64,000 bases of DNA. It comes from Verrucomicrobiota bacterium JB023. GTDB taxonomy: Bacteria > Verrucomicrobiota > Verrucomicrobiia > Verrucomicrobiales > Akkermansiaceae. Position 1 is the stretch's first letter. Each line of letters starts with the position of its first letter. The translations under genes were made by a program, and so were the position numbers. Where the stretch lies: NCBI GenBank assembly GCA_030673895.1, contig JAUTCR010000062.1, positions 32,871-96,870 on the forward strand. The letters run 5' to 3'. Positions 1 through 64,000 of this stretch are shown here, in pieces. The notes beneath the pieces were generated by a model. The model searched no databases and was not told where the DNA came from. It saw only the letters and a list, made by a program, of their open reading frames with translations.

Positions 1-36
1 TTCGACCAAATCGGGCTTTTCACGAACCTCAAACAT
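1..36 (-). CDS. Start of a probable GTPase HflX (partial, runs off the window edge)
   Basis: Only the first 12 codons are present. An ATG at 34-36 reads MFEVREKPDLVE and then leaves the window. HflX proteins of this group often begin with a similar MFEV-x-EKP-x-LVE stretch ahead of the ribosome-splitting GTPase domain, which is the only basis for the name. The gene lies downstream of the thioredoxin lipoprotein on the same strand. Twelve residues cannot prove the family. Confidence 0.4.
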   Translation of the reverse strand, partial: MFEVREKPDLVE

Positions 37-87
37 GAGCGCGCACCCTAGCAGGGCGAAAGCTTCCTTTTCAAGGCCCCTCGCCGC

Positions 88-639
88 TTAGAGTCGCTGA
101 ATTCCCGGCGGAAGGTCATTTTCCTGCTTTCTGAGAGACTCCGAGGGTTCGCTTGAACCCTGAGGATGGGAAGGCTGCGAAGGTTTCGGGCGAGCCTCAC
201 GCACTGCCGCCGTGATTCTCTTTTCCACTTCCGCTTTTCCCAGCGCTCCAACAAATCGTCCGATTTCCCGTCCCTTAAAGAAAATCCGTGTATCCGGAAT
301 GGACCGCACCTCGTAGCGACGAGCCAATCCAGACTCCTTCTCGACATTCACTTTCGCAATCTGCACCCCCGGTGTTCCCTCTGCCGCATAGTCTTCCAGA
401 ACTGAAGCCAACTTGCGGCAGGGCCCACACCAGTCTGCATAGAACTCGACGACAACAATACGATCCTCCTTCGCAAGGAGAGCGCGAAATTGCCGGCTCG
501 ATAAGGTGCGGAAGCTCGTGACGACGGGCAACCCATCAGCCGAGACACTCTCGAAGTCTTCGGGAGCCTCCTTTTCTCCCACCTGATCGCAGGCAAGGAG
601 CAAAACAGTGGTCAAGAACAGGAACAGCAACCTCAGCAT
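88..639 (-). CDS. Thioredoxin-fold lipoprotein (WCGPC)
   Basis: A 183-residue exported thiol-disulfide protein. Residues 1-16 form a hydrophobic signal ending in a lipobox with the lipidated Cys at 17 (LLAC). A thioredoxin domain follows, with the active site WCGPC at 70-74 and the expected cis-proline after SI near 115. The last 35 residues are Pro, Ser and Glu rich and look disordered. A WCGPC site usually means a disulfide reductase. Anchored in the envelope, it could reduce periplasmic substrates or serve cytochrome maturation; the substrate cannot be read from sequence. It starts just downstream of the atp operon terminator, so it probably has its own promoter. Confidence 0.9.
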   Translation of the reverse strand: MLRLLFLFLTTVLLLACDQVGEKEAPEDFESVSADGLPVVTSFRTLSSRQFRALLAKEDRIVVVEFYADWCGPCRKLASVLEDYAAEGTPGVQIAKVNVEKESGLARRYEVRSIPDTRIFFKGREIGRFVGALGKAEVEKRITAAVREARPKPSQPSHPQGSSEPSESLRKQENDLPPGIQRL

Positions 640-657
640 CGGGCTAAACTACCAAAG

Positions 658-687
658 AAAAAGGGATCCTCAAATTAATGGGACCCC
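658..687 (-). terminator. Rho-independent terminator of the atp operon
   Basis: On the minus strand a 7-bp stem (GGGGTCC with GGATCCC, one G-U pair) closes an 11-nt loop and is followed directly by TTTTTC. It lies about 40 bp after the atpC stop and just ahead of the thioredoxin lipoprotein start. Confidence 0.75.
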
Positions 688-725
688 TGGAAACGAATGA
701 TGGAAGGCGAACAGCCAATTAGCAA

Positions 726-1142
726 TTAGGAGGAGCTAGCCCGCTTCCTCTTCAGACGAAGCTGGGCCATCGCGCTTGCAATCACCGCCTGCTGGGCGGC
801 AATCTCTTCGGCCTCTTTCGGGTCGATTTCTTCCAAGGCCTTCTCGGCCCGGGCGAGAGCTTTCTCGACCTTTTCTTCGTCAATCTCGTCCTGTTGGAAG
901 GCCACGTCGGTGAGGACGGTGACCTTCTCCTGAGTCACCTCAGCAAAACCGTTACCAATGGCCAGTTCGTTGACCTGACCATCCTTGGCATACCGAAGTT
1001 CACCTGCAACGACTGCGGTGACCAGAGCGGCGTGCATTTCCAGAATGCCAACCTCTCCATCCGCCCCAGGCAGATAGACGTTTTCAACCTGATCGGAGAA
1101 GACCTTCCGCTCGGGAGTGACGATATCGAGATGGAGAGACAT
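726..1142 (-). CDS. atpC: F1Fo ATP synthase subunit epsilon
   Basis: The 138-residue central-stalk subunit that couples rotation to catalysis and can inhibit ATP hydrolysis. The N-terminal beta-sandwich opens with the family pattern L-x-L-D-I-V-TPERKVFSDQV and includes PGADGEVGILEMHAALVTA. The C-terminal part is a Glu/Ala-rich helical hairpin ending in basic residues. It is the last gene of the operon, 39 bp after atpD, and is followed by a terminator. Its length is normal for bacteria. Confidence 0.97.
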   Translation of the reverse strand: MSLHLDIVTPERKVFSDQVENVYLPGADGEVGILEMHAALVTAVVAGELRYAKDGQVNELAIGNGFAEVTQEKVTVLTDVAFQQDEIDEEKVEKALARAEKALEEIDPKEAEEIAAQQAVIASAMAQLRLKRKRASSS

Positions 1143-1181
1143 GGTTAATTCAGAAAAATCAGATGCGATAGAGCTTCAGCC

Positions 1182-2696
<1,515 letters not shown>

Positions 2697-2730
2697 TTAA
2701 TGAAAGTGCTGTCGATGAAAGGTCCCGTGA

Positions 2731-3633
2731 TCATTCCATCGCCTTCATCGCCGTCGTGATCTCGAGGAGTTCCGCGGTGATGGCAGCCTGTCGGGCCTTA
2801 TTGTATTCGAGGGTCAATTCCTTGGTCATCTTCTTGGCGTTGTCGGTGGCGCCCTTCATGGCCACCATCCGTGCCGAGTGCTCGGATGCCCGTGATTCGA
2901 CAATCATCTGATAAACTTGGAAATTGACGAAAAGAGGAAGAAGCGAATCCAAAACGCCTTCGGCACTCGGCTCGAAAAGATACTCTTTACCAAGAGCGGT
3001 CTCCTTGCTGGCTTCCGTGACCTCCTCTTCCTTACCCACTCCCTCGTAGGCTTGCTTCTCACCGACCGTTTCCGCATCGATTGGAAGAAGCTGAACCACG
3101 GTCGGCTCTTGATTCAAAGTGGTCACGAAATTGGTGAACGCGACCGAGATCTTATCGTATTCTCCGGAAAGGAACTTCTTGGTCAAGAGAGTGGCAATCG
3201 GACGAGCCTCGATGAAAGGCACCGGGTCCTTCACCTCAAAGTCGGCTTCGATCTTTTTGCCTGCTTTCCCAAGTTGCTCACGCAGCTTGCGTCCAACCGT
3301 GATGTAGTCCGCATCGCTGGAAACGGTTGTCCGAATCTTCTTCAGCAAATTGGTATTCAGGGGGCCGCAGAGCCCCTTGTCGGTCGAGACGACCAGGACA
3401 AGCTCCTTGCCGCCATCCGGACGCTTCTCGAGGAGAGGATGCGATTCCTCGCTGACGTTCTCCTTGAGATTGACCAGAACCTGGTTCAGCAAATCGGCAT
3501 AGTCCCGGCCAGCGAGCGCCTGGTCCTGCGCCTTCTTCATCTTCGCCGCTGCCACCAGCTGCATGGCGCGGGTGATTTGAGCGGTGTTTTTGACCGACTT
3601 GATGCGTCGGCGGATGTCACGAAGATTGGCCAT
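2731..3633 (-). CDS. atpG: F1Fo ATP synthase subunit gamma
   Basis: The 300-residue rotor shaft of F1. It has the expected long N-terminal helix (MANLRDIRRRIKSVKNTAQITRAM), the STDKGLCGPLN segment of the Rossmann-like middle, and a C-terminal helix with the conserved RMVAMKGATDNA pattern. A Glu-rich insertion near residues 190-215 is slightly longer than in E. coli. It follows atpA by 38 bp. Confidence 0.98.
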   Translation of the reverse strand: MANLRDIRRRIKSVKNTAQITRAMQLVAAAKMKKAQDQALAGRDYADLLNQVLVNLKENVSEESHPLLEKRPDGGKELVLVVSTDKGLCGPLNTNLLKKIRTTVSSDADYITVGRKLREQLGKAGKKIEADFEVKDPVPFIEARPIATLLTKKFLSGEYDKISVAFTNFVTTLNQEPTVVQLLPIDAETVGEKQAYEGVGKEEEVTEASKETALGKEYLFEPSAEGVLDSLLPLFVNFQVYQMIVESRASEHSARMVAMKGATDNAKKMTKELTLEYNKARQAAITAELLEITTAMKAME

Positions 3634-3671
3634 CGGGTTGTGTTACTGTTTTGCCTGAGTGAGAAATGAAA

Positions 3672-5213
<1,542 letters not shown>

Positions 5214-5237
5214 CGGTTTGTCTTTTTAGAGAGTTTT

Positions 5238-5633
5238 TCAGTTAAGGGCGTTTTCAAGACGCTGGATTCGGGCTTTCACCGAGCCATCGACGACATCGTC
5301 GCCCACGCGCACTTTCAATCCGCCCAACAAATCAGGGTTGGTGCGGAATTCAAAATTCAAGCCTTCGCCATATTGGCTGCTAATGCTGTCGCGAACCCGC
5401 TGTTCGGTAGCAGGATCGAGGAAGCGAGCACTTTCGACGAGGACATTTTTGCGGGCTTCCTCCTGCCGGACCAAGCGGGCCAAGGCAGCAAGAACCCCCC
5501 GATAATCCCGGGGCTTGTCGGCGACAAGCTTCGAAACCGCAGTCCGCATATGGTTCTCATCAAGATAACCATTGGGGCTGCACATCCGGAAGATGCGGCG
5601 AGCGGTCTTGAGTGCGGACTTCGAGATTTTCAT
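5238..5633 (-). CDS. atpH: F1Fo ATP synthase subunit delta, short form
   Basis: Only 131 residues, against roughly 175-185 in most bacteria. The C-terminal half is canonical: VLVESARFLDPATEQ, then FEFRTNPDLLGGLKVRVGDDVVDGSV, ending in RIQRLENAL. The N-terminal helical bundle that caps F1 is compressed to about 50 residues. The gene starts 20 bp after the atpF stop, so no missing N-terminal exon or frameshift can be hidden. Position in the operon makes the identity firm; the short form is probably a lineage trait. Confidence 0.93.
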   Translation of the reverse strand: MKISKSALKTARRIFRMCSPNGYLDENHMRTAVSKLVADKPRDYRGVLAALARLVRQEEARKNVLVESARFLDPATEQRVRDSISSQYGEGLNFEFRTNPDLLGGLKVRVGDDVVDGSVKARIQRLENALN

Positions 5634-5653
5634 TCGGAAATAGTGAGAAAAAT

Positions 5654-6196
5654 TTAGTTAGGAAGCGTGTTCAGAGCTTCTTCATTAATCCGGCGCTGGT
5701 CATCATCGTTCAGTGTGCGACCGGTGACTTGTGTGGTAGCCGTAGTGAGCAGCTTGCCGAATTCAGCCTTAAGCTCGGCTTTCATCTGCTCGCGCTCAGC
5801 CTTCGCGGCCTCCTCAGCCTTGGTAATGATGTTTTGTGCAGCCGCAACTGCCTTTTGCGTTTCGCTTTCGCCAATTTTTGCCGCGTTGTCGCGGGCTTCG
5901 TCGATGAGACGCTGGGCGTCGGCGTTCGCTTTTTCCAAAGCATCGGCCGTGCGCTTCTCGCTCTCAGCAAGTTGCGTTTCAATCTTCTTTAGATTGGCTT
6001 CCCCCGCCGCGATGCGCTGGCGACGCTCTTCAAGCATTTGCTGGATAGGACCGAAGGCAAACTTCTTGAGGATAAAGAGCACCACACCAAACGAAATCAA
6101 CTGGGCAATGAAAAACGGCCAGATGATCTTGAACTCCTTGGCGATGGGAGCGGCGACATCCTCGACGAGATTTGCGATGATAATGGTGTGGTACAT
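5654..6196 (-). CDS. atpF: F1Fo ATP synthase subunit b
   Basis: A 180-residue peripheral stalk subunit: an N-terminal membrane helix (FIAQLISFGVVLFILKKFAFGPI) followed by a long charged Ala/Glu/Lys-rich coiled coil. I start it at the ATG at 6196 (MYHTIIIANL). A GTG ten codons upstream is in frame, but it lies inside a strong hairpin. The gene follows atpE and precedes atpH. Only one b gene is present, so the stalk is presumably a b2 homodimer. Confidence 0.95.
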   Translation of the reverse strand: MYHTIIIANLVEDVAAPIAKEFKIIWPFFIAQLISFGVVLFILKKFAFGPIQQMLEERRQRIAAGEANLKKIETQLAESEKRTADALEKANADAQRLIDEARDNAAKIGESETQKAVAAAQNIITKAEEAAKAEREQMKAELKAEFGKLLTTATTQVTGRTLNDDDQRRINEEALNTLPN

Positions 6197-6214
6197 AAGA
6201 AATCTGAGAAAGTG

Positions 6215-6238
6215 AGGCTCCCCCACGAGAGGGAGCCT
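6215..6238 (-). promoter_or_regulatory. Stem-loop in the atpE-atpF intergenic gap
   Basis: A perfect 8-bp inverted repeat (AGGCTCCC with GGGAGCCT) encloses an 8-nt loop between the atpE stop and the atpF start. No U-run follows, so it is not a classical terminator. Such hairpins often stabilise the 3' end of an upstream message. That would suit the need for about ten c subunits per two b subunits, but this is inference. Confidence 0.6.
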
Positions 6239-6252
6239 GTTGAAAAAACTGA

Positions 6253-6477
6253 TTAAGCCAAGAAGATGGCGAAGAAGACGATACCCTCAATCAGAGCGGC
6301 AAGAATAATCGCGAGGTTACGGATGTCGCCAGCAGCACCTGGATTACGACCGGTTGCTTCAGCAGCCTTCGCGCCGAGGATTCCGATACCCAGACCAGAA
6401 GCAAGAGCTGCAACTGCGACGTGGAGATTACCCTCGATTGCGCCGAGGACCATTGTTGTCAACATCATGGTGTCCAT
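6253..6477 (-). CDS. atpE: F1Fo ATP synthase subunit c (H+ type)
   Basis: A 74-residue hairpin of two membrane helices that forms the rotor ring. Helix 1 carries the glycine-rich packing motif GLGIGILG, the loop has the conserved RNP, and helix 2 carries the ion-binding carboxylate Glu64 in LIEGIVFF. The residues that mark Na+-dependent rings are absent: a Gln in helix 1, and Ser-Thr plus a Tyr after the Glu. Here Glu64 is followed by Gly-Ile-Val-Phe-Phe. I infer proton coupling. Confidence 0.97.
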   Translation of the reverse strand: MDTMMLTTMVLGAIEGNLHVAVAALASGLGIGILGAKAAEATGRNPGAAGDIRNLAIILAALIEGIVFFAIFLA

Positions 6478-6549
6478 AGTTTTATTGTGTTTTGTGTTTC
6501 GTTCGCTGCCCCCACGATTCCCTATTCATGGTCAGACAGCGAAAAAGTG

Positions 6550-7479
6550 TTAGTGGTGAGCTTCGTCGTGGTCGTGGTCGTGCTCGCAAATCAAGCGCAG
6601 GAAGACCGCGGTCAAGAGAGTGAAAACAAGCGCCTGAATCAAGCCAACAAGCAATTCAAGGAAGTAGAAAGGAAGAGGAACCAGCCAAGAAACCGACCAG
6701 TGAGGCATGGCAATCATGGACTCCAGCATGGTCTCACCAGCGTAAACGTTACCATACAGACGGAAACTCAGAGCAACGGGGCGCAGGAGAATCGAAGCCA
6801 CTTCAATCAGTCCAACCATTCCGAAAATCACGACCATCGCGATGAACATTGCTCCACCGAACTTACCCTTGGGCGCGAAGATGTGAGCGAAAAAGCCCTT
6901 CACCCCATTTTCTTTGATGGCCCAGTAGAACCAGAGAACCGCAAAGGTGAGCGACATGGCCAACGTCATGTTCAAGTCAGCATTACCACCACGAAGGAAG
7001 GGACGGAAACGGTCATGAGGGTCCACATTCTCCCCGGTGAGCGCCAGCCCAATGGTTCCGACTCCGGGGAAGAGACCAGCCCAGTTGGTGATTAGAATAA
7101 TCAGGAAAATTCCGCCAAAGAACCAGAAGGTCTTTTTGACCAAGTCGGACCCGAGAATCTCCTCGAGGAAATTGTAGAGAGACTCAACAACCCACTCGAC
7201 GCCATTTTGGAATCCTTGCGGAATCATCTCCATCTTCTTCGTCGCAGCGCGAGCGATGAAAACAACAATACCCACCACTATCCACAGCATGAGCATGGAG
7301 TTGGTGATTGGGAGCCCGAAGATACGCACAATTTCCTCAGCGTGCGCAGGAAGGTGGTCATGCGCGGCGTGAGCAACATGCTCACCTTCACCACCACCTG
7401 CCGCGAGGACAGTCGCCGAGGAAGCCAAGAGGCTCAGGCTTACGAAAGGTTTTAGATTTTTGGCCGGAGAAAAATTCAC
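6550..7479 (-). CDS. atpB: F1Fo ATP synthase subunit a
   Basis: A 309-residue membrane stator with the ion half-channels. The essential arginine is at 240 in LSFRLYGNVYAGE. The N-terminus looks like a cleavable signal (about residues 10-27) and leads to a His-rich external stretch (about 34-47). The C-terminus ends in a second His/Asp cluster. Both are additions compared with E. coli. The start codon is GTG. It is the first gene of the operon; no atpI or atpZ precedes it, only msrB 184 bp upstream. Confidence 0.97.
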   Translation of the reverse strand: MNFSPAKNLKPFVSLSLLASSATVLAAGGGEGEHVAHAAHDHLPAHAEEIVRIFGLPITNSMLMLWIVVGIVVFIARAATKKMEMIPQGFQNGVEWVVESLYNFLEEILGSDLVKKTFWFFGGIFLIILITNWAGLFPGVGTIGLALTGENVDPHDRFRPFLRGGNADLNMTLAMSLTFAVLWFYWAIKENGVKGFFAHIFAPKGKFGGAMFIAMVVIFGMVGLIEVASILLRPVALSFRLYGNVYAGETMLESMIAMPHWSVSWLVPLPFYFLELLVGLIQALVFTLLTAVFLRLICEHDHDHDEAHH

Positions 7480-7499
7480 AACGAATGCTTGCGGGCATT

Positions 7500-7528
7500 C
7501 GAATACGAGGCGGCCTAAGGAGGGTCAA
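7500..7528 (-). promoter_or_regulatory. Putative atp operon promoter
   Basis: On the minus strand TTGACC (7523-7528) and TATTCG (7500-7505) are separated by 17 bp. The -10 match is weak. Transcription would start near 7493, leaving a leader of only about 14 nt before the GTG start of atpB; a small inverted repeat (GAATGC with GCATTC, 7483-7500) lies there. The call rests on spacing and on the operator directly upstream. Confidence 0.4.
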
Positions 7529-7532
7529 GAGT

Positions 7533-7556
7533 ACTTTGTGAAAAATTTCACAAAGT
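7533..7556. promoter_or_regulatory. CRP/FNR-family type palindrome upstream of the atp operon
   Basis: Perfect 11-bp arms (ACTTTGTGAAA and TTTCACAAAGT) flank a central AA. The core reads TGTGA-N6-TCACA, which is exactly the E. coli CRP consensus spacing and half-site. It lies directly upstream of the proposed -35 box, centred about 51 bp before the inferred start. No T-run follows, so a terminator is unlikely. Confidence 0.65.
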
Positions 7557-7663
7557 CCCCGAGGTGGCTTTGGCCCAAGCTCCTTAGCCGGCCCTCTCAT
7601 CGACGAGCCAGCATAAAACCTTTCGCCAAAAAGAGCTAATAGCCAAAGCCTTACAGTGAGAAA

Positions 7664-8266
7664 TCAGTCTTTGTCCGACTTTTCTTCTGATTCTGAGTCG
7701 GCAGGGATGAACTTGAGCACTGTTCCATTGATGCAGTACCTTTGATCAGTAGGAGTGTTAAACCCCTCACCCTCGAAAACATGCCCAAGGTGCCCATCGC
7801 ATTTGGCGCAGCGGACCTCGATTCTCACCATACCACCCGAGACATCAGGCAGGGTTTTGAGATTCTCTTCCTTGGAGGGATCGAAGAATGACGGCCAGCC
7901 GCAGCGGGCATCAAATTTCTGATCCGAGGTGAACAGTTCCGCCCCACAACCAGCGCAAACGTAGGTCCCTGCACCCTGCCCCTTGAACTCATCGTAAACC
8001 TTTCCAAAGGCACGCTCAGTTCCAGCCTCGCGGAGAATGCGATATTGCTCCGGCGTTAGCTCCTCTTTCCATTCGTCTTCAGTTTTCACAACTTTTTTCA
8101 CCGGCTCTTCCGGTTTCTTTTCGAGAATTTCCATGACCTCTTTCCCCGAGGCCTCCGTTTGTCCACTCATCGCCAAACCAGCGATTCCAAGAACCAGGCA
8201 TCCAATCAGCCCCCAGGTCAGCAGTTTTCCGTTCATTGCCATACCTATACGACCAATGAGGAGCAT
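7664..8266 (-). CDS. msrB: Peptide-methionine (R)-S-oxide reductase, exported
   Basis: Reduces methionine-R-sulfoxide in proteins. Of 200 residues the MsrB domain covers about 65-190. Two zinc-binding CxxC pairs are visible at C104/C107 and C153/C156. The CGWPSF segment is present, and the catalytic cysteine is C178 in [12 protein letters not shown] hydrophobic segment at 16-33 is a signal or anchor, so the enzyme acts outside the cytoplasm. In-frame ATGs at 8242 and 8236 are alternative starts; the first ATG has an AGGGA eight bases upstream. A periplasmic MsrB fits the many secreted thioredoxins that could recycle it. Confidence 0.95.
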
Positions 8267-8297
8267 TTTCTATTCCCTGCCGACGATTTCTCCCAGT

Positions 8298-9098
8298 TTA
8301 TCCTGTCTTGACGAAACCGGCGGGGAAAATCCATTGCATCAGCATGGAGAGAAAGAAGTTGGAAATCAAAATAGCCAGCGAAGAAAAGACCATCGCACTC
8401 GTCGTCCCCCTGCCAACTCCCACCGCACCATTCGAGGCTTTCAATCCTTGGTGACAGGAGATTAGGACAATCAGGAGCCCGAAGACCATGCCCTTGATGA
8501 GCGCAATCGCGACATCATCAGGCCCGGAGTATTCCTGCACATTCTCAATCCAGATCGCGGCATCAACCTTGAAGAGAGGCACGCCGACCAAAAAAGAGGC
8601 TCCGATACCGAAGGAAACCGATTGCGCAATAAGAAGCGGAACGGAAAGCATCATCGCGAGCACTCTCGGCACCACAAGGTAATCGATGGGATGCACCGCC
8701 ATCGACCTCAGAGCATCAATCTGCTCCGTCACCTTCATCGTCCCAATCTCGGCAGCCATGGATGAGCCGACCCGCCCGGCAAGCATCAACCCAGTGATGG
8801 TGGCTCCCAGCTCACGCAACATCGCCGCACTGACCAATCCCCCAGCCAAAGTCTCCATCCCAACCAGACGGAACTGGTAGAGAGCCTGCACGGCAAGGAC
8901 CGCCCCGGTGAAGGCGCCCGTCAATATCACCACCGGCTGGGAGCGAAAACCAATCTCGGCAACCTGCTTCCAGAATTGGCGCCACCGCTTGGGCCCCTTG
9001 AGCAAGGATTCTCCGATCTCGCGAGCGAGCAACCCCAGCTCTCCAAGGTACTCGATAAAAGCCAGCACGATGCGGCCAATTTTGCGAATTTGCTCCAC
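8298..9098 (-). CDS. mlaE: MlaE-family ABC transporter permease
   Basis: Membrane permease of the Mla-type phospholipid transport system, 266 residues from a GTG at 9098. Several hydrophobic helices frame the family core, including RELGATITGLMLAGRVGSSMAAEIGTM and EQIDALRSM. An in-frame ATG at 9161 would add 21 residues, but it lies inside the HU terminator hairpin and encodes an untypical Gly/Ser-rich peptide, so I reject it. The ATPase (mlaF) and MCE protein (mlaD) that normally accompany it are not in the window. Confidence 0.92.
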   Translation of the reverse strand: MEQIRKIGRIVLAFIEYLGELGLLAREIGESLLKGPKRWRQFWKQVAEIGFRSQPVVILTGAFTGAVLAVQALYQFRLVGMETLAGGLVSAAMLRELGATITGLMLAGRVGSSMAAEIGTMKVTEQIDALRSMAVHPIDYLVVPRVLAMMLSVPLLIAQSVSFGIGASFLVGVPLFKVDAAIWIENVQEYSGPDDVAIALIKGMVFGLLIVLISCHQGLKASNGAVGVGRGTTSAMVFSSLAILISNFFLSMLMQWIFPAGFVKTG

Positions 9099-9134
9099 AA
9101 CGCCATTTCTTCCCGATGAGCCGCCACCGCAAAC

Positions 9135-9164
9135 AAAAAAACCGATGGATGACGAACCCATCGG
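9135..9164 (-). terminator. Rho-independent terminator after the HU gene
   Basis: On the minus strand the arms CCGATGG and CCATCGG form a 7-bp stem with a 9-nt loop, followed by a run of seven T. It lies 35 bp after the HU stop codon and separates HU from mlaE. Confidence 0.85.
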
Positions 9165-9198
9165 CTATTTTGGGGAAATTGATTGTTCTTAAAAAAGA

Positions 9199-9474
9199 TT
9201 AGAGAGAGTTCTTCAAAGTCGAAGAAGGCTTGAAGCCAACCGACTTGGAAGCAGCAATCTTCATGGACTCTCCTGTCTTGGGGTTACGGCCCATCCGCGC
9301 CGCACGCTTCTTCACCTCGAAGGTGCCAAAGCCGATAATCTGCACCTTCTTGTCTTTCTTCACACCTTTGGCGATGGAATCCAAAACAGCGGCGACTGCT
9401 TCCTCAGCGGAACGTTTGGTCGCTTCATTACCGAGGGCCTTTTGTACTGATTCAATGAGCTCTGCTTTATTCAT
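9199..9474 (-). CDS. HU-family nucleoid DNA-binding protein
   Basis: 91 residues, the normal size of HU/IHF. The N-terminal helices begin MNKAELIESVQKAL. The body motif IGFGTFEVKKRAARMGRNPKTGESM contains the beta-ribbon arm with the DNA-intercalating RNP. It bends and compacts DNA, and nothing separates HU from IHF with certainty. It has its own terminator. A 17-bp inverted repeat (AGATTCT-GTT-AGAATCT, 9628-9644) lies about 150 bp upstream and could be an operator. Confidence 0.96.
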   Translation of the reverse strand: MNKAELIESVQKALGNEATKRSAEEAVAAVLDSIAKGVKKDKKVQIIGFGTFEVKKRAARMGRNPKTGESMKIAASKSVGFKPSSTLKNSL

Positions 9475-9682
9475 AGCGCGTTTCTTTTCATCGATTTGAA
9501 AATCTTTTGCAAAGCCAAATTAGTACCGCACGAACCCTTGTGTCATAAGGAATTCCGGCCCTTCATCGATTTTGGGCAGGTTTACTCTTGATTTAAATTT
9601 CCCGACAGCTAAGCGATTGACGCTGTTAGATTCTGTTAGAATCTCTCAAAACCCCAGAAAAAGGTGATTCGCTAGCAGCCAA

Positions 9683-10441
9683 TCAAGATTCAGTCACCTC
9701 GGCGACGACCTCCGCTGGAGCATAGCGGAAGTGGCCAAGAACCTGATAGGCAAAGAGTTCGTCCTCCCAGCGAGGACCGGAGCCATTGTTGTGGACGATC
9801 CACTTATCCTCGGACAACTCACCTGGACCAGGCACCACAATGCCAACATGGGTGGTGCCTTCCGGAAGATTCCAGAAGACCAAGTCACCGAAGTTGTAGT
9901 CACTTGCGAGATTGGAGATCGGAAGAGTTTCTCCGTTTCTGCCGAAAAATCTTTGCAAATTGGCAGCGCGACGATGGTCAATATTCGGGTCAGGCCGCTC
10001 CAAACCCCAAAGATGGTAGGGGTAGCGAGTGAAATTCGCCTTCATATCATCATTGACCAAGAGCTGCAGATCGACTCCCAGGCTGCGGTAGGCGCGGATG
10101 ATGACATCTTCAGCCTTTCCCTTGTCAGCAGGAATATCCCCGCCAGGGAAGTCGATGTTCCAATACTCAACGCTATAGTTGATGGGATTTTTCGTCCGCT
10201 GCAGTGCGGCGGCCGCTAAGCGGGAGGAGAAGCCTCCCTGTTGATTCAGATCGGAGATTGCCCGCTCCAGATTAGTCGCATTAGGCTGACTTTGCTGAGC
10301 CTGCAAAAAAGGCAACATGGGCCGAGCCAGGAAGAAACCCAAGGCCACGGCGAACAGCAAGAGAAGCCAGCCTCCCGCAGGATGCAGCTGTTTCTTGACC
10401 TTGGGTGCCGGACCGATGTATTCGATGGGTTGAAGTCTCAC
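9683..10441 (-). CDS. DUF1287 family protein, membrane-anchored
   Basis: 252 residues with one membrane helix at about 24-39 and the rest probably periplasmic. The DUF1287 pattern is clear: NYSVEYWNIDFPGGDIPADKG, DVIIRAYRSLGVDLQLLVNDDM, then DPNIDHRRAANLQRFF and a C-terminal THVGIVV and IVHNNGSGPRWED. The family resembles NlpC/P60-like cell-wall hydrolases in its conserved pattern, but the cysteine expected before DVI in many members is Glu here. The function is unknown. Confidence 0.85.
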   Translation of the reverse strand: MRLQPIEYIGPAPKVKKQLHPAGGWLLLLFAVALGFFLARPMLPFLQAQQSQPNATNLERAISDLNQQGGFSSRLAAAALQRTKNPINYSVEYWNIDFPGGDIPADKGKAEDVIIRAYRSLGVDLQLLVNDDMKANFTRYPYHLWGLERPDPNIDHRRAANLQRFFGRNGETLPISNLASDYNFGDLVFWNLPEGTTHVGIVVPGPGELSEDKWIVHNNGSGPRWEDELFAYQVLGHFRYAPAEVVAEVTES

Positions 10442-10550
10442 AATCGTTTGAAACCTGAACGTTTACTAACCTTTCTTCTTTCAATGCTCCAAACAAAAAC
10501 AGCTGTGGAATGAAAAAACTCTGTCACCATCAAATTCTCCACTTTTCGCC

Positions 10551-11087
10551 ATGGTCCTAACAGCCGAACGCCTCGCCCGCGACTGGCATCGTCAAGCTGT
10601 CGTTCCCCCGCCTGAATTTTCCCTCAAACTGGTGGATGACCACCTGTGGTTTGAAGCATCACGGGAAGCTCCAGCACGTTCCGCACCATTCTCGCAGCCG
10701 GGCCACTTTCAAGCCGAGCTGTGGAAGCATGATGTTGCCGAGCTCTTTCTCGCTGATCGGACGAGTGGCCGCTATCTGGAGCTGAACCTCGCGCCCAATG
10801 GCGCTTGGTGGGCCTGCTGGTTTGCCGATGTGAGAACTCCTGAGTCGAACCAGCCTGATTTTTCTTCCCTCTCAGGTCGAGGTGCCAGTCAACCCTCGGG
10901 GTGGCACGCCAGCCTGCGTGTCCCTGTCGCGGACCTTCCGCCTTTGCAGGACCTCACTTGGAACGTCACCTTCATCCTTGAGTCTCCCGAGCAAGTGTTC
11001 GTTTCCGCCGCAGAACTCGGGGACGGAGAGCCTGATTTCCACCGCCCGACAGGCTTTCGTCCATTGATTGCCGACGTTCCCGCTTGA
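10551..11087 (+). CDS. Carbohydrate-binding family 9-like (DOMON-like) protein
   Basis: 178 residues. The middle resembles CBM9-like domains: LWFEASREAP, then VAELFLADRTSGRYLELNLAPNGAWWACWF, and a later strand PDFHRPTGFRP. Such domains bind sugars or heme on a beta-sandwich. No signal peptide is visible, so the protein may be cytoplasmic or use an unusual route. It stands 43 bp ahead of the GT9 gene on the same strand, which suggests a shared transcript. Confidence 0.65.
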   Translation: MVLTAERLARDWHRQAVVPPPEFSLKLVDDHLWFEASREAPARSAPFSQPGHFQAELWKHDVAELFLADRTSGRYLELNLAPNGAWWACWFADVRTPESNQPDFSSLSGRGASQPSGWHASLRVPVADLPPLQDLTWNVTFILESPEQVFVSAAELGDGEPDFHRPTGFRPLIADVPA

Positions 11088-11129
11088 TTCAGCCTCTCCA
11101 TCGCCCGACTCTCGCCACGTAGCCATTCC

Positions 11130-12113
11130 GTGTCTCCAAGTTTTTCCATCTCCGGGTCGCATGCCGCCCTCGTCACTCCGCTCGAACTCACCGAGGCCTG
11201 CCTGGCAACGCCCGCCTTTCGAGCCATTCACCATCATCAGGCACCGCGCCAGACCACCATCGTTTGCCCGGAGTCGCAAACGCCGCTCTGGCAAATCCAC
11301 TTTAGCTCAATTCTGAGTTACCCGGACAAGGCGTCGACCAAAGAACTTGCCAATCTCTTTCGCTCCCACTCATTCACCTCAGCGCTTCTCCTCGATCCCT
11401 CACCCGCAGCCAAGGCCATGGCCAAGCTGCCTGTCGCGCAGCGCCTCGGACCAGCGAGCGAGGAACTGAAGAAGCTCCTCACCGAGTCCATTCCCCCCCA
11501 GGAGGTTACGGGCCCGCCCCAGCACCGGGTGACCAAATTTCTCGATCTGGCTGAGCGCCTCAATTGCGATCCGCACAGCAAGATGTTCTTTCTTGCCCCG
11601 TCACTGCCACCCCGCCCCTTGACTCCGCTGGCGCTTCTCGCGCCGGGCAGCGACTTTGGCCCAGCGGCCCGCTGGCCGATTGATCGCTTCGTCGCCTTGG
11701 CCCGGATGCTCAAGGAGAATGATTTCGAGATTGCTCTCTCTGCCCTGCCGGGACATCGAGAAGCCGCAGAGGAGCTAGCCAGTCAGCTCAAAATCGAGAA
11801 GATCGACTTCTTCCACCATGTCGGTCTCACGCTCGCGGAGCTTCTAGCCATCTTGCCCACTGCGACGTGTCTGATCGCCTCCCACAGCAGCTTGAGCCAT
11901 CTCGCAGCCCATACCGGCTTGCCCGTCGTCAACCTGATGGGACCGCATGCCCCCGGCACCGAACGTCCGCTGGGCAGAATCCACGCCAGTCTGACCACCC
12001 ATGCGGAGTGCTCGCCTTGCCGCCTGCGGGAGTGCCCGCTGGATCATCGCTGCCTAGAGGAAATTACCGCTGAGATGGCCATGAGTGCGGTCAAATCGGT
12101 CACGAAAAACTAG
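11130..12113 (+). CDS. Glycosyltransferase family 9 (heptosyltransferase-like)
   Basis: 327 residues from a GTG start. The C-terminal Rossmann half holds the GT9 signature APGSDFGPAARWPIDRFVALA, followed by ASHSSLSHLAAHTGLPVVNLMGP. Near the end a cysteine cluster (CSPCRLRECPLDHRC) is typical of heptosyltransferases II. Such enzymes add heptose to the lipopolysaccharide core. The N-terminal half is divergent, so the sugar is uncertain. It follows a CBM9-like gene and converges on the DUF2017-like gene, whose stop it overlaps by four bases. Confidence 0.85.
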   Translation: MSPSFSISGSHAALVTPLELTEACLATPAFRAIHHHQAPRQTTIVCPESQTPLWQIHFSSILSYPDKASTKELANLFRSHSFTSALLLDPSPAAKAMAKLPVAQRLGPASEELKKLLTESIPPQEVTGPPQHRVTKFLDLAERLNCDPHSKMFFLAPSLPPRPLTPLALLAPGSDFGPAARWPIDRFVALARMLKENDFEIALSALPGHREAAEELASQLKIEKIDFFHHVGLTLAELLAILPTATCLIASHSSLSHLAAHTGLPVVNLMGPHAPGTERPLGRIHASLTTHAECSPCRLRECPLDHRCLEEITAEMAMSAVKSVTKN

Positions 12114-12577
12114 TCCATGACGTGATCGAGGAGCTTCGACTGGAGAAGGAGGTAGAAGCGAGCGCGGAAGTAGGCACCCAAGCGCTTTTCCTCGACCTCT
12201 TCCAAGTTCTCAACCTCTTCGAGATCGCCGAGCTTCCATTCTGATTCAAGCGACAAGCGAGCTTGATTGAGCACGCCATACCAGGCTCCTCCCTCCTCCG
12301 GGAGGATGAAAAAGTGGGCCTCTCCGTTCTCCTCATTTTCCTTGGCAGTCTTTAGCCCAGCCAGCACCGTTTCAATCTGGGAGGCAAATATCCCTTCGAG
12401 TTCAGGCATCACGAATTCAGCCCAGTCCTCATCCTCCATCCGAGAACCCAACTTCTTGGAGAGCCATCCCTCCTGCTTGCCCCGGGCATCCCAGACGAGT
12501 TGTTCGAAAATGACCCAATCCCGGCCAGCCTCAAGATCGACGCGGAGACCTCCCTCCAATGTTGGCAATACCTTCAT
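12110..12577 (-). CDS. DUF2017-like protein coupled to ClpS
   Basis: 155 residues, acidic, mostly helical, no membrane segment. Its start overlaps the clpS stop by four bases (ATGA), which indicates translational coupling. In Actinobacteria a DUF2017 protein regularly follows clpS, and the size and the C-terminal helix (RARFYLLLQSKLLDHVMD) fit that family. The role is unknown; the coupling suggests a part in ClpS-directed proteolysis. The name rests more on context than on a clear motif. Confidence 0.6.
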   Translation of the reverse strand: MKVLPTLEGGLRVDLEAGRDWVIFEQLVWDARGKQEGWLSKKLGSRMEDEDWAEFVMPELEGIFASQIETVLAGLKTAKENEENGEAHFFILPEEGGAWYGVLNQARLSLESEWKLGDLEEVENLEEVEEKRLGAYFRARFYLLLQSKLLDHVMD

Positions 12578-12870
12578 TCTTCCCTCTCCAATCCTGCCTG
12601 TAGCTGATGCTCATGAAGCTGCTGCACATAGAGCTCGGCCCGCTCACGGGCTCCGCTCCAGACGATGGCCTTCTTGGCATGATGCACCTCCATCATGAGG
12701 TGCTCAGCCTTCTCCCGCGAGTAGCCGAATACCTTCTGAAAGACCCGCGCGACATACTCCATGAGATTGACCGGATCATCATAGACAACGACCTTCCAGG
12801 GAAGGTCTTGTGATTCGACCGGTTTGACCTTGCCCTTCTTTTCTGGTGCCTGGACTGCCATTGATTTCAA
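12574..12870 (-). CDS. clpS: ATP-dependent Clp protease adaptor ClpS
   Basis: 98 residues. ClpS delivers N-degron proteins to the ClpA/ClpC unfoldase. The core is recognisable: WKVVVYDDPVNLMEYVARVF, then FGYSREKAEHLMMEVHHAKKAIVWSG and a C-terminal helix. The NLMEYV and VWSG wording resembles actinobacterial ClpS more than E. coli ClpS. The basic N-terminal extension (about 25 residues) is the part that usually contacts the unfoldase. No clpA or clpC is in the window. Confidence 0.92.
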   Translation of the reverse strand: MKSMAVQAPEKKGKVKPVESQDLPWKVVVYDDPVNLMEYVARVFQKVFGYSREKAEHLMMEVHHAKKAIVWSGARERAELYVQQLHEHQLQAGLEREE

Positions 12871-12886
12871 CCCTCCACCTTCTCAC

Positions 12887-14704
12887 TCACACGTCAACTG
12901 CAACCTGCTCCGGAGCATCGACCCAGCGCCCGTGCTCTTTGATGAGATCAACGAGCCGGGCCACAGCCTCACCTTCCGGGATATTGAACTTCACCGCCTG
13001 TTTGCCGACGTAGAGATTGATCTTAGCCGGAGCGCCCCCGACATAGCCGAAGTCAGCGTCGGCCATTTCCCCCGGACCATTGACGATGCAGCCCATCACC
13101 GCGATGCGCACCCCCTTGAGATGACCCGTCGCCTCCCGGATCCGTTGCGTGGTCTCCTGCAGGTCGAAGAGGGTCCGTCCACAGCTTGGGCAAGCAACGT
13201 AATCGGTCTTGAAGATTCTGGCTCCCGCAGCCTGGAGGATATTGTAACTCAGACGCAGTGATTGGCCTGGTGCGACTTCGCCCTGCACCAGGATGGCATC
13301 ACCAATGCCATCGCAAATGAGAGAACCCAAGTTCCGCGAGGCAACCAAGAGTGTCTCGAGAAAGTCCTTCCCCGCATCCCCGGAGGGCGTGAGCACATCC
13401 TTCAAAAGAATCGGATGCGCGACTTTGGATTCAGCCAAACGAGCTGCCAACAACCGAAAGGAGGCGATCGGATCCAGCTCTTCACCATCCCGGACTGTCA
13501 CTAGGACAGCCTCATCCAGGCTCTTCACTTCCGCCATCTCCTCTTCATTCCGAGGGTCCACCGCGACGATCTCCGCCTCTTCCGACACGATCTCGGGCTG
13601 GAAATCGCCGAGCCCCGATAGCTTGTGCTTCACCGCCTCGAATTTGTCCCGCGAGGTCAGCACCTTCATCAGCTCCGTCCCACCTACGGCGACAGGGTCA
13701 TCCAGAGCAGCAGAAGGCAGCTCGACAATCTCGCTCTTTCGCCGCTCATAGGCGAAGGGATTCCAGCTTGCACAGACCCCGGACGCGGCTGGGAAGTCCT
13801 GCCCGGCTTTTTCCTGCTGGAGGGAGACCAGTTTGCGCGCCACGGGGATTTCATGAATAGCATCCTCGGTGAGGCTCACCCGAATGGTATCCCCTATCCC
13901 ATCAGCCAAGAGGCTGCCAATGCCGATCGCCGACTTAATCCGCCCGTCTTCCCCGTCTCCGGCCTCGGTCACGCCCAAGTGGAGAGGATAATTCCAATCA
14001 CTTCCTTCCTCCCGCAAGCGAGCAACCAAAAGGCGGTAAGCCTCGATCATCACCTTCGGGTTCGAGGCCTTCATCGAGAAGATGAACTCGTGATAGCCTT
14101 CGCCTCGCGCGATGCGGGCGAATTCGAGAGCACTTTCGACCATCCCGAGAGGGGTGTCTCCGTAGCGGTTCATGATCCGGTCCGAGAGCGAGCCGTGATT
14201 GGTGCCAATCCGCATGGCTCGTCCCTTTTCCTGACAAAGGTGGACAAGCGGCACAAACTGCTCCCGAATACGCTCCAATTCCTCGGCATATTGCTCATCG
14301 GTGTATTCACGCACCTCGAATTTCTTCTTGTCCGCGTAGTTCCCGGGATTGACCCGCACCTTCTCCACCCATTTGGCGGCCTCCAGGGCCGCGTCCGGCT
14401 TGAAGTGGATGTCCGCGACCAAGGGAACATTGCAACCAGCCGCTCTCACCTGCTCGGAGATGGGCTTGAGAAATTCCGCATACTTTCGCGTCTGCGCCGT
14501 GATTCTGACAATCTCGCAACCAGCCTCCGCCAGCCCAAGCACTTGCCCGACCGACGCCTCGACGTCACGTGTATCCGAGGTGATCATGGATTGCACCCGC
14601 ACCGGATTATTCCCTCCGATTCCCACGTGACCGACCTTCACCTCTCGCGACTCCCGTCGTTGGTAGCCGAACAAATCCTCACAGTATCGCAGCTCGCCGC
14701 TCAT
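12887..14704 (-). CDS. ispG: 4-hydroxy-3-methylbut-2-enyl diphosphate synthase, three-domain type
   Basis: Penultimate enzyme of the MEP isoprenoid pathway, converting MEcPP to HMBPP. It has 605 residues against about 370 in E. coli. The N-terminal TIM barrel (VKVGHVGIGGNNPVRVQSM, KVRVNPGN) and the C-terminal [4Fe-4S] domain (C505, C508, C539, and Glu546 in NGPGE) are both present. The extra 200 or so residues between them form the middle domain known from plants, Chlamydiae and related bacteria. Downstream menD would use the isoprenoid precursors for menaquinone. Confidence 0.96.
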   Translation of the reverse strand: MSGELRYCEDLFGYQRRESREVKVGHVGIGGNNPVRVQSMITSDTRDVEASVGQVLGLAEAGCEIVRITAQTRKYAEFLKPISEQVRAAGCNVPLVADIHFKPDAALEAAKWVEKVRVNPGNYADKKKFEVREYTDEQYAEELERIREQFVPLVHLCQEKGRAMRIGTNHGSLSDRIMNRYGDTPLGMVESALEFARIARGEGYHEFIFSMKASNPKVMIEAYRLLVARLREEGSDWNYPLHLGVTEAGDGEDGRIKSAIGIGSLLADGIGDTIRVSLTEDAIHEIPVARKLVSLQQEKAGQDFPAASGVCASWNPFAYERRKSEIVELPSAALDDPVAVGGTELMKVLTSRDKFEAVKHKLSGLGDFQPEIVSEEAEIVAVDPRNEEEMAEVKSLDEAVLVTVRDGEELDPIASFRLLAARLAESKVAHPILLKDVLTPSGDAGKDFLETLLVASRNLGSLICDGIGDAILVQGEVAPGQSLRLSYNILQAAGARIFKTDYVACPSCGRTLFDLQETTQRIREATGHLKGVRIAVMGCIVNGPGEMADADFGYVGGAPAKINLYVGKQAVKFNIPEGEAVARLVDLIKEHGRWVDAPEQVAVDV

Positions 14705-14851
14705 CTGGCCCTACGCTAGGGCCATCACCCCTGCCCCTCAATTCCAAATCCTCGTAGCCGACTTCATCGGGGAAGACCGACTCTCTTTCCCGAGGGGGAC
14801 CTCGCCTCTTTTTCGGTTCTCCCACGCCGCCTTTTCGTCCATACACAGGGC

Positions 14852-15526
14852 ATGTCTTTCTGGCCCCTCGAGGATCCGATCAATACCCTGCCCCTTGCTG
14901 GCCATCCCCTCTCGCATTGGCTCGCCACCGGCCTCATCGAGCAGGCCGGGCTCACAGAGCTCAAATACCCTTGGCAATTCCTCGACCTGCACGGCCCGCT
15001 TCTCGAGAAGCTTCTACACGAACAGCAGGAAGCCTCTGCCGCGACACCCGCCCAATTGGCCGAGGGAGCTCTCCTCATCGCGGGGGAAGGCACCAAGATT
15101 CTCCCTGGCGTCTATGTCGAAGGCCTCGTCATCATCGGCCAAAATTGCAAAATCGGGCCGAATTGCTACCTGCGTGGGCCGATTTCCATCGGGGATCACT
15201 GCCACGTCGGGCAAGCGGTCGAGCTCAAAAACACCATCCTGGGAGATGGAACCAATGTCGGGCACCTCAGCTACGTCGGCGACTCCATCCTAGCGAACAA
15301 GGTGAACTTCGGCGCCGGAACGATCACCTCGAATCTCCGCCACGATGGCACAAATCACCGTTCTGCCGTCAATGGAGAAATCATCGATACCGGCCGCCGC
15401 AAGTTCGGGTCTATCGTCGGCGCGGGCGTTCATACCGGCATCCACACCTCCCTCTACCCGGGAAGGAAGCTCGGCCCCGGCACCACCACCCTACCCGGCG
15501 AGGTCATCTCCGAGGATCGGAGGTAA
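14852..15526 (+). CDS. Left-handed beta-helix transferase, GlmU C-terminal-like
   Basis: 224 residues. From about residue 75 the sequence is a run of hexapeptide repeats (VIIGQNCKIGPNCYLRG and so on). GlmU acetyltransferase-like wording follows: HLSYVGDSILANKVNFGAGTITSNLRHDG, DTGRRKFGSIVGAGVHTGIHTSLYPGRKLGPG. The nucleotidyltransferase domain of GlmU is missing; the first 70 residues are a short alpha-helical region with no known motif. It is probably a sugar-nucleotide acetyl- or acyltransferase. It points away from ispG and converges on the selenoprotein gene. Confidence 0.8.
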   Translation: MSFWPLEDPINTLPLAGHPLSHWLATGLIEQAGLTELKYPWQFLDLHGPLLEKLLHEQQEASAATPAQLAEGALLIAGEGTKILPGVYVEGLVIIGQNCKIGPNCYLRGPISIGDHCHVGQAVELKNTILGDGTNVGHLSYVGDSILANKVNFGAGTITSNLRHDGTNHRSAVNGEIIDTGRRKFGSIVGAGVHTGIHTSLYPGRKLGPGTTTLPGEVISEDRR

Positions 15527-15557
15527 TTCCTCTCCCACTGCCCTCAGCGTGGAGCGC

Positions 15558-15592
15558 AAAAAAAACGGAAGGCCCCCTTCTGGAGACCTCCC
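15558..15592 (-). terminator. Rho-independent terminator of the selenoprotein gene
   Basis: On the minus strand a GC-rich hairpin (GAAGG-GGG-CCTTC, with a further possible outer pairing to GGAGG) is followed by eight T at 15558-15565. It begins 27 bp after the TAG stop of the selenoprotein frame. This shows that transcription runs through both UGA codons to the end of the 190-codon frame. Confidence 0.75.
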
Positions 15593-15618
15593 GGTAATCG
15601 AGTTCAGTTCCTGCGTTG

Positions 15619-16191
15619 CTAGAAGGGAAGCTTCTCCGCCTTCTTCACGCTCTTCACTTTCATTCCGAATTCTTTAATCGCTTCGGTCACCGCGTCCTTA
15701 TCCAGCGTCGTGTCTTCGCTGAGATGGATCGCAATGTCATTGTTCACGTAGGCAGCAGCGACGCCGTCAAGTTTCTCCAAGGCCACCCGGGCCTTCTCAT
15801 TCTTGATCGCTCATGTCGCTCCACTCACAGCCAACTCGTAGGCAGCCTGCGGTCGAGGCATCGTTGTTTTTTCAAACGACTCGAATTTGAGCCCGCCGCT
15901 TTTGAGCGCTTTTTCGACTTCCGCTTGGTCGAGCTTTTCCCCTTCGTTCATCAGGATGGTCGCCCGTAGGCCGGACAACATCACTGAGTTCACGCCAGGC
16001 TGTCTGGTCATGGCCTCACGGACCACTTTCGCAGCACTTCACCCGCCACCGGAAGCGGTGACCACATAAGCAGCCACCATATCGTCTGCCTGGGCCGCGC
16101 TATCGACCTTCTCATCCCGCACGTCGGCGAGGAGAGGAGCGATCAGCAAGCCACTGGCAGCCATCACAATTGATACGAATTTCAATTTCAT
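15619..16191 (-). CDS. Exported tandem-HMA selenoprotein (Sec51, Sec127)
   Basis: A 190-codon frame from ATG 16191 to TAG 15619-15621, broken only by TGA at codons 51 (16039-16041) and 127 (15811-15813). A signal peptide (MKLKFVSIVMAASGLLIAPLLA) is followed by two HMA-like beta-alpha-beta-beta-alpha-beta domains at about 39-108 and 116-185. The metal motif GMTCxxC reads GGG-U-SAA in the first and GAT-U-AIK in the second, so each UGA sits at the first Cys and the second Cys is lost. There is no Cys at all. Each UGA has a SECIS-like hairpin downstream. It is probably a periplasmic MerP/CopZ-like metal or redox protein. Pseudogene decay is unlikely because both stops fall at equivalent conserved sites. 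A 71-codon frame between them (15811-16026) is an artefact of treating UGA as stop. Confidence 0.85.
15779..15795 (-). promoter_or_regulatory. SECIS-like stem-loop for Sec127
   Basis: On the minus strand a perfect 6-bp stem (AAGGCC with GGCCTT) closes a 5-nt loop CGGGT. The stem begins 15 nt and the loop 21 nt after the UGA. Bacterial SECIS elements lie within the coding region right after the UGA, with a G among the first two loop bases; this one has G at loop position two. Confidence 0.7.
16005..16025 (-). promoter_or_regulatory. SECIS-like stem-loop for Sec51
   Basis: On the minus strand TGGTC pairs with GACCA, a single C is bulged, and GTG pairs with CAT (one G-U) under a 4-nt loop AGGC. 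The stem begins 13 nt and the loop 22 nt after the UGA. The bulged pyrimidine in the stem and the short G-containing loop recall the upper SECIS of E. coli fdhF. Confidence 0.7.
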
Positions 16192-16205
16192 GGTTTACGT
16201 TAGTT

Positions 16206-16254
16206 CATCCCATTATGGGATGTGACAAGTTACCTAAACCAGCCGTCTTGACAA
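16206..16254 (-). promoter_or_regulatory. Promoter with dyad operator for the selenoprotein gene
   Basis: A perfect inverted repeat CATCCCAT-A-ATGGGATG occupies 16206-16222, 15 bp before the start codon. One reading is TTGTCA (16249-16254), 16 bp, TAACTT (16227-16232), with the dyad just after the -10. The other is TTGTCA (16223-16228), a 20-bp spacer holding the dyad, then TAACGT. The long spacer with a central dyad is the layout of MerR-type metal-sensing promoters. Which one is used cannot be decided here. Confidence 0.55.
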
Positions 16255-16270
16255 GGTTTCCTCGCCGCGC

Positions 16271-17803
16271 TCAGGAGGCGCCTTGGCTCCATCGTGCCCA
16301 GAATTCCGCTGTTTGCACCGCATCGGGGACGATCTCGACAACCGTGGTCCCCGGGGTGAGCTTCTCTAGCTCGTCGAAGTCTTCCCGCGCGGTCAGGCGC
16401 AAATAGCCGAGCCCCCACATGCCAGCCCAGTCCCCGAAGTCGCGACCATGGCGCGTCGTCATCCATTCCCTCGCCCGTTCCGGCATGGTCTTCAGACGGG
16501 GTAGCCTCTCAAAGATTCGCCCCCCGTCGTTATTCATCACCGCGATCACTCTCTCTTCTTGCTCGACCTCCTCCAGCAAGTGAGGAGCAGCCAGATCATA
16601 GAGCACGGTAAGGTCACCGAAGATTCCCCAAGCCTTCCCTTCCTCCAAGGTGGCTCCCAGCCAAGTCGAGAGCTGACCGTCGATGCCATTGGCCCCACGG
16701 CTGGCGCGGACCAAGGTCACCGGCAGCTCCCGCTGTGCAAAGTCATTCCACTCCCGGATGGGCAAGCTATTGCCAAGAAAGACAGAATCTCCAGCCGCCG
16801 CAAACATGGACAGCTCCCTTATCATGGCCGGCTCGCTCTCTGGATAAGCTTCCAGCAATTCCGCCAACTCGTTGGCCCGCCGCCTTCCCAGCGGTAAGAG
16901 GTCGAGCGAATCCCCGAATTCGTCCATCTCCCCAAGACCTCTCAGCACCCGGGCGACATCGCCATGAATGACGGTCGAATCACGCGCCAACCCACTGAAT
17001 CCCGTCCGGGTAATGGAAAATACTTCTACCTGCGGAAGCTCCTCCAAGTCCCGCCAAAAACGCCCCACCGGCACCTCGCCAATCCGAAGAACCTTCCCCG
17101 GAGGCTCCTGCCGGAGAAGGGCATCCGCATCAACCAAGGCCAAATCGTCCACGGCTTCCCGGAGTCCACTCGTGGCATCGGCCACCACTGGTGCACCCAG
17201 CGCACGGCAGAAGTAATAACACTCCTCACGGTCATGAACCTCCAAGCCGCCGACCATCACCACCAGCCCGTCAATGGGGCTTCCTCGCAACCAGCGAGCC
17301 AGCCCACTCAAATCAACCTTCGGCCGTCCTCCTGACTCCCATGTCCCCGGGGTGACGTGACACTCCGGCGGCGACATAGACTCCTCAAGCTCCAGATTCA
17401 CATGCAGAGGCCCCGCGCCCTCCCATTCCCCGATCTCGACAGCAGCATACTGGCCGAAGATCCCGACCTGCTCGATGGCTTGAGGGGCGCCACTCCCTCG
17501 GAATCTGGCCGGACGGTCTGCTGAGACGATAATCAAGGGACGAGCCTGATAATAAGCCTCAATGACGGCTGGAAAGAGCTCGGCCACCGCCGTGCCACTC
17601 GTCACCACCACCGCGCAGGGCTCACCGGTAGCCATCGTGCGCCCTAGGGCAAAAAAGCCCGCGCCACGCTCCTCGAAGTGGGAGTGCACGGCAATGTCCT
17701 CCTGGCGGGAGAGACAATCCAGAATCGGCGCATTTCTCGCTCCCCCACAGACCACGAAATCCCTCACCCCGCGCTCAAGTAGCGCCTCAATTTCCTTACT
17801 CAT
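16271..17803 (-). CDS. menD: 2-succinyl-5-enolpyruvyl-6-hydroxy-3-cyclohexene-1-carboxylate synthase
   Basis: Thiamine-diphosphate enzyme of menaquinone synthesis that joins isochorismate and 2-oxoglutarate. 510 residues, somewhat shorter than E. coli MenD. The N-terminal cofactor glutamate lies in HSHFEERGAGFFALG, with TSGTAVAELFPAVIEAYY and LIIVSADRPARFRGSGAPQ following. The C-terminal ThDP/Mg site reads MNNDGGRIFERLP. The start overlaps the preceding gene by 8 bp. No other men gene is in the window. Confidence 0.93.
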   Translation of the reverse strand: MSKEIEALLERGVRDFVVCGGARNAPILDCLSRQEDIAVHSHFEERGAGFFALGRTMATGEPCAVVVTSGTAVAELFPAVIEAYYQARPLIIVSADRPARFRGSGAPQAIEQVGIFGQYAAVEIGEWEGAGPLHVNLELEESMSPPECHVTPGTWESGGRPKVDLSGLARWLRGSPIDGLVVMVGGLEVHDREECYYFCRALGAPVVADATSGLREAVDDLALVDADALLRQEPPGKVLRIGEVPVGRFWRDLEELPQVEVFSITRTGFSGLARDSTVIHGDVARVLRGLGEMDEFGDSLDLLPLGRRRANELAELLEAYPESEPAMIRELSMFAAAGDSVFLGNSLPIREWNDFAQRELPVTLVRASRGANGIDGQLSTWLGATLEEGKAWGIFGDLTVLYDLAAPHLLEEVEQEERVIAVMNNDGGRIFERLPRLKTMPERAREWMTTRHGRDFGDWAGMWGLGYLRLTAREDFDELEKLTPGTTVVEIVPDAVQTAEFWARWSQGAS

Positions 17804-19139
17804 TGTAAAGCTGCTGCATCACATCGAGATAAGCCTCTATCGGGCTCTGACTCTCGGGACGACTGGATTCCAGCTGAGCCTTCAACCTAAGGTAATCCTC
17901 GAAGTCCCCCGAGATCTCGCTGGCGGTATTGATCGTGAACCAATCCAGATAATCTTCCGTCTGACTGCCCACCTCGATGAATATCTCCCGCTCCTCCCGC
18001 AAGATGGTCAAGCGGGCGACCATCTTTTCCTCCCGCCCTTCAAGAAGATCACCGAGGACCTTGCGGTACTCCTCGATCATGGGTCGGTAACTTGGAAAAC
18101 ACCGGAAGGCCAGCAAGCCCAGTTTCTCGTTAATTGGCCGGAGGAGAAGCGCCCGCTGCTCCTTCTCGAGGGCAATGATCCGGTGGAATTCCTCCACTCG
18201 ATAACTGACGGGTTTGCCGTTCTCATCATCCAGCGTCCCCCGCAAGACCTTGCGGAGGGCATCCTCCGTTTCCAAGATGCCCAAAGTGTCCGAAACAAAA
18301 TCTTGCGTCAGGTTGGCCAGCTGAAGAGCCCACCATTTGGCCAGGCTTTCGTCTGACAAGCCGGTTTCTGGAAAATGCCTCCGAACCAAGGCGAGCGCTT
18401 CACCCTCGAAGGTCGCGGCATCGCGCAGCAATCGCCCGAACGAAGCCTCACCCTGAGGCTGATTGAGCATCGCCCGCACCAAAGCCCCGGAGGAGACCCG
18501 AAAAGCCGTCCGTGCCGCGGCGTCCATCTCAGCCTCATCCGTGGCCTCAAGAAGTTCCTCAAGGTCAAGCACATGCCCGCTCTCATAGAGCGCCCGGTAG
18601 AGCCCCCGATCGGCCTCCCCATTCCGCCAGGCTAAACGCTCGCTGACTCCTGCCACCAGCCAAGCAGGGACTTTCAAAGTCTGCCCTTCATCCAGCTGCT
18701 CCCGCAGCCCAATCTCCAGCAGCAATCTCTCAAGGACCTCCTTGCGCACCTCACGCCGATCCAGTCCCCGTGACAAGTGGATGAACATCTCGATGCGATA
18801 GCCCTCCAGGCCTTCGACCTCACGCACGCGGTGCGTGTAGCGGGTTTGCGGAGCTTGGTCACCCGGCCTCCCGACGAGGGAGACGAGCAAATTGTGCCTC
18901 ATCTCATATCTGGCCGGCTCACCAGTCTCGGTGACGTCCATTTCCCCGAGGACGGTCCTTAATTCACTTCGCAGATCGGTCAGAGTCGAGAGAACGGCCC
19001 CCCGCACTCTCGGATCACTCCCAGTGACGATCACCCGCCCATCAGCGGAAACGACTTGGTCCGGCACAGCGAGAGCACCCTGCCAGAACGAGAAAATCAA
19101 CAGCGCTGATAGCGCCCTGACCACAAGCGAGTTCTTCAT
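17796..19139 (-). CDS. Secreted protein, possibly a degenerate peptidase-MA-like protein
   Basis: 447 residues with a signal peptide (cleavage near ALA-VP at 24). The architecture recalls secreted gluzincin-type proteins, because a segment KVPAWLVAGVSERLAWRNG stands where such enzymes have P-x-W-L-x-E-G. The HExxH zinc motif expected about 30 residues earlier is absent; the matching helix reads RKEVLERLLLEIGL. I see no other catalytic motif. It is translationally coupled to the upstream gene (4-bp overlap) and overlaps menD by 8 bp. The function is unknown. Confidence 0.6.
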   Translation of the reverse strand: MKNSLVVRALSALLIFSFWQGALAVPDQVVSADGRVIVTGSDPRVRGAVLSTLTDLRSELRTVLGEMDVTETGEPARYEMRHNLLVSLVGRPGDQAPQTRYTHRVREVEGLEGYRIEMFIHLSRGLDRREVRKEVLERLLLEIGLREQLDEGQTLKVPAWLVAGVSERLAWRNGEADRGLYRALYESGHVLDLEELLEATDEAEMDAAARTAFRVSSGALVRAMLNQPQGEASFGRLLRDAATFEGEALALVRRHFPETGLSDESLAKWWALQLANLTQDFVSDTLGILETEDALRKVLRGTLDDENGKPVSYRVEEFHRIIALEKEQRALLLRPINEKLGLLAFRCFPSYRPMIEEYRKVLGDLLEGREEKMVARLTILREEREIFIEVGSQTEDYLDWFTINTASEISGDFEDYLRLKAQLESSRPESQSPIEAYLDVMQQLYNE

Positions 19140-19792
19140 TGAAAGCCTTGCATGAGACGTTGGTCCTCACTCCGGTCGCGAGGCTCAATTTTAAGCTTTT
19201 CTTCCTCGATCGTCACGACCCCGCGCCCTTCCAAAAGGCTCTGCAGCGCACTCACCTCAGGCTCCATCGCTTCGGCCAATGCCTTGAAGGAGTTCATAAC
19301 CAAGAGCAGGTAACCTTGTGGTACAGGCATCTGCCCCAAGCGTCCTCCCCGCCAATGAATCTGGGAATTCATGCGCCCGCTGCTTTCCTCCAGCTGCTCG
19401 ATCTCAACCTTCATCGCCACCGTATGAGGGCGATTGAACGCCTCCCGCTCAATGATCACGTCGAGATAACCTTCCTCGAGTCGTATCCACGTCCCCTTGT
19501 AGCTCACTTGCCCCTTGAGCAAGCCTTCCTGTTGACCGGCTAGCTTGGTCCCCAGCCATTGGTTGATCTCCTCTTCGCTGAGAGTCACCGTAATGCCTTG
19601 CTCCTCGGCATTGGAGAGCACCCGCTCAAGATTCCGTCCGCCAGCCTCGACGCTTCCATCCTCCTTGCGGCCTTGTAGGTCGCTTAGATCTTGAGGGAGG
19701 AACGATAACAAAATCGTGGTCACCAAGAAGATGAGAAGCACCAAGGCGAAGAGTAAGACCGCTGATTGCAAGCGTTTCGACCGTTCCGACAT
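19136..19792 (-). CDS. Single-pass membrane protein of unknown function
   Basis: 218 residues starting at ATG 19792 (MSERSKRLQ). One membrane helix at about 10-30, then an extracytoplasmic domain with alternating strands (VSYKGTWIRLEEGYLDVIIERE) that could be a small lipid- or polymer-binding beta fold. A longer in-frame start exists upstream but encodes an untypical Cys/Trp-rich leader. Its last four bases overlap the start of the secreted protein at 19139, so the two are probably made together. Confidence 0.6.
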   Translation of the reverse strand: MSERSKRLQSAVLLFALVLLIFLVTTILLSFLPQDLSDLQGRKEDGSVEAGGRNLERVLSNAEEQGITVTLSEEEINQWLGTKLAGQQEGLLKGQVSYKGTWIRLEEGYLDVIIEREAFNRPHTVAMKVEIEQLEESSGRMNSQIHWRGGRLGQMPVPQGYLLLVMNSFKALAEAMEPEVSALQSLLEGRGVVTIEEEKLKIEPRDRSEDQRLMQGFQ

Positions 19793-19905
19793 CTCCAGAG
19801 CCTTACCACATCCGGCAGCCGCTTCAACGTAATATGGAGGGTCGCACAGATTGAGCACTCCCGGTTCTCTCGCCCACAGCCACCACTCGGGTAGGCCAAC
19901 ACGGC

Positions 19906-20751
19906 TTAGACCCCAACCGGATGCCAAGTGGTCTTGGTCTCATTGAGGTCGAGAATCGAATAAGGATTACCCGGCACCAATCCGTCGTCGAGAAGACTGA
20001 CTCTCTTCAAATTGTCCGCGGCTTCGATCTCCACGGTCTTACGAAGTTCTGCCGAACCGCCGCACATAAGCAGAGCATTGATGTCGCGATGCTTGGCAAA
20101 CTCGACCGCCAACTCGTCAACCGATCCCGTCAACAGATTCACCACGCCACCGGGGACGTCAGAGGTCGCCAGCACTTCGGCCAAAGAAATTGCGGTCAGC
20201 GGATAGTCACCAGAGGCTAAAACCACACAAGCGTTTCCTCCCACGATTGCCGGCGCCAGAACGGAAACAAGCCCCGCCAGCCCCGAATGCCGGGGTGCGA
20301 TGATGCCAACCACCCCCATCGGCTCAGGACGAGAAAAATTAAAATGAGGGCTGGCCACTGGATTCACCGTTGAGAAGAGAGCCTGATACTTATCGCTCCA
20401 CCCCGCGTAGTGGACGAGTAGGTCGATCGCCGCTTCGACCTCTCCGCGCGCATCGTCGCCGGACACTCCCTGAGCGACCAGCTCCTCGATGAACTGGCTG
20501 GCCCGGCCATCCAGAACCTCCGCGATGCGATAGAGAATCTGCCCTTTCAGATAGGCGGAAGATCCCGCCCAGCCATCAAAAGCTCCCCGTGCTGCCGTGA
20601 CGGCGTTCCGGAGATCCTTCCGGCTAGCCTGGCAAACATTCGCAACGAACTGCCCCTCGACGGTCAACTCGGTGACCCGTCCCGACTCCGTGCGGGGAAA
20701 TTTGCCACCGATAAACAGCTTGTATGTTTTGGGGATCGAGAGCCGACTCAT
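19906..20751 (-). CDS. Half-length aldehyde dehydrogenase lacking the catalytic domain
   Basis: 281 residues from ATG 20751, ending in TAA. It matches the NAD-binding half of the ALDH family: YKLFIGGKFPRTES, AVTAARGAFDGWAG, HYAGWSDKYQ, PMGVVGIIAPRHSGLAGLV, then VPGGVVNLLTGS. It stops before the catalytic Cys and its domain. It resembles the full-length ALDH at 44753-46201. In some bacteria such half ALDHs sit beside deoC and a full ALDH; here deoC and the full enzyme are about 25 kb away. No ALDH-like sequence follows the stop, so it is not a recent truncation. Confidence 0.8.
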   Translation of the reverse strand: MSRLSIPKTYKLFIGGKFPRTESGRVTELTVEGQFVANVCQASRKDLRNAVTAARGAFDGWAGSSAYLKGQILYRIAEVLDGRASQFIEELVAQGVSGDDARGEVEAAIDLLVHYAGWSDKYQALFSTVNPVASPHFNFSRPEPMGVVGIIAPRHSGLAGLVSVLAPAIVGGNACVVLASGDYPLTAISLAEVLATSDVPGGVVNLLTGSVDELAVEFAKHRDINALLMCGGSAELRKTVEIEAADNLKRVSLLDDGLVPGNPYSILDLNETKTTWHPVGV

Positions 20752-21056
20752 GATGCTGATATCACAAGATTTCCCGAGTAGTTTTTCCACCCAAAACCAC
20801 GCCACCCTCAGGAATCGAAGAAACAAGAATCGTTTCAGACTGCTGGAGCGACGCCTTGGCTCCATTTTCCATCATGCTCCTCCACTCCCATATCGATCTC
20901 TTTGGACAGCCTCATGTCATCTAGTTGCCGAAGCGGACTCGACGACGGCACCCTCACCCACGATACTTCCTCACTCCTGATGCCCTCTTTCTCCGATTGC
21001 TTCGCCGGAACCAAGCCGAAGACCACGAACGGACGGCTCTCACTCTCATCACTCAC
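20752..21056. other. Divergent intergenic region (305 bp)
   Basis: Lies between the half ALDH (minus) and the flavoprotein (plus), so it should hold two divergent promoters. In-frame extensions of both genes run into it but encode untypical Arg-rich leaders. I find no convincing hairpin, RNA gene or operator. Confidence 0.5.
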
Positions 21057-22289
21057 ATGCCAGATCAAAGTTTAATCGTTATCGGTGGAGGTGCCGCCGG
21101 CTTTTTCGGTGCTATCGCGGCAGCCGAACAAGGAGTGAAGGATATTCTGATACTCGAGAAGACGCGGGACGTCCTGACGAAAGTCCGCATCTCCGGAGGC
21201 GGACGATGCAATGTCACCCACGATTGCCCCGCTCCCCGAGATCTGGTCAAAAACTATCCTCGTGGCCATCGGAGCCTTCACGGTCCCTTCTCCCGCTTCA
21301 ACGCCACCGACACCATCGCTTGGTTCGACGAGCATGGCGTTTCCTTGAAAACCGAGCCCGACGGCAGGATGTTTCCCGCCACGAATACCTCGGAAACCAT
21401 CGTGCAATGTCTCTGTCACACGGCCCGTGAACTCGGAATCCAGTGGCAGACTCGAACCGGGGTCACCGGCTTGGAGAAATTCGAGAAACACTTCGCCGTC
21501 CATTTAGCGGACGGGCAAATCATCACGGCGAGACGGGTTCTGGTTGCCACCGGCGGCTTGCGAAGCCGCGAAGCCCAACTTGCCGTCCAAGAAGCTGAGC
21601 ACGAGTTCACCAAGCCAGTTCCTTCGCTCTTCACCTTCCATATTGATGATGCGAGGCTTGCCGGGCTCTCTGGAACCTCCTCTCCCCTAGCCACCGCCAA
21701 GGCCGGCGGTCACACCACCTCCGGACCGATCCTCATCACCCATTGGGGCCTTAGCGGACCCGCTATCCTCAAATTATCCGCCTGGGCGGCCCGGGAACTC
21801 GCCGAAAAAGATTATCAATTTACAGTGACCGTGAATTGGACGGGGCAAATGAATCCGGAAGAGGCGCGTCAAATTCTCTTGAAGGAAAGAGAAAATCACC
21901 CAACCCGGCAGATCTTGAAACGTTCATTGTTCAATGACCTGCCCCAGCGACTTTGGGCCCGCCTCTGCCTTGCGGCCGGAATCGCGGAGCAGGAAACGTG
22001 GGCCAACCTCAAGAAGAACCACTTGCACGGCCTCACCTCCCAGCTGACTGCCTGTCAATTTCAAGTCACGGGTAAGTCGACGAATAAAGACGAATTTGTC
22101 ACCTGTGGCGGAGTCCAGCTGAAGGATTTGAATCTTAAAACAATGGAGTCCAAATCGAATCCCGGCCTTCACTTCGCCGGAGAGGTCCTTGATGTCGATG
22201 GCATCACGGGTGGTTTTAACTTTCAAGCAGCCTGGACCACCGGTTATCTGGCCGGCTCCAGCATTGCCACCTCCTTGAGTCCCGCCTGA
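21057..22289 (+). CDS. NAD(P)/FAD-dependent oxidoreductase, HI0933/BaiN-like family
   Basis: 410 residues from ATG 21057. The N-terminal FAD-binding motif is IVIGGGAAGFFGAIAAAE, followed by LILEKTRDVLTKVRISGGGRCNVTHDC, which is diagnostic for the HI0933-like flavoproteins. The C-terminus holds FAGEVLDVDGITGGFNFQAAWTTGYLAG. The family is widespread and mostly of unknown substrate; members near BaiN were linked to bile-acid reduction. A longer in-frame start exists but adds a poor leader. Confidence 0.93.
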   Translation: MPDQSLIVIGGGAAGFFGAIAAAEQGVKDILILEKTRDVLTKVRISGGGRCNVTHDCPAPRDLVKNYPRGHRSLHGPFSRFNATDTIAWFDEHGVSLKTEPDGRMFPATNTSETIVQCLCHTARELGIQWQTRTGVTGLEKFEKHFAVHLADGQIITARRVLVATGGLRSREAQLAVQEAEHEFTKPVPSLFTFHIDDARLAGLSGTSSPLATAKAGGHTTSGPILITHWGLSGPAILKLSAWAARELAEKDYQFTVTVNWTGQMNPEEARQILLKERENHPTRQILKRSLFNDLPQRLWARLCLAAGIAEQETWANLKKNHLHGLTSQLTACQFQVTGKSTNKDEFVTCGGVQLKDLNLKTMESKSNPGLHFAGEVLDVDGITGGFNFQAAWTTGYLAGSSIATSLSPA

Positions 22290-22387
22290 TCGCAATTGCT
22301 CGTTGGATTTGCCCCCTGAAACGACTCGGATTTCACCTCAATCCGGTGATGACGAGCTCTTCCGCTCATATAGGGGCAGCGCAGAAC

Positions 22388-22882
22388 TCAATCTACTCTT
22401 CGATGGGGTGAGGCGCTCGTCTGCCCCCTGCCAGTTTTGCCTGAATGAGCCGGTAAGCTCCCGAAAAACGAACGGAAGTCGGCGGTCGTTTCTGGAGGAA
22501 GTTCCTCGTAGGTAATGATGATTTCGTCGGTATTGAGGAAGTTTCCAAGCTCCTCGGCAATCGCATCGACCCTCCGCGGTTCATTAGCAGGGGAGGAAAT
22601 TCCGACAATCAATCCTCCATCGGCGAGAAAGAATGCCATTGCATGCTCGGCTCGATCCTCAGCTCGCCAATAAACCGCATAAGCTTCGGTGGTTTCGTTG
22701 CAGCAATGCCGGATCAGATCCGAGACCTGATCATAAACGACACGCGGTGAGTCAGCGTATTGCGGGATCTCATACTCGTCGGCCGATTCGCTGCGCTTGG
22801 GGAAGAATCGGTCAAGGAAGTCGATGATGGCCTGTTCGGAGCGTGTGCTTGCCAGGGCGTAGATATCGGCGAATTCAGGCAC
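22388..22882 (-). CDS. Hypothetical protein
   Basis: 164 residues from a GTG at 22882, chosen because AGGAGG stands nine bases before it. The protein is acidic and soluble, with EFADIYALASTRSEQAIIDFLDRFFP near the start and AMAFFLADGGLIVGISS in the middle. I recognise no catalytic motif. A two-layer alpha/beta fold is plausible. It is alone between the flavoprotein (convergent) and recA. Confidence 0.75.
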   Translation of the reverse strand: MPEFADIYALASTRSEQAIIDFLDRFFPKRSESADEYEIPQYADSPRVVYDQVSDLIRHCCNETTEAYAVYWRAEDRAEHAMAFFLADGGLIVGISSPANEPRRVDAIAEELGNFLNTDEIIITYEELPPETTADFRSFFGSLPAHSGKTGRGQTSASPHRRVD

Positions 22883-23037
22883 AGGCCAATTCCTCCTTCC
22901 GCGACCAAACGAGAGCAAGGACTCTTCAATAGAGCAAAAGCGAGAGTCGGCGTGTCTCGGGCTTGGACTCCAAACCCAAGATCATCCAACTGGTCTCGCT
23001 TCAAAAGCGAATCGCCAACTTGCGGGAAAGTCTGCCG

Positions 23038-24117
23038 TCAGCTTGCTGCAAGGGCTTCTTTCACCTTCCCCTCGATGTCGAGATAAAGCTCTTCGTTCTC
23101 CTTAAGAGCGTTTTTCGTGCCGTCCCGACCCTGTCCAAGCTGGTTGCCATCGTAGCTGAACCAGCTTCCCCGCTTCTGCACGATCCCAAACTCCAAGGCC
23201 AAATCGAGGAGGGAACCCACTGAAGAGATGCCCTCGTTATACATGATATCGAATTCAGCTTCCGTAAATGGAGGAGCCACCTTGTTCTTGACCAGCTTGA
23301 TCTTCGTCCGGCTTCCCTGAACCGTACCGTCACTGGCCTTAATCTGGCCGATACGACGAATATCAACCCGAACGGAGGCAAAGAACTTGAGGGCACGACC
23401 ACCGGGGGTGGTCTCCGGGCTCCCGAACATCACCCCGATTTTTTCGCGAATCTGGTTGGTAAAGAGACAGACGGTCCGAGCCTTGGAAATTGCCCCGGTC
23501 AGCTTCCTCATTGCCGAGCTCATCAAACGGGCTTGGGCACCTACCGTGGCATCGCCAATCTCGCCATCGAGCTCTTGGCGCGTCACCAACGCAGCCACGG
23601 AATCCAACACGATCACATCAATCGCATTTGAGCGAACCAACGTCTCACAAATCTGCAAGGCTTCCTCACCAGAAGAAGGCTGGGACACCAGCAGGTTGTC
23701 CACATCGACACCCAAACGTCTCGCGTAGGCGGGATCCAAGGCGTGCTCTACGTCAATGAATGCCGCCAAGCCACCCGCCTTTTGCGCCTGCGCGATGGCG
23801 GTCAAAGTCAGAGTCGTCTTACCCGAGCTCTCCGGTCCAAAAACCTCGACAATTCGCCCGCGAGGAAAGCCGCCCACTCCCAGTGCGCGGTCGATTAACA
23901 AATTACCAGTGGGAATGGCGTCGACGTCCATGCTGGTCTCGTCACCGAGGCGCATGATGGCCGCCTCACCAAAGTCCTTTTGGATCTGGGTAATCGCCAG
24001 ATCGAGATTCTTGCGGCGCGCGGCAACGACCTTGTCGTCTCCGGAGGAGGGTTTGCGTGATTTGCTCTTTTCGGACATTGCGGGCTTTTTTTCAGCTTCT
24101 TCGGAGGCGGAGACCAT
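23038..24117 (-). CDS. recA: Recombinase RecA
   Basis: 359 residues. RecA forms filaments on single-stranded DNA for recombination and triggers LexA self-cleavage. The P-loop GPESSGKT is at 94-101, [12 protein letters not shown] follows, [11 protein letters not shown] is Walker B, and [12 protein letters not shown] with [12 protein letters not shown] complete the core. The N-terminus has a Lys/Ser-rich extension of about 30 residues, and a second ATG at 24078 could be the start. Regulation is suggested by a LexA-type palindrome and a long hairpin in the leader. Confidence 0.99.
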
Positions 24118-24135
24118 GACTTTCTGAATTGATTC

Positions 24136-24164
24136 GGGTCATTCCTACCGTCGAGGAATGACCC
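24136..24164 (-). promoter_or_regulatory. Strong hairpin in the recA promoter/leader
   Basis: Perfect 11-bp arms (GGGTCATTCCT and AGGAATGACCC) enclose a 7-nt loop, ending 18 bp before the recA start. No T-run follows on either strand. A possible promoter (TTGACC at 24165-24170, 17 bp, TAGGAA at 24142-24147) overlaps it, so it may act as operator or as leader structure. Confidence 0.55.
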
Positions 24165-24179
24165 GGTCAACCAAAAAGG

Positions 24180-24193
24180 TGTTCATGAGAACC
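24180..24193. promoter_or_regulatory. LexA-type box upstream of recA
   Basis: TGTTC-ATGA-GAACC, nine of ten positions matching TGTTC-N4-GAACA, the LexA motif I recall as described for Verrucomicrobia. It lies 62 bp upstream of recA. Flanking AAAGG and CCTTT extend the symmetry, and with the T-run on the minus strand it could also end the upstream transcript. Confidence 0.7.
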
Positions 24194-24237
24194 TTTGTTC
24201 AAACGATTCTCACGAATAAATTAGATGAGAAGAGAAA

Positions 24238-25158
24238 TTATTCGGTTTCTTCCTCACCCGCAGCCGCGGCTTTTTCTTCGAGGGCGGCGGTGATGTTCTC
24301 CTTGAACATCGGCACCATTTGCGCGAGCTCGGAATCCGGCTTCACTGCGGCCATCTCATCCAGTGCGGTGAAGGACTTCTCCTTTTCACCTTTTTCAACG
24401 AGAGCCATGATGCGCCCCATCATAACGTGCTGACGATTCTCGCCTTCCGGGTTGTGCTCAGCGAGGAAGCTGTCGGCAGTTTCAATAGCCGCGTCGTATT
24501 CTCCGGAACCCAATTGCTCTCCAATCTTGGTTTCGAACTCCATGACGGCTGCGGAGTAAGCAAGTTCCTTCTGAAGACCGGTTTTGTCTTCCGGGTCGAG
24601 CTTCTTCAGCTCGGCAAGTTCTTCGGAGTAGTGCTCTGTGATGTCGATGCCTTCAAGGCTCTTGAGGAAACTGGCAAGCGCTTCCGCCCTCTCTTCGCCT
24701 TCGGCCTCGTTAAGCGCCTCGAGAGGATCATCCAGGTTGTCGATGTGGCTGAGATAAGCCTCCGCGCCGCCTTCTTGATAACCGGTCACGGCGAAGGGCC
24801 GCGCCTCGCTATCGAAAAGAATCACGGTAGGAAAGCCTTGGATGCCATACTCTTGCGCAACCTGCTCGTTCTTCGCCTTCTGCTCGGGGGTGATCAGGCT
24901 CTCATCCTGGGGGAAATCGAGCTCAACGAGCACATAATCCTCGGCGATTTTCTCGAATTCCGGCTGGTCAAAAACTTCATCCTTCAACCGGATACACCAG
25001 ACGCACCAGTCCGAGCCGGTGAAGTCGACCAGCATCTTCTTATCTTGCTCTGCTGCAGCCTTTTTGCCTGCTTCGAAATCTTCCAGCCAGGTCAGTTCCG
25101 CATATCCCGTCGAGGCCAAACCTCCGAGAACCGCCATGGTCACAATCGTGTTTTTCAT
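24238..25158 (-). CDS. Secreted thioredoxin-family protein (WCVWC)
   Basis: 306 residues. The signal peptide ends near GYA-EL at 20. The thioredoxin domain begins LDFTGSDWC-type: DFTGSDWCVWC, with cysteines 52 and 55 and the cis-proline in GFPTVILF. A long Glu-rich helical C-terminal region (about 155-306) follows and may be a TPR-like or coiled domain. It is a paralogue of the next gene upstream. Proteins of this kind are common in Planctomycetes and Verrucomicrobia; their substrates are unknown. Confidence 0.9.
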   Translation of the reverse strand: MKNTIVTMAVLGGLASTGYAELTWLEDFEAGKKAAAEQDKKMLVDFTGSDWCVWCIRLKDEVFDQPEFEKIAEDYVLVELDFPQDESLITPEQKAKNEQVAQEYGIQGFPTVILFDSEARPFAVTGYQEGGAEAYLSHIDNLDDPLEALNEAEGEERAEALASFLKSLEGIDITEHYSEELAELKKLDPEDKTGLQKELAYSAAVMEFETKIGEQLGSGEYDAAIETADSFLAEHNPEGENRQHVMMGRIMALVEKGEKEKSFTALDEMAAVKPDSELAQMVPMFKENITAALEEKAAAAGEEETE

Positions 25159-25223
25159 GTCGCCGTTAAGACGGACTCGGAAGGACGATTAGTCAAATTG
25201 ATTCCCTCCAATCGTGCGGAAAG

Positions 25224-26600
25224 TCAGTTTCTCTCCTGCAGAGCACGGGCTTTCTCCCGAAGAGCCTCCGCCTTCTCCTTCAGTTCATTGGCCTCTTGCT
25301 CAAGGGTTTCCACCTCGGGAGCCTGCTGCTCGCCCTCGGGGGCTTGCTCTTCGTCAGCAGGAGTCTCCTCGTCCTGCTCGTCGGTAAGGGGAATCTCTTC
25401 GCCCTCAAGCTTGCTTTGGTCGCCGCGCGTTTTTTCCTCATCCGCATGGGCTTTGAGATGCTTCTTGTCCAGCTCGGCCCGCTTCGCTTCCAGGCGCGCC
25501 ACCTCGTCGCGAGCTTTTTGCAGCGCTTTCTCTGCTTCAGCGAGTTCCGTATGCACCGTCTCGAGCTCGGCGACCGCTTTCTCACGGACTGGGTCCGGGC
25601 CACCAGCAGCCTTCGCCTCTGTCCGAGAGACCGGGCCTTCGCCACTCCGCTCGGTGGCCGTGGGGGCCATCTCGGCTGGTTCCGCCGGGCGGGACGGCTT
25701 GGTTTTAGGCTCCTTGCCCATCTGGGCCTTGGCCCGGGCCCTCATCGTCAGGGCCTGCTTGGCCATGGGCGTGCCTCGAGCGATGCGAGCCAGATCGGTC
25801 GCCGTCTCGTAGGCTCCTTCATAATTTGCAATATTGATTTGGCAGTAGTAGCGGAAGGCCAGAGCCGCCCGCTTCTCGCTCACCGAGGCTTTCTCATTCT
25901 CGTAACTTTCATTCGCACGGGCGATCGCTTCCTCGAATTTCCCCACGGTCATGAGGGCTTGGACATCGGTCTTCAACTCCTCGAGCCTCTCCGCTTCATA
26001 GATCCTTCTGACGAGAGGAGATTCATCATTGGATAACTTCCGCAACTCCTCCACCAACTCTCGATAGACGGTCGTAATGGTGCCGCTCGGCACGACGCCC
26101 AAGGCTTCTTCCAAGGCCGCAATCTGCTCCTCAGGCTGTTGAGCGACTTCATACTTTTCCAGAGCCGCGTCTCGTTTCTCTTTCTTGCGCTCTTGGAGCT
26201 TGATGTTCTCGAGGTAATCGTCGGTGCCCCAATCGCGCTCATAACTGACGAGACCGTAGGGCTTTGCCTCGCTATCGGCGAGGACTAGCGCGGGATAGCC
26301 GGGCACGCCATAGTGAATTCGCAGAGGCTCATTGCTTCGGCTCAGCTCTGGATTCCCCATCGGGAAGTCGACGGTCACGAGAACGTAGTCATCTTCCAGC
26401 GTATTTTGGAAGACGTCCTTGGAGAGAACTCCTTCGGCCAGCTTTTGACACTTATCACACCAGTCAGAACCGGTGAACGAGATCACCATGTCCTTCTCGC
26501 TCGATGCGGCTGCCTCCCGGGCAGCGGCAAAATCCGTCATCCACTCGGCGGCGACCAGTCCCGCCGAGCCCACGAAACAAAGCAAAATCGTTCTTAACAT
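25224..26600 (-). CDS. Secreted thioredoxin-family protein with coiled-coil tail (WCDKC)
   Basis: 458 residues. Signal peptide to about residue 18, then a thioredoxin domain with SFTGSDWCDKC (C48, C51) and GVPGYPALVLAD. The middle is helical and repeat-like. From about 340 to the end it is a highly charged coiled coil rich in Glu, Lys and Ala. It stands 65 bp upstream of the WCVWC paralogue on the same strand, probably in one operon. The long coiled tail suggests a scaffold or oligomer in the periplasm; the function is unknown. Confidence 0.88.
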   Translation of the reverse strand: MLRTILLCFVGSAGLVAAEWMTDFAAAREAAASSEKDMVISFTGSDWCDKCQKLAEGVLSKDVFQNTLEDDYVLVTVDFPMGNPELSRSNEPLRIHYGVPGYPALVLADSEAKPYGLVSYERDWGTDDYLENIKLQERKKEKRDAALEKYEVAQQPEEQIAALEEALGVVPSGTITTVYRELVEELRKLSNDESPLVRRIYEAERLEELKTDVQALMTVGKFEEAIARANESYENEKASVSEKRAALAFRYYCQINIANYEGAYETATDLARIARGTPMAKQALTMRARAKAQMGKEPKTKPSRPAEPAEMAPTATERSGEGPVSRTEAKAAGGPDPVREKAVAELETVHTELAEAEKALQKARDEVARLEAKRAELDKKHLKAHADEEKTRGDQSKLEGEEIPLTDEQDEETPADEEQAPEGEQQAPEVETLEQEANELKEKAEALREKARALQERN

Positions 26601-26657
26601 GGCAAAGCCTTACCGAAGCGATTGTCCCGCCGCAAGCGATCTCGCCAGATTTGCACA

Positions 26658-27257
26658 CTACTCGACTAGCAGGGCCTGCAGCTCGTGGGTCCGTTGCTTC
26701 TTGGGAACGGACGGTCCATTGTAGCCCAGCAGGCGAAAACCCGAACTCTTGAGTTCAAGACGAGTCAGCTCCGTTTTCAAGGCCTCCTTGGCCTTCTCCA
26801 GAGCCTCATCCGAGCGGGCCCCCTGCCAAGCATAAGAGAGCACCCGGGCCGCGGGGACATCCTTCACCTCCACCGTTTCGCCATCCGCACCGGCCTCACC
26901 CACCGTCGGATTTTGGTAGAGGAAGGCCATTGAGGTCATTTCCATCCCCTCCTCCTCTTCTTCCATGGTCATCTCGACAGGAGCAGTCATGGGGATATCC
27001 CGCGACTTGATGTGGCGGAAGAGCTTCCAGAAGGAAGAGCCCGAACGTCCGCCCTCGGTGAAGGCAGCGCGGTAGGCGGGATAAGTCTTCTCCACCACTT
27101 CACCGAAAGGTCCCGGCGCGGGCCAACCCTGCGGCAACTTGGCCTCATTGACATAGCCAGTAGGCGCTCCCTCCAATGGAGTCGACGGCGTGGGTTCGGC
27201 ACAACCAGTGGCAACCAAGAGCGCAAGTGAGCAGAGCGAGATGAGCGGGGTTTTCAT
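26658..27257 (-). CDS. SOUL heme-binding family lipoprotein
   Basis: 199 residues. The lipobox VATGC puts the lipidated Cys at 19. The SOUL domain is recognisable from YPAYRAAFTEGG, SSFWKLFRHIKSRDIPMTAPVEM and the C-terminal GFRLLGYNGPSVPKKQRTHELQ. The family binds heme or related tetrapyrroles in some eukaryotes; the bacterial role is unclear. A GMEM and Glu-rich loop sits after the MTAPVEM strand. It lies between the thioredoxin pair and miaB. Confidence 0.9.
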   Translation of the reverse strand: MKTPLISLCSLALLVATGCAEPTPSTPLEGAPTGYVNEAKLPQGWPAPGPFGEVVEKTYPAYRAAFTEGGRSGSSFWKLFRHIKSRDIPMTAPVEMTMEEEEEGMEMTSMAFLYQNPTVGEAGADGETVEVKDVPAARVLSYAWQGARSDEALEKAKEALKTELTRLELKSSGFRLLGYNGPSVPKKQRTHELQALLVE

Positions 27258-27314
27258 GGATTGCCCCTAAAATCGCGCCACTTTCAGATGCCGCAAGTTC
27301 TTTGCGACGCTCGG

Positions 27315-28769
27315 TCAGGAGAGCTGGGCCGTCCCGTAGAGGGTGTAACCCGTTGAGTCTTCAATGTGGACGGGAAAGATCTCTCCAGTCATGCGCTCGG
27401 CATCGCCATCGAAGATCACAATCTTGTTCTGGCTTGTCCGGCCGCTAAGGCGCTCCTTGTTCGTCTTGCTGGGCCCTTCGCACAGCACCTCCTGTTGGGT
27501 GCCAATGAGTGCGGCATTCTTCGCCGTGGTCAGCTCTCCCTGCACTCGGAGGAGTTCCTGATTCCTCTCCTCCTTCACCCGCTCGGCCAATTGCCCGTCC
27601 ATCTCGGCGGCGGGCGTATCCTTCCGCTTCGAGTAGCGGAAGATGAAGCTGTTGTCGAACTCGAGGCGCTTGACGCAATCGACTGTCTGCTGGAAGTCCT
27701 CTTCAGTCTCGCCCGGGAAGCCGACGATGATATCGGTAGTGATGGCGAGATCGGGGCGGGCCGCCTTCATTTTCTCGCAGATGGTGATGAACTTCTCGTT
27801 TTTATAAGGGCGGCGCATCAGCTTGAGGATGCGGTCGCTCCCGCTCTGCATGGGGAAGTGAATGTGCGAGCACAGCTTGGGCAGATAGGTGAAGGCTTCT
27901 ACAAGGTCATCACGATAACCAATCGGATGAGGACTGGTGAAGCGGATGCGCTCAATGCCCTCGACCTCATGGACAGCTTCCAGCAATTGCACGAAAGGAG
28001 ACTTGCCATCGACTTTGTCGAACTCCGTCCGGCCATAGAGATTCACAATCTGGCCGAGCAAGGTGACCTCCTTCACGCCCTCGTCACGGAGGTGGCGAAC
28101 CTCGTCGACAATCTCATTAATTGGCCGTCCGCGCTCCTTCCCCCGGGTGTCGGGGACGATGCAAAAGCTGCAGCGCATGTTGCACCCTTGCATGATACTG
28201 ACGAATGAGGTCGCCCGCCGCTGCGCCGAAGGAATGTGATCGCGGATCGTGTTCTGGCTCCCCGCCTCTTCCTCGATATCGACCAAACCCGCCGAGAGGG
28301 GGCGAATTTTGCCTTTGCCATCAAACTTCGAGCGGCGCTCGATTAAGGCCTCATCCTCGACGCGTGCGGTAACCATCTCCGCCCCGACCTCGTCCATGCG
28401 CTCGACCATGCGGCGCTTCAGGATCTGATCCACGTAGTGAAAGACCCGGTGATACTTCTGTGTCCCCACCACCACGTCGAGGTGAGGGATTCGTTCAAAG
28501 AGTTCCTCGCCGCGACTCTGGGCCATGCAGCCCATGAAGCCATAGACTACGTGGGGACGGGCTTCACGCCACTTGCCCATCATCCCCATCTTGCCCAATG
28601 CCTTTTGCTCGGCCTGATCGCGGACCGAGCAGGTGTTGATCAAGATGGCGTCGGCATCCGACTCGTCCAGCGTCACGGTATAGCCACCGTCGACGAACTC
28701 CCGGGCGACCTGTTCGGAGTCGCGGGCGTTCATCTGGCATCCGTAGGTTTTGATGAATACTTTGGGCAT
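27315..28769 (-). CDS. miaB: tRNA-2-methylthio-N6-isopentenyladenosine synthase
   Basis: 484 residues. Radical SAM methylthiotransferase that modifies A37 of tRNAs. The N-terminal UPF0004 domain carries its cluster cysteines in KTYGCQMNARDSE, NTCSVRDQAEQKA and GFMGCMAQ. The radical SAM motif is GCNMRCSFCIVPDTRGKERGR, i.e. CxxxCxxC. The C-terminal TRAM domain is present. Length is slightly above E. coli because of an insertion of about 30 residues around 145-180. Confidence 0.97.
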   Translation of the reverse strand: MPKVFIKTYGCQMNARDSEQVAREFVDGGYTVTLDESDADAILINTCSVRDQAEQKALGKMGMMGKWREARPHVVYGFMGCMAQSRGEELFERIPHLDVVVGTQKYHRVFHYVDQILKRRMVERMDEVGAEMVTARVEDEALIERRSKFDGKGKIRPLSAGLVDIEEEAGSQNTIRDHIPSAQRRATSFVSIMQGCNMRCSFCIVPDTRGKERGRPINEIVDEVRHLRDEGVKEVTLLGQIVNLYGRTEFDKVDGKSPFVQLLEAVHEVEGIERIRFTSPHPIGYRDDLVEAFTYLPKLCSHIHFPMQSGSDRILKLMRRPYKNEKFITICEKMKAARPDLAITTDIIVGFPGETEEDFQQTVDCVKRLEFDNSFIFRYSKRKDTPAAEMDGQLAERVKEERNQELLRVQGELTTAKNAALIGTQQEVLCEGPSKTNKERLSGRTSQNKIVIFDGDAERMTGEIFPVHIEDSTGYTLYGTAQLS

Positions 28770-28777
28770 CGCACAAG

Positions 28778-28795
28778 CCCGCCGAAGTCGGCGGG
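28778..28795 (-). terminator. Hairpin between the protease gene and miaB
   Basis: CCCGCC-GAAGTC-GGCGGG, a perfect 6-bp GC stem just ahead of the miaB start and 56 bp after the protease stop. Only a short CTTGTG follows on the minus strand, so it is at best a weak terminator. Confidence 0.4.
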
Positions 28796-28850
28796 GCGGG
28801 AGGCTATATCCGAATTCAGGAAAAATTCAATGGCAGGATTCAGAGCCTCC

Positions 28851-29726
28851 TCATGAGGTCTCCGCTGCTTCCTGACTCGATTCGCTCTCCGCGCCGGAAG
28901 AGAGAAGCTCTTGGATCTTGAAGGCCGGGATGCAGTTCTTGATCACCATCTGCAGAACGTCCTCTCCCCGCTGGCCCTTTTTCCCATACTTGATTCCCGA
29001 GGTATTGCTGACGATGCCAACCACCTCGTTGTGACTGTTGAGGATCGGCCCCCCGGAGGAACCGCGGGCATAATCTGCCGTAATCGCCATGAAGGGCACC
29101 TTGGGAGCCTTGCGCTTGTTCGTTCGCTTGAAGTAGTAGCGGCTAATCTCCCCGTAAGTGTGCGTGTAGAAGCGGCGGTCGGGATGGCTCACGCAATAGA
29201 CCGGTGCGCCCACGGGCTCGGGCTCTTTCACGATTGGCAGGGTCGAAATACCTTCTGCCCGGGCGCGGAAGATGGCGATATCATTAAGCTTATCCGCGAG
29301 AAGCACTTCGGTAATGGGATAAACCTCACCCGTCACCGAGACCACCGCAGCCATCTCGCCCTTCATCCCGGCAAAGACGTGGTAGTTCGTGCAAAAGACC
29401 CCGTCCTGGCCGATGGCCCAAGCGGTGGCGAAACCGGCCGCGTGCCATTTGTCGCACTTTCCGCAATCATACACCGCACTGATGCTATAGATCGCGTCCT
29501 CCACCCTCTCCGGAGCCTGCCCCACCTGCAGAGCGTCCAGGCCCACCGGCTTTTTCAGCGTTGCCAAAACCTCCTCCAGCCGGGGCACTTCCTCGTCTTC
29601 CGCCCAGACCGCGGCCTCGTCCTCGAAACTAGCGATGATCGCCAAATCATCGACGATAAGAGGCATTTCCGCAGCCAGCGGGGCAGCCATCAGGCCGGCC
29701 AAGATGAGTGAGCGAGTGCTTTTCAT
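28851..29726 (-). CDS. Secreted trypsin-like serine protease
   Basis: 291 residues from ATG 29726, with a signal peptide ending after LAAE. The catalytic triad is visible: His116 in CTNYHVF, Asp149 in NDIAIF, and Ser224 in GSSGGPILN, preceded by ADYARG. There is no PDZ domain, unlike DegP. About 80 residues between signal and protease domain lack a known motif. Two Cys in YDCGKC could bind metal or form a disulfide. The target is unknown. Confidence 0.88.
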   Translation of the reverse strand: MKSTRSLILAGLMAAPLAAEMPLIVDDLAIIASFEDEAAVWAEDEEVPRLEEVLATLKKPVGLDALQVGQAPERVEDAIYSISAVYDCGKCDKWHAAGFATAWAIGQDGVFCTNYHVFAGMKGEMAAVVSVTGEVYPITEVLLADKLNDIAIFRARAEGISTLPIVKEPEPVGAPVYCVSHPDRRFYTHTYGEISRYYFKRTNKRKAPKVPFMAITADYARGSSGGPILNSHNEVVGIVSNTSGIKYGKKGQRGEDVLQMVIKNCIPAFKIQELLSSGAESESSQEAAETS

Positions 29727-29875
29727 GTCGGCAAAATTATCCCCCACCGGTCAAGTCACAAGAGTGAGCGGACAAAAAGAGCGGTAACGGCTGGCATCAG
29801 GGGATTTTCGAAGTGGATTGCAACTTTCTCTCCGCTCCTTACGTTTCGCTGGAGAACGCCTGAATCAATCAACGT

Positions 29876-31018
29876 ATGAAACTGCTTCTACCCGCCTTCT
29901 TCGCCTTCGCTTCAGTCTCCCTCTTTGCCCAAGAAGAGGTGAAAACCCTCAGCATCGGAGCGGAAGCGCCGTCCTTCACCTTGCCCGGCACCGATGGGCA
30001 GGATCATTCCCTTTCTGACTTCTCCGAGGCGAAGGCCTTGGTGGTTGTCTTCACCTGCAATCACTGCCCCGATGCCCGGGCGGCACGGGATAAAGTGAAA
30101 ACCATCCATGCGGACTATCAGGATGACGGAGTCGCGCTCATTGCCATCTCGGGGAATGACGAGAAGGCTCTCCGCCTCGATGAAATCGGCTACTCTGTCT
30201 ATGGCGACTCCTTTGAGGACATGAAGAAGGTCGCCGAGGAGGAGAATTACCAATTCCCCTACCTCTATGATGGCGAAAAGCAGGACGTCAGCCGGGCCTA
30301 CGGAGCCGTCTCCACACCCCATGTTTTCGTCTTCGATGCCGATCGCAAGCTGACCTACACCGGCCGGATTGACGACGCCCGCCGCAAGACCGAAGAGACC
30401 GGCCGCCTCTACCTCCGCGAAGCCATCGAGGCCACCTTGAAGGGCGAGAAGCCCGCCACCGAGACAACACGTCCCTTCGGCTGCTCCACCAAGTGGTCCT
30501 ACAAGCGGGATAGCGTGACCAAAGCCAACGAGCGGTGGGCCGCCCTGCCCGTCACCCTCTCCGAACTCACCGAAGAAGGAGCCAAAGAGCTGGCAAAGAA
30601 CGAGACCGACAAGCTGCGCGTGATCAACTTCTGGGCCACCACCTGTGGCCCCTGTGTGGCAGAATTCCCGGACTTGATTGAAACCTACCGCCGCTTCCAG
30701 ACCCGCGACTTCGAGCTCATCACCATCAGCACGGATCCTGTGGACGAAAAGGCGAAGGTGGAATCCTTCCTCAAGAAGCAGCAGGCCGCGCTTTCCCCTC
30801 GCACCGTGGACTCGGTGAAGGAAGAGGGACGGGAGTCCAACAACTACCTCTACACGGGGGACAATCTCGACAAGCTTGCCGAAGCCATTGATGCCGACTG
30901 GAATGGGGCACTACCTCACACAGTGATCATCGCGCCCGGCGGCGAAATTGTCTGGAGCCACACAGGAAAATTCGATCCCGTCGAGCTCCGCCGTGCCATC
31001 GTCAAGGGACTTGAATAA
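29876..31018 (+). CDS. Secreted two-domain redoxin (Prx-like plus TlpA-like)
   Basis: 380 residues with a signal peptide ending near LFA-QE. Domain 1 (about 25-190) is a peroxiredoxin-like redoxin with VVVFTCNHCPDARAARD (C61, C64) and cis-Pro in STPHVFVFD. A linker with GCSTKW follows. Domain 2 (about 225-380) is TlpA-like with NFWATTCGPCVAEFPDL (C257, C260). Having two active sites in one chain suggests internal electron relay. It lies 46 bp ahead of a ZIP transporter on the same strand. Confidence 0.9.
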   Translation: MKLLLPAFFAFASVSLFAQEEVKTLSIGAEAPSFTLPGTDGQDHSLSDFSEAKALVVVFTCNHCPDARAARDKVKTIHADYQDDGVALIAISGNDEKALRLDEIGYSVYGDSFEDMKKVAEEENYQFPYLYDGEKQDVSRAYGAVSTPHVFVFDADRKLTYTGRIDDARRKTEETGRLYLREAIEATLKGEKPATETTRPFGCSTKWSYKRDSVTKANERWAALPVTLSELTEEGAKELAKNETDKLRVINFWATTCGPCVAEFPDLIETYRRFQTRDFELITISTDPVDEKAKVESFLKKQQAALSPRTVDSVKEEGRESNNYLYTGDNLDKLAEAIDADWNGALPHTVIIAPGGEIVWSHTGKFDPVELRRAIVKGLE

Positions 31019-31064
31019 AGGAGGTTGACAGCAAAAGCATCAATCCGAGCTTGGCGCATCAATC

Positions 31065-31787
31065 ATGAGTGCGCTCCCGGAATGGCTGGTCATCCTCATC
31101 ATGACCCTTGGGGCGGGCCTCTCGATCCCTCTGGGAGCGTGGCTCGCCCGGTGTGAGAACATCCAACCAAAGTGGCTGGAGCAGGAGCTTCGCCACTTCA
31201 TCATGGCTTTCGGGGGTGGAGCCCTCCTCTCGGCGGTTGCCTTCGTCTTGGTGCCCGAGGGTAGTAAGAATCTCTCCACCTCCGTCTCCTGCCTGGCCTT
31301 TGCGGCAGGAGGGCTCGCCTTCCTGGGGCTGGACTATCTTTTGGCGAAGTCGAAGACGCCAGCCTCCCAGCTCGCGGCGATGCTCTCGGACTTCGTGCCG
31401 GAGGCCATTGCGCTGGGGGCTGCCTTCACCAAGGAGCCCAATGTGGCCATCCTGCTGGCCGGCCTCATCGCGATGCAGAATGTGCCCGAGGGCTTCAATG
31501 CCTATCGGGAGATGACGGCCAGCAAGACGATGAGCGGCGGCAGGGTCCTCCGCATCTTTCTCTGCCTCGCCCTTCTCGGCCCGATCTGCGGACTCACCGG
31601 GCACTTTTTCCTAGCCGATGCCAAGACCTTTGTCGGAGTGATGGAGCTCTTCGCGGCCGGCGGCATCCTCTACCTGGTCATTCAGGATATTGCCCCGCAG
31701 GCCAAGCTGGAGAAGCATTGGCTCCCAGGCTTTGGCGCGGTGCTCGGCTTCCTCTTGGGGCTCCTCGGCCATCTGCTGACCCAGTGA
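31065..31787 (+). CDS. ZIP-family metal transporter
   Basis: 240 residues, about eight hydrophobic helices. The helix-4 and helix-5 signatures are recognisable as LSDFVPEAIALG (109-118) and MQNVPEGFNAYREM (137-150). The His of the usual HNxPEG in helix 4 is replaced by Ser-Asp, and helix 5 uses Gln-Asn and Glu where many ZIPs have His-Glu. Substrate could be Zn, Fe or Mn, and it is less clear than usual because of the missing His. It may be co-transcribed with the redoxin upstream. Confidence 0.82.
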   Translation: MSALPEWLVILIMTLGAGLSIPLGAWLARCENIQPKWLEQELRHFIMAFGGGALLSAVAFVLVPEGSKNLSTSVSCLAFAAGGLAFLGLDYLLAKSKTPASQLAAMLSDFVPEAIALGAAFTKEPNVAILLAGLIAMQNVPEGFNAYREMTASKTMSGGRVLRIFLCLALLGPICGLTGHFFLADAKTFVGVMELFAAGGILYLVIQDIAPQAKLEKHWLPGFGAVLGFLLGLLGHLLTQ

Positions 31788-31822
31788 GCTGACGATCGCG
31801 GCGGCCCGATTCCCCGCTTTCC

Positions 31823-32710
31823 CTAGCGTCGGAGTTCCCACACCTCAACCGTGCGGTTAGCAGCACGGTTCTCTCCGAAGCGGGCTGTTTCTCCCAAGTA
31901 AATTGATTCGACCATCTGGCCCCGCCGGATCATCCCCTGCAGAGCATCGCCCACGTTGCGCGCGCGCTGGGTCCCCAGTTCACGATTTAGCTCGGCGTCT
32001 CCTCCGGTATCGGCAAAGCCGACCGCCAGCAGCAGCGAATAATCCTCGGTATCCGCTACCGCGACGCGCAGGGCCGTCTCGTCATCCGTTCCTACGAAGG
32101 CACTGCCGTTGCCAAAACCGACGCGGACGAGCGAGCGCGCACCCAATTGCTTGGCCAGCTCGTCGGTCTTCACTTGATAGATTTCCGGTGGCAGGCCTTC
32201 CAGCTCCAAGAGCTTGGCACAAACCTGGCGAGCCCGCGGGGTCAAACCTTCCGCCACTCCTTCGGGGATCTCCCCCATGTTTTCGACGGCCGCCCCGATC
32301 TCCGCCCGCATCCGCTGATCCATCTTCAGCTGGCGGACTTCACGCTCCAGCTCTTCCACTCGCTTCACTTTCTCGATCTCGGCCTCGATGCGCACCCGAT
32401 TCAGCTCCTTCTTCCACTCGGAATCCTTTTGAGCGAGAAGTCGTTCCACGTCACCGGTCACGGCCTGGCTTGCCTCCTCTCGCAATTGCTCCAACTCCGA
32501 GCGCAGGCCCTGCCTTTCACTATCGAGGGCGCGGATCCGCGCTTGGGCTTGGACGATGCGTTGCTCCAGCTTATCGGTATCGCCCGCCCGGCTCATCCCG
32601 ACGAAGTAGCCAATACCCGCTGCGACCGCGATCACCGCGAGCAGCAAAATCATCTCCAATAAGACTCGGAGGAATCCTTTTCTACGTCGCTGGGATCTGA
32701 CTTCATCCAT
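31823..32710 (-). CDS. OmpA-domain membrane protein with coiled coil
   Basis: 295 residues from ATG 32710. After a basic N-terminus there is one membrane helix (about 16-36), a coiled coil (about 40-145) and a C-terminal OmpA-like peptidoglycan-binding region. Its late segment SLLLAVGFADTGGDAELNRELGTQRARNVGDAL fits the family helix before the NRRVE-type motif, here NRTVEVWEL. It probably links the inner membrane to the cell wall. It converges on the ZIP gene. Confidence 0.8.
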   Translation of the reverse strand: MDEVRSQRRRKGFLRVLLEMILLLAVIAVAAGIGYFVGMSRAGDTDKLEQRIVQAQARIRALDSERQGLRSELEQLREEASQAVTGDVERLLAQKDSEWKKELNRVRIEAEIEKVKRVEELEREVRQLKMDQRMRAEIGAAVENMGEIPEGVAEGLTPRARQVCAKLLELEGLPPEIYQVKTDELAKQLGARSLVRVGFGNGSAFVGTDDETALRVAVADTEDYSLLLAVGFADTGGDAELNRELGTQRARNVGDALQGMIRRGQMVESIYLGETARFGENRAANRTVEVWELRR

Positions 32711-32903
32711 GATACTAATTCGGGGGGAAGGGAAATTGGATCGGTCCACCGACCGACGAGGAAAAAATGCCACCCGCCGGCGCAGCTGCCAAGCCTTACC
32801 CACGCAAGTGTCTGTCAGAGATTGCATTCCTGTGAGGTCGAGGACCTTTTAGGAATAATTTTGCTTCCTCCCCTTCCCTTGCCTTGCCTTTACTCGCCCC
32901 GTC

Positions 32904-33713
32904 ATGCGCCAGTATCTTGATCTATTGCGGCACGTTCTTGAGCAGGGGGAAGAGCGCACCGACCGCACTGGCACCGGCACGGTCTCGGTCTTCGGTCACC
33001 AGACCCGCTATGACCTCAGGGAGGGCTTCCCCTGCGTGACGACCAAGAAGCTTCACCTCCGTTCCATCATTCACGAACTGCTGTGGTTCCTCAAGGGGGA
33101 GACCAACATTGCCTACCTCAAGGAAAACGGGGTCACCATCTGGGACGAGTGGGCGGACGAGGAGGGCAATCTCGGCCCGGTCTATGGCCAGCAATGGCGC
33201 TCCTGGCCGTCGCCCGATGGCGGAACGATTGACCAGATCGCCGATCTCATTGCCGGACTGAAGACGAATCCCCATTCCCGCCGCCACCTGGTCTCGGCTT
33301 GGAATGTCGGCTTGGTCGAGCAGATGGCTCTCCCCCCGTGCCACCTTCTCTTCCAATTTTACGTCCACGATATCGAGTCCGACCGGCCCGGCCTATCCTG
33401 CCAACTTTACCAACGCTCGGCAGATCTCTTCCTCGGCGTCCCTTTCAATATTGCCTCCTACGCCCTGCTCACCCAGATGATCGCCCAGGTCTGCGGCTAT
33501 GAGGCGCGGGATTTTGTCCACACCTTTGGGGACCTCCACCTTTACTCCAATCACCTTGAGCAAGCCCGCAAGCAACTCGCCCGCGAGCCTCGGCCGCTGC
33601 CCACGATGGCGATCAACCCAGAGGTCAAGGAGATTGACTGCTTCACTTTCGAGGACTTCACCCTCACCGGCTACGATCCGCATCCCCACATCAAGGCTCC
33701 CGTCGCGGTGTGA
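32904..33713 (+). CDS. thyA: Thymidylate synthase
   Basis: 269 residues; converts dUMP to dTMP with methylene-tetrahydrofolate. It is close to the E. coli protein throughout: the [14 protein letters not shown] loop, the catalytic Cys146 in [32 protein letters not shown], and the C-terminal IKAPVAV. No folA is present nearby. It lies divergent to the OmpA-domain gene. Confidence 0.98.
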
Positions 33714-33767
33714 GGAGAAGACGCGGGCCCTCGCAAGATCAGTCGCCCGGGAGCCGTTCCTTTGCTC

Positions 33768-35111
33768 ATGCGGATTCTTATCGCTCTCCTACTGGCTGCT
33801 CAACCTGTCTTGGCCCTTGGCTTTGCCAATGGCCTCAAAATTGGCGAAGTGACCCCGACCTCGGTCCGAATCTGGACCCGGACAACTGAAGCCACAGAAG
33901 CGTCCAACCGCGTGGCAGCCTACTCCCCCGATGCTCCCAATTGGGTCGTCCCAGGCCAGATGGCCTTAACCCAGTTCACCATTCAGGAAATCGACGGCTC
34001 CGCTCGTCACAGCAGCGAGCTGAAGCTGACCACCAAAGAAGACGACTACTGCCTGCAATACAGCTTCACCAATCTGAAGCCTGCCACTGCCTATCAGATC
34101 GAGGCCCGCGCCTTCGTTCCCGATACCCAGAAGGAGGTTTTGGCCACCCAGACTGTTCGCTTCACCACCGCGCCCCCGGCCTCCGCCGAGGAGTCCGTCA
34201 GCTTCACCGTTTCCACCTGCCAGGAGTTCAACCTCCGGGACGATATCGAAAACGGTCATCGCATCTACGCCTCCATGTTGCAGGTCTCGCCCGACTTCTT
34301 CATCCAGACCGGGGACACGCTCTACTACGACCGGAGAAATCCCTTCGCCAAGGACATCGCCACCGCGCGCTACAAGTGGAACCGCTTCTATGCGCTCCCC
34401 AACCTGCGAACCTTTCACAATCAAGTCCCCACCTACTGGATGCATGATGACCACGACATGCTCAAGAACGACTGCTGGCCTGGTCAATCCTACGGCGACT
34501 TGACTTGGGATGACGGCGTGAAGCTCTGGAAGGAGCAAATCCCGCAATCCAAGCTCCCCTACCGGACCTTCCGCTGGGGTAAAAACCTTCAAATCTGGCT
34601 ACCCGAAGGCCGCTACTACCGCTCTCGCAATCAAATGGAGGACGGCCCGGAGAAGAGCATCCTCGGCAAGGAACAGTGGGAATGGTTGGAAAAATCAATG
34701 AAGGAGTCGGACGCTCCCTTCAAAGCCTACGTCTCCGCCACCCCGGTGGTCGGCCCCGACCGCAAAAACAAGAAGGACAACCACGCCAACGAGGGCTTCG
34801 CCTATGAGGGAGAGAAGCTGCGTCGGCTCCTTAGCACAACTCCCGGAGCCTTCGTCATCAACGGGGATCGTCATTGGCAGTATCACTCCATCGACAAGGA
34901 GACCGGCCTCGCGGAATTTGGCTGCGGCCCAGCCTCGGATTCCCACGCCCAAGGTTGGTCCCAGAAGGACCAGCGTCCGGAGCACGAGTTCCTCCGCGTC
35001 GCCGGCGGCTTTCTCTCTGGCGAAGCAACCTCGAATCAGTTGAGCATCACCATCCATGATGTGGAGGGCACCCCGGTCTTCACAAAAACGCTTTATGCGG
35101 AGGAAGATTGA
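33768..35111 (+). CDS. Secreted PhoD-like alkaline phosphatase
   Basis: 447 residues from ATG 33768, with a Sec-type signal (MRILIALLLAAQPVLA). An N-terminal Ig-like domain (KIGEVTPTSVRIWTRT) is followed by a PhoD-type metallophosphatase domain with QTGDTLYYD, YWMHDDHD, YRTFRWGKNLQIWLPEGR and INGDRHWQYHSI. It should release phosphate from organic esters outside the cell. No twin-arginine motif is seen, although many PhoD proteins use Tat. Confidence 0.87.
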   Translation: MRILIALLLAAQPVLALGFANGLKIGEVTPTSVRIWTRTTEATEASNRVAAYSPDAPNWVVPGQMALTQFTIQEIDGSARHSSELKLTTKEDDYCLQYSFTNLKPATAYQIEARAFVPDTQKEVLATQTVRFTTAPPASAEESVSFTVSTCQEFNLRDDIENGHRIYASMLQVSPDFFIQTGDTLYYDRRNPFAKDIATARYKWNRFYALPNLRTFHNQVPTYWMHDDHDMLKNDCWPGQSYGDLTWDDGVKLWKEQIPQSKLPYRTFRWGKNLQIWLPEGRYYRSRNQMEDGPEKSILGKEQWEWLEKSMKESDAPFKAYVSATPVVGPDRKNKKDNHANEGFAYEGEKLRRLLSTTPGAFVINGDRHWQYHSIDKETGLAEFGCGPASDSHAQGWSQKDQRPEHEFLRVAGGFLSGEATSNQLSITIHDVEGTPVFTKTLYAEED

Positions 35112-35212
35112 CCTCTGGCCCATTGGCTACGCGACCCATCGCGCGCCAGTCGGGAGGCATCGTGCTTCGCTGAAGTCTTGATTCCCGGCCTGCTTTTCGG
35201 GATTGTCAGGCC

Positions 35213-36445
35213 ATGCGGTTTATCTGCCTCCTCTTCCTTGCGGTCCTGCCTCTTGCTGGCCAAGGGCCCGCTCCCATCCCGGTGGACCCCAATCCCAACC
35301 GCGAACCCGAGTTCGATGAGATTGTCCCCGTGGAAGAGGAAACGGAGGATGCGCCGAAGGAGATTCCCGATTCCATCGCTCCCGAGCCTCAGGATGACGG
35401 AGTCCGGGTCTCCATCCTCGGTTATCATGAGTTCTCCAAGGATCTACCCGACACGGCGATGCGGATTCGGACGGAAAAGTTCCGCAAGCAGATGGAAGCC
35501 ATCAAGAATCTTGGCTACCCCGTCATTTCGATGGCCGATTTCATCGCTTGGAAGAAGGGCGATGGGGAGCTGCCGAAGCGTTGTTTCCTAATCACCATCG
35601 ATGACGGTTGGCGGTCCGTCTACACCGAGGCTTATCCGATACTCAAGGAGCTTGAATTCCCCTTCACCGTCTTCCTCTACAAGCAATATGTCATCCCCGG
35701 CGGGGGGCGTGCCCTTACCGTTCCAATGATCGAGGAGATGATGGAGTCGGGCCTCTGCACCGTGGGCTGTCACTCATTCTCCCATCCCTTTCCCTCCTCT
35801 TTCAAGAGGGCCCGGCGAAAGGGAGAAGACGCCTACCTTGATTTCCTCGATCAGGAGTTCGGCGAATCCAAAAGCTTCCTCGAGGAGCTGTTCGACCTCT
35901 CCATCCCCACCTACGCCTATCCCGGCGGCTACTTCACCGAGGACATGTTCCCCGTCGCGGAGAAGTTCGGCTACGAGTACCTGTTCACCGTGAACCCGGG
36001 CATGACGCGTCTCGATAGCGATAACTTCACCCTACCCCGTCACATCATCCTGGGGAATCACGACGCGAGCTTCGAGCTCTCCACCACCTTCCGCACCCCG
36101 GCCGGGACCGCCCAACCGGGCCTCACTGTCCAGACGACCCGCCACCCGGTGGTTCCTCTGCCCGGGGCTCTCATAGCCGATCGGATGCCCAGGATTGCAG
36201 CCGAATTCTCCGACGAGCCTGAGCTCGATCCAGAGTCCCTGGTCATGCGTGTGGCTGGATTGGGCAAGGTTCCCGCAGTCTGGGATGAGGATGAGAAAAC
36301 CTATTCCTGGACAGTGAACCGTCCCCTGAGAGCTCCTAGCTGCGAGGTCTCCATCCAATGGCGTCTGAAGGACAACAGTAGCTACGAGCTCCCCATGCGA
36401 TGGTCCTTCCGCCTCGATCTGGAGGCAGCCTACCAGCCTCGCTAA
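35213..36445 (+). CDS. Secreted polysaccharide deacetylase (NodB domain)
   Basis: 410 residues with a signal peptide to about residue 20 and a Pro/Glu-rich linker. The NodB domain begins VSILGYHEF. Its motifs are FLITIDDGW (catalytic and metal Asp), VGCHSFSHPFP (metal His pair) and TYAYPGGYFTEDM. The last 120 residues are a separate beta-rich domain. It probably deacetylates peptidoglycan or an exopolysaccharide. It precedes a secreted peptidase-like gene on the same strand. Confidence 0.9.
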   Translation: MRFICLLFLAVLPLAGQGPAPIPVDPNPNREPEFDEIVPVEEETEDAPKEIPDSIAPEPQDDGVRVSILGYHEFSKDLPDTAMRIRTEKFRKQMEAIKNLGYPVISMADFIAWKKGDGELPKRCFLITIDDGWRSVYTEAYPILKELEFPFTVFLYKQYVIPGGGRALTVPMIEEMMESGLCTVGCHSFSHPFPSSFKRARRKGEDAYLDFLDQEFGESKSFLEELFDLSIPTYAYPGGYFTEDMFPVAEKFGYEYLFTVNPGMTRLDSDNFTLPRHIILGNHDASFELSTTFRTPAGTAQPGLTVQTTRHPVVPLPGALIADRMPRIAAEFSDEPELDPESLVMRVAGLGKVPAVWDEDEKTYSWTVNRPLRAPSCEVSIQWRLKDNSSYELPMRWSFRLDLEAAYQPR

Positions 36446-36490
36446 GTCCTGCCTCGCCTCGTCGCCCTTTTTGATGTAAAGGCCATCCTA

Positions 36491-37627
36491 ATGAAGGTGC
36501 TGCGCATACCAGTGGGGATAGCCATCCTCTTCCTGGTCGGACGCGCATTCTATTCTGAGAATAGCCTCCACGAGCCCGCTCGTCCCACCATTCTCCCTTC
36601 CCTGGTCAAGAAGGCCAGCGCCCTCTTTTCCACCTCGCTGGACGACGTCCGCGCTAGCCGTGGGAAGCCCACTCCAGCAATCGCCGAGGGCTTTCCTCCC
36701 GTCATTAGCAAGGCCACCCCGACTACCGGACCCTGGCCCCTCTCCCCATCCCTCAAGCCCAAGGGACGCGTCCGCCTCCAAATCATCACCGAGGATGTCG
36801 CGAAGAAGCAGTGGGCCTATCGCAGCAAGCACTTCACCTTCGTTTCCGACGCTCCCCTGCGAACTCATGTCCTGAGGGAATTCGCCCTCCAGTTCGAGCT
36901 CACCCACCAATACTGTTGCAAGCTCCCGCTGGCCTTGCAGCGTCTCCATGGCGTTCAGACCCAGCCCATGGCCATCCACCTCATTGAGGATTACGAGCAC
37001 TACATCGCGCGGGGTGGATTGCCTGGTTCCGCCGGCGTTTACCTCAGCCAGCCGGACGTGATTCTCGTGCCCTTCAAGGGGCTCGGCCTCATCTCCCGCC
37101 ATGGCGAATACGCTCTCGATCCCCATCGCTCCACCCAGACCCTGGTCCACGAGGTCACGCACATGCTCATGCGCGGTCCCCTCCTCCAGGCCGGCTGGTT
37201 CTCGGAAGGTGCCGCCGAATACGTCTCCACCATCCCCATGACCAATGACCGGCTCCTGATTGCCAATCACCTCGCTTCAGTCAAAAGCTACGTGACGAGC
37301 TACGGTTACAAGGGCCGGGGCGGGCATAATCTGGGTGCCCGGATACAGCTCACCCCGCTTCAGGAAATGATGGAGTCCGATTACGACACCTTCCTCGATC
37401 TCCCGCACTCCTATCCCTACTCTCTCCTGCTATTCTACTTCCTCGCCCACATGGATGGAGAGCGTGACGGCCAGACTCTGCGCGACTACGTCCAGGTTCT
37501 TCACTCCGGAGGAGACGAAAGCACGGCCCGCAAGGCAATCCTCGCGGGCCGTGATTACAAAACACTTGAGAAACTGCTAACTAACAGTTGGGCACAACAT
37601 GGCATCTATCTGAACTTCGGCAACTAG
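36491..37627 (+). CDS. Secreted gluzincin metallopeptidase (DUF1570/peptidase-MA-like)
   Basis: 378 residues with an N-terminal membrane or signal segment (5-20). The zinc motif HEVTH is at 220-224 and the third ligand lies in WFSEGAAEYVS about 20 residues on, which is the gluzincin layout. The region before (SKHFTFVSDAPLRTHVLREFALQFELTHQYC) resembles the beta-alpha part of DUF1570 proteins common in Planctomycetes and Verrucomicrobia. The substrate is unknown. It follows the deacetylase by 45 bp. Confidence 0.82.
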   Translation: MKVLRIPVGIAILFLVGRAFYSENSLHEPARPTILPSLVKKASALFSTSLDDVRASRGKPTPAIAEGFPPVISKATPTTGPWPLSPSLKPKGRVRLQIITEDVAKKQWAYRSKHFTFVSDAPLRTHVLREFALQFELTHQYCCKLPLALQRLHGVQTQPMAIHLIEDYEHYIARGGLPGSAGVYLSQPDVILVPFKGLGLISRHGEYALDPHRSTQTLVHEVTHMLMRGPLLQAGWFSEGAAEYVSTIPMTNDRLLIANHLASVKSYVTSYGYKGRGGHNLGARIQLTPLQEMMESDYDTFLDLPHSYPYSLLLFYFLAHMDGERDGQTLRDYVQVLHSGGDESTARKAILAGRDYKTLEKLLTNSWAQHGIYLNFGN

Positions 37628-37706
37628 GGGCCTCCAATTCTTGTGTCAGCATCTCGTCGGCCCATTTCCCGCTTTGCATTTTCCGCCGACGTGATGATGA
37701 TCAGCC

Positions 37707-38510
37707 ATGGCGAAGCTGCTGCAAACTTCCGTCCCCGCCCTCGCGGCAATGTTCTGGGGAGGAGCCACCGTCTGGCTTTACAGCTCGGGACGTCTTGCTG
37801 ACTTTCTCATCCCCAAGTTTCACCTCCTGGCCTTTCTTGGCGGCATGGGAATGCTCGTCCTAGGACTGTTCGTCCTCCTCTCCGGTAAGGAACCGGAGGG
37901 CTGTGGACACGATCACGACCATGGTGACGATCACGATCATCACCACGACCAAAGCCCGCTGACGCTCATTCTCCTGATGATTCTCCCGGTGGGTGCCGCC
38001 CTCGCGGCTGATACCTCCAAGGGCTACTCCCTCGATGTCCTTGAGCGGAAGGGACTTTACAACAACCGCGCCGCCCTCGCGAACGCTTACGACATCCCCA
38101 AGTTCACTCGGGAAATGCTGGAGGAAAGCACACCACAAAGCGCCGACGGGCGCTACCAGCTCCCCGTTGGACAAATTTTCTTCTCCGCCGGAGACAGTGG
38201 CATGATGGAAGTCTTCGACGGGCTTGCCGTGGAGACCGAGGGCCAAATCATCGCGGAACGGGACAACAATTCCGATGGGCGTCGCCTCCGCCTTTATCGC
38301 ACGGTGATGACCTGCTGCGCGGCCGATGCTCTCGTCTTGGGCTTTCCTCTTGAGTTTGAAGACGTCGCTCCTCGACTCGAGGAACGGAGCTGGGTCAAAA
38401 TCGGAGGCACGCTCACCTATGAAGAGACGCCCGACGGGCCCTTCCCTCTCTTTCAAGTCGAGCGGGTGGACCCCATCGAGAGCCCGGACTTTATGGAGCT
38501 GGGCTTTTAG
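37707..38510 (+). CDS. TIGR03943/DUF1980-family membrane protein with His-rich loop
   Basis: 267 residues. Two N-terminal membrane helices (about 8-28 and 40-60), a His/Asp cluster at 68-81 that should bind metal, another helix (85-100), then a C-terminal domain with RLYRTVMTCCAADALVLGFPLEF, where the TCCAAD motif is typical of the family. These proteins normally sit beside a DUF318-type permease in metal-regulated operons. No such permease is here, so the gene is an orphan. Its end overlaps the convergent lipoprotein gene by 20 bp. Confidence 0.82.
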   Translation: MAKLLQTSVPALAAMFWGGATVWLYSSGRLADFLIPKFHLLAFLGGMGMLVLGLFVLLSGKEPEGCGHDHDHGDDHDHHHDQSPLTLILLMILPVGAALAADTSKGYSLDVLERKGLYNNRAALANAYDIPKFTREMLEESTPQSADGRYQLPVGQIFFSAGDSGMMEVFDGLAVETEGQIIAERDNNSDGRRLRLYRTVMTCCAADALVLGFPLEFEDVAPRLEERSWVKIGGTLTYEETPDGPFPLFQVERVDPIESPDFMELGF

Positions 38511-39222
38511 CGGGCCGGTTGTGCTCCACCAGGTGCTCCTCCATCACCATCAAGCGTTTGTCAGAGCTGAAGTAGCTGCGACGCTCTTTGACGTAACCAA
38601 TGCGATCAACGAACCAATAATCGTGCCGCAATAGGAGAGGCCCGGTATTCCCCTCCATCCTCAGGTGGCGCGCCTTCATCGTCTTTCCGAGCACCTCGAT
38701 CTCTTCCTCGCCGAGGTAACGAAACAGTCTCGACATCAAGGGCGGGCCATCCGGCTGCGCCTCATCGGGCAGGGACTCCCCCCAGGCATCACCTGCCTTG
38801 GCTGAGGTTTTCCAGAGAGTCAGCGGTTTTTGCAGGATCACCGGGGCATCGTCGCCCAGCTTGCCTCCCTTCGCGAGAATGGCGTCACTTCGCAAGATCA
38901 CATACTCATACTCCGGCTCACCTCCATCCTTGCGCACCTCGAAGCAGGAGAGCTCGCCCGCACCCTCTGCAGGCTCCACAATGCCTCGGTAGGTGCGAGT
39001 CTTCTGGTAATTCTCTTTGATTCCCTCCGGCCCCCGTTCCAGCAACCCTTCCGGGATTTGTGCGGAACGGTCCAGGGTCACCTTCACCTCATACACCCAC
39101 TCCTCCCCCACCCGGGGCGAGAAGAGCAAAGCCGATGGCTCCGCCGTTTGTTTCTTCTCTTCCAAGCATCCGGTGAGGATGACGGCCAAGGCTCCAAAAG
39201 CCAGGCGAGTAAAAATCTCCAT
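38491..39222 (-). CDS. Lipoprotein of unknown function
   Basis: 243 residues from ATG 39222, giving a signal with lipobox ILTGC (lipidated Cys at 19). The mature part is beta-rich (EEWVYEVKVTLDRSAQIP, YEYVILRSDAILAKGG) and reminiscent of outer-membrane-associated lipoproteins that measure or carry lipids, but no family motif is clear. A GTG at 39243 would overlap the TPM gene stop. It is the last of three genes in a row (TPM zinc ribbon, TPM, lipoprotein). Confidence 0.75.
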   Translation of the reverse strand: MEIFTRLAFGALAVILTGCLEEKKQTAEPSALLFSPRVGEEWVYEVKVTLDRSAQIPEGLLERGPEGIKENYQKTRTYRGIVEPAEGAGELSCFEVRKDGGEPEYEYVILRSDAILAKGGKLGDDAPVILQKPLTLWKTSAKAGDAWGESLPDEAQPDGPPLMSRLFRYLGEEEIEVLGKTMKARHLRMEGNTGPLLLRHDYWFVDRIGYVKERRSYFSSDKRLMVMEEHLVEHNRPAKSPAP

Positions 39223-39239
39223 GCCGGAGCCTAGCACTT

Positions 39240-39977
39240 TCACCTCTCCTCTCCAAAGCTCACCTGCACATTTCCTCCTCCACTATGAGGCCCCAGCAGA
39301 CGCTTGCGCGGCACACTACGGGGGAACTCCAGGGGACCAGCCCCCTCCCGCCATCTCTTGAAGAGGATAATCAGGCCGAGCAAGGCCAGTAGTCCTAAAA
39401 AGGAAAAAACGATCAGATAGACCAGCGCGCGCGTTCTCGCCTCCTTGCGAGCCTCTCTCTCTTTACGGGCTTCCACGCCCGCTTGAATCGCCAAGAGCTC
39501 GGCCCGCGACTTGAGAAATCCCAGCCCGGTGGCCACCTCATTAACCATCTCATCAAGACGCTCCTGCCTCGTGCCCACCAACCATGCCATCGTCTTGGCA
39601 TTGCGAATAACAAGCTCGGCATCCGGTCGTAGCAATTCAATCAGCTCGCCCCCGATCGCACACTCCGGCATCCCCTCGGCACCGACCTGGTAGATCACGG
39701 CCCAGTAGCCGGATGTCGCCCAATTGGCCCCAGCCTCCCGGGCCACCACCTCGCTCCCGGCCATTGGCTCGTGAGGGAAGAGGACGACGAAGAGCTCGAA
39801 GTCCTTGGTGACTTTCTCATTGTCAATCCGCGCGGCGATATCATGCCGGTAGTCTTCATCGAGAAAACGCTCCGGATCCCAGATCCCATCATCCGGAGGA
39901 CTCGAGGTATCAAGCGTCTGGGCTCCTCCCGGAGAACCAAACGCCAAGAGAAGTAAGAAAAGTAAAACTGCCCTCAT
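39240..39977 (-). CDS. TPM-domain membrane protein
   Basis: 245 residues. Signal peptide to about 19, an extracytoplasmic TPM (Psb32/YgcG-like) domain with IDNEKVTKDFELFVVLFP and WAVIYQVGAEG, a coiled stretch, then a membrane helix at about 187-207 and a short basic tail. TPM proteins act in membrane protein quality control or phosphatase-like roles in chloroplasts; the bacterial role is open. The start overlaps the upstream TPM gene by four bases. Confidence 0.75.
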   Translation of the reverse strand: MRAVLLFLLLLAFGSPGGAQTLDTSSPPDDGIWDPERFLDEDYRHDIAARIDNEKVTKDFELFVVLFPHEPMAGSEVVAREAGANWATSGYWAVIYQVGAEGMPECAIGGELIELLRPDAELVIRNAKTMAWLVGTRQERLDEMVNEVATGLGFLKSRAELLAIQAGVEARKEREARKEARTRALVYLIVFSFLGLLALLGLIILFKRWREGAGPLEFPRSVPRKRLLGPHSGGGNVQVSFGEER

Positions 39978-40594
39978 CGCCTGTCTCCTTTCGCAATCTC
40001 CCTCTTATATTCCAGAGCCCGCTCGATGAGCAGCTTGCCAGTTTCTTCTACAAATTCCTCCATCCCCTCGGCATAGCGTTCGCGCAAGAAGTGAGGGCGC
40101 AGGGATCGACAGATTTCCTCCCATTCCGAGTCTCTCACCATCGGCTCCAATCCGTAACCAACGGTCACCGACAGGCGCTTCGATTTCGAATCGACCAGGA
40201 AAAGGATTCCAAACGATTTGGCTTCGTCCCCCTCCGGCATCGCTCCCGCATTGAGAAGCCAGAAGCCGAACTCGCGCAGGTCGATCTCAGGCACCAAGGG
40301 AACAAGGCACAGGATGAAGCGGACCTGAGGCAATCGCTTGCCCAATCGCTTGAGGCTCTTCTCGAGCCTCGCCTTCTCATCGGCTGATAGCGTCTGACCC
40401 GCATCGATGATCGCGGTCAGTTCCGGAGGATCGAAGCGGAACTTCCGCACCGCCACTTCCCCGCTGAATCCACACCGAGGACAGGCCGTAGGCTCGTCAT
40501 CCAGAATGAAGCCGCAGGACGGGCACGCCGTGGGGCCCTTGGCGAGAGCTTTCGCCAAGTACATCCGTTCCCGTTTCGCTTCACCCTCGCTCAA
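39974..40594 (-). CDS. TPM-domain protein with N-terminal zinc ribbon
   Basis: 206 residues, no signal peptide. Two CxxC pairs near the start (ACPSCGF and ACPRCGF) form a zinc ribbon. A TPM domain follows (RFDPPELTAIIDAG, FGFWLLNAGAMPEG, SKRLSVTVGYGLEP, LRERYAEGMEEFVEETGKLL). The pair with the membrane TPM protein, coupled by ATGA, suggests two halves of one complex, one cytoplasmic and one exported. Confidence 0.8.
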   Translation of the reverse strand: MSEGEAKRERMYLAKALAKGPTACPSCGFILDDEPTACPRCGFSGEVAVRKFRFDPPELTAIIDAGQTLSADEKARLEKSLKRLGKRLPQVRFILCLVPLVPEIDLREFGFWLLNAGAMPEGDEAKSFGILFLVDSKSKRLSVTVGYGLEPMVRDSEWEEICRSLRPHFLRERYAEGMEEFVEETGKLLIERALEYKREIAKGDRR

Positions 40595-40634
40595 GACGCG
40601 GATAACCTAACGCTGCATCCGGAGCGGACAAAGC

Positions 40635-41915
40635 CTATCGCTCGCCACTGACACGAATCCGGGCCGAGGCTCCGTGCGCATCAAGACCCTCAATCCGGGA
40701 AAACTCGTCCACGACCTCGACCGACTTGGCCACCGCCGCCTTGTCGAGCTTCACCACACTGATCCGCCGTTGGAATTGGTCTGCCCGGAGACCGGAGAAA
40801 CTCTTCCCACTCCCCCCTGTCGGCAGGGTATGGCTCGGTCCCGCGAGGAAATCGCCCACCGCCACGGGTGAGTCATTGCCCACATAGATTGCCCCCGCAG
40901 TCAGAATCCGCGGCAACCATTGCTCCGCATCCGCCACCACGAGTGACAAGTGCTCGGGCGAAAAATCGTTCACCACCTTCACCCCCTGCTCCAGATCGTC
41001 CACCAGGATCGCGAAGGCACCTCCGCTCAAAACCTCCTGCAGATAGTCGCCTCGGGACAACTTGGCCGCCTGCACTTCCACCTCGCCCAGCACCGCCTCC
41101 AGCAGCGTCGGCGACGTGGTGACAAAGCCGATCACGCTATCGCCACCATGCTCCGCCTGTCCCAGGAGATCCGCTGCCACATAATCAGCGCGAGCGGTCT
41201 CATCGGCGAGAACCATGATCTCGCTAGGCCCCGGCAGGAGATCGATGGAGATCGCCCCCACCAGCTGCCTCTTGGCTTCAACGACGAAGCGATTGCCGGG
41301 CCCGACCACCTTCTGCACCGGGCGGACGGATTCCGTCCCTAATGCCATCGCAGCCACGCCTTGGGCTCCTCCCACCTTCAGAACTTCCCTGACCCCCGCG
41401 GCGTGGAGGGCATACAGTAGCTCGGGGTTGACCGAGCCGTCCGGGCCACAAGGCGTTGCGGCCATGATTTCCTTCACCCCGGCTGCTCCAGCAAATCCTG
41501 CCGTCATCAGCGCCGTCGAGACCAGGGGAGCCTTGCCGCCGGGCACATAGCACCCCACCCGCTCGAAGGGGACGAAGCGCTCTCCGACTTCCGCACCCTG
41601 CTCATTCAGCTCCGACCAATCCTGGCGCAGGCTTTTGCTCGCGAAGAAGGTGATATTCCGCAGCGTCGCCTCCACCGCATCCTTCGTGCGAGGATCAATG
41701 GCCGCCCGAGCTTGCTCGAATTCCTCCTCGCTGACCCACAGGCCTCCGGAAAGGTCGGCCTGATCGAACTTTTTCGTCAGGGAGACAAGCGCCTCATCTC
41801 CCCCGCTCCGCACCTGGTCGATGATGCCGGCAACTGCCTCCCGCACCTCATCTCCGGGCACAGCCCGCCGATCAAGCTCGGCAAGAGCCGGATCATCAAA
41901 TCGCAACGTTTTCAT
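40635..41915 (-). CDS. hisD: Histidinol dehydrogenase
   Basis: 426 residues; last enzyme of histidine synthesis, oxidising histidinol to histidine with NAD. Family landmarks are PFERVGCYVPGGKAPLVSTALMTA, VVGPGNRFVVEAKRQL, GPSEIMVLADETARADYVAADLLGQAEHGGDS (with zinc ligands) and SHTLPTGGSGKSFSGL. No other his gene is adjacent. The DUF420 gene precedes it by one base. Confidence 0.98.
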   Translation of the reverse strand: MKTLRFDDPALAELDRRAVPGDEVREAVAGIIDQVRSGGDEALVSLTKKFDQADLSGGLWVSEEEFEQARAAIDPRTKDAVEATLRNITFFASKSLRQDWSELNEQGAEVGERFVPFERVGCYVPGGKAPLVSTALMTAGFAGAAGVKEIMAATPCGPDGSVNPELLYALHAAGVREVLKVGGAQGVAAMALGTESVRPVQKVVGPGNRFVVEAKRQLVGAISIDLLPGPSEIMVLADETARADYVAADLLGQAEHGGDSVIGFVTTSPTLLEAVLGEVEVQAAKLSRGDYLQEVLSGGAFAILVDDLEQGVKVVNDFSPEHLSLVVADAEQWLPRILTAGAIYVGNDSPVAVGDFLAGPSHTLPTGGSGKSFSGLRADQFQRRISVVKLDKAAVAKSVEVVDEFSRIEGLDAHGASARIRVSGER

Positions 41916-41916
41916 C

Positions 41917-42483
41917 TCAATAGTAAGGCTTGAGCATCAAGTAAACAATCGGACCGGTCACCGCGACGTAGAGCCACGCCGGATACACCACGCGCGCGAG
42001 GCGCTTGTGCATCCCGAAGCGATTGGTGATGGCATGGACCAAGGTGAGCAGGATGAAGGGAAAACTCAATGCGGCCAACGCGATGTGGGTGAAGAGAATG
42101 ATGAAATAAACCGTCCTCACCCAGCCCTCGCCGCCGTATCGCGTCTCCTCGTTCGTAAAGTGGTAGGCCACGTAACAGAGAAGGAAGATCGTCGAGACCA
42201 AGGCCGCTCCCCCCATCATCCGTTGATGGAGAACGATGCGCCCTTGCAGAACTGCCCACAGGCCAGCCACCAGCAGGACCGCCACCAAGCTATTGAGCAC
42301 CGCATTCACCCCGGGCAAGAAGGACAGGTCAGTGCCCTCCGGGAGAGGGATGCGGATATCGGGACTCCGCATCAGAGCAACCAAAATCCAGACCAAAATC
42401 GTTACGATCCAGACCGCAACCCTCAACTTACCCGCCAGCGCGTCCTTGCTAGGACGGCTTAAAAATCGCATTCGCTCACTCAT
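41917..42483 (-). CDS. DUF420 membrane protein
   Basis: 188 residues, five predicted membrane helices. DUF420 features are LPGVNAVLNSLVAVLLVAGLWAVLQGRIVLHQRMM, YVAYHFTNEETRYGGEGWVRTVYFIILFTHIALA and the C-terminal YPAWLYVAVTGPIVYLML. The conserved histidines suggest metal or heme binding. DUF420 genes usually travel with Sco and cytochrome oxidase assembly genes, as here with the two Sco-fold genes upstream, which overlap it by 8 bp. Confidence 0.9.
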   Translation of the reverse strand: MSERMRFLSRPSKDALAGKLRVAVWIVTILVWILVALMRSPDIRIPLPEGTDLSFLPGVNAVLNSLVAVLLVAGLWAVLQGRIVLHQRMMGGAALVSTIFLLCYVAYHFTNEETRYGGEGWVRTVYFIILFTHIALAALSFPFILLTLVHAITNRFGMHKRLARVVYPAWLYVAVTGPIVYLMLKPYY

Positions 42484-43183
42484 CGTTCAACTCCCGTTCG
42501 ATGGCTGCAGTCAAAAGCTCTTCTTGGTGCTCATACAAGCCGTCACCCTGTTCCCGCGCCCAAAAGAGGTCTTTTTTTTCCACCATGCGCATTCCGCGCC
42601 CAATCACAGCGAGCCCCATGTCATGGGCGAATCGGCCCATCACCTCGATATCCTCCGGATTGGTTCGCTCCCTGATGGAGAGGAAGGCCGCTTCCTTCTC
42701 CATGTAGCGATGGAGAGTCTCCCGGTCACCAGTCAGAAACCACCAGTCCTCGACGTCAACGTTCAGGGAGTCCGCCATTTCCTGCAATCTCTCGGGGTCG
42801 TCAGTCTCCGGGTCCACGGAGACGCAAACGACATGAAAGTCGGGATGATCCTTATATTTGTTATAAAACTTGAGCAGGTGATCCGCGTTCCGCTGCGCGC
42901 ACATCGGACATTCGGCGAAGAACTCCGCAAGCATCCAGACCTTGTCCTCCAATTCCGACAAACGAACTTCTTCCCCAGCCTGGTTGACCGCGACCAGGTC
43001 CTCCTCCAGCGTTAAGAATTCGGACTTTTCTTGCCGTCCCACGTTCTCCGCCAGCCGCGCTTCAGTCAGCGCACGCTCCTTGGCGAGCCGAGCCTGCCGC
43101 ACCCAGATGAAGCCTCCAGTCAGCAGAAGGCCAAAAACTGCTACGAAACTGTAGATAAGGATGATTTTAACTTTGTCGCTCAT
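42476..43183 (-). CDS. Sco-family protein with a CPMC motif
   Basis: 235 residues from ATG 43183. A membrane anchor at about 8-28 is followed by a thioredoxin-fold Sco-like domain with EFFAECPMCAQRN (C92, C95) and VVCVSVDPETDDPERLQ. Sco proteins deliver copper to the CuA centre of cytochrome oxidase and normally use CxxxC; here the spacing is CxxC, closer to thioredoxins. A His in FAHDMGLAVI may be the third copper ligand. It overlaps its neighbours on both sides. Confidence 0.82.
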   Translation of the reverse strand: MSDKVKIILIYSFVAVFGLLLTGGFIWVRQARLAKERALTEARLAENVGRQEKSEFLTLEEDLVAVNQAGEEVRLSELEDKVWMLAEFFAECPMCAQRNADHLLKFYNKYKDHPDFHVVCVSVDPETDDPERLQEMADSLNVDVEDWWFLTGDRETLHRYMEKEAAFLSIRERTNPEDIEVMGRFAHDMGLAVIGRGMRMVEKKDLFWAREQGDGLYEHQEELLTAAIERELNDE

Positions 43184-43929
43184 TTCTCTTCTTTGGTGGG
43201 ATCTTTCTCCGCCAACAAAATTTTCACCGTCTTGACGAACCAATCGTCGCGGTAGCCATCGGCTAGCTCGGGGCGCCCGCCCTTGACCGCATCCGCCTTG
43301 GCTTGATCGAAATCGAAACGCTCCCCCCGGACATGGACCCGCGGCTTGTCAGGCTTCGGCCAATCTCTTTTCACCACAACGATGCTGGTATCGTAATGCC
43401 ACTCGCCTTCTTTCTGAGAAGGCATGATGCCAAATTTGACCTCGGTCTTCAGCCACTTCAAGGGAACCTCATCCTTGGCTGCGATATGCCAAGTGCCCTC
43501 TTCCTCGGGAAGGTCCGCCATGAGGGCCATCTCCTCGGGATCGTTCGGGTCAACATTGATGAAAAAGACCAGCTTCTTGATTCCCTCTTCCGGCAGGGCG
43601 GCGAGCGCCTTTTCCCTCTCTTCATGCTGGCCCACCTTATCCAATGAGGACTGCATCAAGAGCCAAACATCCTCCTCAATCTGGGTGGTATCGACCACCT
43701 CACCATCCGCAAGCCGAAAGCGCATCTGCCCAATGAGTTCATCAGCGAAGGCTGGACGAAACTCCCCCGTCCTCTCTTCCTCATCAATCTGCTTACTCAA
43801 GTGGGTCAGGTAGCCATACAGAATCCCTCCTCCTCCAAGCACAATCGCGGCAAGCAACAGCCCGGCAGTCTTCCAAAGCTGTCCTTGCGTCACATCCGCC
43901 GGTTCCAATCCCTCAGCCGCTCTCTTCAT
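43180..43929 (-). CDS. Cysteine-less Sco-like paralogue, membrane-anchored
   Basis: 249 residues from ATG 43929. It has one membrane helix (20-40). The following domain aligns by eye with the adjacent Sco protein: EEDVWLLMQSSLDKVG against the VWMLAEFFAECPMC segment, and FFINVDPNDPEEMALMADLP against CVSVDPETDDPERLQEMADSL. The two copper cysteines become Lys98 and Gln101, and the protein has no Cys. It is coupled to the Sco gene by ATGA. A structural or chaperone partner is likely. Confidence 0.7.
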   Translation of the reverse strand: MKRAAEGLEPADVTQGQLWKTAGLLLAAIVLGGGGILYGYLTHLSKQIDEEERTGEFRPAFADELIGQMRFRLADGEVVDTTQIEEDVWLLMQSSLDKVGQHEEREKALAALPEEGIKKLVFFINVDPNDPEEMALMADLPEEEGTWHIAAKDEVPLKWLKTEVKFGIMPSQKEGEWHYDTSIVVVKRDWPKPDKPRVHVRGERFDFDQAKADAVKGGRPELADGYRDDWFVKTVKILLAEKDPTKEEK

Positions 43930-44182
43930 TCGCGCGCGAGACCCTAGCCCTGATCCGGTGGCGATCAAGCTCTGCCGAGCGCTTTCCGCCCCGAACCTGC
44001 CAGCACCGGGTCCCTGAAAATTGACGAACCGAAGCCAATCGCGCCGCAAGCACCTGTTCATCGCTCCCGTTCGGCGTCACGGTCGTCACTCGATTTTCCA
44101 CGACTCCCGGCTCTCCCGCTCGCTCCGAGCGCGTTCTCATCTCGAGCGGAACCGAAAACAAGTCTCTTTGAAAATCCGGTGC

Positions 44183-44641
44183 TCAACCGGTCCGGGCACC
44201 CCGGCGACGGCTAAGGTAGTGGTTGAAGGGAATACGCAATTGGAAGGCTGAGATGAGGATGAACACCACCGCGATCACCACCAAAGGCATCTTCGGCTCC
44301 TCCCTCGCAAAAAACTCAATCAGCAAGCCCGAAACCATTGTCGACAAGGTGAGACCATAGCCTATCGCGAGAAGCCAAATCCTGAATCTCACCAAGAACA
44401 AAGACACAAGGAGGAGTAATGCATTCGTCAGCTCGGCAACGCCCGTGAATATCCGGAAGCCATCAGGGTCCAGCCCCAATGCGGGACTAAAATCATTGAA
44501 CCCTTTCACACTCACGGGATCTCCCATGAGCTTGGGGAATCCAAACTTGGCGAGCATGATGATGGTGAGCAGGGCGAGAATCCAATTCGTCACTGACCTA
44601 TCAACGCCCCACATAGTAGACTCGCTTTCGTTTACCTTCAT
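44183..44641 (-). CDS. DoxX-like membrane protein
   Basis: 152 residues with four hydrophobic helices. The pattern LLTIIMLAKFGFPKLMGDPVSVKGFNDF, then IFTGVAELTNALLLLVSLFLVRFRIW and TMVSGLLIEFF fits small DoxX/DoxD-like proteins. The function is unknown. It is separated by about 250 bp from the Sco cluster and stands alone before the ALDH gene. Confidence 0.7.
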   Translation of the reverse strand: MKVNESESTMWGVDRSVTNWILALLTIIMLAKFGFPKLMGDPVSVKGFNDFSPALGLDPDGFRIFTGVAELTNALLLLVSLFLVRFRIWLLAIGYGLTLSTMVSGLLIEFFAREEPKMPLVVIAVVFILISAFQLRIPFNHYLSRRRGARTG

Positions 44642-44752
44642 CGCCGATAAGAGGCCGTCCCCCCGCCCCTTATTCCCTCTCTGCCGCAGAATGGAGGCAA
44701 CGCCACTCTACTAACATCTTAGTAACGACACAACAATCCCGCGCCGGACGAA

Positions 44753-46201
44753 TCAACTGAGGTTCACATACGCGCCGAGGCCATGGACTCCCCCCTCACG
44801 CCCGATCCCGCTTTCTTGATACCCTCCAAAGGGAGAAGTGGGGTCGAACTTGTTGAAAGTATTTGCCCAAACGACACCGGCCCGCAGGGCACTGCCAACC
44901 TTGAAGACCTTCGAGCCCTTGTCGCTCCACACGCCGCCGCTCAATCCATAGGGAGTGTTATTTGCCTTCTCAATGGCCTCCTTGGGAGTGCGGAAGGTCT
45001 GGATAGCCAGCACCGGTCCGAAAATTTCTTCCTGCACAATGCGATGGCTTTGCGCGCAATCGGTAAACAAGGTCGGCTTAAACCAGAAGCCCTTGCGCGG
45101 CAACTTTGCTCCCGTCTCCCAACGACACGCGCCCTCCTCATCTCCACATTTCACCAGCTCCTTGATGCGGGTGAGTTGCTCCTTGGAGTTGATCGCTCCA
45201 ATGTCCGTATTCTTATCAAGAGGATCTCCCACCACCAGGGTCTCCATCCGCTTCTGGAGCTTTCGCACCAATGAGTCGGCGATACTCTCCTGCACGAAGA
45301 GACGGGAACCCGCGCAACAAACATGACCCTGGTTAAAGAAGATGCCATTGACGATCCCCTCCACCGCCTGATTGAGCGCGGCATCCTCGAAGACGATATT
45401 GGCGGCCTTACCGCCCAACTCGAGAGTGAATCGCTTGCCCGTGCCAGCCACAGATCGGCGGATCGCCTTGCCCACCTCGGTGGATCCCGTGAAGGCCACT
45501 TTGTCCACATCCGGGTGCTCGACGAGCAGCTTCCCGGTCTCTCCCCCTCCGGTCACCACATTCACCACTCCGGGAGGCAATCCGGCATCCTCTAACAACT
45601 CCGCCAATTTGAGGGCGGTCAGGGGCGTCGTTTCCGCAGGCTTCAGCACCACGGTATTCCCACAGGCGAGGGCAGGAGCAATTTTCCAAGCCGCCATGAG
45701 GAGAGGGAAGTTCCAGGGAATCACCTGCCCCACCACACCAATCGAAGAGGGAGTTCGCCCCGGGAAGGCATACTCGAGCTTGTCGGCCCAACCGGCATGG
45801 TAGAAGAAGTGGGCTGCAACAAGAGGAATATCGATGTCCCGGCTCTCGCGAATCGGCTTCCCACCGTCCATGCTTTCGATCACGGCCAATTCCCGCGCTC
45901 GCTCCTGAATCAGACGGGCGATACGATAGAGATACTTGCCGCGCTCGGCACCGCTCATCTGTCCCCACACGCCGTCATAAGCTTTTCGGGCCGCCTTGAC
46001 CGCCGCATTGATCTCCCTCTTCCCCGCTTCCCCCACTTCGGCGATAACGGCCTCCGTTGCCGGATTAATTGTCGTCCGCCGCGCACTGGCCTTCACCCAC
46101 TTGCCACCGATGAAGTGATCGTAGCTTTGCTTGATGTCGATATGATCGGCGGATTCCGGAGCGGGAGCGAATCCGCCGCTTAAGAATGAATGATTGCTCA
46201 T
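44753..46201 (-). CDS. NAD-dependent aldehyde dehydrogenase
   Basis: 482 residues, full length. GVVGQVIPWNFPLLMAAWKIAPALA, the catalytic glutamate E261 in TLELGGKAANIVF, the catalytic cysteine C295 in NQGHVCCAGSR and EEIFGPVLAIQ are all in place. It follows deoC by 120 bp on the same strand, so acetaldehyde from deoxyribose phosphate cleavage is a likely substrate. A half-length paralogue is at 19906-20751. Confidence 0.95.
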   Translation of the reverse strand: MSNHSFLSGGFAPAPESADHIDIKQSYDHFIGGKWVKASARRTTINPATEAVIAEVGEAGKREINAAVKAARKAYDGVWGQMSGAERGKYLYRIARLIQERARELAVIESMDGGKPIRESRDIDIPLVAAHFFYHAGWADKLEYAFPGRTPSSIGVVGQVIPWNFPLLMAAWKIAPALACGNTVVLKPAETTPLTALKLAELLEDAGLPPGVVNVVTGGGETGKLLVEHPDVDKVAFTGSTEVGKAIRRSVAGTGKRFTLELGGKAANIVFEDAALNQAVEGIVNGIFFNQGHVCCAGSRLFVQESIADSLVRKLQKRMETLVVGDPLDKNTDIGAINSKEQLTRIKELVKCGDEEGACRWETGAKLPRKGFWFKPTLFTDCAQSHRIVQEEIFGPVLAIQTFRTPKEAIEKANNTPYGLSGGVWSDKGSKVFKVGSALRAGVVWANTFNKFDPTSPFGGYQESGIGREGGVHGLGAYVNLS

Positions 46202-46321
46202 GGTAGAATAGGTTGGGTTGGAAATGTTTTGAAACGATGACTGGCAAGGGATGAGGCCAATCGAATCGGGAAGGCTTGCTTACAAGAGGTATTGGGGTGA
46301 CCTACGGTTCATCAATCGGGC

Positions 46322-47233
46322 CTAATCTTTCGAAAAATCACCGGCCATTTGGTAACGTCCGGTCTCCTGCTTTCGAATCTGCCTCAGCAGATCATTGGTC
46401 AACGAACTGGCGCCAAAGCGGAACCAATCAGGCGTCAGCCACGAGGCTCCTAGTACTTCCCGTACCATGACCAAATATTGGAGCGCAAGCTTGGCATTGC
46501 TGATTCCTCCGGCCGGCTTCATCCCGACCATTCGGCCGGTCCGCTCATGAAATTCTTCGATTGCTTGCAGCATGACGAGCGTTACCGGGAGCGTAGCCGC
46601 AGGACTCACCTTCCCAGTCGAGGTCTTGATGAAGTCCGCGCCCGCACACATCGCGATCTCGCTGGCCCAACGAACGTTATCGTAGGTGGCCAGCTCGCCA
46701 GTCTCCAGGATGACCTTGAGATGAGCCTCGCCACAGGCCTCCTTGCAGGCCACGATCTCCTTATAAATTCCGCGCGCATCGCCTTGGAGAAACTGACCCC
46801 TGGAGATGACCATATCGATCTCGTCCGCTCCCTCCTTCACCGCATAGCGGATCTCAGCAACGCGCTCCTTCAGTCTCATCTGCCCGCTGGGAAACTGGGT
46901 CGCCACACTGGCCACATGGATCCGACCCGCGACGGCCTCCGCCGCGGCCTTCACCATCCTTGGATACACGCACACGGCGGCAGCGGGTCCGATGGAAGGA
47001 TCCCGGGGGTCGGGGCGAAGGGCCTTGGCGCACATCTGGCGCACCTTCTCCACCGTATCCGCCCCTTCCAGAGTCGTCACATCCAGCATGGTCACCGCCA
47101 GACGGAGCGCTTCCATCTTGGTCTCTTTTTTGAGACTGCGGGTGCAAAACCGGGCCGCCCGTTCTTCCAAGCCCACTTGATCAATCGGTGGCAGAGAACG
47201 TCGGTCAGGGAACGGCAAGGGCGCGTGACTCAT
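46322..47233 (-). CDS. deoC: Deoxyribose-phosphate aldolase
   Basis: 303 residues; cleaves 2-deoxyribose 5-phosphate to glyceraldehyde 3-phosphate and acetaldehyde. The Schiff-base lysine is in GADFIKTSTGKVSPAAT, with VKEGADEIDMVISRG and HLKVILETGEL before it and GMKPAGGISNAKLALQY after. It is longer than E. coli DeoC, with an N-terminal extension of about 50 residues. The downstream ALDH would remove the acetaldehyde. Confidence 0.95.
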   Translation of the reverse strand: MSHAPLPFPDRRSLPPIDQVGLEERAARFCTRSLKKETKMEALRLAVTMLDVTTLEGADTVEKVRQMCAKALRPDPRDPSIGPAAAVCVYPRMVKAAAEAVAGRIHVASVATQFPSGQMRLKERVAEIRYAVKEGADEIDMVISRGQFLQGDARGIYKEIVACKEACGEAHLKVILETGELATYDNVRWASEIAMCAGADFIKTSTGKVSPAATLPVTLVMLQAIEEFHERTGRMVGMKPAGGISNAKLALQYLVMVREVLGASWLTPDWFRFGASSLTNDLLRQIRKQETGRYQMAGDFSKD

Positions 47234-47271
47234 GAAGGAACGCTAGGATGAGCGGCGGAAGATGACCACGC

Positions 47272-47300
47272 AAAAACGGACCCCGCCAGTGGAGGTCCGT
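47272..47300 (-). terminator. Rho-independent terminator after dps
   Basis: On the minus strand ACGGACC pairs with GGTCCGT over an 11-nt loop and is followed by TTTTTG. It lies between the dps stop and the deoC start, 73 bp after dps. Confidence 0.8.
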
Positions 47301-47373
47301 CATAAAGGCTGCTCCTCCCTCAGTCTCCGGCAGGAGCCTGAAGAGCTGGGCAGCGAAAAAATTCAAGCCGGAG

Positions 47374-47823
47374 TTAGGCCAGGTAGCTGTTCAGCATCCA
47401 GATGAACTTCTCGTGCACCTGAATCCGGGCAATGGCCAAATCCTCGGTCTGAGGATCGCCTTCGCCAGCCAAATCGCGAACCTTAGCCAAATCTTTGACC
47501 ACTTTCGCATTGGCCTCTGACAGGTGGCTCACCATTTCCTCTGCGGTGGCGTCTTCCTTGATTTCGGGGATGCCCGCCATCTCGGAGAGCTTGGAGAGAC
47601 CGCCTGGAGCCAACGACCCAATCGCGCGGACGCGCTCGGCCAGCTCATCAACAGCGGCGAAGAGTTCATTGTATTGCTCCTCGAAGGCAGCATGGAGGGC
47701 AAAGAAGCTCGGCCCGCGGACATTCCAGTGACAGAGATGGGTCTGCCCCATCAACGCATATGTATCTGCCACGACCAAGCGCAGCGCTTCGATTAGTTCT
47801 TGTGACGTGTTGGTTTCGCTCAT
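47374..47823 (-). CDS. dps: Dps-family DNA-protecting ferritin
   Basis: 149 residues from ATG 47823. The ferroxidase residues are in HLCHWNVRGPSFFALHAAFEEQYNELFAAVDELAER, the standard Dps wording, and the C-terminal helix IQVHEKFIWMLNSYL closes the fold. It oxidises and stores iron in a dodecamer and protects DNA under stress. An in-frame upstream start would add 18 residues without family likeness. Confidence 0.95.
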   Translation of the reverse strand: MSETNTSQELIEALRLVVADTYALMGQTHLCHWNVRGPSFFALHAAFEEQYNELFAAVDELAERVRAIGSLAPGGLSKLSEMAGIPEIKEDATAEEMVSHLSEANAKVVKDLAKVRDLAGEGDPQTEDLAIARIQVHEKFIWMLNSYLA

Positions 47824-48035
47824 CAGCGCAAGGTTGGCCCGCTCCTGCAAAATGCAACTAACTTTTCGTCCTTCCAATCCAACGAAGAGGATTGAGCAAA
47901 TGATGCGAAGTCAAACCTTCGAATCCAACACTATCGCGGCAGAACCTACTAGAATCCCCCTCGGCAGCCTCCCCGACGACGCCCCTGCCAAAGCACGAAG
48001 GCGCGCGCGAAGGGCATGCCTTCATTAAGCCCTCC

Positions 48036-49454
48036 TCACTTCGGCTCCTCAATAGGTTCCGTATCGTAAATTTTGGCCGAATCCGCCGACCACCTTGGCG
48101 AGGAATCCCACAAGGGGACGGTCGCGAGCGAAAACTCCCACTCGCCGAGCATTTCGAACAGCTCATGCAACTTCTCCGGCCGATTCCGTGCCAGGTCGAT
48201 TTGCTCACCAGGGTCGGAGCCGGGGGCGAAGAGCTGGGCCGGGCGATGGGATGGCTTGAGCAGCTTGTAGCCATCGTAGAAGACTGCGCTCTGTCCCTGC
48301 AAGCGCCAGAAAAGCGCCCGCTCCGCGCCTCCTCCTTCGCCCTCGCTTAAGGCCGCCAAAAGATCACGACCATCATAGGCGCCATAGAGGCGGTTCGCCC
48401 GCTTCCGATTCCCTCGATCTTCATGCGGGAGCGGCCCCTCAAGCGACAAGGGCTCCGCCTCGGCCGCAGCCAAAAAAGTGGGCAATAAGTCGAGGGCGGA
48501 AAGGGGCATCCCGGTCACCTCACCCTGAGGCAGACGTGCCGGCCAACTAAAGATGAAAGGAACGCGGACTCCTCCCTCCCGCAAGGAGCCCTTGCGACCG
48601 GCAAGCGGCCCATTCCAAGAGCCATTATTGGTTGCCCCTCCGTTATCCGAGAAGAAGACGATCAGGGTATTCTCCCGCTCACCCTTCTCCTCCAGATAAT
48701 CGACCAACCGACCCACGCCCCGATCCAAGGCGAACATCATGGCGGCGTAAGTGCGACGGGTCTTATCCTTGATATGGGAGAAACGAGCCAGATCGGCTTC
48801 GGTCGCCTGCATCGGCGTATGAGGGGCATTATAGGACGCGAACAGGAACCAAGGCCTCTCCTTCTCTTCCTCAATCCACTCGATCGCTTCATCCGTGAAG
48901 CAATCAGTGAGGTAAGGGGAGGAAAATTCGCGAACCGGCTCACCGTTTTCCTCCAGATGATTTCTCTCGGCGGTGGGAAAGTAATTGTGATTCCCATTCA
49001 ACATCCCAAAGAAATGGTCGAACCCGCGCTGGTTGGGGTGGAACTGCTCCCGGTGCCCCTGATGCCACTTCCCGATGAGCGCAGTCGCATACCCAGCCGC
49101 TTTGAGATGATCTCCCAGCGTGTGCTCGGTGACCGGTAGCCCCTGCAACTCGTGCCGCGTCGCATAGGCATCGCCACCTTTGTTCAGATTCCCCTCGTAA
49201 CCAAATCGACGCGGATCGCGCCCCGTCAAGATCCCTGCCCGGGAAGGCGAACAAACCGAAGAAGGCACATAGCCCTGCGTGCAAAGAACACCCTCCTTCG
49301 CCAATCGATCGAGGTTCGGGGTTTGAATCACCTCCGACCCCATGCACCCCAAATCTCCATAGCCCATGTCATCGGCTAGGATCATGAGGATATTCGGCCT
49401 TTCTGCCGCAGACGCCGCAGCGATTACTAGCAAACTGAGGATAAACGTTTTCAT
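48036..49454 (-). CDS. Secreted type I sulfatase
   Basis: 472 residues with a signal peptide ending near ASA-AE. RPNILMILADDMGYGDLGC provides metal-binding Asp residues, and the formylglycine motif C-S-P-S-R begins at Cys68 in SSVCSPSRAGILTGR. IGKWHQGH and FFSDNGGATNNG complete the site. It needs a formylglycine-generating enzyme, not seen here. Sulfatases are abundant in marine Verrucomicrobia that degrade sulfated polysaccharides. Confidence 0.95.
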   Translation of the reverse strand: MKTFILSLLVIAAASAAERPNILMILADDMGYGDLGCMGSEVIQTPNLDRLAKEGVLCTQGYVPSSVCSPSRAGILTGRDPRRFGYEGNLNKGGDAYATRHELQGLPVTEHTLGDHLKAAGYATALIGKWHQGHREQFHPNQRGFDHFFGMLNGNHNYFPTAERNHLEENGEPVREFSSPYLTDCFTDEAIEWIEEEKERPWFLFASYNAPHTPMQATEADLARFSHIKDKTRRTYAAMMFALDRGVGRLVDYLEEKGERENTLIVFFSDNGGATNNGSWNGPLAGRKGSLREGGVRVPFIFSWPARLPQGEVTGMPLSALDLLPTFLAAAEAEPLSLEGPLPHEDRGNRKRANRLYGAYDGRDLLAALSEGEGGGAERALFWRLQGQSAVFYDGYKLLKPSHRPAQLFAPGSDPGEQIDLARNRPEKLHELFEMLGEWEFSLATVPLWDSSPRWSADSAKIYDTEPIEEPK

Positions 49455-49573
49455 ATCCCCAGTGAAGGCAGGGAGCCGCCTGGGGTCACGAATAAAAGAC
49501 CAGCCCGCTCGCCGCGCTCCGATCTCGCGTGGCAGCTCACCTCAAGAGGCAAGGCTTCCGCTCATCCCCCCAT

Positions 49574-50647
49574 CTAACGTCGACGACGATAGAGCACGGG
49601 GAGCGAAAGAACGAGAAGAAGCGCGCTCCCGGGCTCAGGCACCGAGATCGAGTATACGCTGTTGTAATCGAAGGTTGTTCCGCTATTCGGATTGTTGCTG
49701 TCCAAGGTGCGATAGCCTAATCCAAGATAGACACTCGAAAGAGACTCACTATCCAAATCATGAACCACGTCTTCCTGCGTCCCGGAGAACACAACTCCAG
49801 TAGGAGTGACTGTGTCCGAGAGTTGCATCCCCGTGGCATCGAACTCGGTGATTGTGTAAAGAATATCAAAGGTGGTGGCCGACGCATTCACTATCGTCAG
49901 GTCGTAGAGATAGGTTACTCCCCCGGGATTACTTGCATTGGCAGCTCGGGCATCGCTTGGACCATTAATCGCTAGCGCATCAAGATTAAGATCAGCAGCT
50001 AAGACATTACCTCCCGCCAGGGTGTCTCCTCCATTGACCCCTCCGACAGAACTGTCGGTGTAAGTCACGACATCGAAGGTGTTATCCGGAGTCTTCTGAT
50101 TGGTTTCTCGAGTCAGGGGATTAGTGGTATTGACTCCCGCAAAGAAAAAGGAATCGTCTCCGACTCCGCCGAAGACCGATTGGGCTGTGGTCGAGATCCC
50201 GACCTCCCAAAGGGTGAAGTTGCTCCCGTATGAGGCGCCATCAGGGGCATAGTTATGTAAGTAATGATTAGCGAAGACGATCCTTAACGAATCTCCCTCG
50301 CTACTTAAATCAAAGGCGTTTTGCGTATCAACTAGATAGCTCGTCCCTACGAGGTTCCGATGCGACATCAGGAGCGAAGTGGCATCGACTGGAGCTTCGT
50401 CGAAGTTCGCCGCCGTCGAAGGAAGGTGGATCCCGTTATTGAAATTACTCAGGTTGCTCGCAGCGGTCGAAAATTCCTCGAAAGGTCCCGAGTAACCCGG
50501 CGATTGCACCCCCCCGCTCCCATTGGCCCATTCGCCAAATAACGACACATTTTCATCGAGAATCCACGTTGCTGATGCAGCAAACAAATTTGGCAAAGCG
50601 AGACAGCTAGAGACGACAATACAGGTGGGGACTGGGAAGACCTTCAT
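49574..50647 (-). CDS. PEP-CTERM sorting domain surface protein
   Basis: 357 residues: signal peptide (cleavage near ASA at 26), a long beta-rich, Asn/Thr/Ser-rich body, and at 336-357 the sorting tail VPEPGSALLLVLSLPVLYRRRR. The tail holds the PEP motif, a membrane helix and an Arg cluster, so it should be processed by an exosortase. The body has no recognised enzyme motif. The leader directly before the ATG is a run of CCCCC blocks without a Shine-Dalgarno, which is odd. Confidence 0.9.
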   Translation of the reverse strand: MKVFPVPTCIVVSSCLALPNLFAASATWILDENVSLFGEWANGSGGVQSPGYSGPFEEFSTAASNLSNFNNGIHLPSTAANFDEAPVDATSLLMSHRNLVGTSYLVDTQNAFDLSSEGDSLRIVFANHYLHNYAPDGASYGSNFTLWEVGISTTAQSVFGGVGDDSFFFAGVNTTNPLTRETNQKTPDNTFDVVTYTDSSVGGVNGGDTLAGGNVLAADLNLDALAINGPSDARAANASNPGGVTYLYDLTIVNASATTFDILYTITEFDATGMQLSDTVTPTGVVFSGTQEDVVHDLDSESLSSVYLGLGYRTLDSNNPNSGTTFDYNSVYSISVPEPGSALLLVLSLPVLYRRRR

Positions 50648-51020
50648 GGGGGTTGGGGGTTGGGGGGAAGCCTTTTCGTCGAAAAGGAACTAGAGGGCAG
50701 ACTATTAATCAGCTTTAAATATCAACGCAAGCATCTCCTTCCCAATTTTTTTGCTATCTTTCTAGCAACACCCCACTAGACATACGCAACTCACTGAAGA
50801 ATAACCTCATACAACAACAATACAAGTCCACCCACCTGTTCACTCGAGACTCGCAATCGAGCCTCTAACCGGCGACCAGAGATGAGCCTGCACAAAAAAT
50901 TTTCAGCGAAAGCTTGGCGCTAACTTCCCGATTTCGACTCACGGCTAGTGGCGTTTCTCTTCTTTCGGAGCCAATCAAGCGAGAGCTTGACACCACCCTC
51001 CCCTCTGGGATGTCTCAAGC
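50648..51020. other. Divergent intergenic region (373 bp), AT-richer
   Basis: Between the PEP-CTERM gene (minus) and the amidase (plus). Next to the PEP-CTERM start there is a G-rich tract on the plus strand with three runs of 5-6 G separated by TT. An inverted repeat TTGCTA-TCTTTC-TAGCAA lies at 50751-50768. I see no RNA gene. Confidence 0.5.
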
Positions 51021-51848
51021 ATGAATCGAATGACGCCTTCCGGCCGCGCAGGTGAGCCTCTGCCAAAGCAATGGCACTGGCTCTCCTCCGCAGGCTTGGC
51101 CTTTCTCTCCGCGCTGACCTTCGTATCCTTCCTCTCTTCCTGCACCTCATCCAGTAGCGGCCCAGCGCGAACCGGCGGAGGAACCTCCCTCTCCCGCGAC
51201 GAATGGGGACACCGCGAAGGCCCCCGGGGCTTCACAACGGTCATCATCGATGCCGGTCACGGCGGCAGCGATAGCGGAGCCGTCTCCCGGTCCACTGGAC
51301 AAAAGGAAAAGGATCTCGCCCTCGATACCGCAAAACGACTCGAGAGAAAACTTAGCAAAGACTTCCACGTCATCATGCTGCGGGAGAGCGACCGCTTTAT
51401 CGACCTCGACGAGCGAGTCCGCCTCGCCAGCCAACGCGACGGAGCCATCCTCCTCAGCCTGCATTACAATTCGACTGGCAGTGGCCGCGGCTCGGTCCGG
51501 GGCCCAGAGACTTATTACTGGCGGGTGGATTCCCATGGTCTCGCCACCCGCATTCAGCGGAACTTGGAGTCCGTCGTCCCCTCCGAGAGAGGAAACCTGG
51601 GTCTCCGCCGCCGTCGGCTTCGCCTCACCCGCAATCCCGACGTCCCCTGCGTCCTCCTTGAGTTCGGCTACCTCTCCAATCCAGCCGAAGCCCGTCTTTG
51701 CGCGGATCCCGCCTACCGCGATCGCCTCGCCAATTCTGTCGCCGATGCGGTCAGAACCCAGGCCCGCTTGGGCGACCAAGGAACCGGACCCCGACCCAAG
51801 CCTCTCTGGCAGCCACCCTCGCGCCCCACGGATCCTCCGGGCTCCTAA
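51021..51848 (+). CDS. N-acetylmuramoyl-L-alanine amidase lipoprotein (Amidase_3)
   Basis: 275 residues. A membrane segment ending in FLSSC suggests lipidation at Cys41. The catalytic zinc domain shows VIIDAGHGGSDSGA (His), KEKDLALDTAKRL (Glu), SLHYNS (His) and CVLLEFGYLSNPAEA (Glu), the four amidase_3 positions. It cleaves the bond between N-acetylmuramic acid and the stem peptide. The C-terminal 40 residues are Pro-rich and disordered. Confidence 0.93.
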   Translation: MNRMTPSGRAGEPLPKQWHWLSSAGLAFLSALTFVSFLSSCTSSSSGPARTGGGTSLSRDEWGHREGPRGFTTVIIDAGHGGSDSGAVSRSTGQKEKDLALDTAKRLERKLSKDFHVIMLRESDRFIDLDERVRLASQRDGAILLSLHYNSTGSGRGSVRGPETYYWRVDSHGLATRIQRNLESVVPSERGNLGLRRRRLRLTRNPDVPCVLLEFGYLSNPAEARLCADPAYRDRLANSVADAVRTQARLGDQGTGPRPKPLWQPPSRPTDPPGS

Positions 51849-52054
51849 CCCTCAAGATAGGAAGACGCTTGTTCCCCCCCCTTTCGACACTTCCTATTCG
51901 ATCACGCGAAGGACCGCGCTGAAGCCACGTTGCTATCTCTATTGACTGCCCCGAAAAGTGCTTCACTGCGCCAAAAGCTCCCAGTCCCTGTCCGGCTCCT
52001 CGAAGGGACGCAGCAAACTCAACTAGCAAAAAGGGCCGTTTTTCAATGACCTGT

Positions 52055-52081
52055 TAGGGATGTCTCGGCGAGACATCCCTA
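52055..52081. repeat. REP-like palindrome
   Basis: Perfect 12-bp arms (TAGGGATGTCTC and GAGACATCCCTA) with a GGC loop. The flank CAATGACCTGT is shared with a partial copy near 63213. Perfect GTAGGGA-type palindromes between genes are typical of REP elements spread by RAYT transposases; no such transposase is here. Confidence 0.65.
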
Positions 52082-52207
52082 CCGTTCCTCACTTATCGCA
52101 GGAAAAGCTGCGATATCTCTTGAATCAGATTCTGACCACCACCGAACAACTCAGTGAACCCAACCACGGTTCGATACTGTTCGGGATCCTCGGCGCAGAC
52201 TCGCAGG

Positions 52208-52243
52208 AAAAAAGGCAGCGGTGAGGAGTCACCAGCTGCCTTT
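52208..52243 (-). terminator. Rho-independent terminator of pyrH-frr
   Basis: On the minus strand AAAGGCAGC pairs with GCTGCCTTT; the interior continues as GGTGA-CTCC-TCACC after one bulged T, and six T end the element. It is 80 bp after the frr stop. Confidence 0.9.
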
Positions 52244-52322
52244 GAAAAAGGTTCTGCTTACCTGGGCAATTGCCCCAAGCTGGCAAGCGAGAGCGAGGAG
52301 AATGAAACTCCCTTCACTCAAG

Positions 52323-52889
52323 TTAGACGGTCATCACCTCGGCCTCCTTGGCTGAGGCCGCTTCGTCGATTTGCTTCACGTATTTGTCCGTGAGCTCCTG
52401 AACTTGGCTCTCGTAGTCCTTGAGGCTGTCTTCGGTCAGGACGTTGTCGTTTTTCATCTTCTTACCGCTATCCATACCGGATTTCCGCGCAGAACGGACA
52501 CGGACGCGGGCGTCCTCGGCCATGCCCTTGAGGCGCTTGACCATCTCCATGCGCCGCTCTTCGGTGAGTTCGGGCACAACGAGGCGAATATTGGTGCCAT
52601 CGACGGCAGGATTCAGCCCAAGGTTGGCTTCACGAATCGCGCGTTCGATGTCATTGGTTGTGGTCGGGTCGAAGGGAGAGACCAGCAACATGCGGGGCTC
52701 GGGTGTCGAGATCACGGCCAAGCCTTTGAGCTTCATCACACTGCCATAGCTGGGGACATTGACATCGACGTTATCCACAAGCGAAGGCGAGGCCTTGCCG
52801 GTGCGGATCCCGCCAAATTCCTGATCCATATACTCGAGCGATTTCTGCATCGCCTCTTCCACTTCCATCAAGCTTTCTTCCGGTGTCAT
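52323..52889 (-). CDS. frr: Ribosome recycling factor
   Basis: 188 residues from ATG 52889. It splits terminated ribosomes together with EF-G. The family patterns are GGIRTGKASPSLVDNVDVNVPSYGSVMKL, then DGTNIRLVVPELTEERRMEMVKRLKGMAEDARVRVRSAR, and a C-terminal helix KYVKQIDEAASAKEAEVMTV. It follows pyrH, a common bacterial pairing. Confidence 0.97.
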   Translation of the reverse strand: MTPEESLMEVEEAMQKSLEYMDQEFGGIRTGKASPSLVDNVDVNVPSYGSVMKLKGLAVISTPEPRMLLVSPFDPTTTNDIERAIREANLGLNPAVDGTNIRLVVPELTEERRMEMVKRLKGMAEDARVRVRSARKSGMDSGKKMKNDNVLTEDSLKDYESQVQELTDKYVKQIDEAASAKEAEVMTV

Positions 52890-52986
52890 GTTTGTCGGGT
52901 TTCGTTCGCGGCCAGCAAAGCCCAAGGCGGGCCGTGGGCCAATTGAAAAGTCAGCTCCGGGCGAAAAGGCTGCCGGAGCAATTGGC

Positions 52987-53727
52987 TTACTCCTCGCCAG
53001 TAACGATGGTTCCGATGTCTTCGCCGCTCAAGGCCTTGGTGATGTTGCCATTGACTCCGATGTCGAAGACGACGATGGGCAGGTCATTGTCCAGGCAGAG
53101 ACTGAAGGCGGTGGCATCCATGACCTTGAGACGCTTGGAGAGGCATTCCACGAAGCTCACCTTGTCATAGCGCTTGGCATCCGGATTGGTCTTGGGGTCG
53201 CTGTCGTATACGCCATCGACCTGGGTGGCCTTGAAGATGACATCTGCGGCAATCTCATTGGCCCGGAGAGCCGCAGTGGTATCGGTGGAGAAGAAGGGGC
53301 TCCCCGTCCCAGCGGCAAAGATGACGACCCGGCCCTCGCCCAAGTGACGTTCAGCCTTCCGCCGGATGAAGGGTTCCGCCACATTCTTCATCTCGATAGC
53401 GCTCTGCACCACGGTAGTGACACCTTCTTCCTCAAGCGCGCTTTGAAGAGCGAGGGCATTCATGACTGTCGCCATCATCCCCACGTAGTCCGCCGTAGCG
53501 CGGTCCATCCCTCTGGCGCTGGCGGAAGCGCCACGCCAGAAATTACCCCCACCGACGACGACCGCCAGCTCGACCCCGGCATCGCGAACCGCGGAGCGAA
53601 TCTCCTTGGCCATTCGCTCCACAATCTCCGGTGAAATGTTATCCTTACTTCCCTCCGCACGCAGGGCTTCGCCGCTGATTTTCAATACCGCCCGAGAAAA
53701 CTTCCGTCGCAAATCCGAATCACTCAC
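52987..53727 (-). CDS. pyrH: Uridylate kinase
   Basis: 246 residues from a GTG at 53727; phosphorylates UMP to UDP. The N-terminus [13 protein letters not shown], then [39 protein letters not shown] and [20 protein letters not shown] are diagnostic. A TTG twelve codons upstream is possible but less likely. It is 97 bp ahead of frr. Confidence 0.96.
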
Positions 53728-53933
53728 GGACCGAAAGCTCGCTAGAAGAGCCAGTCCCCACAAGCCAAAAGACCGACCACGGGGGATTCCTTGCCCCGCT
53801 CGCCCCTCCTCCCGTCATGCAGTTTTCATGGAAGAAGGGAAGCCACGCTCCCGCAGAATGCACGGGAGAGGCGGTTGATTGGGAAGAATGACTTGGAAAT
53901 CAGGCCCTCAGCCCTTGGCAGGGCATTTGCGAA

Positions 53934-55610
53934 ATGGAGTGGTCCGAATTCCGGAACCTGCCCATGCCTTCAATCCGCCATCTGATCAGTCAATGCCTCA
54001 GCCATCTGCGCATGCGCTCCTCGGGTGCTGCCCGGGTCGCGACCAAATTCCATCGAATGACCCTCTACGGCTTCGACCTCGTCCTGTGGTCGCGGCTCTT
54101 CGGGCGAAAGCGGGGTCCTGTCCCCATCGAGCTGACTCGGCACCTTCTTGCGGAGAAGTCGGTCAAGCACAAGCCGCCCTCTCTCCACCTGGACGCGAGT
54201 TCCGACCTAGCGGACCGTTGGGAGGAAGGTTTTGCCGCCGTTTACGCGACTCTCTTTCTCAATCTTCAAAAGCCCGACGTTCTCTCTGACACTCGCTACG
54301 CTCATCCCGCCCCGGCCTTCAAGGGTGTCTACCTCTGGGACTCGGCCTTCATCGCCCAAGTCTGGAAGTGGTGGGACAATCCAACGGCCATGGAGGTCTT
54401 GGACTCGGTGATTCGCCTCCGTGACGGAGCCCGGCTCCAGCACGTGGTCACCGATCTCACCGCCTCCTCCTACACGCAGCCTCCCCTCATCGCCTGGTCT
54501 CTTCACCACCTACTACGCAGCCCTCTATCAGAACCTCTCGAACCTGCAAGGATGCAGCAGCTCTTCGGTGCGCTCAGCGTCTATAACAAGTGGCTCTATG
54601 AGCACCGTTACCACGAAAGCGGCCTCTTCTACTGGGAACATGCCTATGAGTCCGGAGTTGAGAATGCTCCCCGCTTTGGCAATCGAACCGAGAGCGACCT
54701 CATCGATACCCGTCGCTATGCCGCTCCTGACCTGAGCGGCTTCATGGTCGTCCAAAACGAAACGCTGGCCGAGCTGGCAAGGAAGCTCGATCGCAAGGAG
54801 GAAGAGCAGCATTACACGGAGAAAGCCGACAAGCTGCGTCAGCTAATCAATGAAAAACTCTGGAGCGAAGAGCTTGGCCTCTACACGGATTGGGAGTTCG
54901 ATACCGGTGAGCAGCTCAAGTTTCGCACCATCGCTGGCTTAATCCCACTGATGGCGGGGGTGCCCGATAAAGGACGCGCTGAACACATCCTCAAACAAGT
55001 CGTCGCACCCAAATCCTTCGCCACGCCCATCCCCTTCCCTTCCGTTGCTGCAGACGATCCCTCCTTCGAGCTCGATATGTGGCGGGGACCGGTGTGGTTG
55101 AATACCGCCTACTGCGCCATCCTCGGCCTACAGCGTTATGGCTTCCATCGCGAAGCCTCCGAGCTGGTCTGGAAGCTCTGCGATGGCGTCTATGCGACCC
55201 ATGCGGAGACGCGGCGGCTTTATGAGTTCTATGACCCCAATCAGCCGGGCATCGATGATCTCAATCGCAAGCGGGGCAACCAATGGAAGAAGTGGACCTT
55301 GGGCAACAAGCCACGCCCTGAATTTGTCGGCTGGACCGGTTTGGTGAACAGCCTTGTTATCGAGTGCCTCTTCGGACTCGAGCGCGACGAGAACGGTTGC
55401 TGCCTCCTCCGGCCCCGATTCCCTGCCGCTGCAGCCGATATCGGCTTCTCCATCCGCCTCCCTGCGCTTGGTCTCGCTATCCATATCGACGTCACCGACG
55501 ACACAGGCTCCGTCCGCGGCACGGCCCGCCGCAGCGGCCGGAGGCACACCTTCGAGGGCGAATTCGGACAAGCCATCCCCCTCGACTCACTCTTCCCCTC
55601 TCCATCATGA
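53934..55610 (+). CDS. Trehalase-like glycoside hydrolase, clan GG type
   Basis: 558 residues, no signal peptide. From about 120 it is an alpha/alpha-toroid with GVYLWDSAFIAQVWKWWD, SGLFYWEHAYESG, FELDMWRGPVWLNTAYCAI, RRLYEFYDPNQPG and FVGWTGLVNSLVIE. The pattern matches GH37/GH63-like enzymes such as trehalase or glucosylglycerate hydrolase. A Cys-poor C-terminal beta domain follows. The stop overlaps the start of the GT4 gene by four bases, so hydrolase and transferase are coupled. Confidence 0.85.
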   Translation: MEWSEFRNLPMPSIRHLISQCLSHLRMRSSGAARVATKFHRMTLYGFDLVLWSRLFGRKRGPVPIELTRHLLAEKSVKHKPPSLHLDASSDLADRWEEGFAAVYATLFLNLQKPDVLSDTRYAHPAPAFKGVYLWDSAFIAQVWKWWDNPTAMEVLDSVIRLRDGARLQHVVTDLTASSYTQPPLIAWSLHHLLRSPLSEPLEPARMQQLFGALSVYNKWLYEHRYHESGLFYWEHAYESGVENAPRFGNRTESDLIDTRRYAAPDLSGFMVVQNETLAELARKLDRKEEEQHYTEKADKLRQLINEKLWSEELGLYTDWEFDTGEQLKFRTIAGLIPLMAGVPDKGRAEHILKQVVAPKSFATPIPFPSVAADDPSFELDMWRGPVWLNTAYCAILGLQRYGFHREASELVWKLCDGVYATHAETRRLYEFYDPNQPGIDDLNRKRGNQWKKWTLGNKPRPEFVGWTGLVNSLVIECLFGLERDENGCCLLRPRFPAAAADIGFSIRLPALGLAIHIDVTDDTGSVRGTARRSGRRHTFEGEFGQAIPLDSLFPSPS

Positions 55611-56848
55611 AAATCTGCGACCTCACCTTTTCCTACACCGAGACCAGCGGCGGCATCCGCCGCTACATCGATCAGAAGCGCCAGTATCTCCTCGATCAAA
55701 CTGACCATGAGCACGTCCTCATCATCCCTGGTGAGGAGGACACCATTGTCCGGGAGGGTCGTGCGACCACCGTCACCATTGCCAGTCCCATCATCCCCGG
55801 CTGCGCGCCCTACCGCTATTTCTATCGACCCGGTAAGATCAAGAAGGCGCTCGAAGAGACCAATGTCGACGTTATCGAGCTCGCCAGCTTCTACGCCTGC
55901 TGTCCATGGGCCGCTTTCTCCTATCGGGATGCGCGGGTGAAGAACGGGGAGCCCCCCTGCCTTATCGGTGGCTACTTCCATACCGATATCGCCGATGCCT
56001 ACGTGGGCACGCCCCTGCGCCATGCCCTCGTCGACGGGCTTGGCCATTGGAGCGAAATCATCTCCAATCTGGGCTTGAAAATTGCCGACGCGGCCGAGGC
56101 GGAGGCGGAGGACTACTTTTCCCGTATCTTTGGCAAGTGTGACCAAGTCTATGCAGCAACACCCGCTCAGATCGAACGCTTGAAGGAATATGGCATCGGG
56201 GATGCCGAACTCATCCCGCTTGGAGTTGACCTTGAGTGCTTCCACCCCGACCGGGCCGACCCGGACTTTCGCACCGAACTAGGCGTCGCACCTGACGAGC
56301 CCCTCCTCATCTTCGCCGGACGCATCGATGTCGAGAAGCACGTTCCCACCCTGGTGGAGAGCCTGAAAACCCTTCGCGCCGGGGGCACTCCCGCCCACCT
56401 CGCCCTCATCGGCGAAGGCCCCCTGAAAAAGGAGCTCGAGGACGCCGCTGCTTCCATCGAGGGTCTTCACCTCCTCCCCTTCCAGCAGGACCCTACCGCT
56501 CTCGCCCGCTGCCTGGCTTCCGCCGACTTCTATGTGACCGCCGGCCCTCATGAAACCTTCGGCCTTTCCGTTATTGAGGCCCAAGCAGCCGGGCTGCCCG
56601 TCGTCGGGGTCGAGGCCGGTGCCCTTTGCGAGCGAGTCAATGACCGCCTGGGTCGGCTCGTCCCAGTCGATGATCACGAGGCCATGGCTGCCGCGATCAC
56701 CCAGCTCCTTCCCCGTCGGCAAGAGCTCTCTCACAACGCCCGCCAGCACGTCGAAGAGCACTTCTCCTGGGACCTCTGCTTCAGCAAGCTCATTGCCTGC
56801 TATGAGCGGGGGCTCTCCCAACCTGCCCTCAGTATCGGAGCGGCCTGA
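55607..56848 (+). CDS. Glycosyltransferase family 4
   Basis: 413 residues, starting at the ATG that overlaps the hydrolase stop (ATGA). The GT-B fold is clear: a Gly-rich N-terminal loop TETSGGIRRYIDQKRQYL, the second domain opening LLIFAGRIDVEKHVPTLVESL, and the donor site HETFGLSVIEAQAAGLPVVGVEAGAL. It joins a sugar from a nucleotide donor to an unknown acceptor. Pairing with the hydrolase suggests synthesis and breakdown of one compound, perhaps a compatible solute. Confidence 0.92.
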   Translation: MKICDLTFSYTETSGGIRRYIDQKRQYLLDQTDHEHVLIIPGEEDTIVREGRATTVTIASPIIPGCAPYRYFYRPGKIKKALEETNVDVIELASFYACCPWAAFSYRDARVKNGEPPCLIGGYFHTDIADAYVGTPLRHALVDGLGHWSEIISNLGLKIADAAEAEAEDYFSRIFGKCDQVYAATPAQIERLKEYGIGDAELIPLGVDLECFHPDRADPDFRTELGVAPDEPLLIFAGRIDVEKHVPTLVESLKTLRAGGTPAHLALIGEGPLKKELEDAAASIEGLHLLPFQQDPTALARCLASADFYVTAGPHETFGLSVIEAQAAGLPVVGVEAGALCERVNDRLGRLVPVDDHEAMAAAITQLLPRRQELSHNARQHVEEHFSWDLCFSKLIACYERGLSQPALSIGAA

Positions 56849-56871
56849 GTAGCGAAGGTGAGGAAGAAGGG

Positions 56872-57888
56872 TTGCGTGACTCGGCTGGGCCGGAACAGTC
56901 TCCGACGACGCCAGTGCCCAGCCCATCCAGTCCATTTCGTTCGCCCCGACTCATTCTGCTCCGCCTTGCCGGTCTTTGCCTCTTCTCTGGCTATGCTTGG
57001 CTCTATCTCGACAAGCAACGGGCACCGCTGACTCAATTCCTCTGGAATCCCCGTTACCGGGAGCCAATCGAGTTCCTCTCAGGAAAGAACTGGTCGCAAT
57101 GGCTCGCGACCTCTTCGCCGACCATCGATGGGATCATTCGCCTTTTCGGCTTCCTCTTTTTGTTTGCCGGGCTGGCCTCTCTCACCTTGCCAAAGCGCCC
57201 CCTCGGCATTGGCAAAGCGGAAGACGAACCAACCGCTTCACCCAACCTCCGCACTCTTGACTTCTTGCTCTCCAGAACGAGGCACCTCCGGCAGTGGGTC
57301 GGCATCGGCATCCTCCTCCTTGCCTCTCTAGGCCTCGGCCTGCACGCTTGGGCTGTTTATGAATCCAAGGGCCACAACACCACGCGACTTTTCGAGCAAT
57401 TGATCAGGCTCGCCACACCTTGCATCCTGATTATGGCGACGACGATTGGACTGGCCGGGAACAATTCAACCGCTTGGCTGATGCGGCTTGCGATTGCCTC
57501 CACCTTCGTTGGGCACGGCCTCTTTGCGCTCGGCATTTTTCCTCCTCCCCAAGAGTGGTATTTCATGGTCGGCAAGACGCTCGCACTCGAACCCGAGGCG
57601 ACCCGCTCATTCTTAGTCGTGGCCGGAGTCCTCGATCTCCTCGCGGCCGGCGCCCTGCTTCTCCCACACCCTCTCATCGCCCGACTGGCAGCCACCTATT
57701 GCACCTTTTGGGGCTTCACCACCGCAATTGCGCGACCGTGGGCCCACTTCACCCCGGCCGAGAAGCTGTATGGGCTCGACCCCTGGCTTGCCGAGGGCAT
57801 CCTGCGGCTTCCACACGGCCTTCTTCCTCTCGCCCTCTGCCTGGCTCTCATGCGTCCATCGCGAGATCCTTCGTCCACAGGCCGGTGA
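56872..57888 (+). CDS. Polytopic membrane protein of unknown function
   Basis: 338 residues from a TTG start, 23 bp after the GT4 gene. A Pro/Ser-rich N-terminus is followed by about eight hydrophobic helices. The middle (FVGHGLFALGIFPPPQEWYFMVGKTLAL and VVAGVLDLLAAGALLLP) faintly recalls DoxX-type proteins. No catalytic motif. It may share the transcript of the two sugar enzymes. Confidence 0.65.
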   Translation: MRDSAGPEQSPTTPVPSPSSPFRSPRLILLRLAGLCLFSGYAWLYLDKQRAPLTQFLWNPRYREPIEFLSGKNWSQWLATSSPTIDGIIRLFGFLFLFAGLASLTLPKRPLGIGKAEDEPTASPNLRTLDFLLSRTRHLRQWVGIGILLLASLGLGLHAWAVYESKGHNTTRLFEQLIRLATPCILIMATTIGLAGNNSTAWLMRLAIASTFVGHGLFALGIFPPPQEWYFMVGKTLALEPEATRSFLVVAGVLDLLAAGALLLPHPLIARLAATYCTFWGFTTAIARPWAHFTPAEKLYGLDPWLAEGILRLPHGLLPLALCLALMRPSRDPSSTGR

Positions 57889-57914
57889 CAAGCTGTCGCC
57901 GGATGCAACAATTT

Positions 57915-57932
57915 CGTAACAGAATCGTTACG
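57915..57932. promoter_or_regulatory. Palindrome/direct repeat upstream of the phosphatase genes
   Basis: CGTAAC-AGAATC-GTTACG is a perfect inverted repeat 50 bp before the phosphatase start. TCGTAAC and TCGTTAC also form a direct repeat with an 11-base period, the spacing of PhoB boxes. The bases do not match the E. coli Pho box. Confidence 0.4.
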
Positions 57933-57981
57933 GTTAAGAGCTCGCGGCCAACCGACGTCCCGTTCTCGATGGACCCTTGCC

Positions 57982-60900
57982 ATGCTCCGTCTTCTCGCCG
58001 CGTTCCTCGCCCTCACTCTCAACCTTTTAGCCGAAACTGGCCGTTACCGCCTCACCTGGACGAACGACCCCGCCACCACCGCGACCATTGGCTGGGAGCA
58101 ATCCGGCTTGCTCTCCGAGAACCCTCTTTCCACCCCGTCGGTCGCGACCGTTTTTTATTCCTCGAATCCTGACAATCTCCCAGCCTCCTTCGACGCCGAG
58201 ATCCCCACCGCAGCCATCGCACATCCCTATGATACCCGGGTCAATGGCGTCATCGACCAAGCGCGAGGCAAGGGCATGGACAACCGCTTTGCCTACTTGA
58301 CGGGACTTCAGCCCGACACTGCCTACTACTTCGTCATCCGCGATTCCGTCTCGCAGAGCCGCATGCTCTGGTTTCTAACAGCACCTGATAGCCCGAAGGA
58401 GTTTTCCTTCATCGCGGGTGGTGATTCGCGCCACGGCGATCCGAATCCCCTCAATGAAGTCAATGAGGGACGTCGAGCTGCCAATGAGATGGTCGCCAAG
58501 ATTCGGCCCCTGTTCATCGCCTTCAATGGCGACATGACCTTCTCAAGCTTTCCCGAGGAGTGGCAGCTCTGGTTTGACGATTGGCAGCTGACCATTGCGG
58601 ACGACGGGCGCCTCTTCCCTATCGTGCCCGCGCGGGGCAATCACGAGTATCTCAATGATGCCCTGGCCTCCCTCTTCGGAGTGCCCGATGCCTCCACCAC
58701 GGATGATCCCTCCGCTTACTACTACGCCCTCAGTTTTGGCGGCAACCTCCTGCGCAGCTATCAACTCAATTCAGAATACCTTTTCGGCGAAGGGAATGCC
58801 CAGGGCGAGTGGCTGGAGAGCGACTTGCAGGAGAACGGCACGCAGCACCTTCTCAAGGTAGCCAACTATCACAAGCCAATGCGTCCGCACGAATCCTCCA
58901 AGTCGGAAGGAAGCGGAGAGTATGAGGCCTGGTCCGAGATTTTCTATCACTATGGCGTCGACCTTGCCGTGGAGTCCGACTCCCATTGCGCCAAGCGCAC
59001 CTTCCCCATCCGGCCCAGTCTTTCTGACGGAGCCAGCGAAGGCTTCATCCGGGACGACACCTTCGGCACCGTTTACATCGGGGAGGGATGCTGGGGAGCT
59101 CCTCTCCGGGAGGCCGATGACAACAAGCCCTGGACCCTCGCCAGCGGCTCCTTCAACCACTTCGACCACATCACCGTCCTTCCGCCCGCACAAAGCTCAC
59201 CCGCCCGCTTGGAGGTCCGCACTATCCTCGCTGATTCCGTCTCTGAGACGATCGCGCGGAGTGCCTCCGAAGAACTGGCCGACCCGAGTGGCCTGCCTGA
59301 AGGAGTCCAGCTCTGGCAACCCGACGGCGGCGAGGTTCTACACATCCCCTTCACCAATGATGGTCCTAGTATCACCAGCGTCTCAGCAACGGGCAGCTTC
59401 TGGAAATTCAATGACGATGGCGAGGACCTCACCGGCACCAATTGGAACGGCCTCACCTACGATGACTCCGGCTGGTCCCGGGGGCCTTCCCAGTTCGGCT
59501 ACGGTGAAGATGATGAGGCGACCGAAGTCGACGAAGAGCGCTCCCAACCCGCCGGTTCTTCCCGCGTCATCACGACTTATTTTCGACGAGAATTCGAGTT
59601 CACCGCCTTGGCCGAGACTGATCAGCTCGATTTCAATCTGATCTCCGATGACGGCGCGATTGTCTATCTAAATGGCACCGAGGTCTTCCGACACAATCTC
59701 CCGAGCGGCGAAATCAACGCCTCCACAACTGCCTCCGCAAACAAGGGCGGGGCCGAGGGCAATAGCTTCAGCCTCCATAGCATCACGGAGACGTCTTCCC
59801 TCCTCTGGGATGGACGCAACGTGGTCGCCGTAGAGCTCCATCAAGAGGGCGGGCTTCTTGATTCCGACGCGAGCTTCGATCTCCGCTTGAACGCCGTCCG
59901 ACAGTCCAGCCCCGGCGGTCCAGATGGACCTTATCTTGCAGCCTCGCCAGTCAATGACACCTCCGTTTCCTTGCTCTGGGAGAGCGTGCCCGAGGCCGCC
60001 GCCTTCCAGCTCGAACGCCGCTGCGCGGGCTCACAAGCCTGGGCCCTCGTCTCTGCCAGCCTACCGGGCCAAAGCACAACCTACTCGGATACCGGGCTCG
60101 ACGCGGACACCTCCTATGCCTACCGCATCCGCTACTACGATGGCAGCCGTTTTTCCCAGTTCTCCTCGGAGTCCTTCGTGACAACCCTGTCCGGAGAAGG
60201 CGGAAGCGAGCCGCTCATCACCCGTGGCGAAGAATGGCAATACCTCGAAACCGTCCACCGCCTCCAGAATCCTCCAGCCAATTGGGAGAATGCCTCTTAC
60301 GCCGGAGACGTTCTCCCCCGAGCCTTCGCTCCTCTCGGGTTCAATCATTCGAGCGCCCGCTCGACTCTAATCGATACCGACAACACCACCTACTACTTCC
60401 GCCGTCACTTCGAGATCCCCAATGCCTCCGCCATCACCAGCCTCACCCTCGAGCTCATGGCTGACGATGGGGCCGTGGTCTATCTCAATGGCATCGAACT
60501 CGTCCGCGACAACATGCCCGCCAGCGGCAACATCGGCTCAAATACGGAAGCCGAGACTTCCCGCCTGGGCTCCGAGGAAGACAACTACCGTTCGTTCAAT
60601 CTTTCCCCCGCCGTTCTCATCGATGGCAGCAACCTCATCGCGGTCGAAGTCCACCAAGCGGCGGACCTTCTCTCCGGACTTCCAGATTTACTCGGACTTG
60701 CAGGTCCCGACCTCTTGTTCGACGCCTCACTGACGGCGGAAATCAATCCGCAGATTCCCCTCGTCACCCTAAGCGGAGGCGGCACCCTCGATGAGGAAAC
60801 GGGCACCTCCGCCCCCCTCGTGGTCAACCGGACGGGACAACCTTATGGCTCCTTGGCGGTTCAGCTCACCCGCAGTGGTCACGCCACCGATGAGGACTTC

Positions 60901-61479
60901 ACCCCGTCCCTCAACACCCTCACCATTCCCTCTGGTCAAAATAGTGCCCTCGTCCAGCTGACTGCTGCCAACGATGGCGAGGCAGAAGGCCTTGAGGCTT
61001 TCGTCATCGCAGTCTCCGCAAGTAGTGCCTACCTGCCCCATGCCCCCAATACCGCGACCTACCAAATCCTCGACGCCGTCTATGACCAGTGGCAATTCGA
61101 TCACTATGGGGGAAATCGGAGCGATGAGTTCGACGGAGACGGAGACGGCATCCCCAGCTGCCTCGAATTTGCCTTCGGTCTCGATCCCCACACCCCCGAC
61201 CGACAGGAGATCGAGTTTAACCTCGTTCAGGAAGAGAGCGGAATCTATCTGGAAACAACCATCCGCCAGCGCACCGACACCAATCGGCTCAGCTACGGCA
61301 TTCAACAGAGCGATGACCTCCGGAACTGGGATGAGGTGACTGCCAACTTCGAACCTCAAGGCAACCCGGTCGCAACGGCGGACGACGCGATTGTCGAGTT
61401 CACCTATCGCCTGACTACTCCCATCCCGCTGGCGCAAGAGCCGCGCCAGTTCTTCCGCGCCACCGTCACGAAAAACTAA
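57982..61479 (+). CDS. Large secreted multidomain metallophosphoesterase
   Basis: 1165 residues. Signal peptide to about 17, an FN3-like purple-acid-phosphatase N-domain, then a calcineurin-like core with FIAGGDSRHG, FIAFNGDM, PARGNHEY, NYHKPMRPH and ESDSHCAKRTF. Two related jelly-roll modules follow (DDGAIVYLNGTEVFRHNLPS and DDGAVVYLNGIELVRDNMPA, about 275 residues apart), separated by an FN3 domain. Then come a Calx-beta-like domain and a C-terminal module with DGDGDGIP. It is 20 bp ahead of a PhoD gene, so both probably serve phosphate scavenging. Confidence 0.88.
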   Translation: MLRLLAAFLALTLNLLAETGRYRLTWTNDPATTATIGWEQSGLLSENPLSTPSVATVFYSSNPDNLPASFDAEIPTAAIAHPYDTRVNGVIDQARGKGMDNRFAYLTGLQPDTAYYFVIRDSVSQSRMLWFLTAPDSPKEFSFIAGGDSRHGDPNPLNEVNEGRRAANEMVAKIRPLFIAFNGDMTFSSFPEEWQLWFDDWQLTIADDGRLFPIVPARGNHEYLNDALASLFGVPDASTTDDPSAYYYALSFGGNLLRSYQLNSEYLFGEGNAQGEWLESDLQENGTQHLLKVANYHKPMRPHESSKSEGSGEYEAWSEIFYHYGVDLAVESDSHCAKRTFPIRPSLSDGASEGFIRDDTFGTVYIGEGCWGAPLREADDNKPWTLASGSFNHFDHITVLPPAQSSPARLEVRTILADSVSETIARSASEELADPSGLPEGVQLWQPDGGEVLHIPFTNDGPSITSVSATGSFWKFNDDGEDLTGTNWNGLTYDDSGWSRGPSQFGYGEDDEATEVDEERSQPAGSSRVITTYFRREFEFTALAETDQLDFNLISDDGAIVYLNGTEVFRHNLPSGEINASTTASANKGGAEGNSFSLHSITETSSLLWDGRNVVAVELHQEGGLLDSDASFDLRLNAVRQSSPGGPDGPYLAASPVNDTSVSLLWESVPEAAAFQLERRCAGSQAWALVSASLPGQSTTYSDTGLDADTSYAYRIRYYDGSRFSQFSSESFVTTLSGEGGSEPLITRGEEWQYLETVHRLQNPPANWENASYAGDVLPRAFAPLGFNHSSARSTLIDTDNTTYYFRRHFEIPNASAITSLTLELMADDGAVVYLNGIELVRDNMPASGNIGSNTEAETSRLGSEEDNYRSFNLSPAVLIDGSNLIAVEVHQAADLLSGLPDLLGLAGPDLLFDASLTAEINPQIPLVTLSGGGTLDEETGTSAPLVVNRTGQPYGSLAVQLTRSGHATDEDFTPSLNTLTIPSGQNSALVQLTAANDGEAEGLEAFVIAVSASSAYLPHAPNTATYQILDAVYDQWQFDHYGGNRSDEFDGDGDGIPSCLEFAFGLDPHTPDRQEIEFNLVQEESGIYLETTIRQRTDTNRLSYGIQQSDDLRNWDEVTANFEPQGNPVATADDAIVEFTYRLTTPIPLAQEPRQFFRATVTKN

Positions 61480-61499
61480 CCACCCAGCTTACTCTACAG

Positions 61500-63185
61500 A
61501 TGAAACTGCTCTCCATCCTCCTCCTTCTCACCGGCTTCACCCACGGGGTCATCCTCCCTCAAGGCACGGAATACTTTCGACATGGCGTCGCCTCGGGAGA
61601 TCCGCTTCCCGACGGAATCATCCTCTGGACCCGAATCACCCCCAGCGAGGACGACCTTCCCGGCCGCGTGGCCGAGGACCGACCGGATATCGAGGTCGGC
61701 TACGAGATTGCCACCGATGAGAATTTCAGTCATATCATCCACTCTGGAACAACACTCGCCCAGGCTGCTTCCGACTACACTATCAAGGTGGACCCAAGGC
61801 AGCTCACGCCAGCGACCAATTACTACTACCGCTTCACCTATCAAGGAACGCAGTCTCTAGTAGGAAGAGCCAAAACGGCCCCGGAGGACAGCTCACCTGC
61901 CGGCACCCGCTTCGGCCTTGTCTCCTGCGCCAACTATGAAGCGGGCCTCTTTTCCGCCTACCGCTATCTCGCCCAGCGGGAGGACCTCGACTTCATCCTC
62001 CACGGGGGCGACTACATCTACGAGTATCCTCACAATGTCTACCCCGCTCCAGCCGAGGCCGGGCGGGTCCATGACCCTCTCGTCGAGATCATCAATCTCG
62101 AGCACTACCGGCGCCGTCACGCCAAATACAAGGCCGACCTCGACCTCCAACTCCTTCACCAGAAGGTTCCCTTCATCTGCACCTGGGATGACCATGAGTC
62201 CACCAACGATTCCCACCGCACAGGCGCGGAGAACCACACCGAGGGCGATGAAGGGAACTGGATCCAACGCCAGTCTTGGGCCTATCAAGCCTACTTCGAA
62301 TGGATGCCTATCCGCTTACCTGATCCCACCCATGCTCCCCAGCGCATCTACCGCAATTGGCAATATGGCTCCCACGTCGAGCTCATCACCCTCGACCTCC
62401 GCCAATACCGCGATGCCCCCCCAAGCCAAGCTGAACTCATCGCCGGAGCAACGGACCGCACGAACCTTGGCCCGGAACAAAAGACTTGGTTCAAGAATGT
62501 CCTCTCCGAATCCTCAGCCACATGGAAGCTCATCAACAATGCTCACATGATCACCCCCGTCGATCTCCCGGCCCTCGCCGTCCCCGACGTGAGAGAAGCC
62601 ATCGAAGCCTTCGCTTCTGAGGGTGTTTCTCCCCTCAATTCCCTCACCCTCGGGCAACCCTACAACACCGACCAATGGGACGGCTTCCCCGATGAACGGC
62701 AAGAGATTCTCGATCACCTCGATGAGCAAGATATCAACAACGTCGCCTTTCTAACAGGCGACATCCACTCCCTCTGGGCCTGCGAAGTCCCCAAAAACAA
62801 GACCGCCTACAAGCTCCCCGCCAGTGCCCTCAACCCCGACGGCGAACGCGCGGTGGCTATCGAAATCGTCTGCCCTTCCATTACTTCTGATAATCTCAAC
62901 GAGATTCTCGGAGCCGAACCCCGCACCCTTACCCTCGCAGTAGAAGAGACCTTCATGGCGCAGAACCCGTGGATTAAAGATATCGAATTGGACTCCCATG
63001 GCTTCACCGTCGTCGACGTGAACGCCGACCGCATCCGGGCGGATTGGTTCTTCATCTCCGACCGCGCCGCGCGCAATCCTTCGCTCAAATTCTATCGAGG
63101 CTACACCGCCGACGCCTGGGATCTAACCGGAGCAGGCGAAGCCGCCATCGTCGAGGAAACCGAAAACCGCCTCCCACCCCGCTAA
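61500..63185 (+). CDS. phoD: Secreted alkaline phosphatase D
   Basis: 561 residues with a short Sec-type signal (MKLLSILLLLTGFTHG). The PhoD N-domain reads YFRHGVASGDPLPDGIILWTRITP, and the catalytic domain has LVSCANYEAG, LHGGDYIYEY, CTWDDHESTNDS and FLTGDIHSLWACEV. The enzyme is usually Ca/Fe dependent and hydrolyses phosphodiesters and monoesters. Twin-arginine residues expected for Tat export are absent. It lies directly after the large phosphoesterase. Confidence 0.94.
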   Translation: MKLLSILLLLTGFTHGVILPQGTEYFRHGVASGDPLPDGIILWTRITPSEDDLPGRVAEDRPDIEVGYEIATDENFSHIIHSGTTLAQAASDYTIKVDPRQLTPATNYYYRFTYQGTQSLVGRAKTAPEDSSPAGTRFGLVSCANYEAGLFSAYRYLAQREDLDFILHGGDYIYEYPHNVYPAPAEAGRVHDPLVEIINLEHYRRRHAKYKADLDLQLLHQKVPFICTWDDHESTNDSHRTGAENHTEGDEGNWIQRQSWAYQAYFEWMPIRLPDPTHAPQRIYRNWQYGSHVELITLDLRQYRDAPPSQAELIAGATDRTNLGPEQKTWFKNVLSESSATWKLINNAHMITPVDLPALAVPDVREAIEAFASEGVSPLNSLTLGQPYNTDQWDGFPDERQEILDHLDEQDINNVAFLTGDIHSLWACEVPKNKTAYKLPASALNPDGERAVAIEIVCPSITSDNLNEILGAEPRTLTLAVEETFMAQNPWIKDIELDSHGFTVVDVNADRIRADWFFISDRAARNPSLKFYRGYTADAWDLTGAGEAAIVEETENRLPPR

Positions 63186-64000
63186 AGAACCATCAGACTT
63201 CTCACTGATTCACCAATGACCCGTTAGGGATGCCTAGATTCTTTGCCAGAAGGTCCCTCTCCTCTCGCCAAGGCAGGTCAATTTAAGGACAACCAGAGCA
63301 AAGCGAAAACAGACAGCCTTCACGGAACCACAGCCCTCAATGCGAAAGGATATAGCTACATCCACCCAATGACGACCAAACACCGCAATAATCAGAAACG
63401 CTTGCCCGGAACCCTCTTCGCAATTACCAAAAAAAACCTCTCAAAAAATAGCCCTTTAGATAGAAGAACAGACTCCAAAAAAACACACTAACACCCCCCC
63501 ATAACCAAACCCACCGACTGACCTCACGAAGTCAGAAATTGCGCCAAAACTCGATAAGTGACGCTGGTTCCAAGCCCCGAGGCCCCATTCCCAAAACGAG
63601 TATGCCCAACAGGGCCTACTAAAGGTTCGTAAACAAACCAGTCCAAGGGGCTTGGCTCCCGTCGACTGATAGGCGGAATTCACAATCCGATTCAACAAAA
63701 TCTCCCCGCCTGAAAACTCAACCTGCACAGTAACGCCCTCTGAATGATCACGTCCATTCACTCAACTCGACCTCTCCCAACTTCCCCGCCTCTCTTCCGC
63801 TCCAATTTCCCCTCTTCTATCTCCTTAGCCGTGCATCCTTGAGTTCCTCCTGAAAATTTCTACACCTCTAACGCCTCCGAATCCCCCTCCTCCTCATTCA
63901 TCGACTTCGCTAAACAGAGATCACCCTCCTCCCCCTCCTACAGCGAACAGTCGGTTTTCACGAGGGGAACGATGAAGAAACGAAACCCCTTCAAATCAGT
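63186..64000. other. Gene-poor tail, AT-richer
   Basis: 815 bp after phoD. Two short frames (63243-63491 plus, 63456-63761 minus) have low-complexity composition and no family likeness. A partial REP-like copy is at 63213-63235. The last 250 bases are rich in C and T on the plus strand. I see no gene, RNA or clear terminator. Confidence 0.5.
63213..63235. repeat. Partial copy of the REP-like element
   Basis: CAATGACCCGTTAGGGATG plus CCTAG matches the left flank and arm of the element at 52045-52066 with few changes, but the right arm is missing. It follows phoD by about 30 bp. Confidence 0.5.

What the first reader, a model, noticed from the sequence alone, without database searches (positions are those of the whole stretch)
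15619..16191. Undescribed-looking exported selenoprotein: two HMA domains, one selenocysteine each, no cysteine
Seen: one 190-codon frame with ATG, signal peptide, two HMA-like domains, TAG and a terminator. It is interrupted only by UGA at codons 51 and 127. Both UGAs occupy the same place in the domain repeat, the first Cys of GMTCxxC, while the second Cys is Ala54 or Lys130. Known: HMA domains of MerP and CopZ bind soft metals through CxxC, and Sec usually replaces a functional Cys. Inference: a periplasmic di-selenol protein for soft metals (Hg, Ag, Cu) or redox, in which the two Sec could form an inter-domain diselenide or bridge one metal ion. I do not recall a described family with this layout.
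Basis: partly seen in the sequence, partly recalled or inferred. Interest (0 to 1): 0.93.

Follow-up and report, generated by a model that had tools for sequence, protein, structure and literature searches.

The report
Exported double-HMA protein with two selenocysteines
Bacteria of the order Verrucomicrobiales carry a conserved gene with two in-frame UGA codons, each followed by a conserved hairpin and so predicted to be read as selenocysteine; its product is a predicted exported protein with two predicted HMA-type (metal-binding) folds and no conserved cysteine, which would likely grip soft metals such as copper or mercury with selenium.

Summary
It is a conserved family: in 50 of 50 order-level genomes with a match (386 searched, own included) the match holds exactly two TGA and no other stop. 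In the 30 frames aligned, both UGAs share columns. After each UGA lies a covarying hairpin that largely fits the published bacterial SECIS model; these are the two best-paired of 449 positions in the gene. The genome has selA, selB, selC and selD, and selD has its own in-frame UGA. UGA ends five of eight neighbouring frames checked. AlphaFold2 gives two ferredoxin-like domains, nearest by sequence profile to HMA domains. None of 119 selenoprotein families or subfamilies in a 2026 review, and no NCBIfam cut-off, fits. Selenocysteine insertion is inferred, not shown; the function is untested. I favour soft-metal binding by the two selenolates over a redox role; gene neighbourhoods give no clue.

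The parts
15619..16191 (-). Coding frame, ATG to TAG, 190 codons, two in-frame UGA; exported two-domain selenoprotein (Sec and export predicted)
16039..16041 (-). UGA, codon 51 (predicted Sec, domain 1)
   Evidence: TGA in 30 of 30 aligned frames
16009..16027 (-). SECIS-like hairpin 1, 7-pair geometry with loop CGTGA (6 of 7 pairs form here)
   Evidence: pair count read off the row
15811..15813 (-). UGA, codon 127 (predicted Sec, domain 2)
   Evidence: TGA in 30 of 30 aligned frames
15778..15796 (-). SECIS-like hairpin 2, 7-pair geometry with loop CGGGT (6 of 7 pairs form here)
   Evidence: pair count read off the row
16123..16191 (-). Likely signal peptide, residues 1-23
   Evidence: read by eye; no predictor run; three of 30 relatives have a lipobox instead (by eye)
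15856..16080 (-). Domain 1, residues 38-112, beta-alpha-beta-beta-alpha-beta, predicted
15640..15846 (-). Domain 2, residues 116-184, beta-alpha-beta-beta-alpha-beta, predicted
15566..15593 (-). Terminator-like hairpin, 12 pairs, then eight T

Best explanation
The gene encodes a predicted exported protein of two tandem HMA-fold domains (fold predicted) in which two in-frame UGA codons, each followed by a conserved SECIS-like hairpin, are likely read as selenocysteine, and the two selenolates would likely bind one soft metal ion (Cu+, Ag+ or Hg2+) together. Shown by sequence and comparison: the frame, the two UGAs in every member found at DNA level, the hairpins, selABCD, the domain repeat and the absence of a conserved Cys. 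Predicted: export, the fold, and selenocysteine at both sites. Inferred: each domain has lost the second thiol of CxxC, so neither can chelate as CopZ or MerP does; the two selenols are kept as a pair because together, across the two domains or between two molecules, they supply the two soft ligands. The protein would act outside the cytoplasm as a soft-metal buffer or carrier.
For: Both UGAs kept as a pair: 50 of 50 genomes with a match, 30 of 30 aligned frames. SECIS-like hairpins: 90% and 94% of cells paired, ranks 2 and 1 of 449 positions, next 68%; loop xG[G/U] in 60 of 60, inner stem of 4 bp or more in 58 of 60, energy limit met in 56 of 60; cells with changes on both sides 26 and 43, reached by 0 of 2000 shuffles. 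Machinery: selA, selB, tRNA-Sec, selD with its own UGA. Carriers have SelB over cut-off in 25 of 26, non-carriers in 16 of 72 (Fisher p 1.6e-11, not corrected for kinship). Fold: two ferredoxin-like domains with both Sec in the beta1-alpha1 loop, the place of the HMA metal loop (the place is recalled); profile hits CopA 1.7e-8, ZntA, CopZ, MerP. No shared Cys: 3 of 30 have one beyond residue 25, each elsewhere. U+3 is never Cys (20 Ala, 6 Gly, 4 other; 22 Thr, 3 Lys, 5 other), so metal ligation by one domain alone would have one chalcogen only.
Confidence: 0.52

Rival explanations
1. Redox protein: the same selenoprotein uses its two selenols as a reversible inter-domain diselenide, or as two single-Sec peroxide- or disulfide-reducing sites resolved by an outside thiol.
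For: Most selenoproteins of known role are redox proteins (PMC13188914, section 7 parts 1 and 2). UxxT occurs at site 2 in 22 of 30. Two Sec kept as a pair also suits a diselenide.
Against: The fold is nearest by profile to metal carriers, not to a thioredoxin fold. No UxxC or UxxU in any of the 30. No redox neighbour conserved across the family: the most widespread neighbour, an oxidoreductase-like protein by eye, is beside 7 of 25 loci.
Confidence: 0.32
2. Selenoprotein with another use of the selenols: an extracytoplasmic selenium store or carrier, or binding of a partner or small molecule.
For: Orphan gene without a conserved partner; two Sec in about 167 mature residues.
Against: Only two Sec, always at one structural place of a metal-binding-type fold; a store would not need that.
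Confidence: 0.1
3. The UGAs are plain stops of a decayed gene, sequencing errors, or Trp codons under another code.
For: Public gene callers treat them so: 68-aa ORFs end just before UGA2 (P0012-P0019), and eight database proteins show W at both sites.
Against: Two TGA and no other stop in 50 of 50 genomes; pN below pS in 98 to 100% of 435 pairs before, between and after the UGAs; UGA ends menD, ispG and clpS here; covarying hairpins; link with SelB.
Confidence: 0.02

Closest known systems
NF041115, UxxU metal-binding (seleno)protein ('putative mercuric reductase' in older lists)
   Same: HMA-like by profile, two Sec per protein, listed selenoprotein family (PMC13188914 Table 1); first or second NCBIfam hit of six of the seven members tested
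   Different: 74-position model of one domain with UxxU; here two domains with one Sec each, no UxxU, 26.5 bits for the window's protein and 36.3 at best of seven against a cut-off of 95
MerP / CopZ / HMA domains of CopA and ZntA
   Same: Predicted fold and place of the chalcogen ligand; profile hits 1.7e-8 to 0.08 in the PDB
   Different: Those bind through CxxC (recalled); here Sec stands at the first position, the second ligand is missing, and no Cys is conserved; far below the MerP and CopZ cut-offs
Sec-containing MerP-like sequences of the GOS survey (PMC2398784)
   Same: Sec in mercury-transport-type proteins of marine metagenomes
   Different: Two sequences each of 'MerP' and 'putative mercuric transport protein' in that table; sequences not seen, so identity with this family cannot be excluded. 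The 2026 review lists only the putative mercuric transport protein, as PF02411 with one Sec
Metal-binding double selenoprotein MbdU (NF045648)
   Same: Two Sec, called metal-binding in PMC13188914 Table 1
   Different: CU motif; its model is not among the matches of the seven members tested up to E 10
Cation-transporting ATPase (UxxC) and MerT/CopZ fusion selenoprotein (NF045683)
   Same: Sec in metal-transport proteins
   Different: Membrane transporters with other motifs (family descriptions); NF045683 matched one of seven members at E 0.06 only

Membership tests
Bacterial selenoprotein gene | In-frame UGA conserved at one place with coding on both sides | tested here: met
   30 of 30 aligned frames; 50 of 50 genomes with 2 TGA
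Bacterial selenoprotein gene | SECIS: 3-9 nt loop with G in the first two places, 4-16 bp upper stem, 16-37 nt from UGA, energy at most -7.5 kcal/mol (model as in PMC13188914) | tested here: met
   Loop G 60 of 60, stem 58 of 60, spacing 18 and 21 nt, energy of the 50-nt stretch 56 of 60; the window's two copies meet all
Bacterial selenoprotein gene | selA, selB, selC, selD in the genome | tested here: met
   all over curated cut-offs
Bacterial selenoprotein gene | Cys-containing homologues at the Sec sites | tested here: inconclusive
   None at DNA level; one fragment P0008 with Cys at site 2, DNA not seen
Bacterial selenoprotein gene | Selenium present in the protein | not testable with these tools
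   needs 75Se or mass spectrometry
HMA domain (PF00403) | Score over the curated cut-off | tested here: not met
   Window's protein 19.9 against 24.8, domain 2 only; 10 of 30 members at E 0.01 or better, best 1.2e-7, bits not shown
HMA domain (PF00403) | Beta-alpha-beta-beta-alpha-beta fold | tested here: met
HMA domain (PF00403) | CxxC metal site | tested here: not met
   Sec at the first place, no Cys at U+3 in 30 of 30 at either site
NF041115 UxxU_metal_bind | Score over 95 bits | tested here: not met
   26.5 for the window's protein; best of seven 36.3; one of seven (L041) no match
NF041115 UxxU_metal_bind | UxxU motif | tested here: not met
   U+3 is never U
MerP (TIGR02052) | Score over 92.55 bits | tested here: not met
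   21.8 for the window's protein
MerP (TIGR02052) | Mercury-resistance gene cluster beside it (recalled) | tested here: not met
   The adjacent genes are menD and a GlmU-like protein, then ispG and clpS
MbdU (NF045648) | CU motif and score over cut-off | tested here: not met
   Not among the matches of seven members up to E 10; no Cys before the Sec

The most novel reading that the evidence does not exclude
A selenium-obligate metal site: a family of exported double-HMA proteins in which two selenocysteines, one per domain and with no conserved cysteine, together form a two-selenolate clamp for Cu+, Ag+ or Hg2+. It would be a selenium-only counterpart of the CxxC metallochaperones, and one that detection methods relying on Cys homologues would overlook.
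Probability: 0.4. Interest if true: 0.85.

Novelty: new variant of a known kind. Interest (0 to 1): 0.66.

Why it matters
Almost all selenoproteins are said to have Cys homologues, and detection methods rely on them; [quoted passage not shown] This family keeps two UGAs in 50 of 50 genomes with no Cys form seen at DNA level, and public annotation breaks it into pieces. It puts Sec into a metal-binding-type fold with a single chalcogen ligand per domain, so it allows a direct test of whether Sec can be kept for metal affinity rather than for redox catalysis. It also gives two covarying SECIS-like examples per gene for the Verrucomicrobiales.

Tried and rejected
Pseudogene, sequencing error and code reassignment: rejected.

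Upstream operator: the palindrome at -31 in the window is not found upstream of the other 29 members.

Phylum-wide search: 11 of 387 genomes match at E 0.001. Two are clear members (G000, G001). Nine are weak hits (19.6-25 bits) over stretches around domain 2; I opened one of the nine (L076): an ordinary GMTCKNC HMA domain whose TGA is a plain stop. The other eight are listed with no stop inside and were not opened.

Cys homologues: an alignment search of the protein set returned 4 proteins, all known already (only the 7996 candidates sharing most words scored); the P0008 search gave 14 proteins, all family members or pieces by name of hit and alignment of ten sequences.

Controls that were weak or against: hairpin energies against shuffles (mean z -0.41 and -1.34), though lower than 1164 other stretches of the same genes (p 0.0004 and 0.026); count of further pair types not exceptional (1025 and 906 of 2000 shuffles reach it), pairs with changes on both sides 5 and 6 of 7, reached by 5 and 66 of 2000. 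Synonymous sites are largely saturated, so dN/dS (median 0.67, 0.50, 0.51 in 64, 132 and 76 unsaturated pairs of 435) is only supporting. Of 12 loci used as held-out hairpin tests (80% and 93% paired), four (L087, L088, L098, L108) have the frame lengths and motifs of L049, L052, L048 and L053 and I take them as the same genomes; the eight left give 44 of 56 pairs at site 1 and 52 of 56 at site 2. Start codons of the 30 frames were chosen by eye, and L036 and L042 were ended at a third in-frame TGA.

Literature: searches. PMC13188914: section 7 parts 1 and 2 of 3, with Table 1 in full, and passages. PMC2398784: one passage and section 6 part 1 of 3. PMC12013277, PMC1794560, PMC1088965: passages. 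All others: listings only. No paper was read whole.

Full report
Observation. The region 15619-16191 is open on the minus strand only. From ATG at 16191 it runs 190 codons to TAG at 15619, with UGA at codons 51 and 127 as the only stops and no Cys codon. A terminator-like hairpin follows.

Conservation. phmmer against about 5.8 billion proteins gave seven homologues. The six of 174-184 aa have W at both UGA places, as expected if the gene caller read UGA as Trp (inference; their DNA was not seen); the seventh, P0008, is a 110-aa piece with Cys at site 2. Among 98 nearest genomes, own included, 26 have the gene, all with exactly 2 TGA in the match and no other stop. Among 386 genomes of the order, 50 have it at E up to 1e-8, again all with 2 TGA; the 26 are among these 50. 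Named carriers include Roseibacillus persicicus, Rubritalea profundi and Rubritalea marina. G001, in the window's genus, has the frame and contig length of the R. persicicus record. In the phylum sample two of 387 genomes are clear members and nine give weak hits around domain 2. Thirty distinct full frames were aligned. Invariant residues are M1, G48, G50, U51, G66, G74, G124 and U127; both TGA columns are TGA in 30 of 30. Beyond residue 25 there is a Cys in 3 of 30, each at a different place. The frame stays under purifying selection before, between and after the UGAs, with the caveat of saturated synonymous sites.

Decoding. The genome has selA, selB, tRNA-Sec with anticodon UCA and selD over the curated cut-offs. 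SelD has its own in-frame UGA, in the stretch SSCAGUASK (that this is the known active place is recalled). Among the 98 genomes SelB is over cut-off in 41. Of the 26 carriers 25 have it, against 16 of 72 non-carriers (tallied; p 1.6e-11, not corrected for kinship). The exception, G041, has a tRNA-Sec match over cut-off (not checked by ARAGORN; in the own genome a second such match was a tRNA-Ser). UGA is the ordinary stop of menD, ispG, clpS and two more of eight frames checked in the window, so the code is standard.

SECIS. After each UGA lies a hairpin of 7 possible pairs and a 5-nt loop, starting 14 bases (site 1) and 17 bases (site 2) after the U of UGA. They pair in 90% and 94% of cells, the best two of 449 positions of the codon alignment; the next is 68%. 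The 3-nt difference between the sites matches the one-residue difference between the two domains after the Sec (hhalign gap). The loop is xG[G/U] in 60 of 60, spacing 18 and 21 nt, inner stem of at least 4 bp in 58 of 60, and the energy limit on 50 nt is met in 56 of 60. This is the bacterial SECIS model as quoted in PMC13188914 (passages). Cells changed on both sides number 26 and 43, reached by none of 2000 shuffles. Free energies are little better than shuffles and four site-2 copies miss the energy limit. Eight further loci pair in 44 of 56 and 52 of 56 cells.

Known families. Table 1 of PMC13188914 (119 families or subfamilies) has no two-HMA family with one Sec each and no Cys. In NCBIfam the window's protein scores 26.7 against 600 for a mercury(II) reductase model and 26.5 against 95 for NF041115 UxxU; of six further members NF041115 is the first hit for five, at best 36.3 bits, and L041 has no HMA-type hit. 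The GOS survey lists Sec in MerP-like sequences (2 each), which I could not compare. Searches for a description of this family found none in the library held, which lacks most subscription journals and preprints. Public annotation breaks the gene: eight 68-aa ORFs, one of them NCBI's ACPH5P_06630, end just before UGA2.

Mechanism. Shown: gene, UGAs, hairpins, sel genes, repeat. Predicted: export, fold, Sec. Inferred: a soft-metal site. The fold is that of soft-metal carriers and Sec stands at the first ligand. The second ligand of each domain is gone, yet both Sec are kept in every member found, so a two-selenolate site across the domains, or between two molecules, is the simplest reading that uses all of these facts. 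A diselenide or single-Sec redox role remains open, and the neighbourhood does not help. Hence confidence 0.52 against 0.32.

Noticed in passing
L084 (G000:C17:129582-130511 minus): The genome's SelD has an in-frame UGA in the stretch SSCAGUASK, so it is itself a likely selenoprotein.
   Followed up: partly
P0012-P0019 (database proteins): Eight public 68-aa ORFs, one an NCBI Akkermansiaceae MAG entry, are the piece of this gene between the two UGAs, ending just before UGA2.
   Followed up: partly
P0008 and P0010 (110-aa fragments): At site 2, P0008 has Cys and P0010 has Trp; both begin after site 1. DNA not seen, so a natural Cys form is possible but unproven.
   Followed up: partly
L033, L041, L043: Three members have a lipobox-like Cys (residues 20-25) in place of a plain signal peptide, which suggests a membrane-anchored form (by eye).
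   Followed up: no
window 16206-16222, minus strand: Perfect palindrome CATCCCATAATGGGATG 31 bases upstream of the ATG; not seen upstream of the other 29 members.
   Followed up: partly
G002 (same genus): Has SelB and a tRNA-Sec match over cut-off but no copy of this gene was found, so the gene is dispensable within the genus or missing from the assembly.
   Followed up: no
window 14852-15526, plus strand: A 224-residue protein that matches only the acetyltransferase half of GlmU-type enzymes, convergent with the selenoprotein gene.
   Followed up: no
L001 (G000:C5:343189-343371): The only Pfam HMA match over cut-off in the own genome lies in a 937-residue frame with GVTCIGC that looks like a heavy-metal P-type ATPase by eye.
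   Followed up: no
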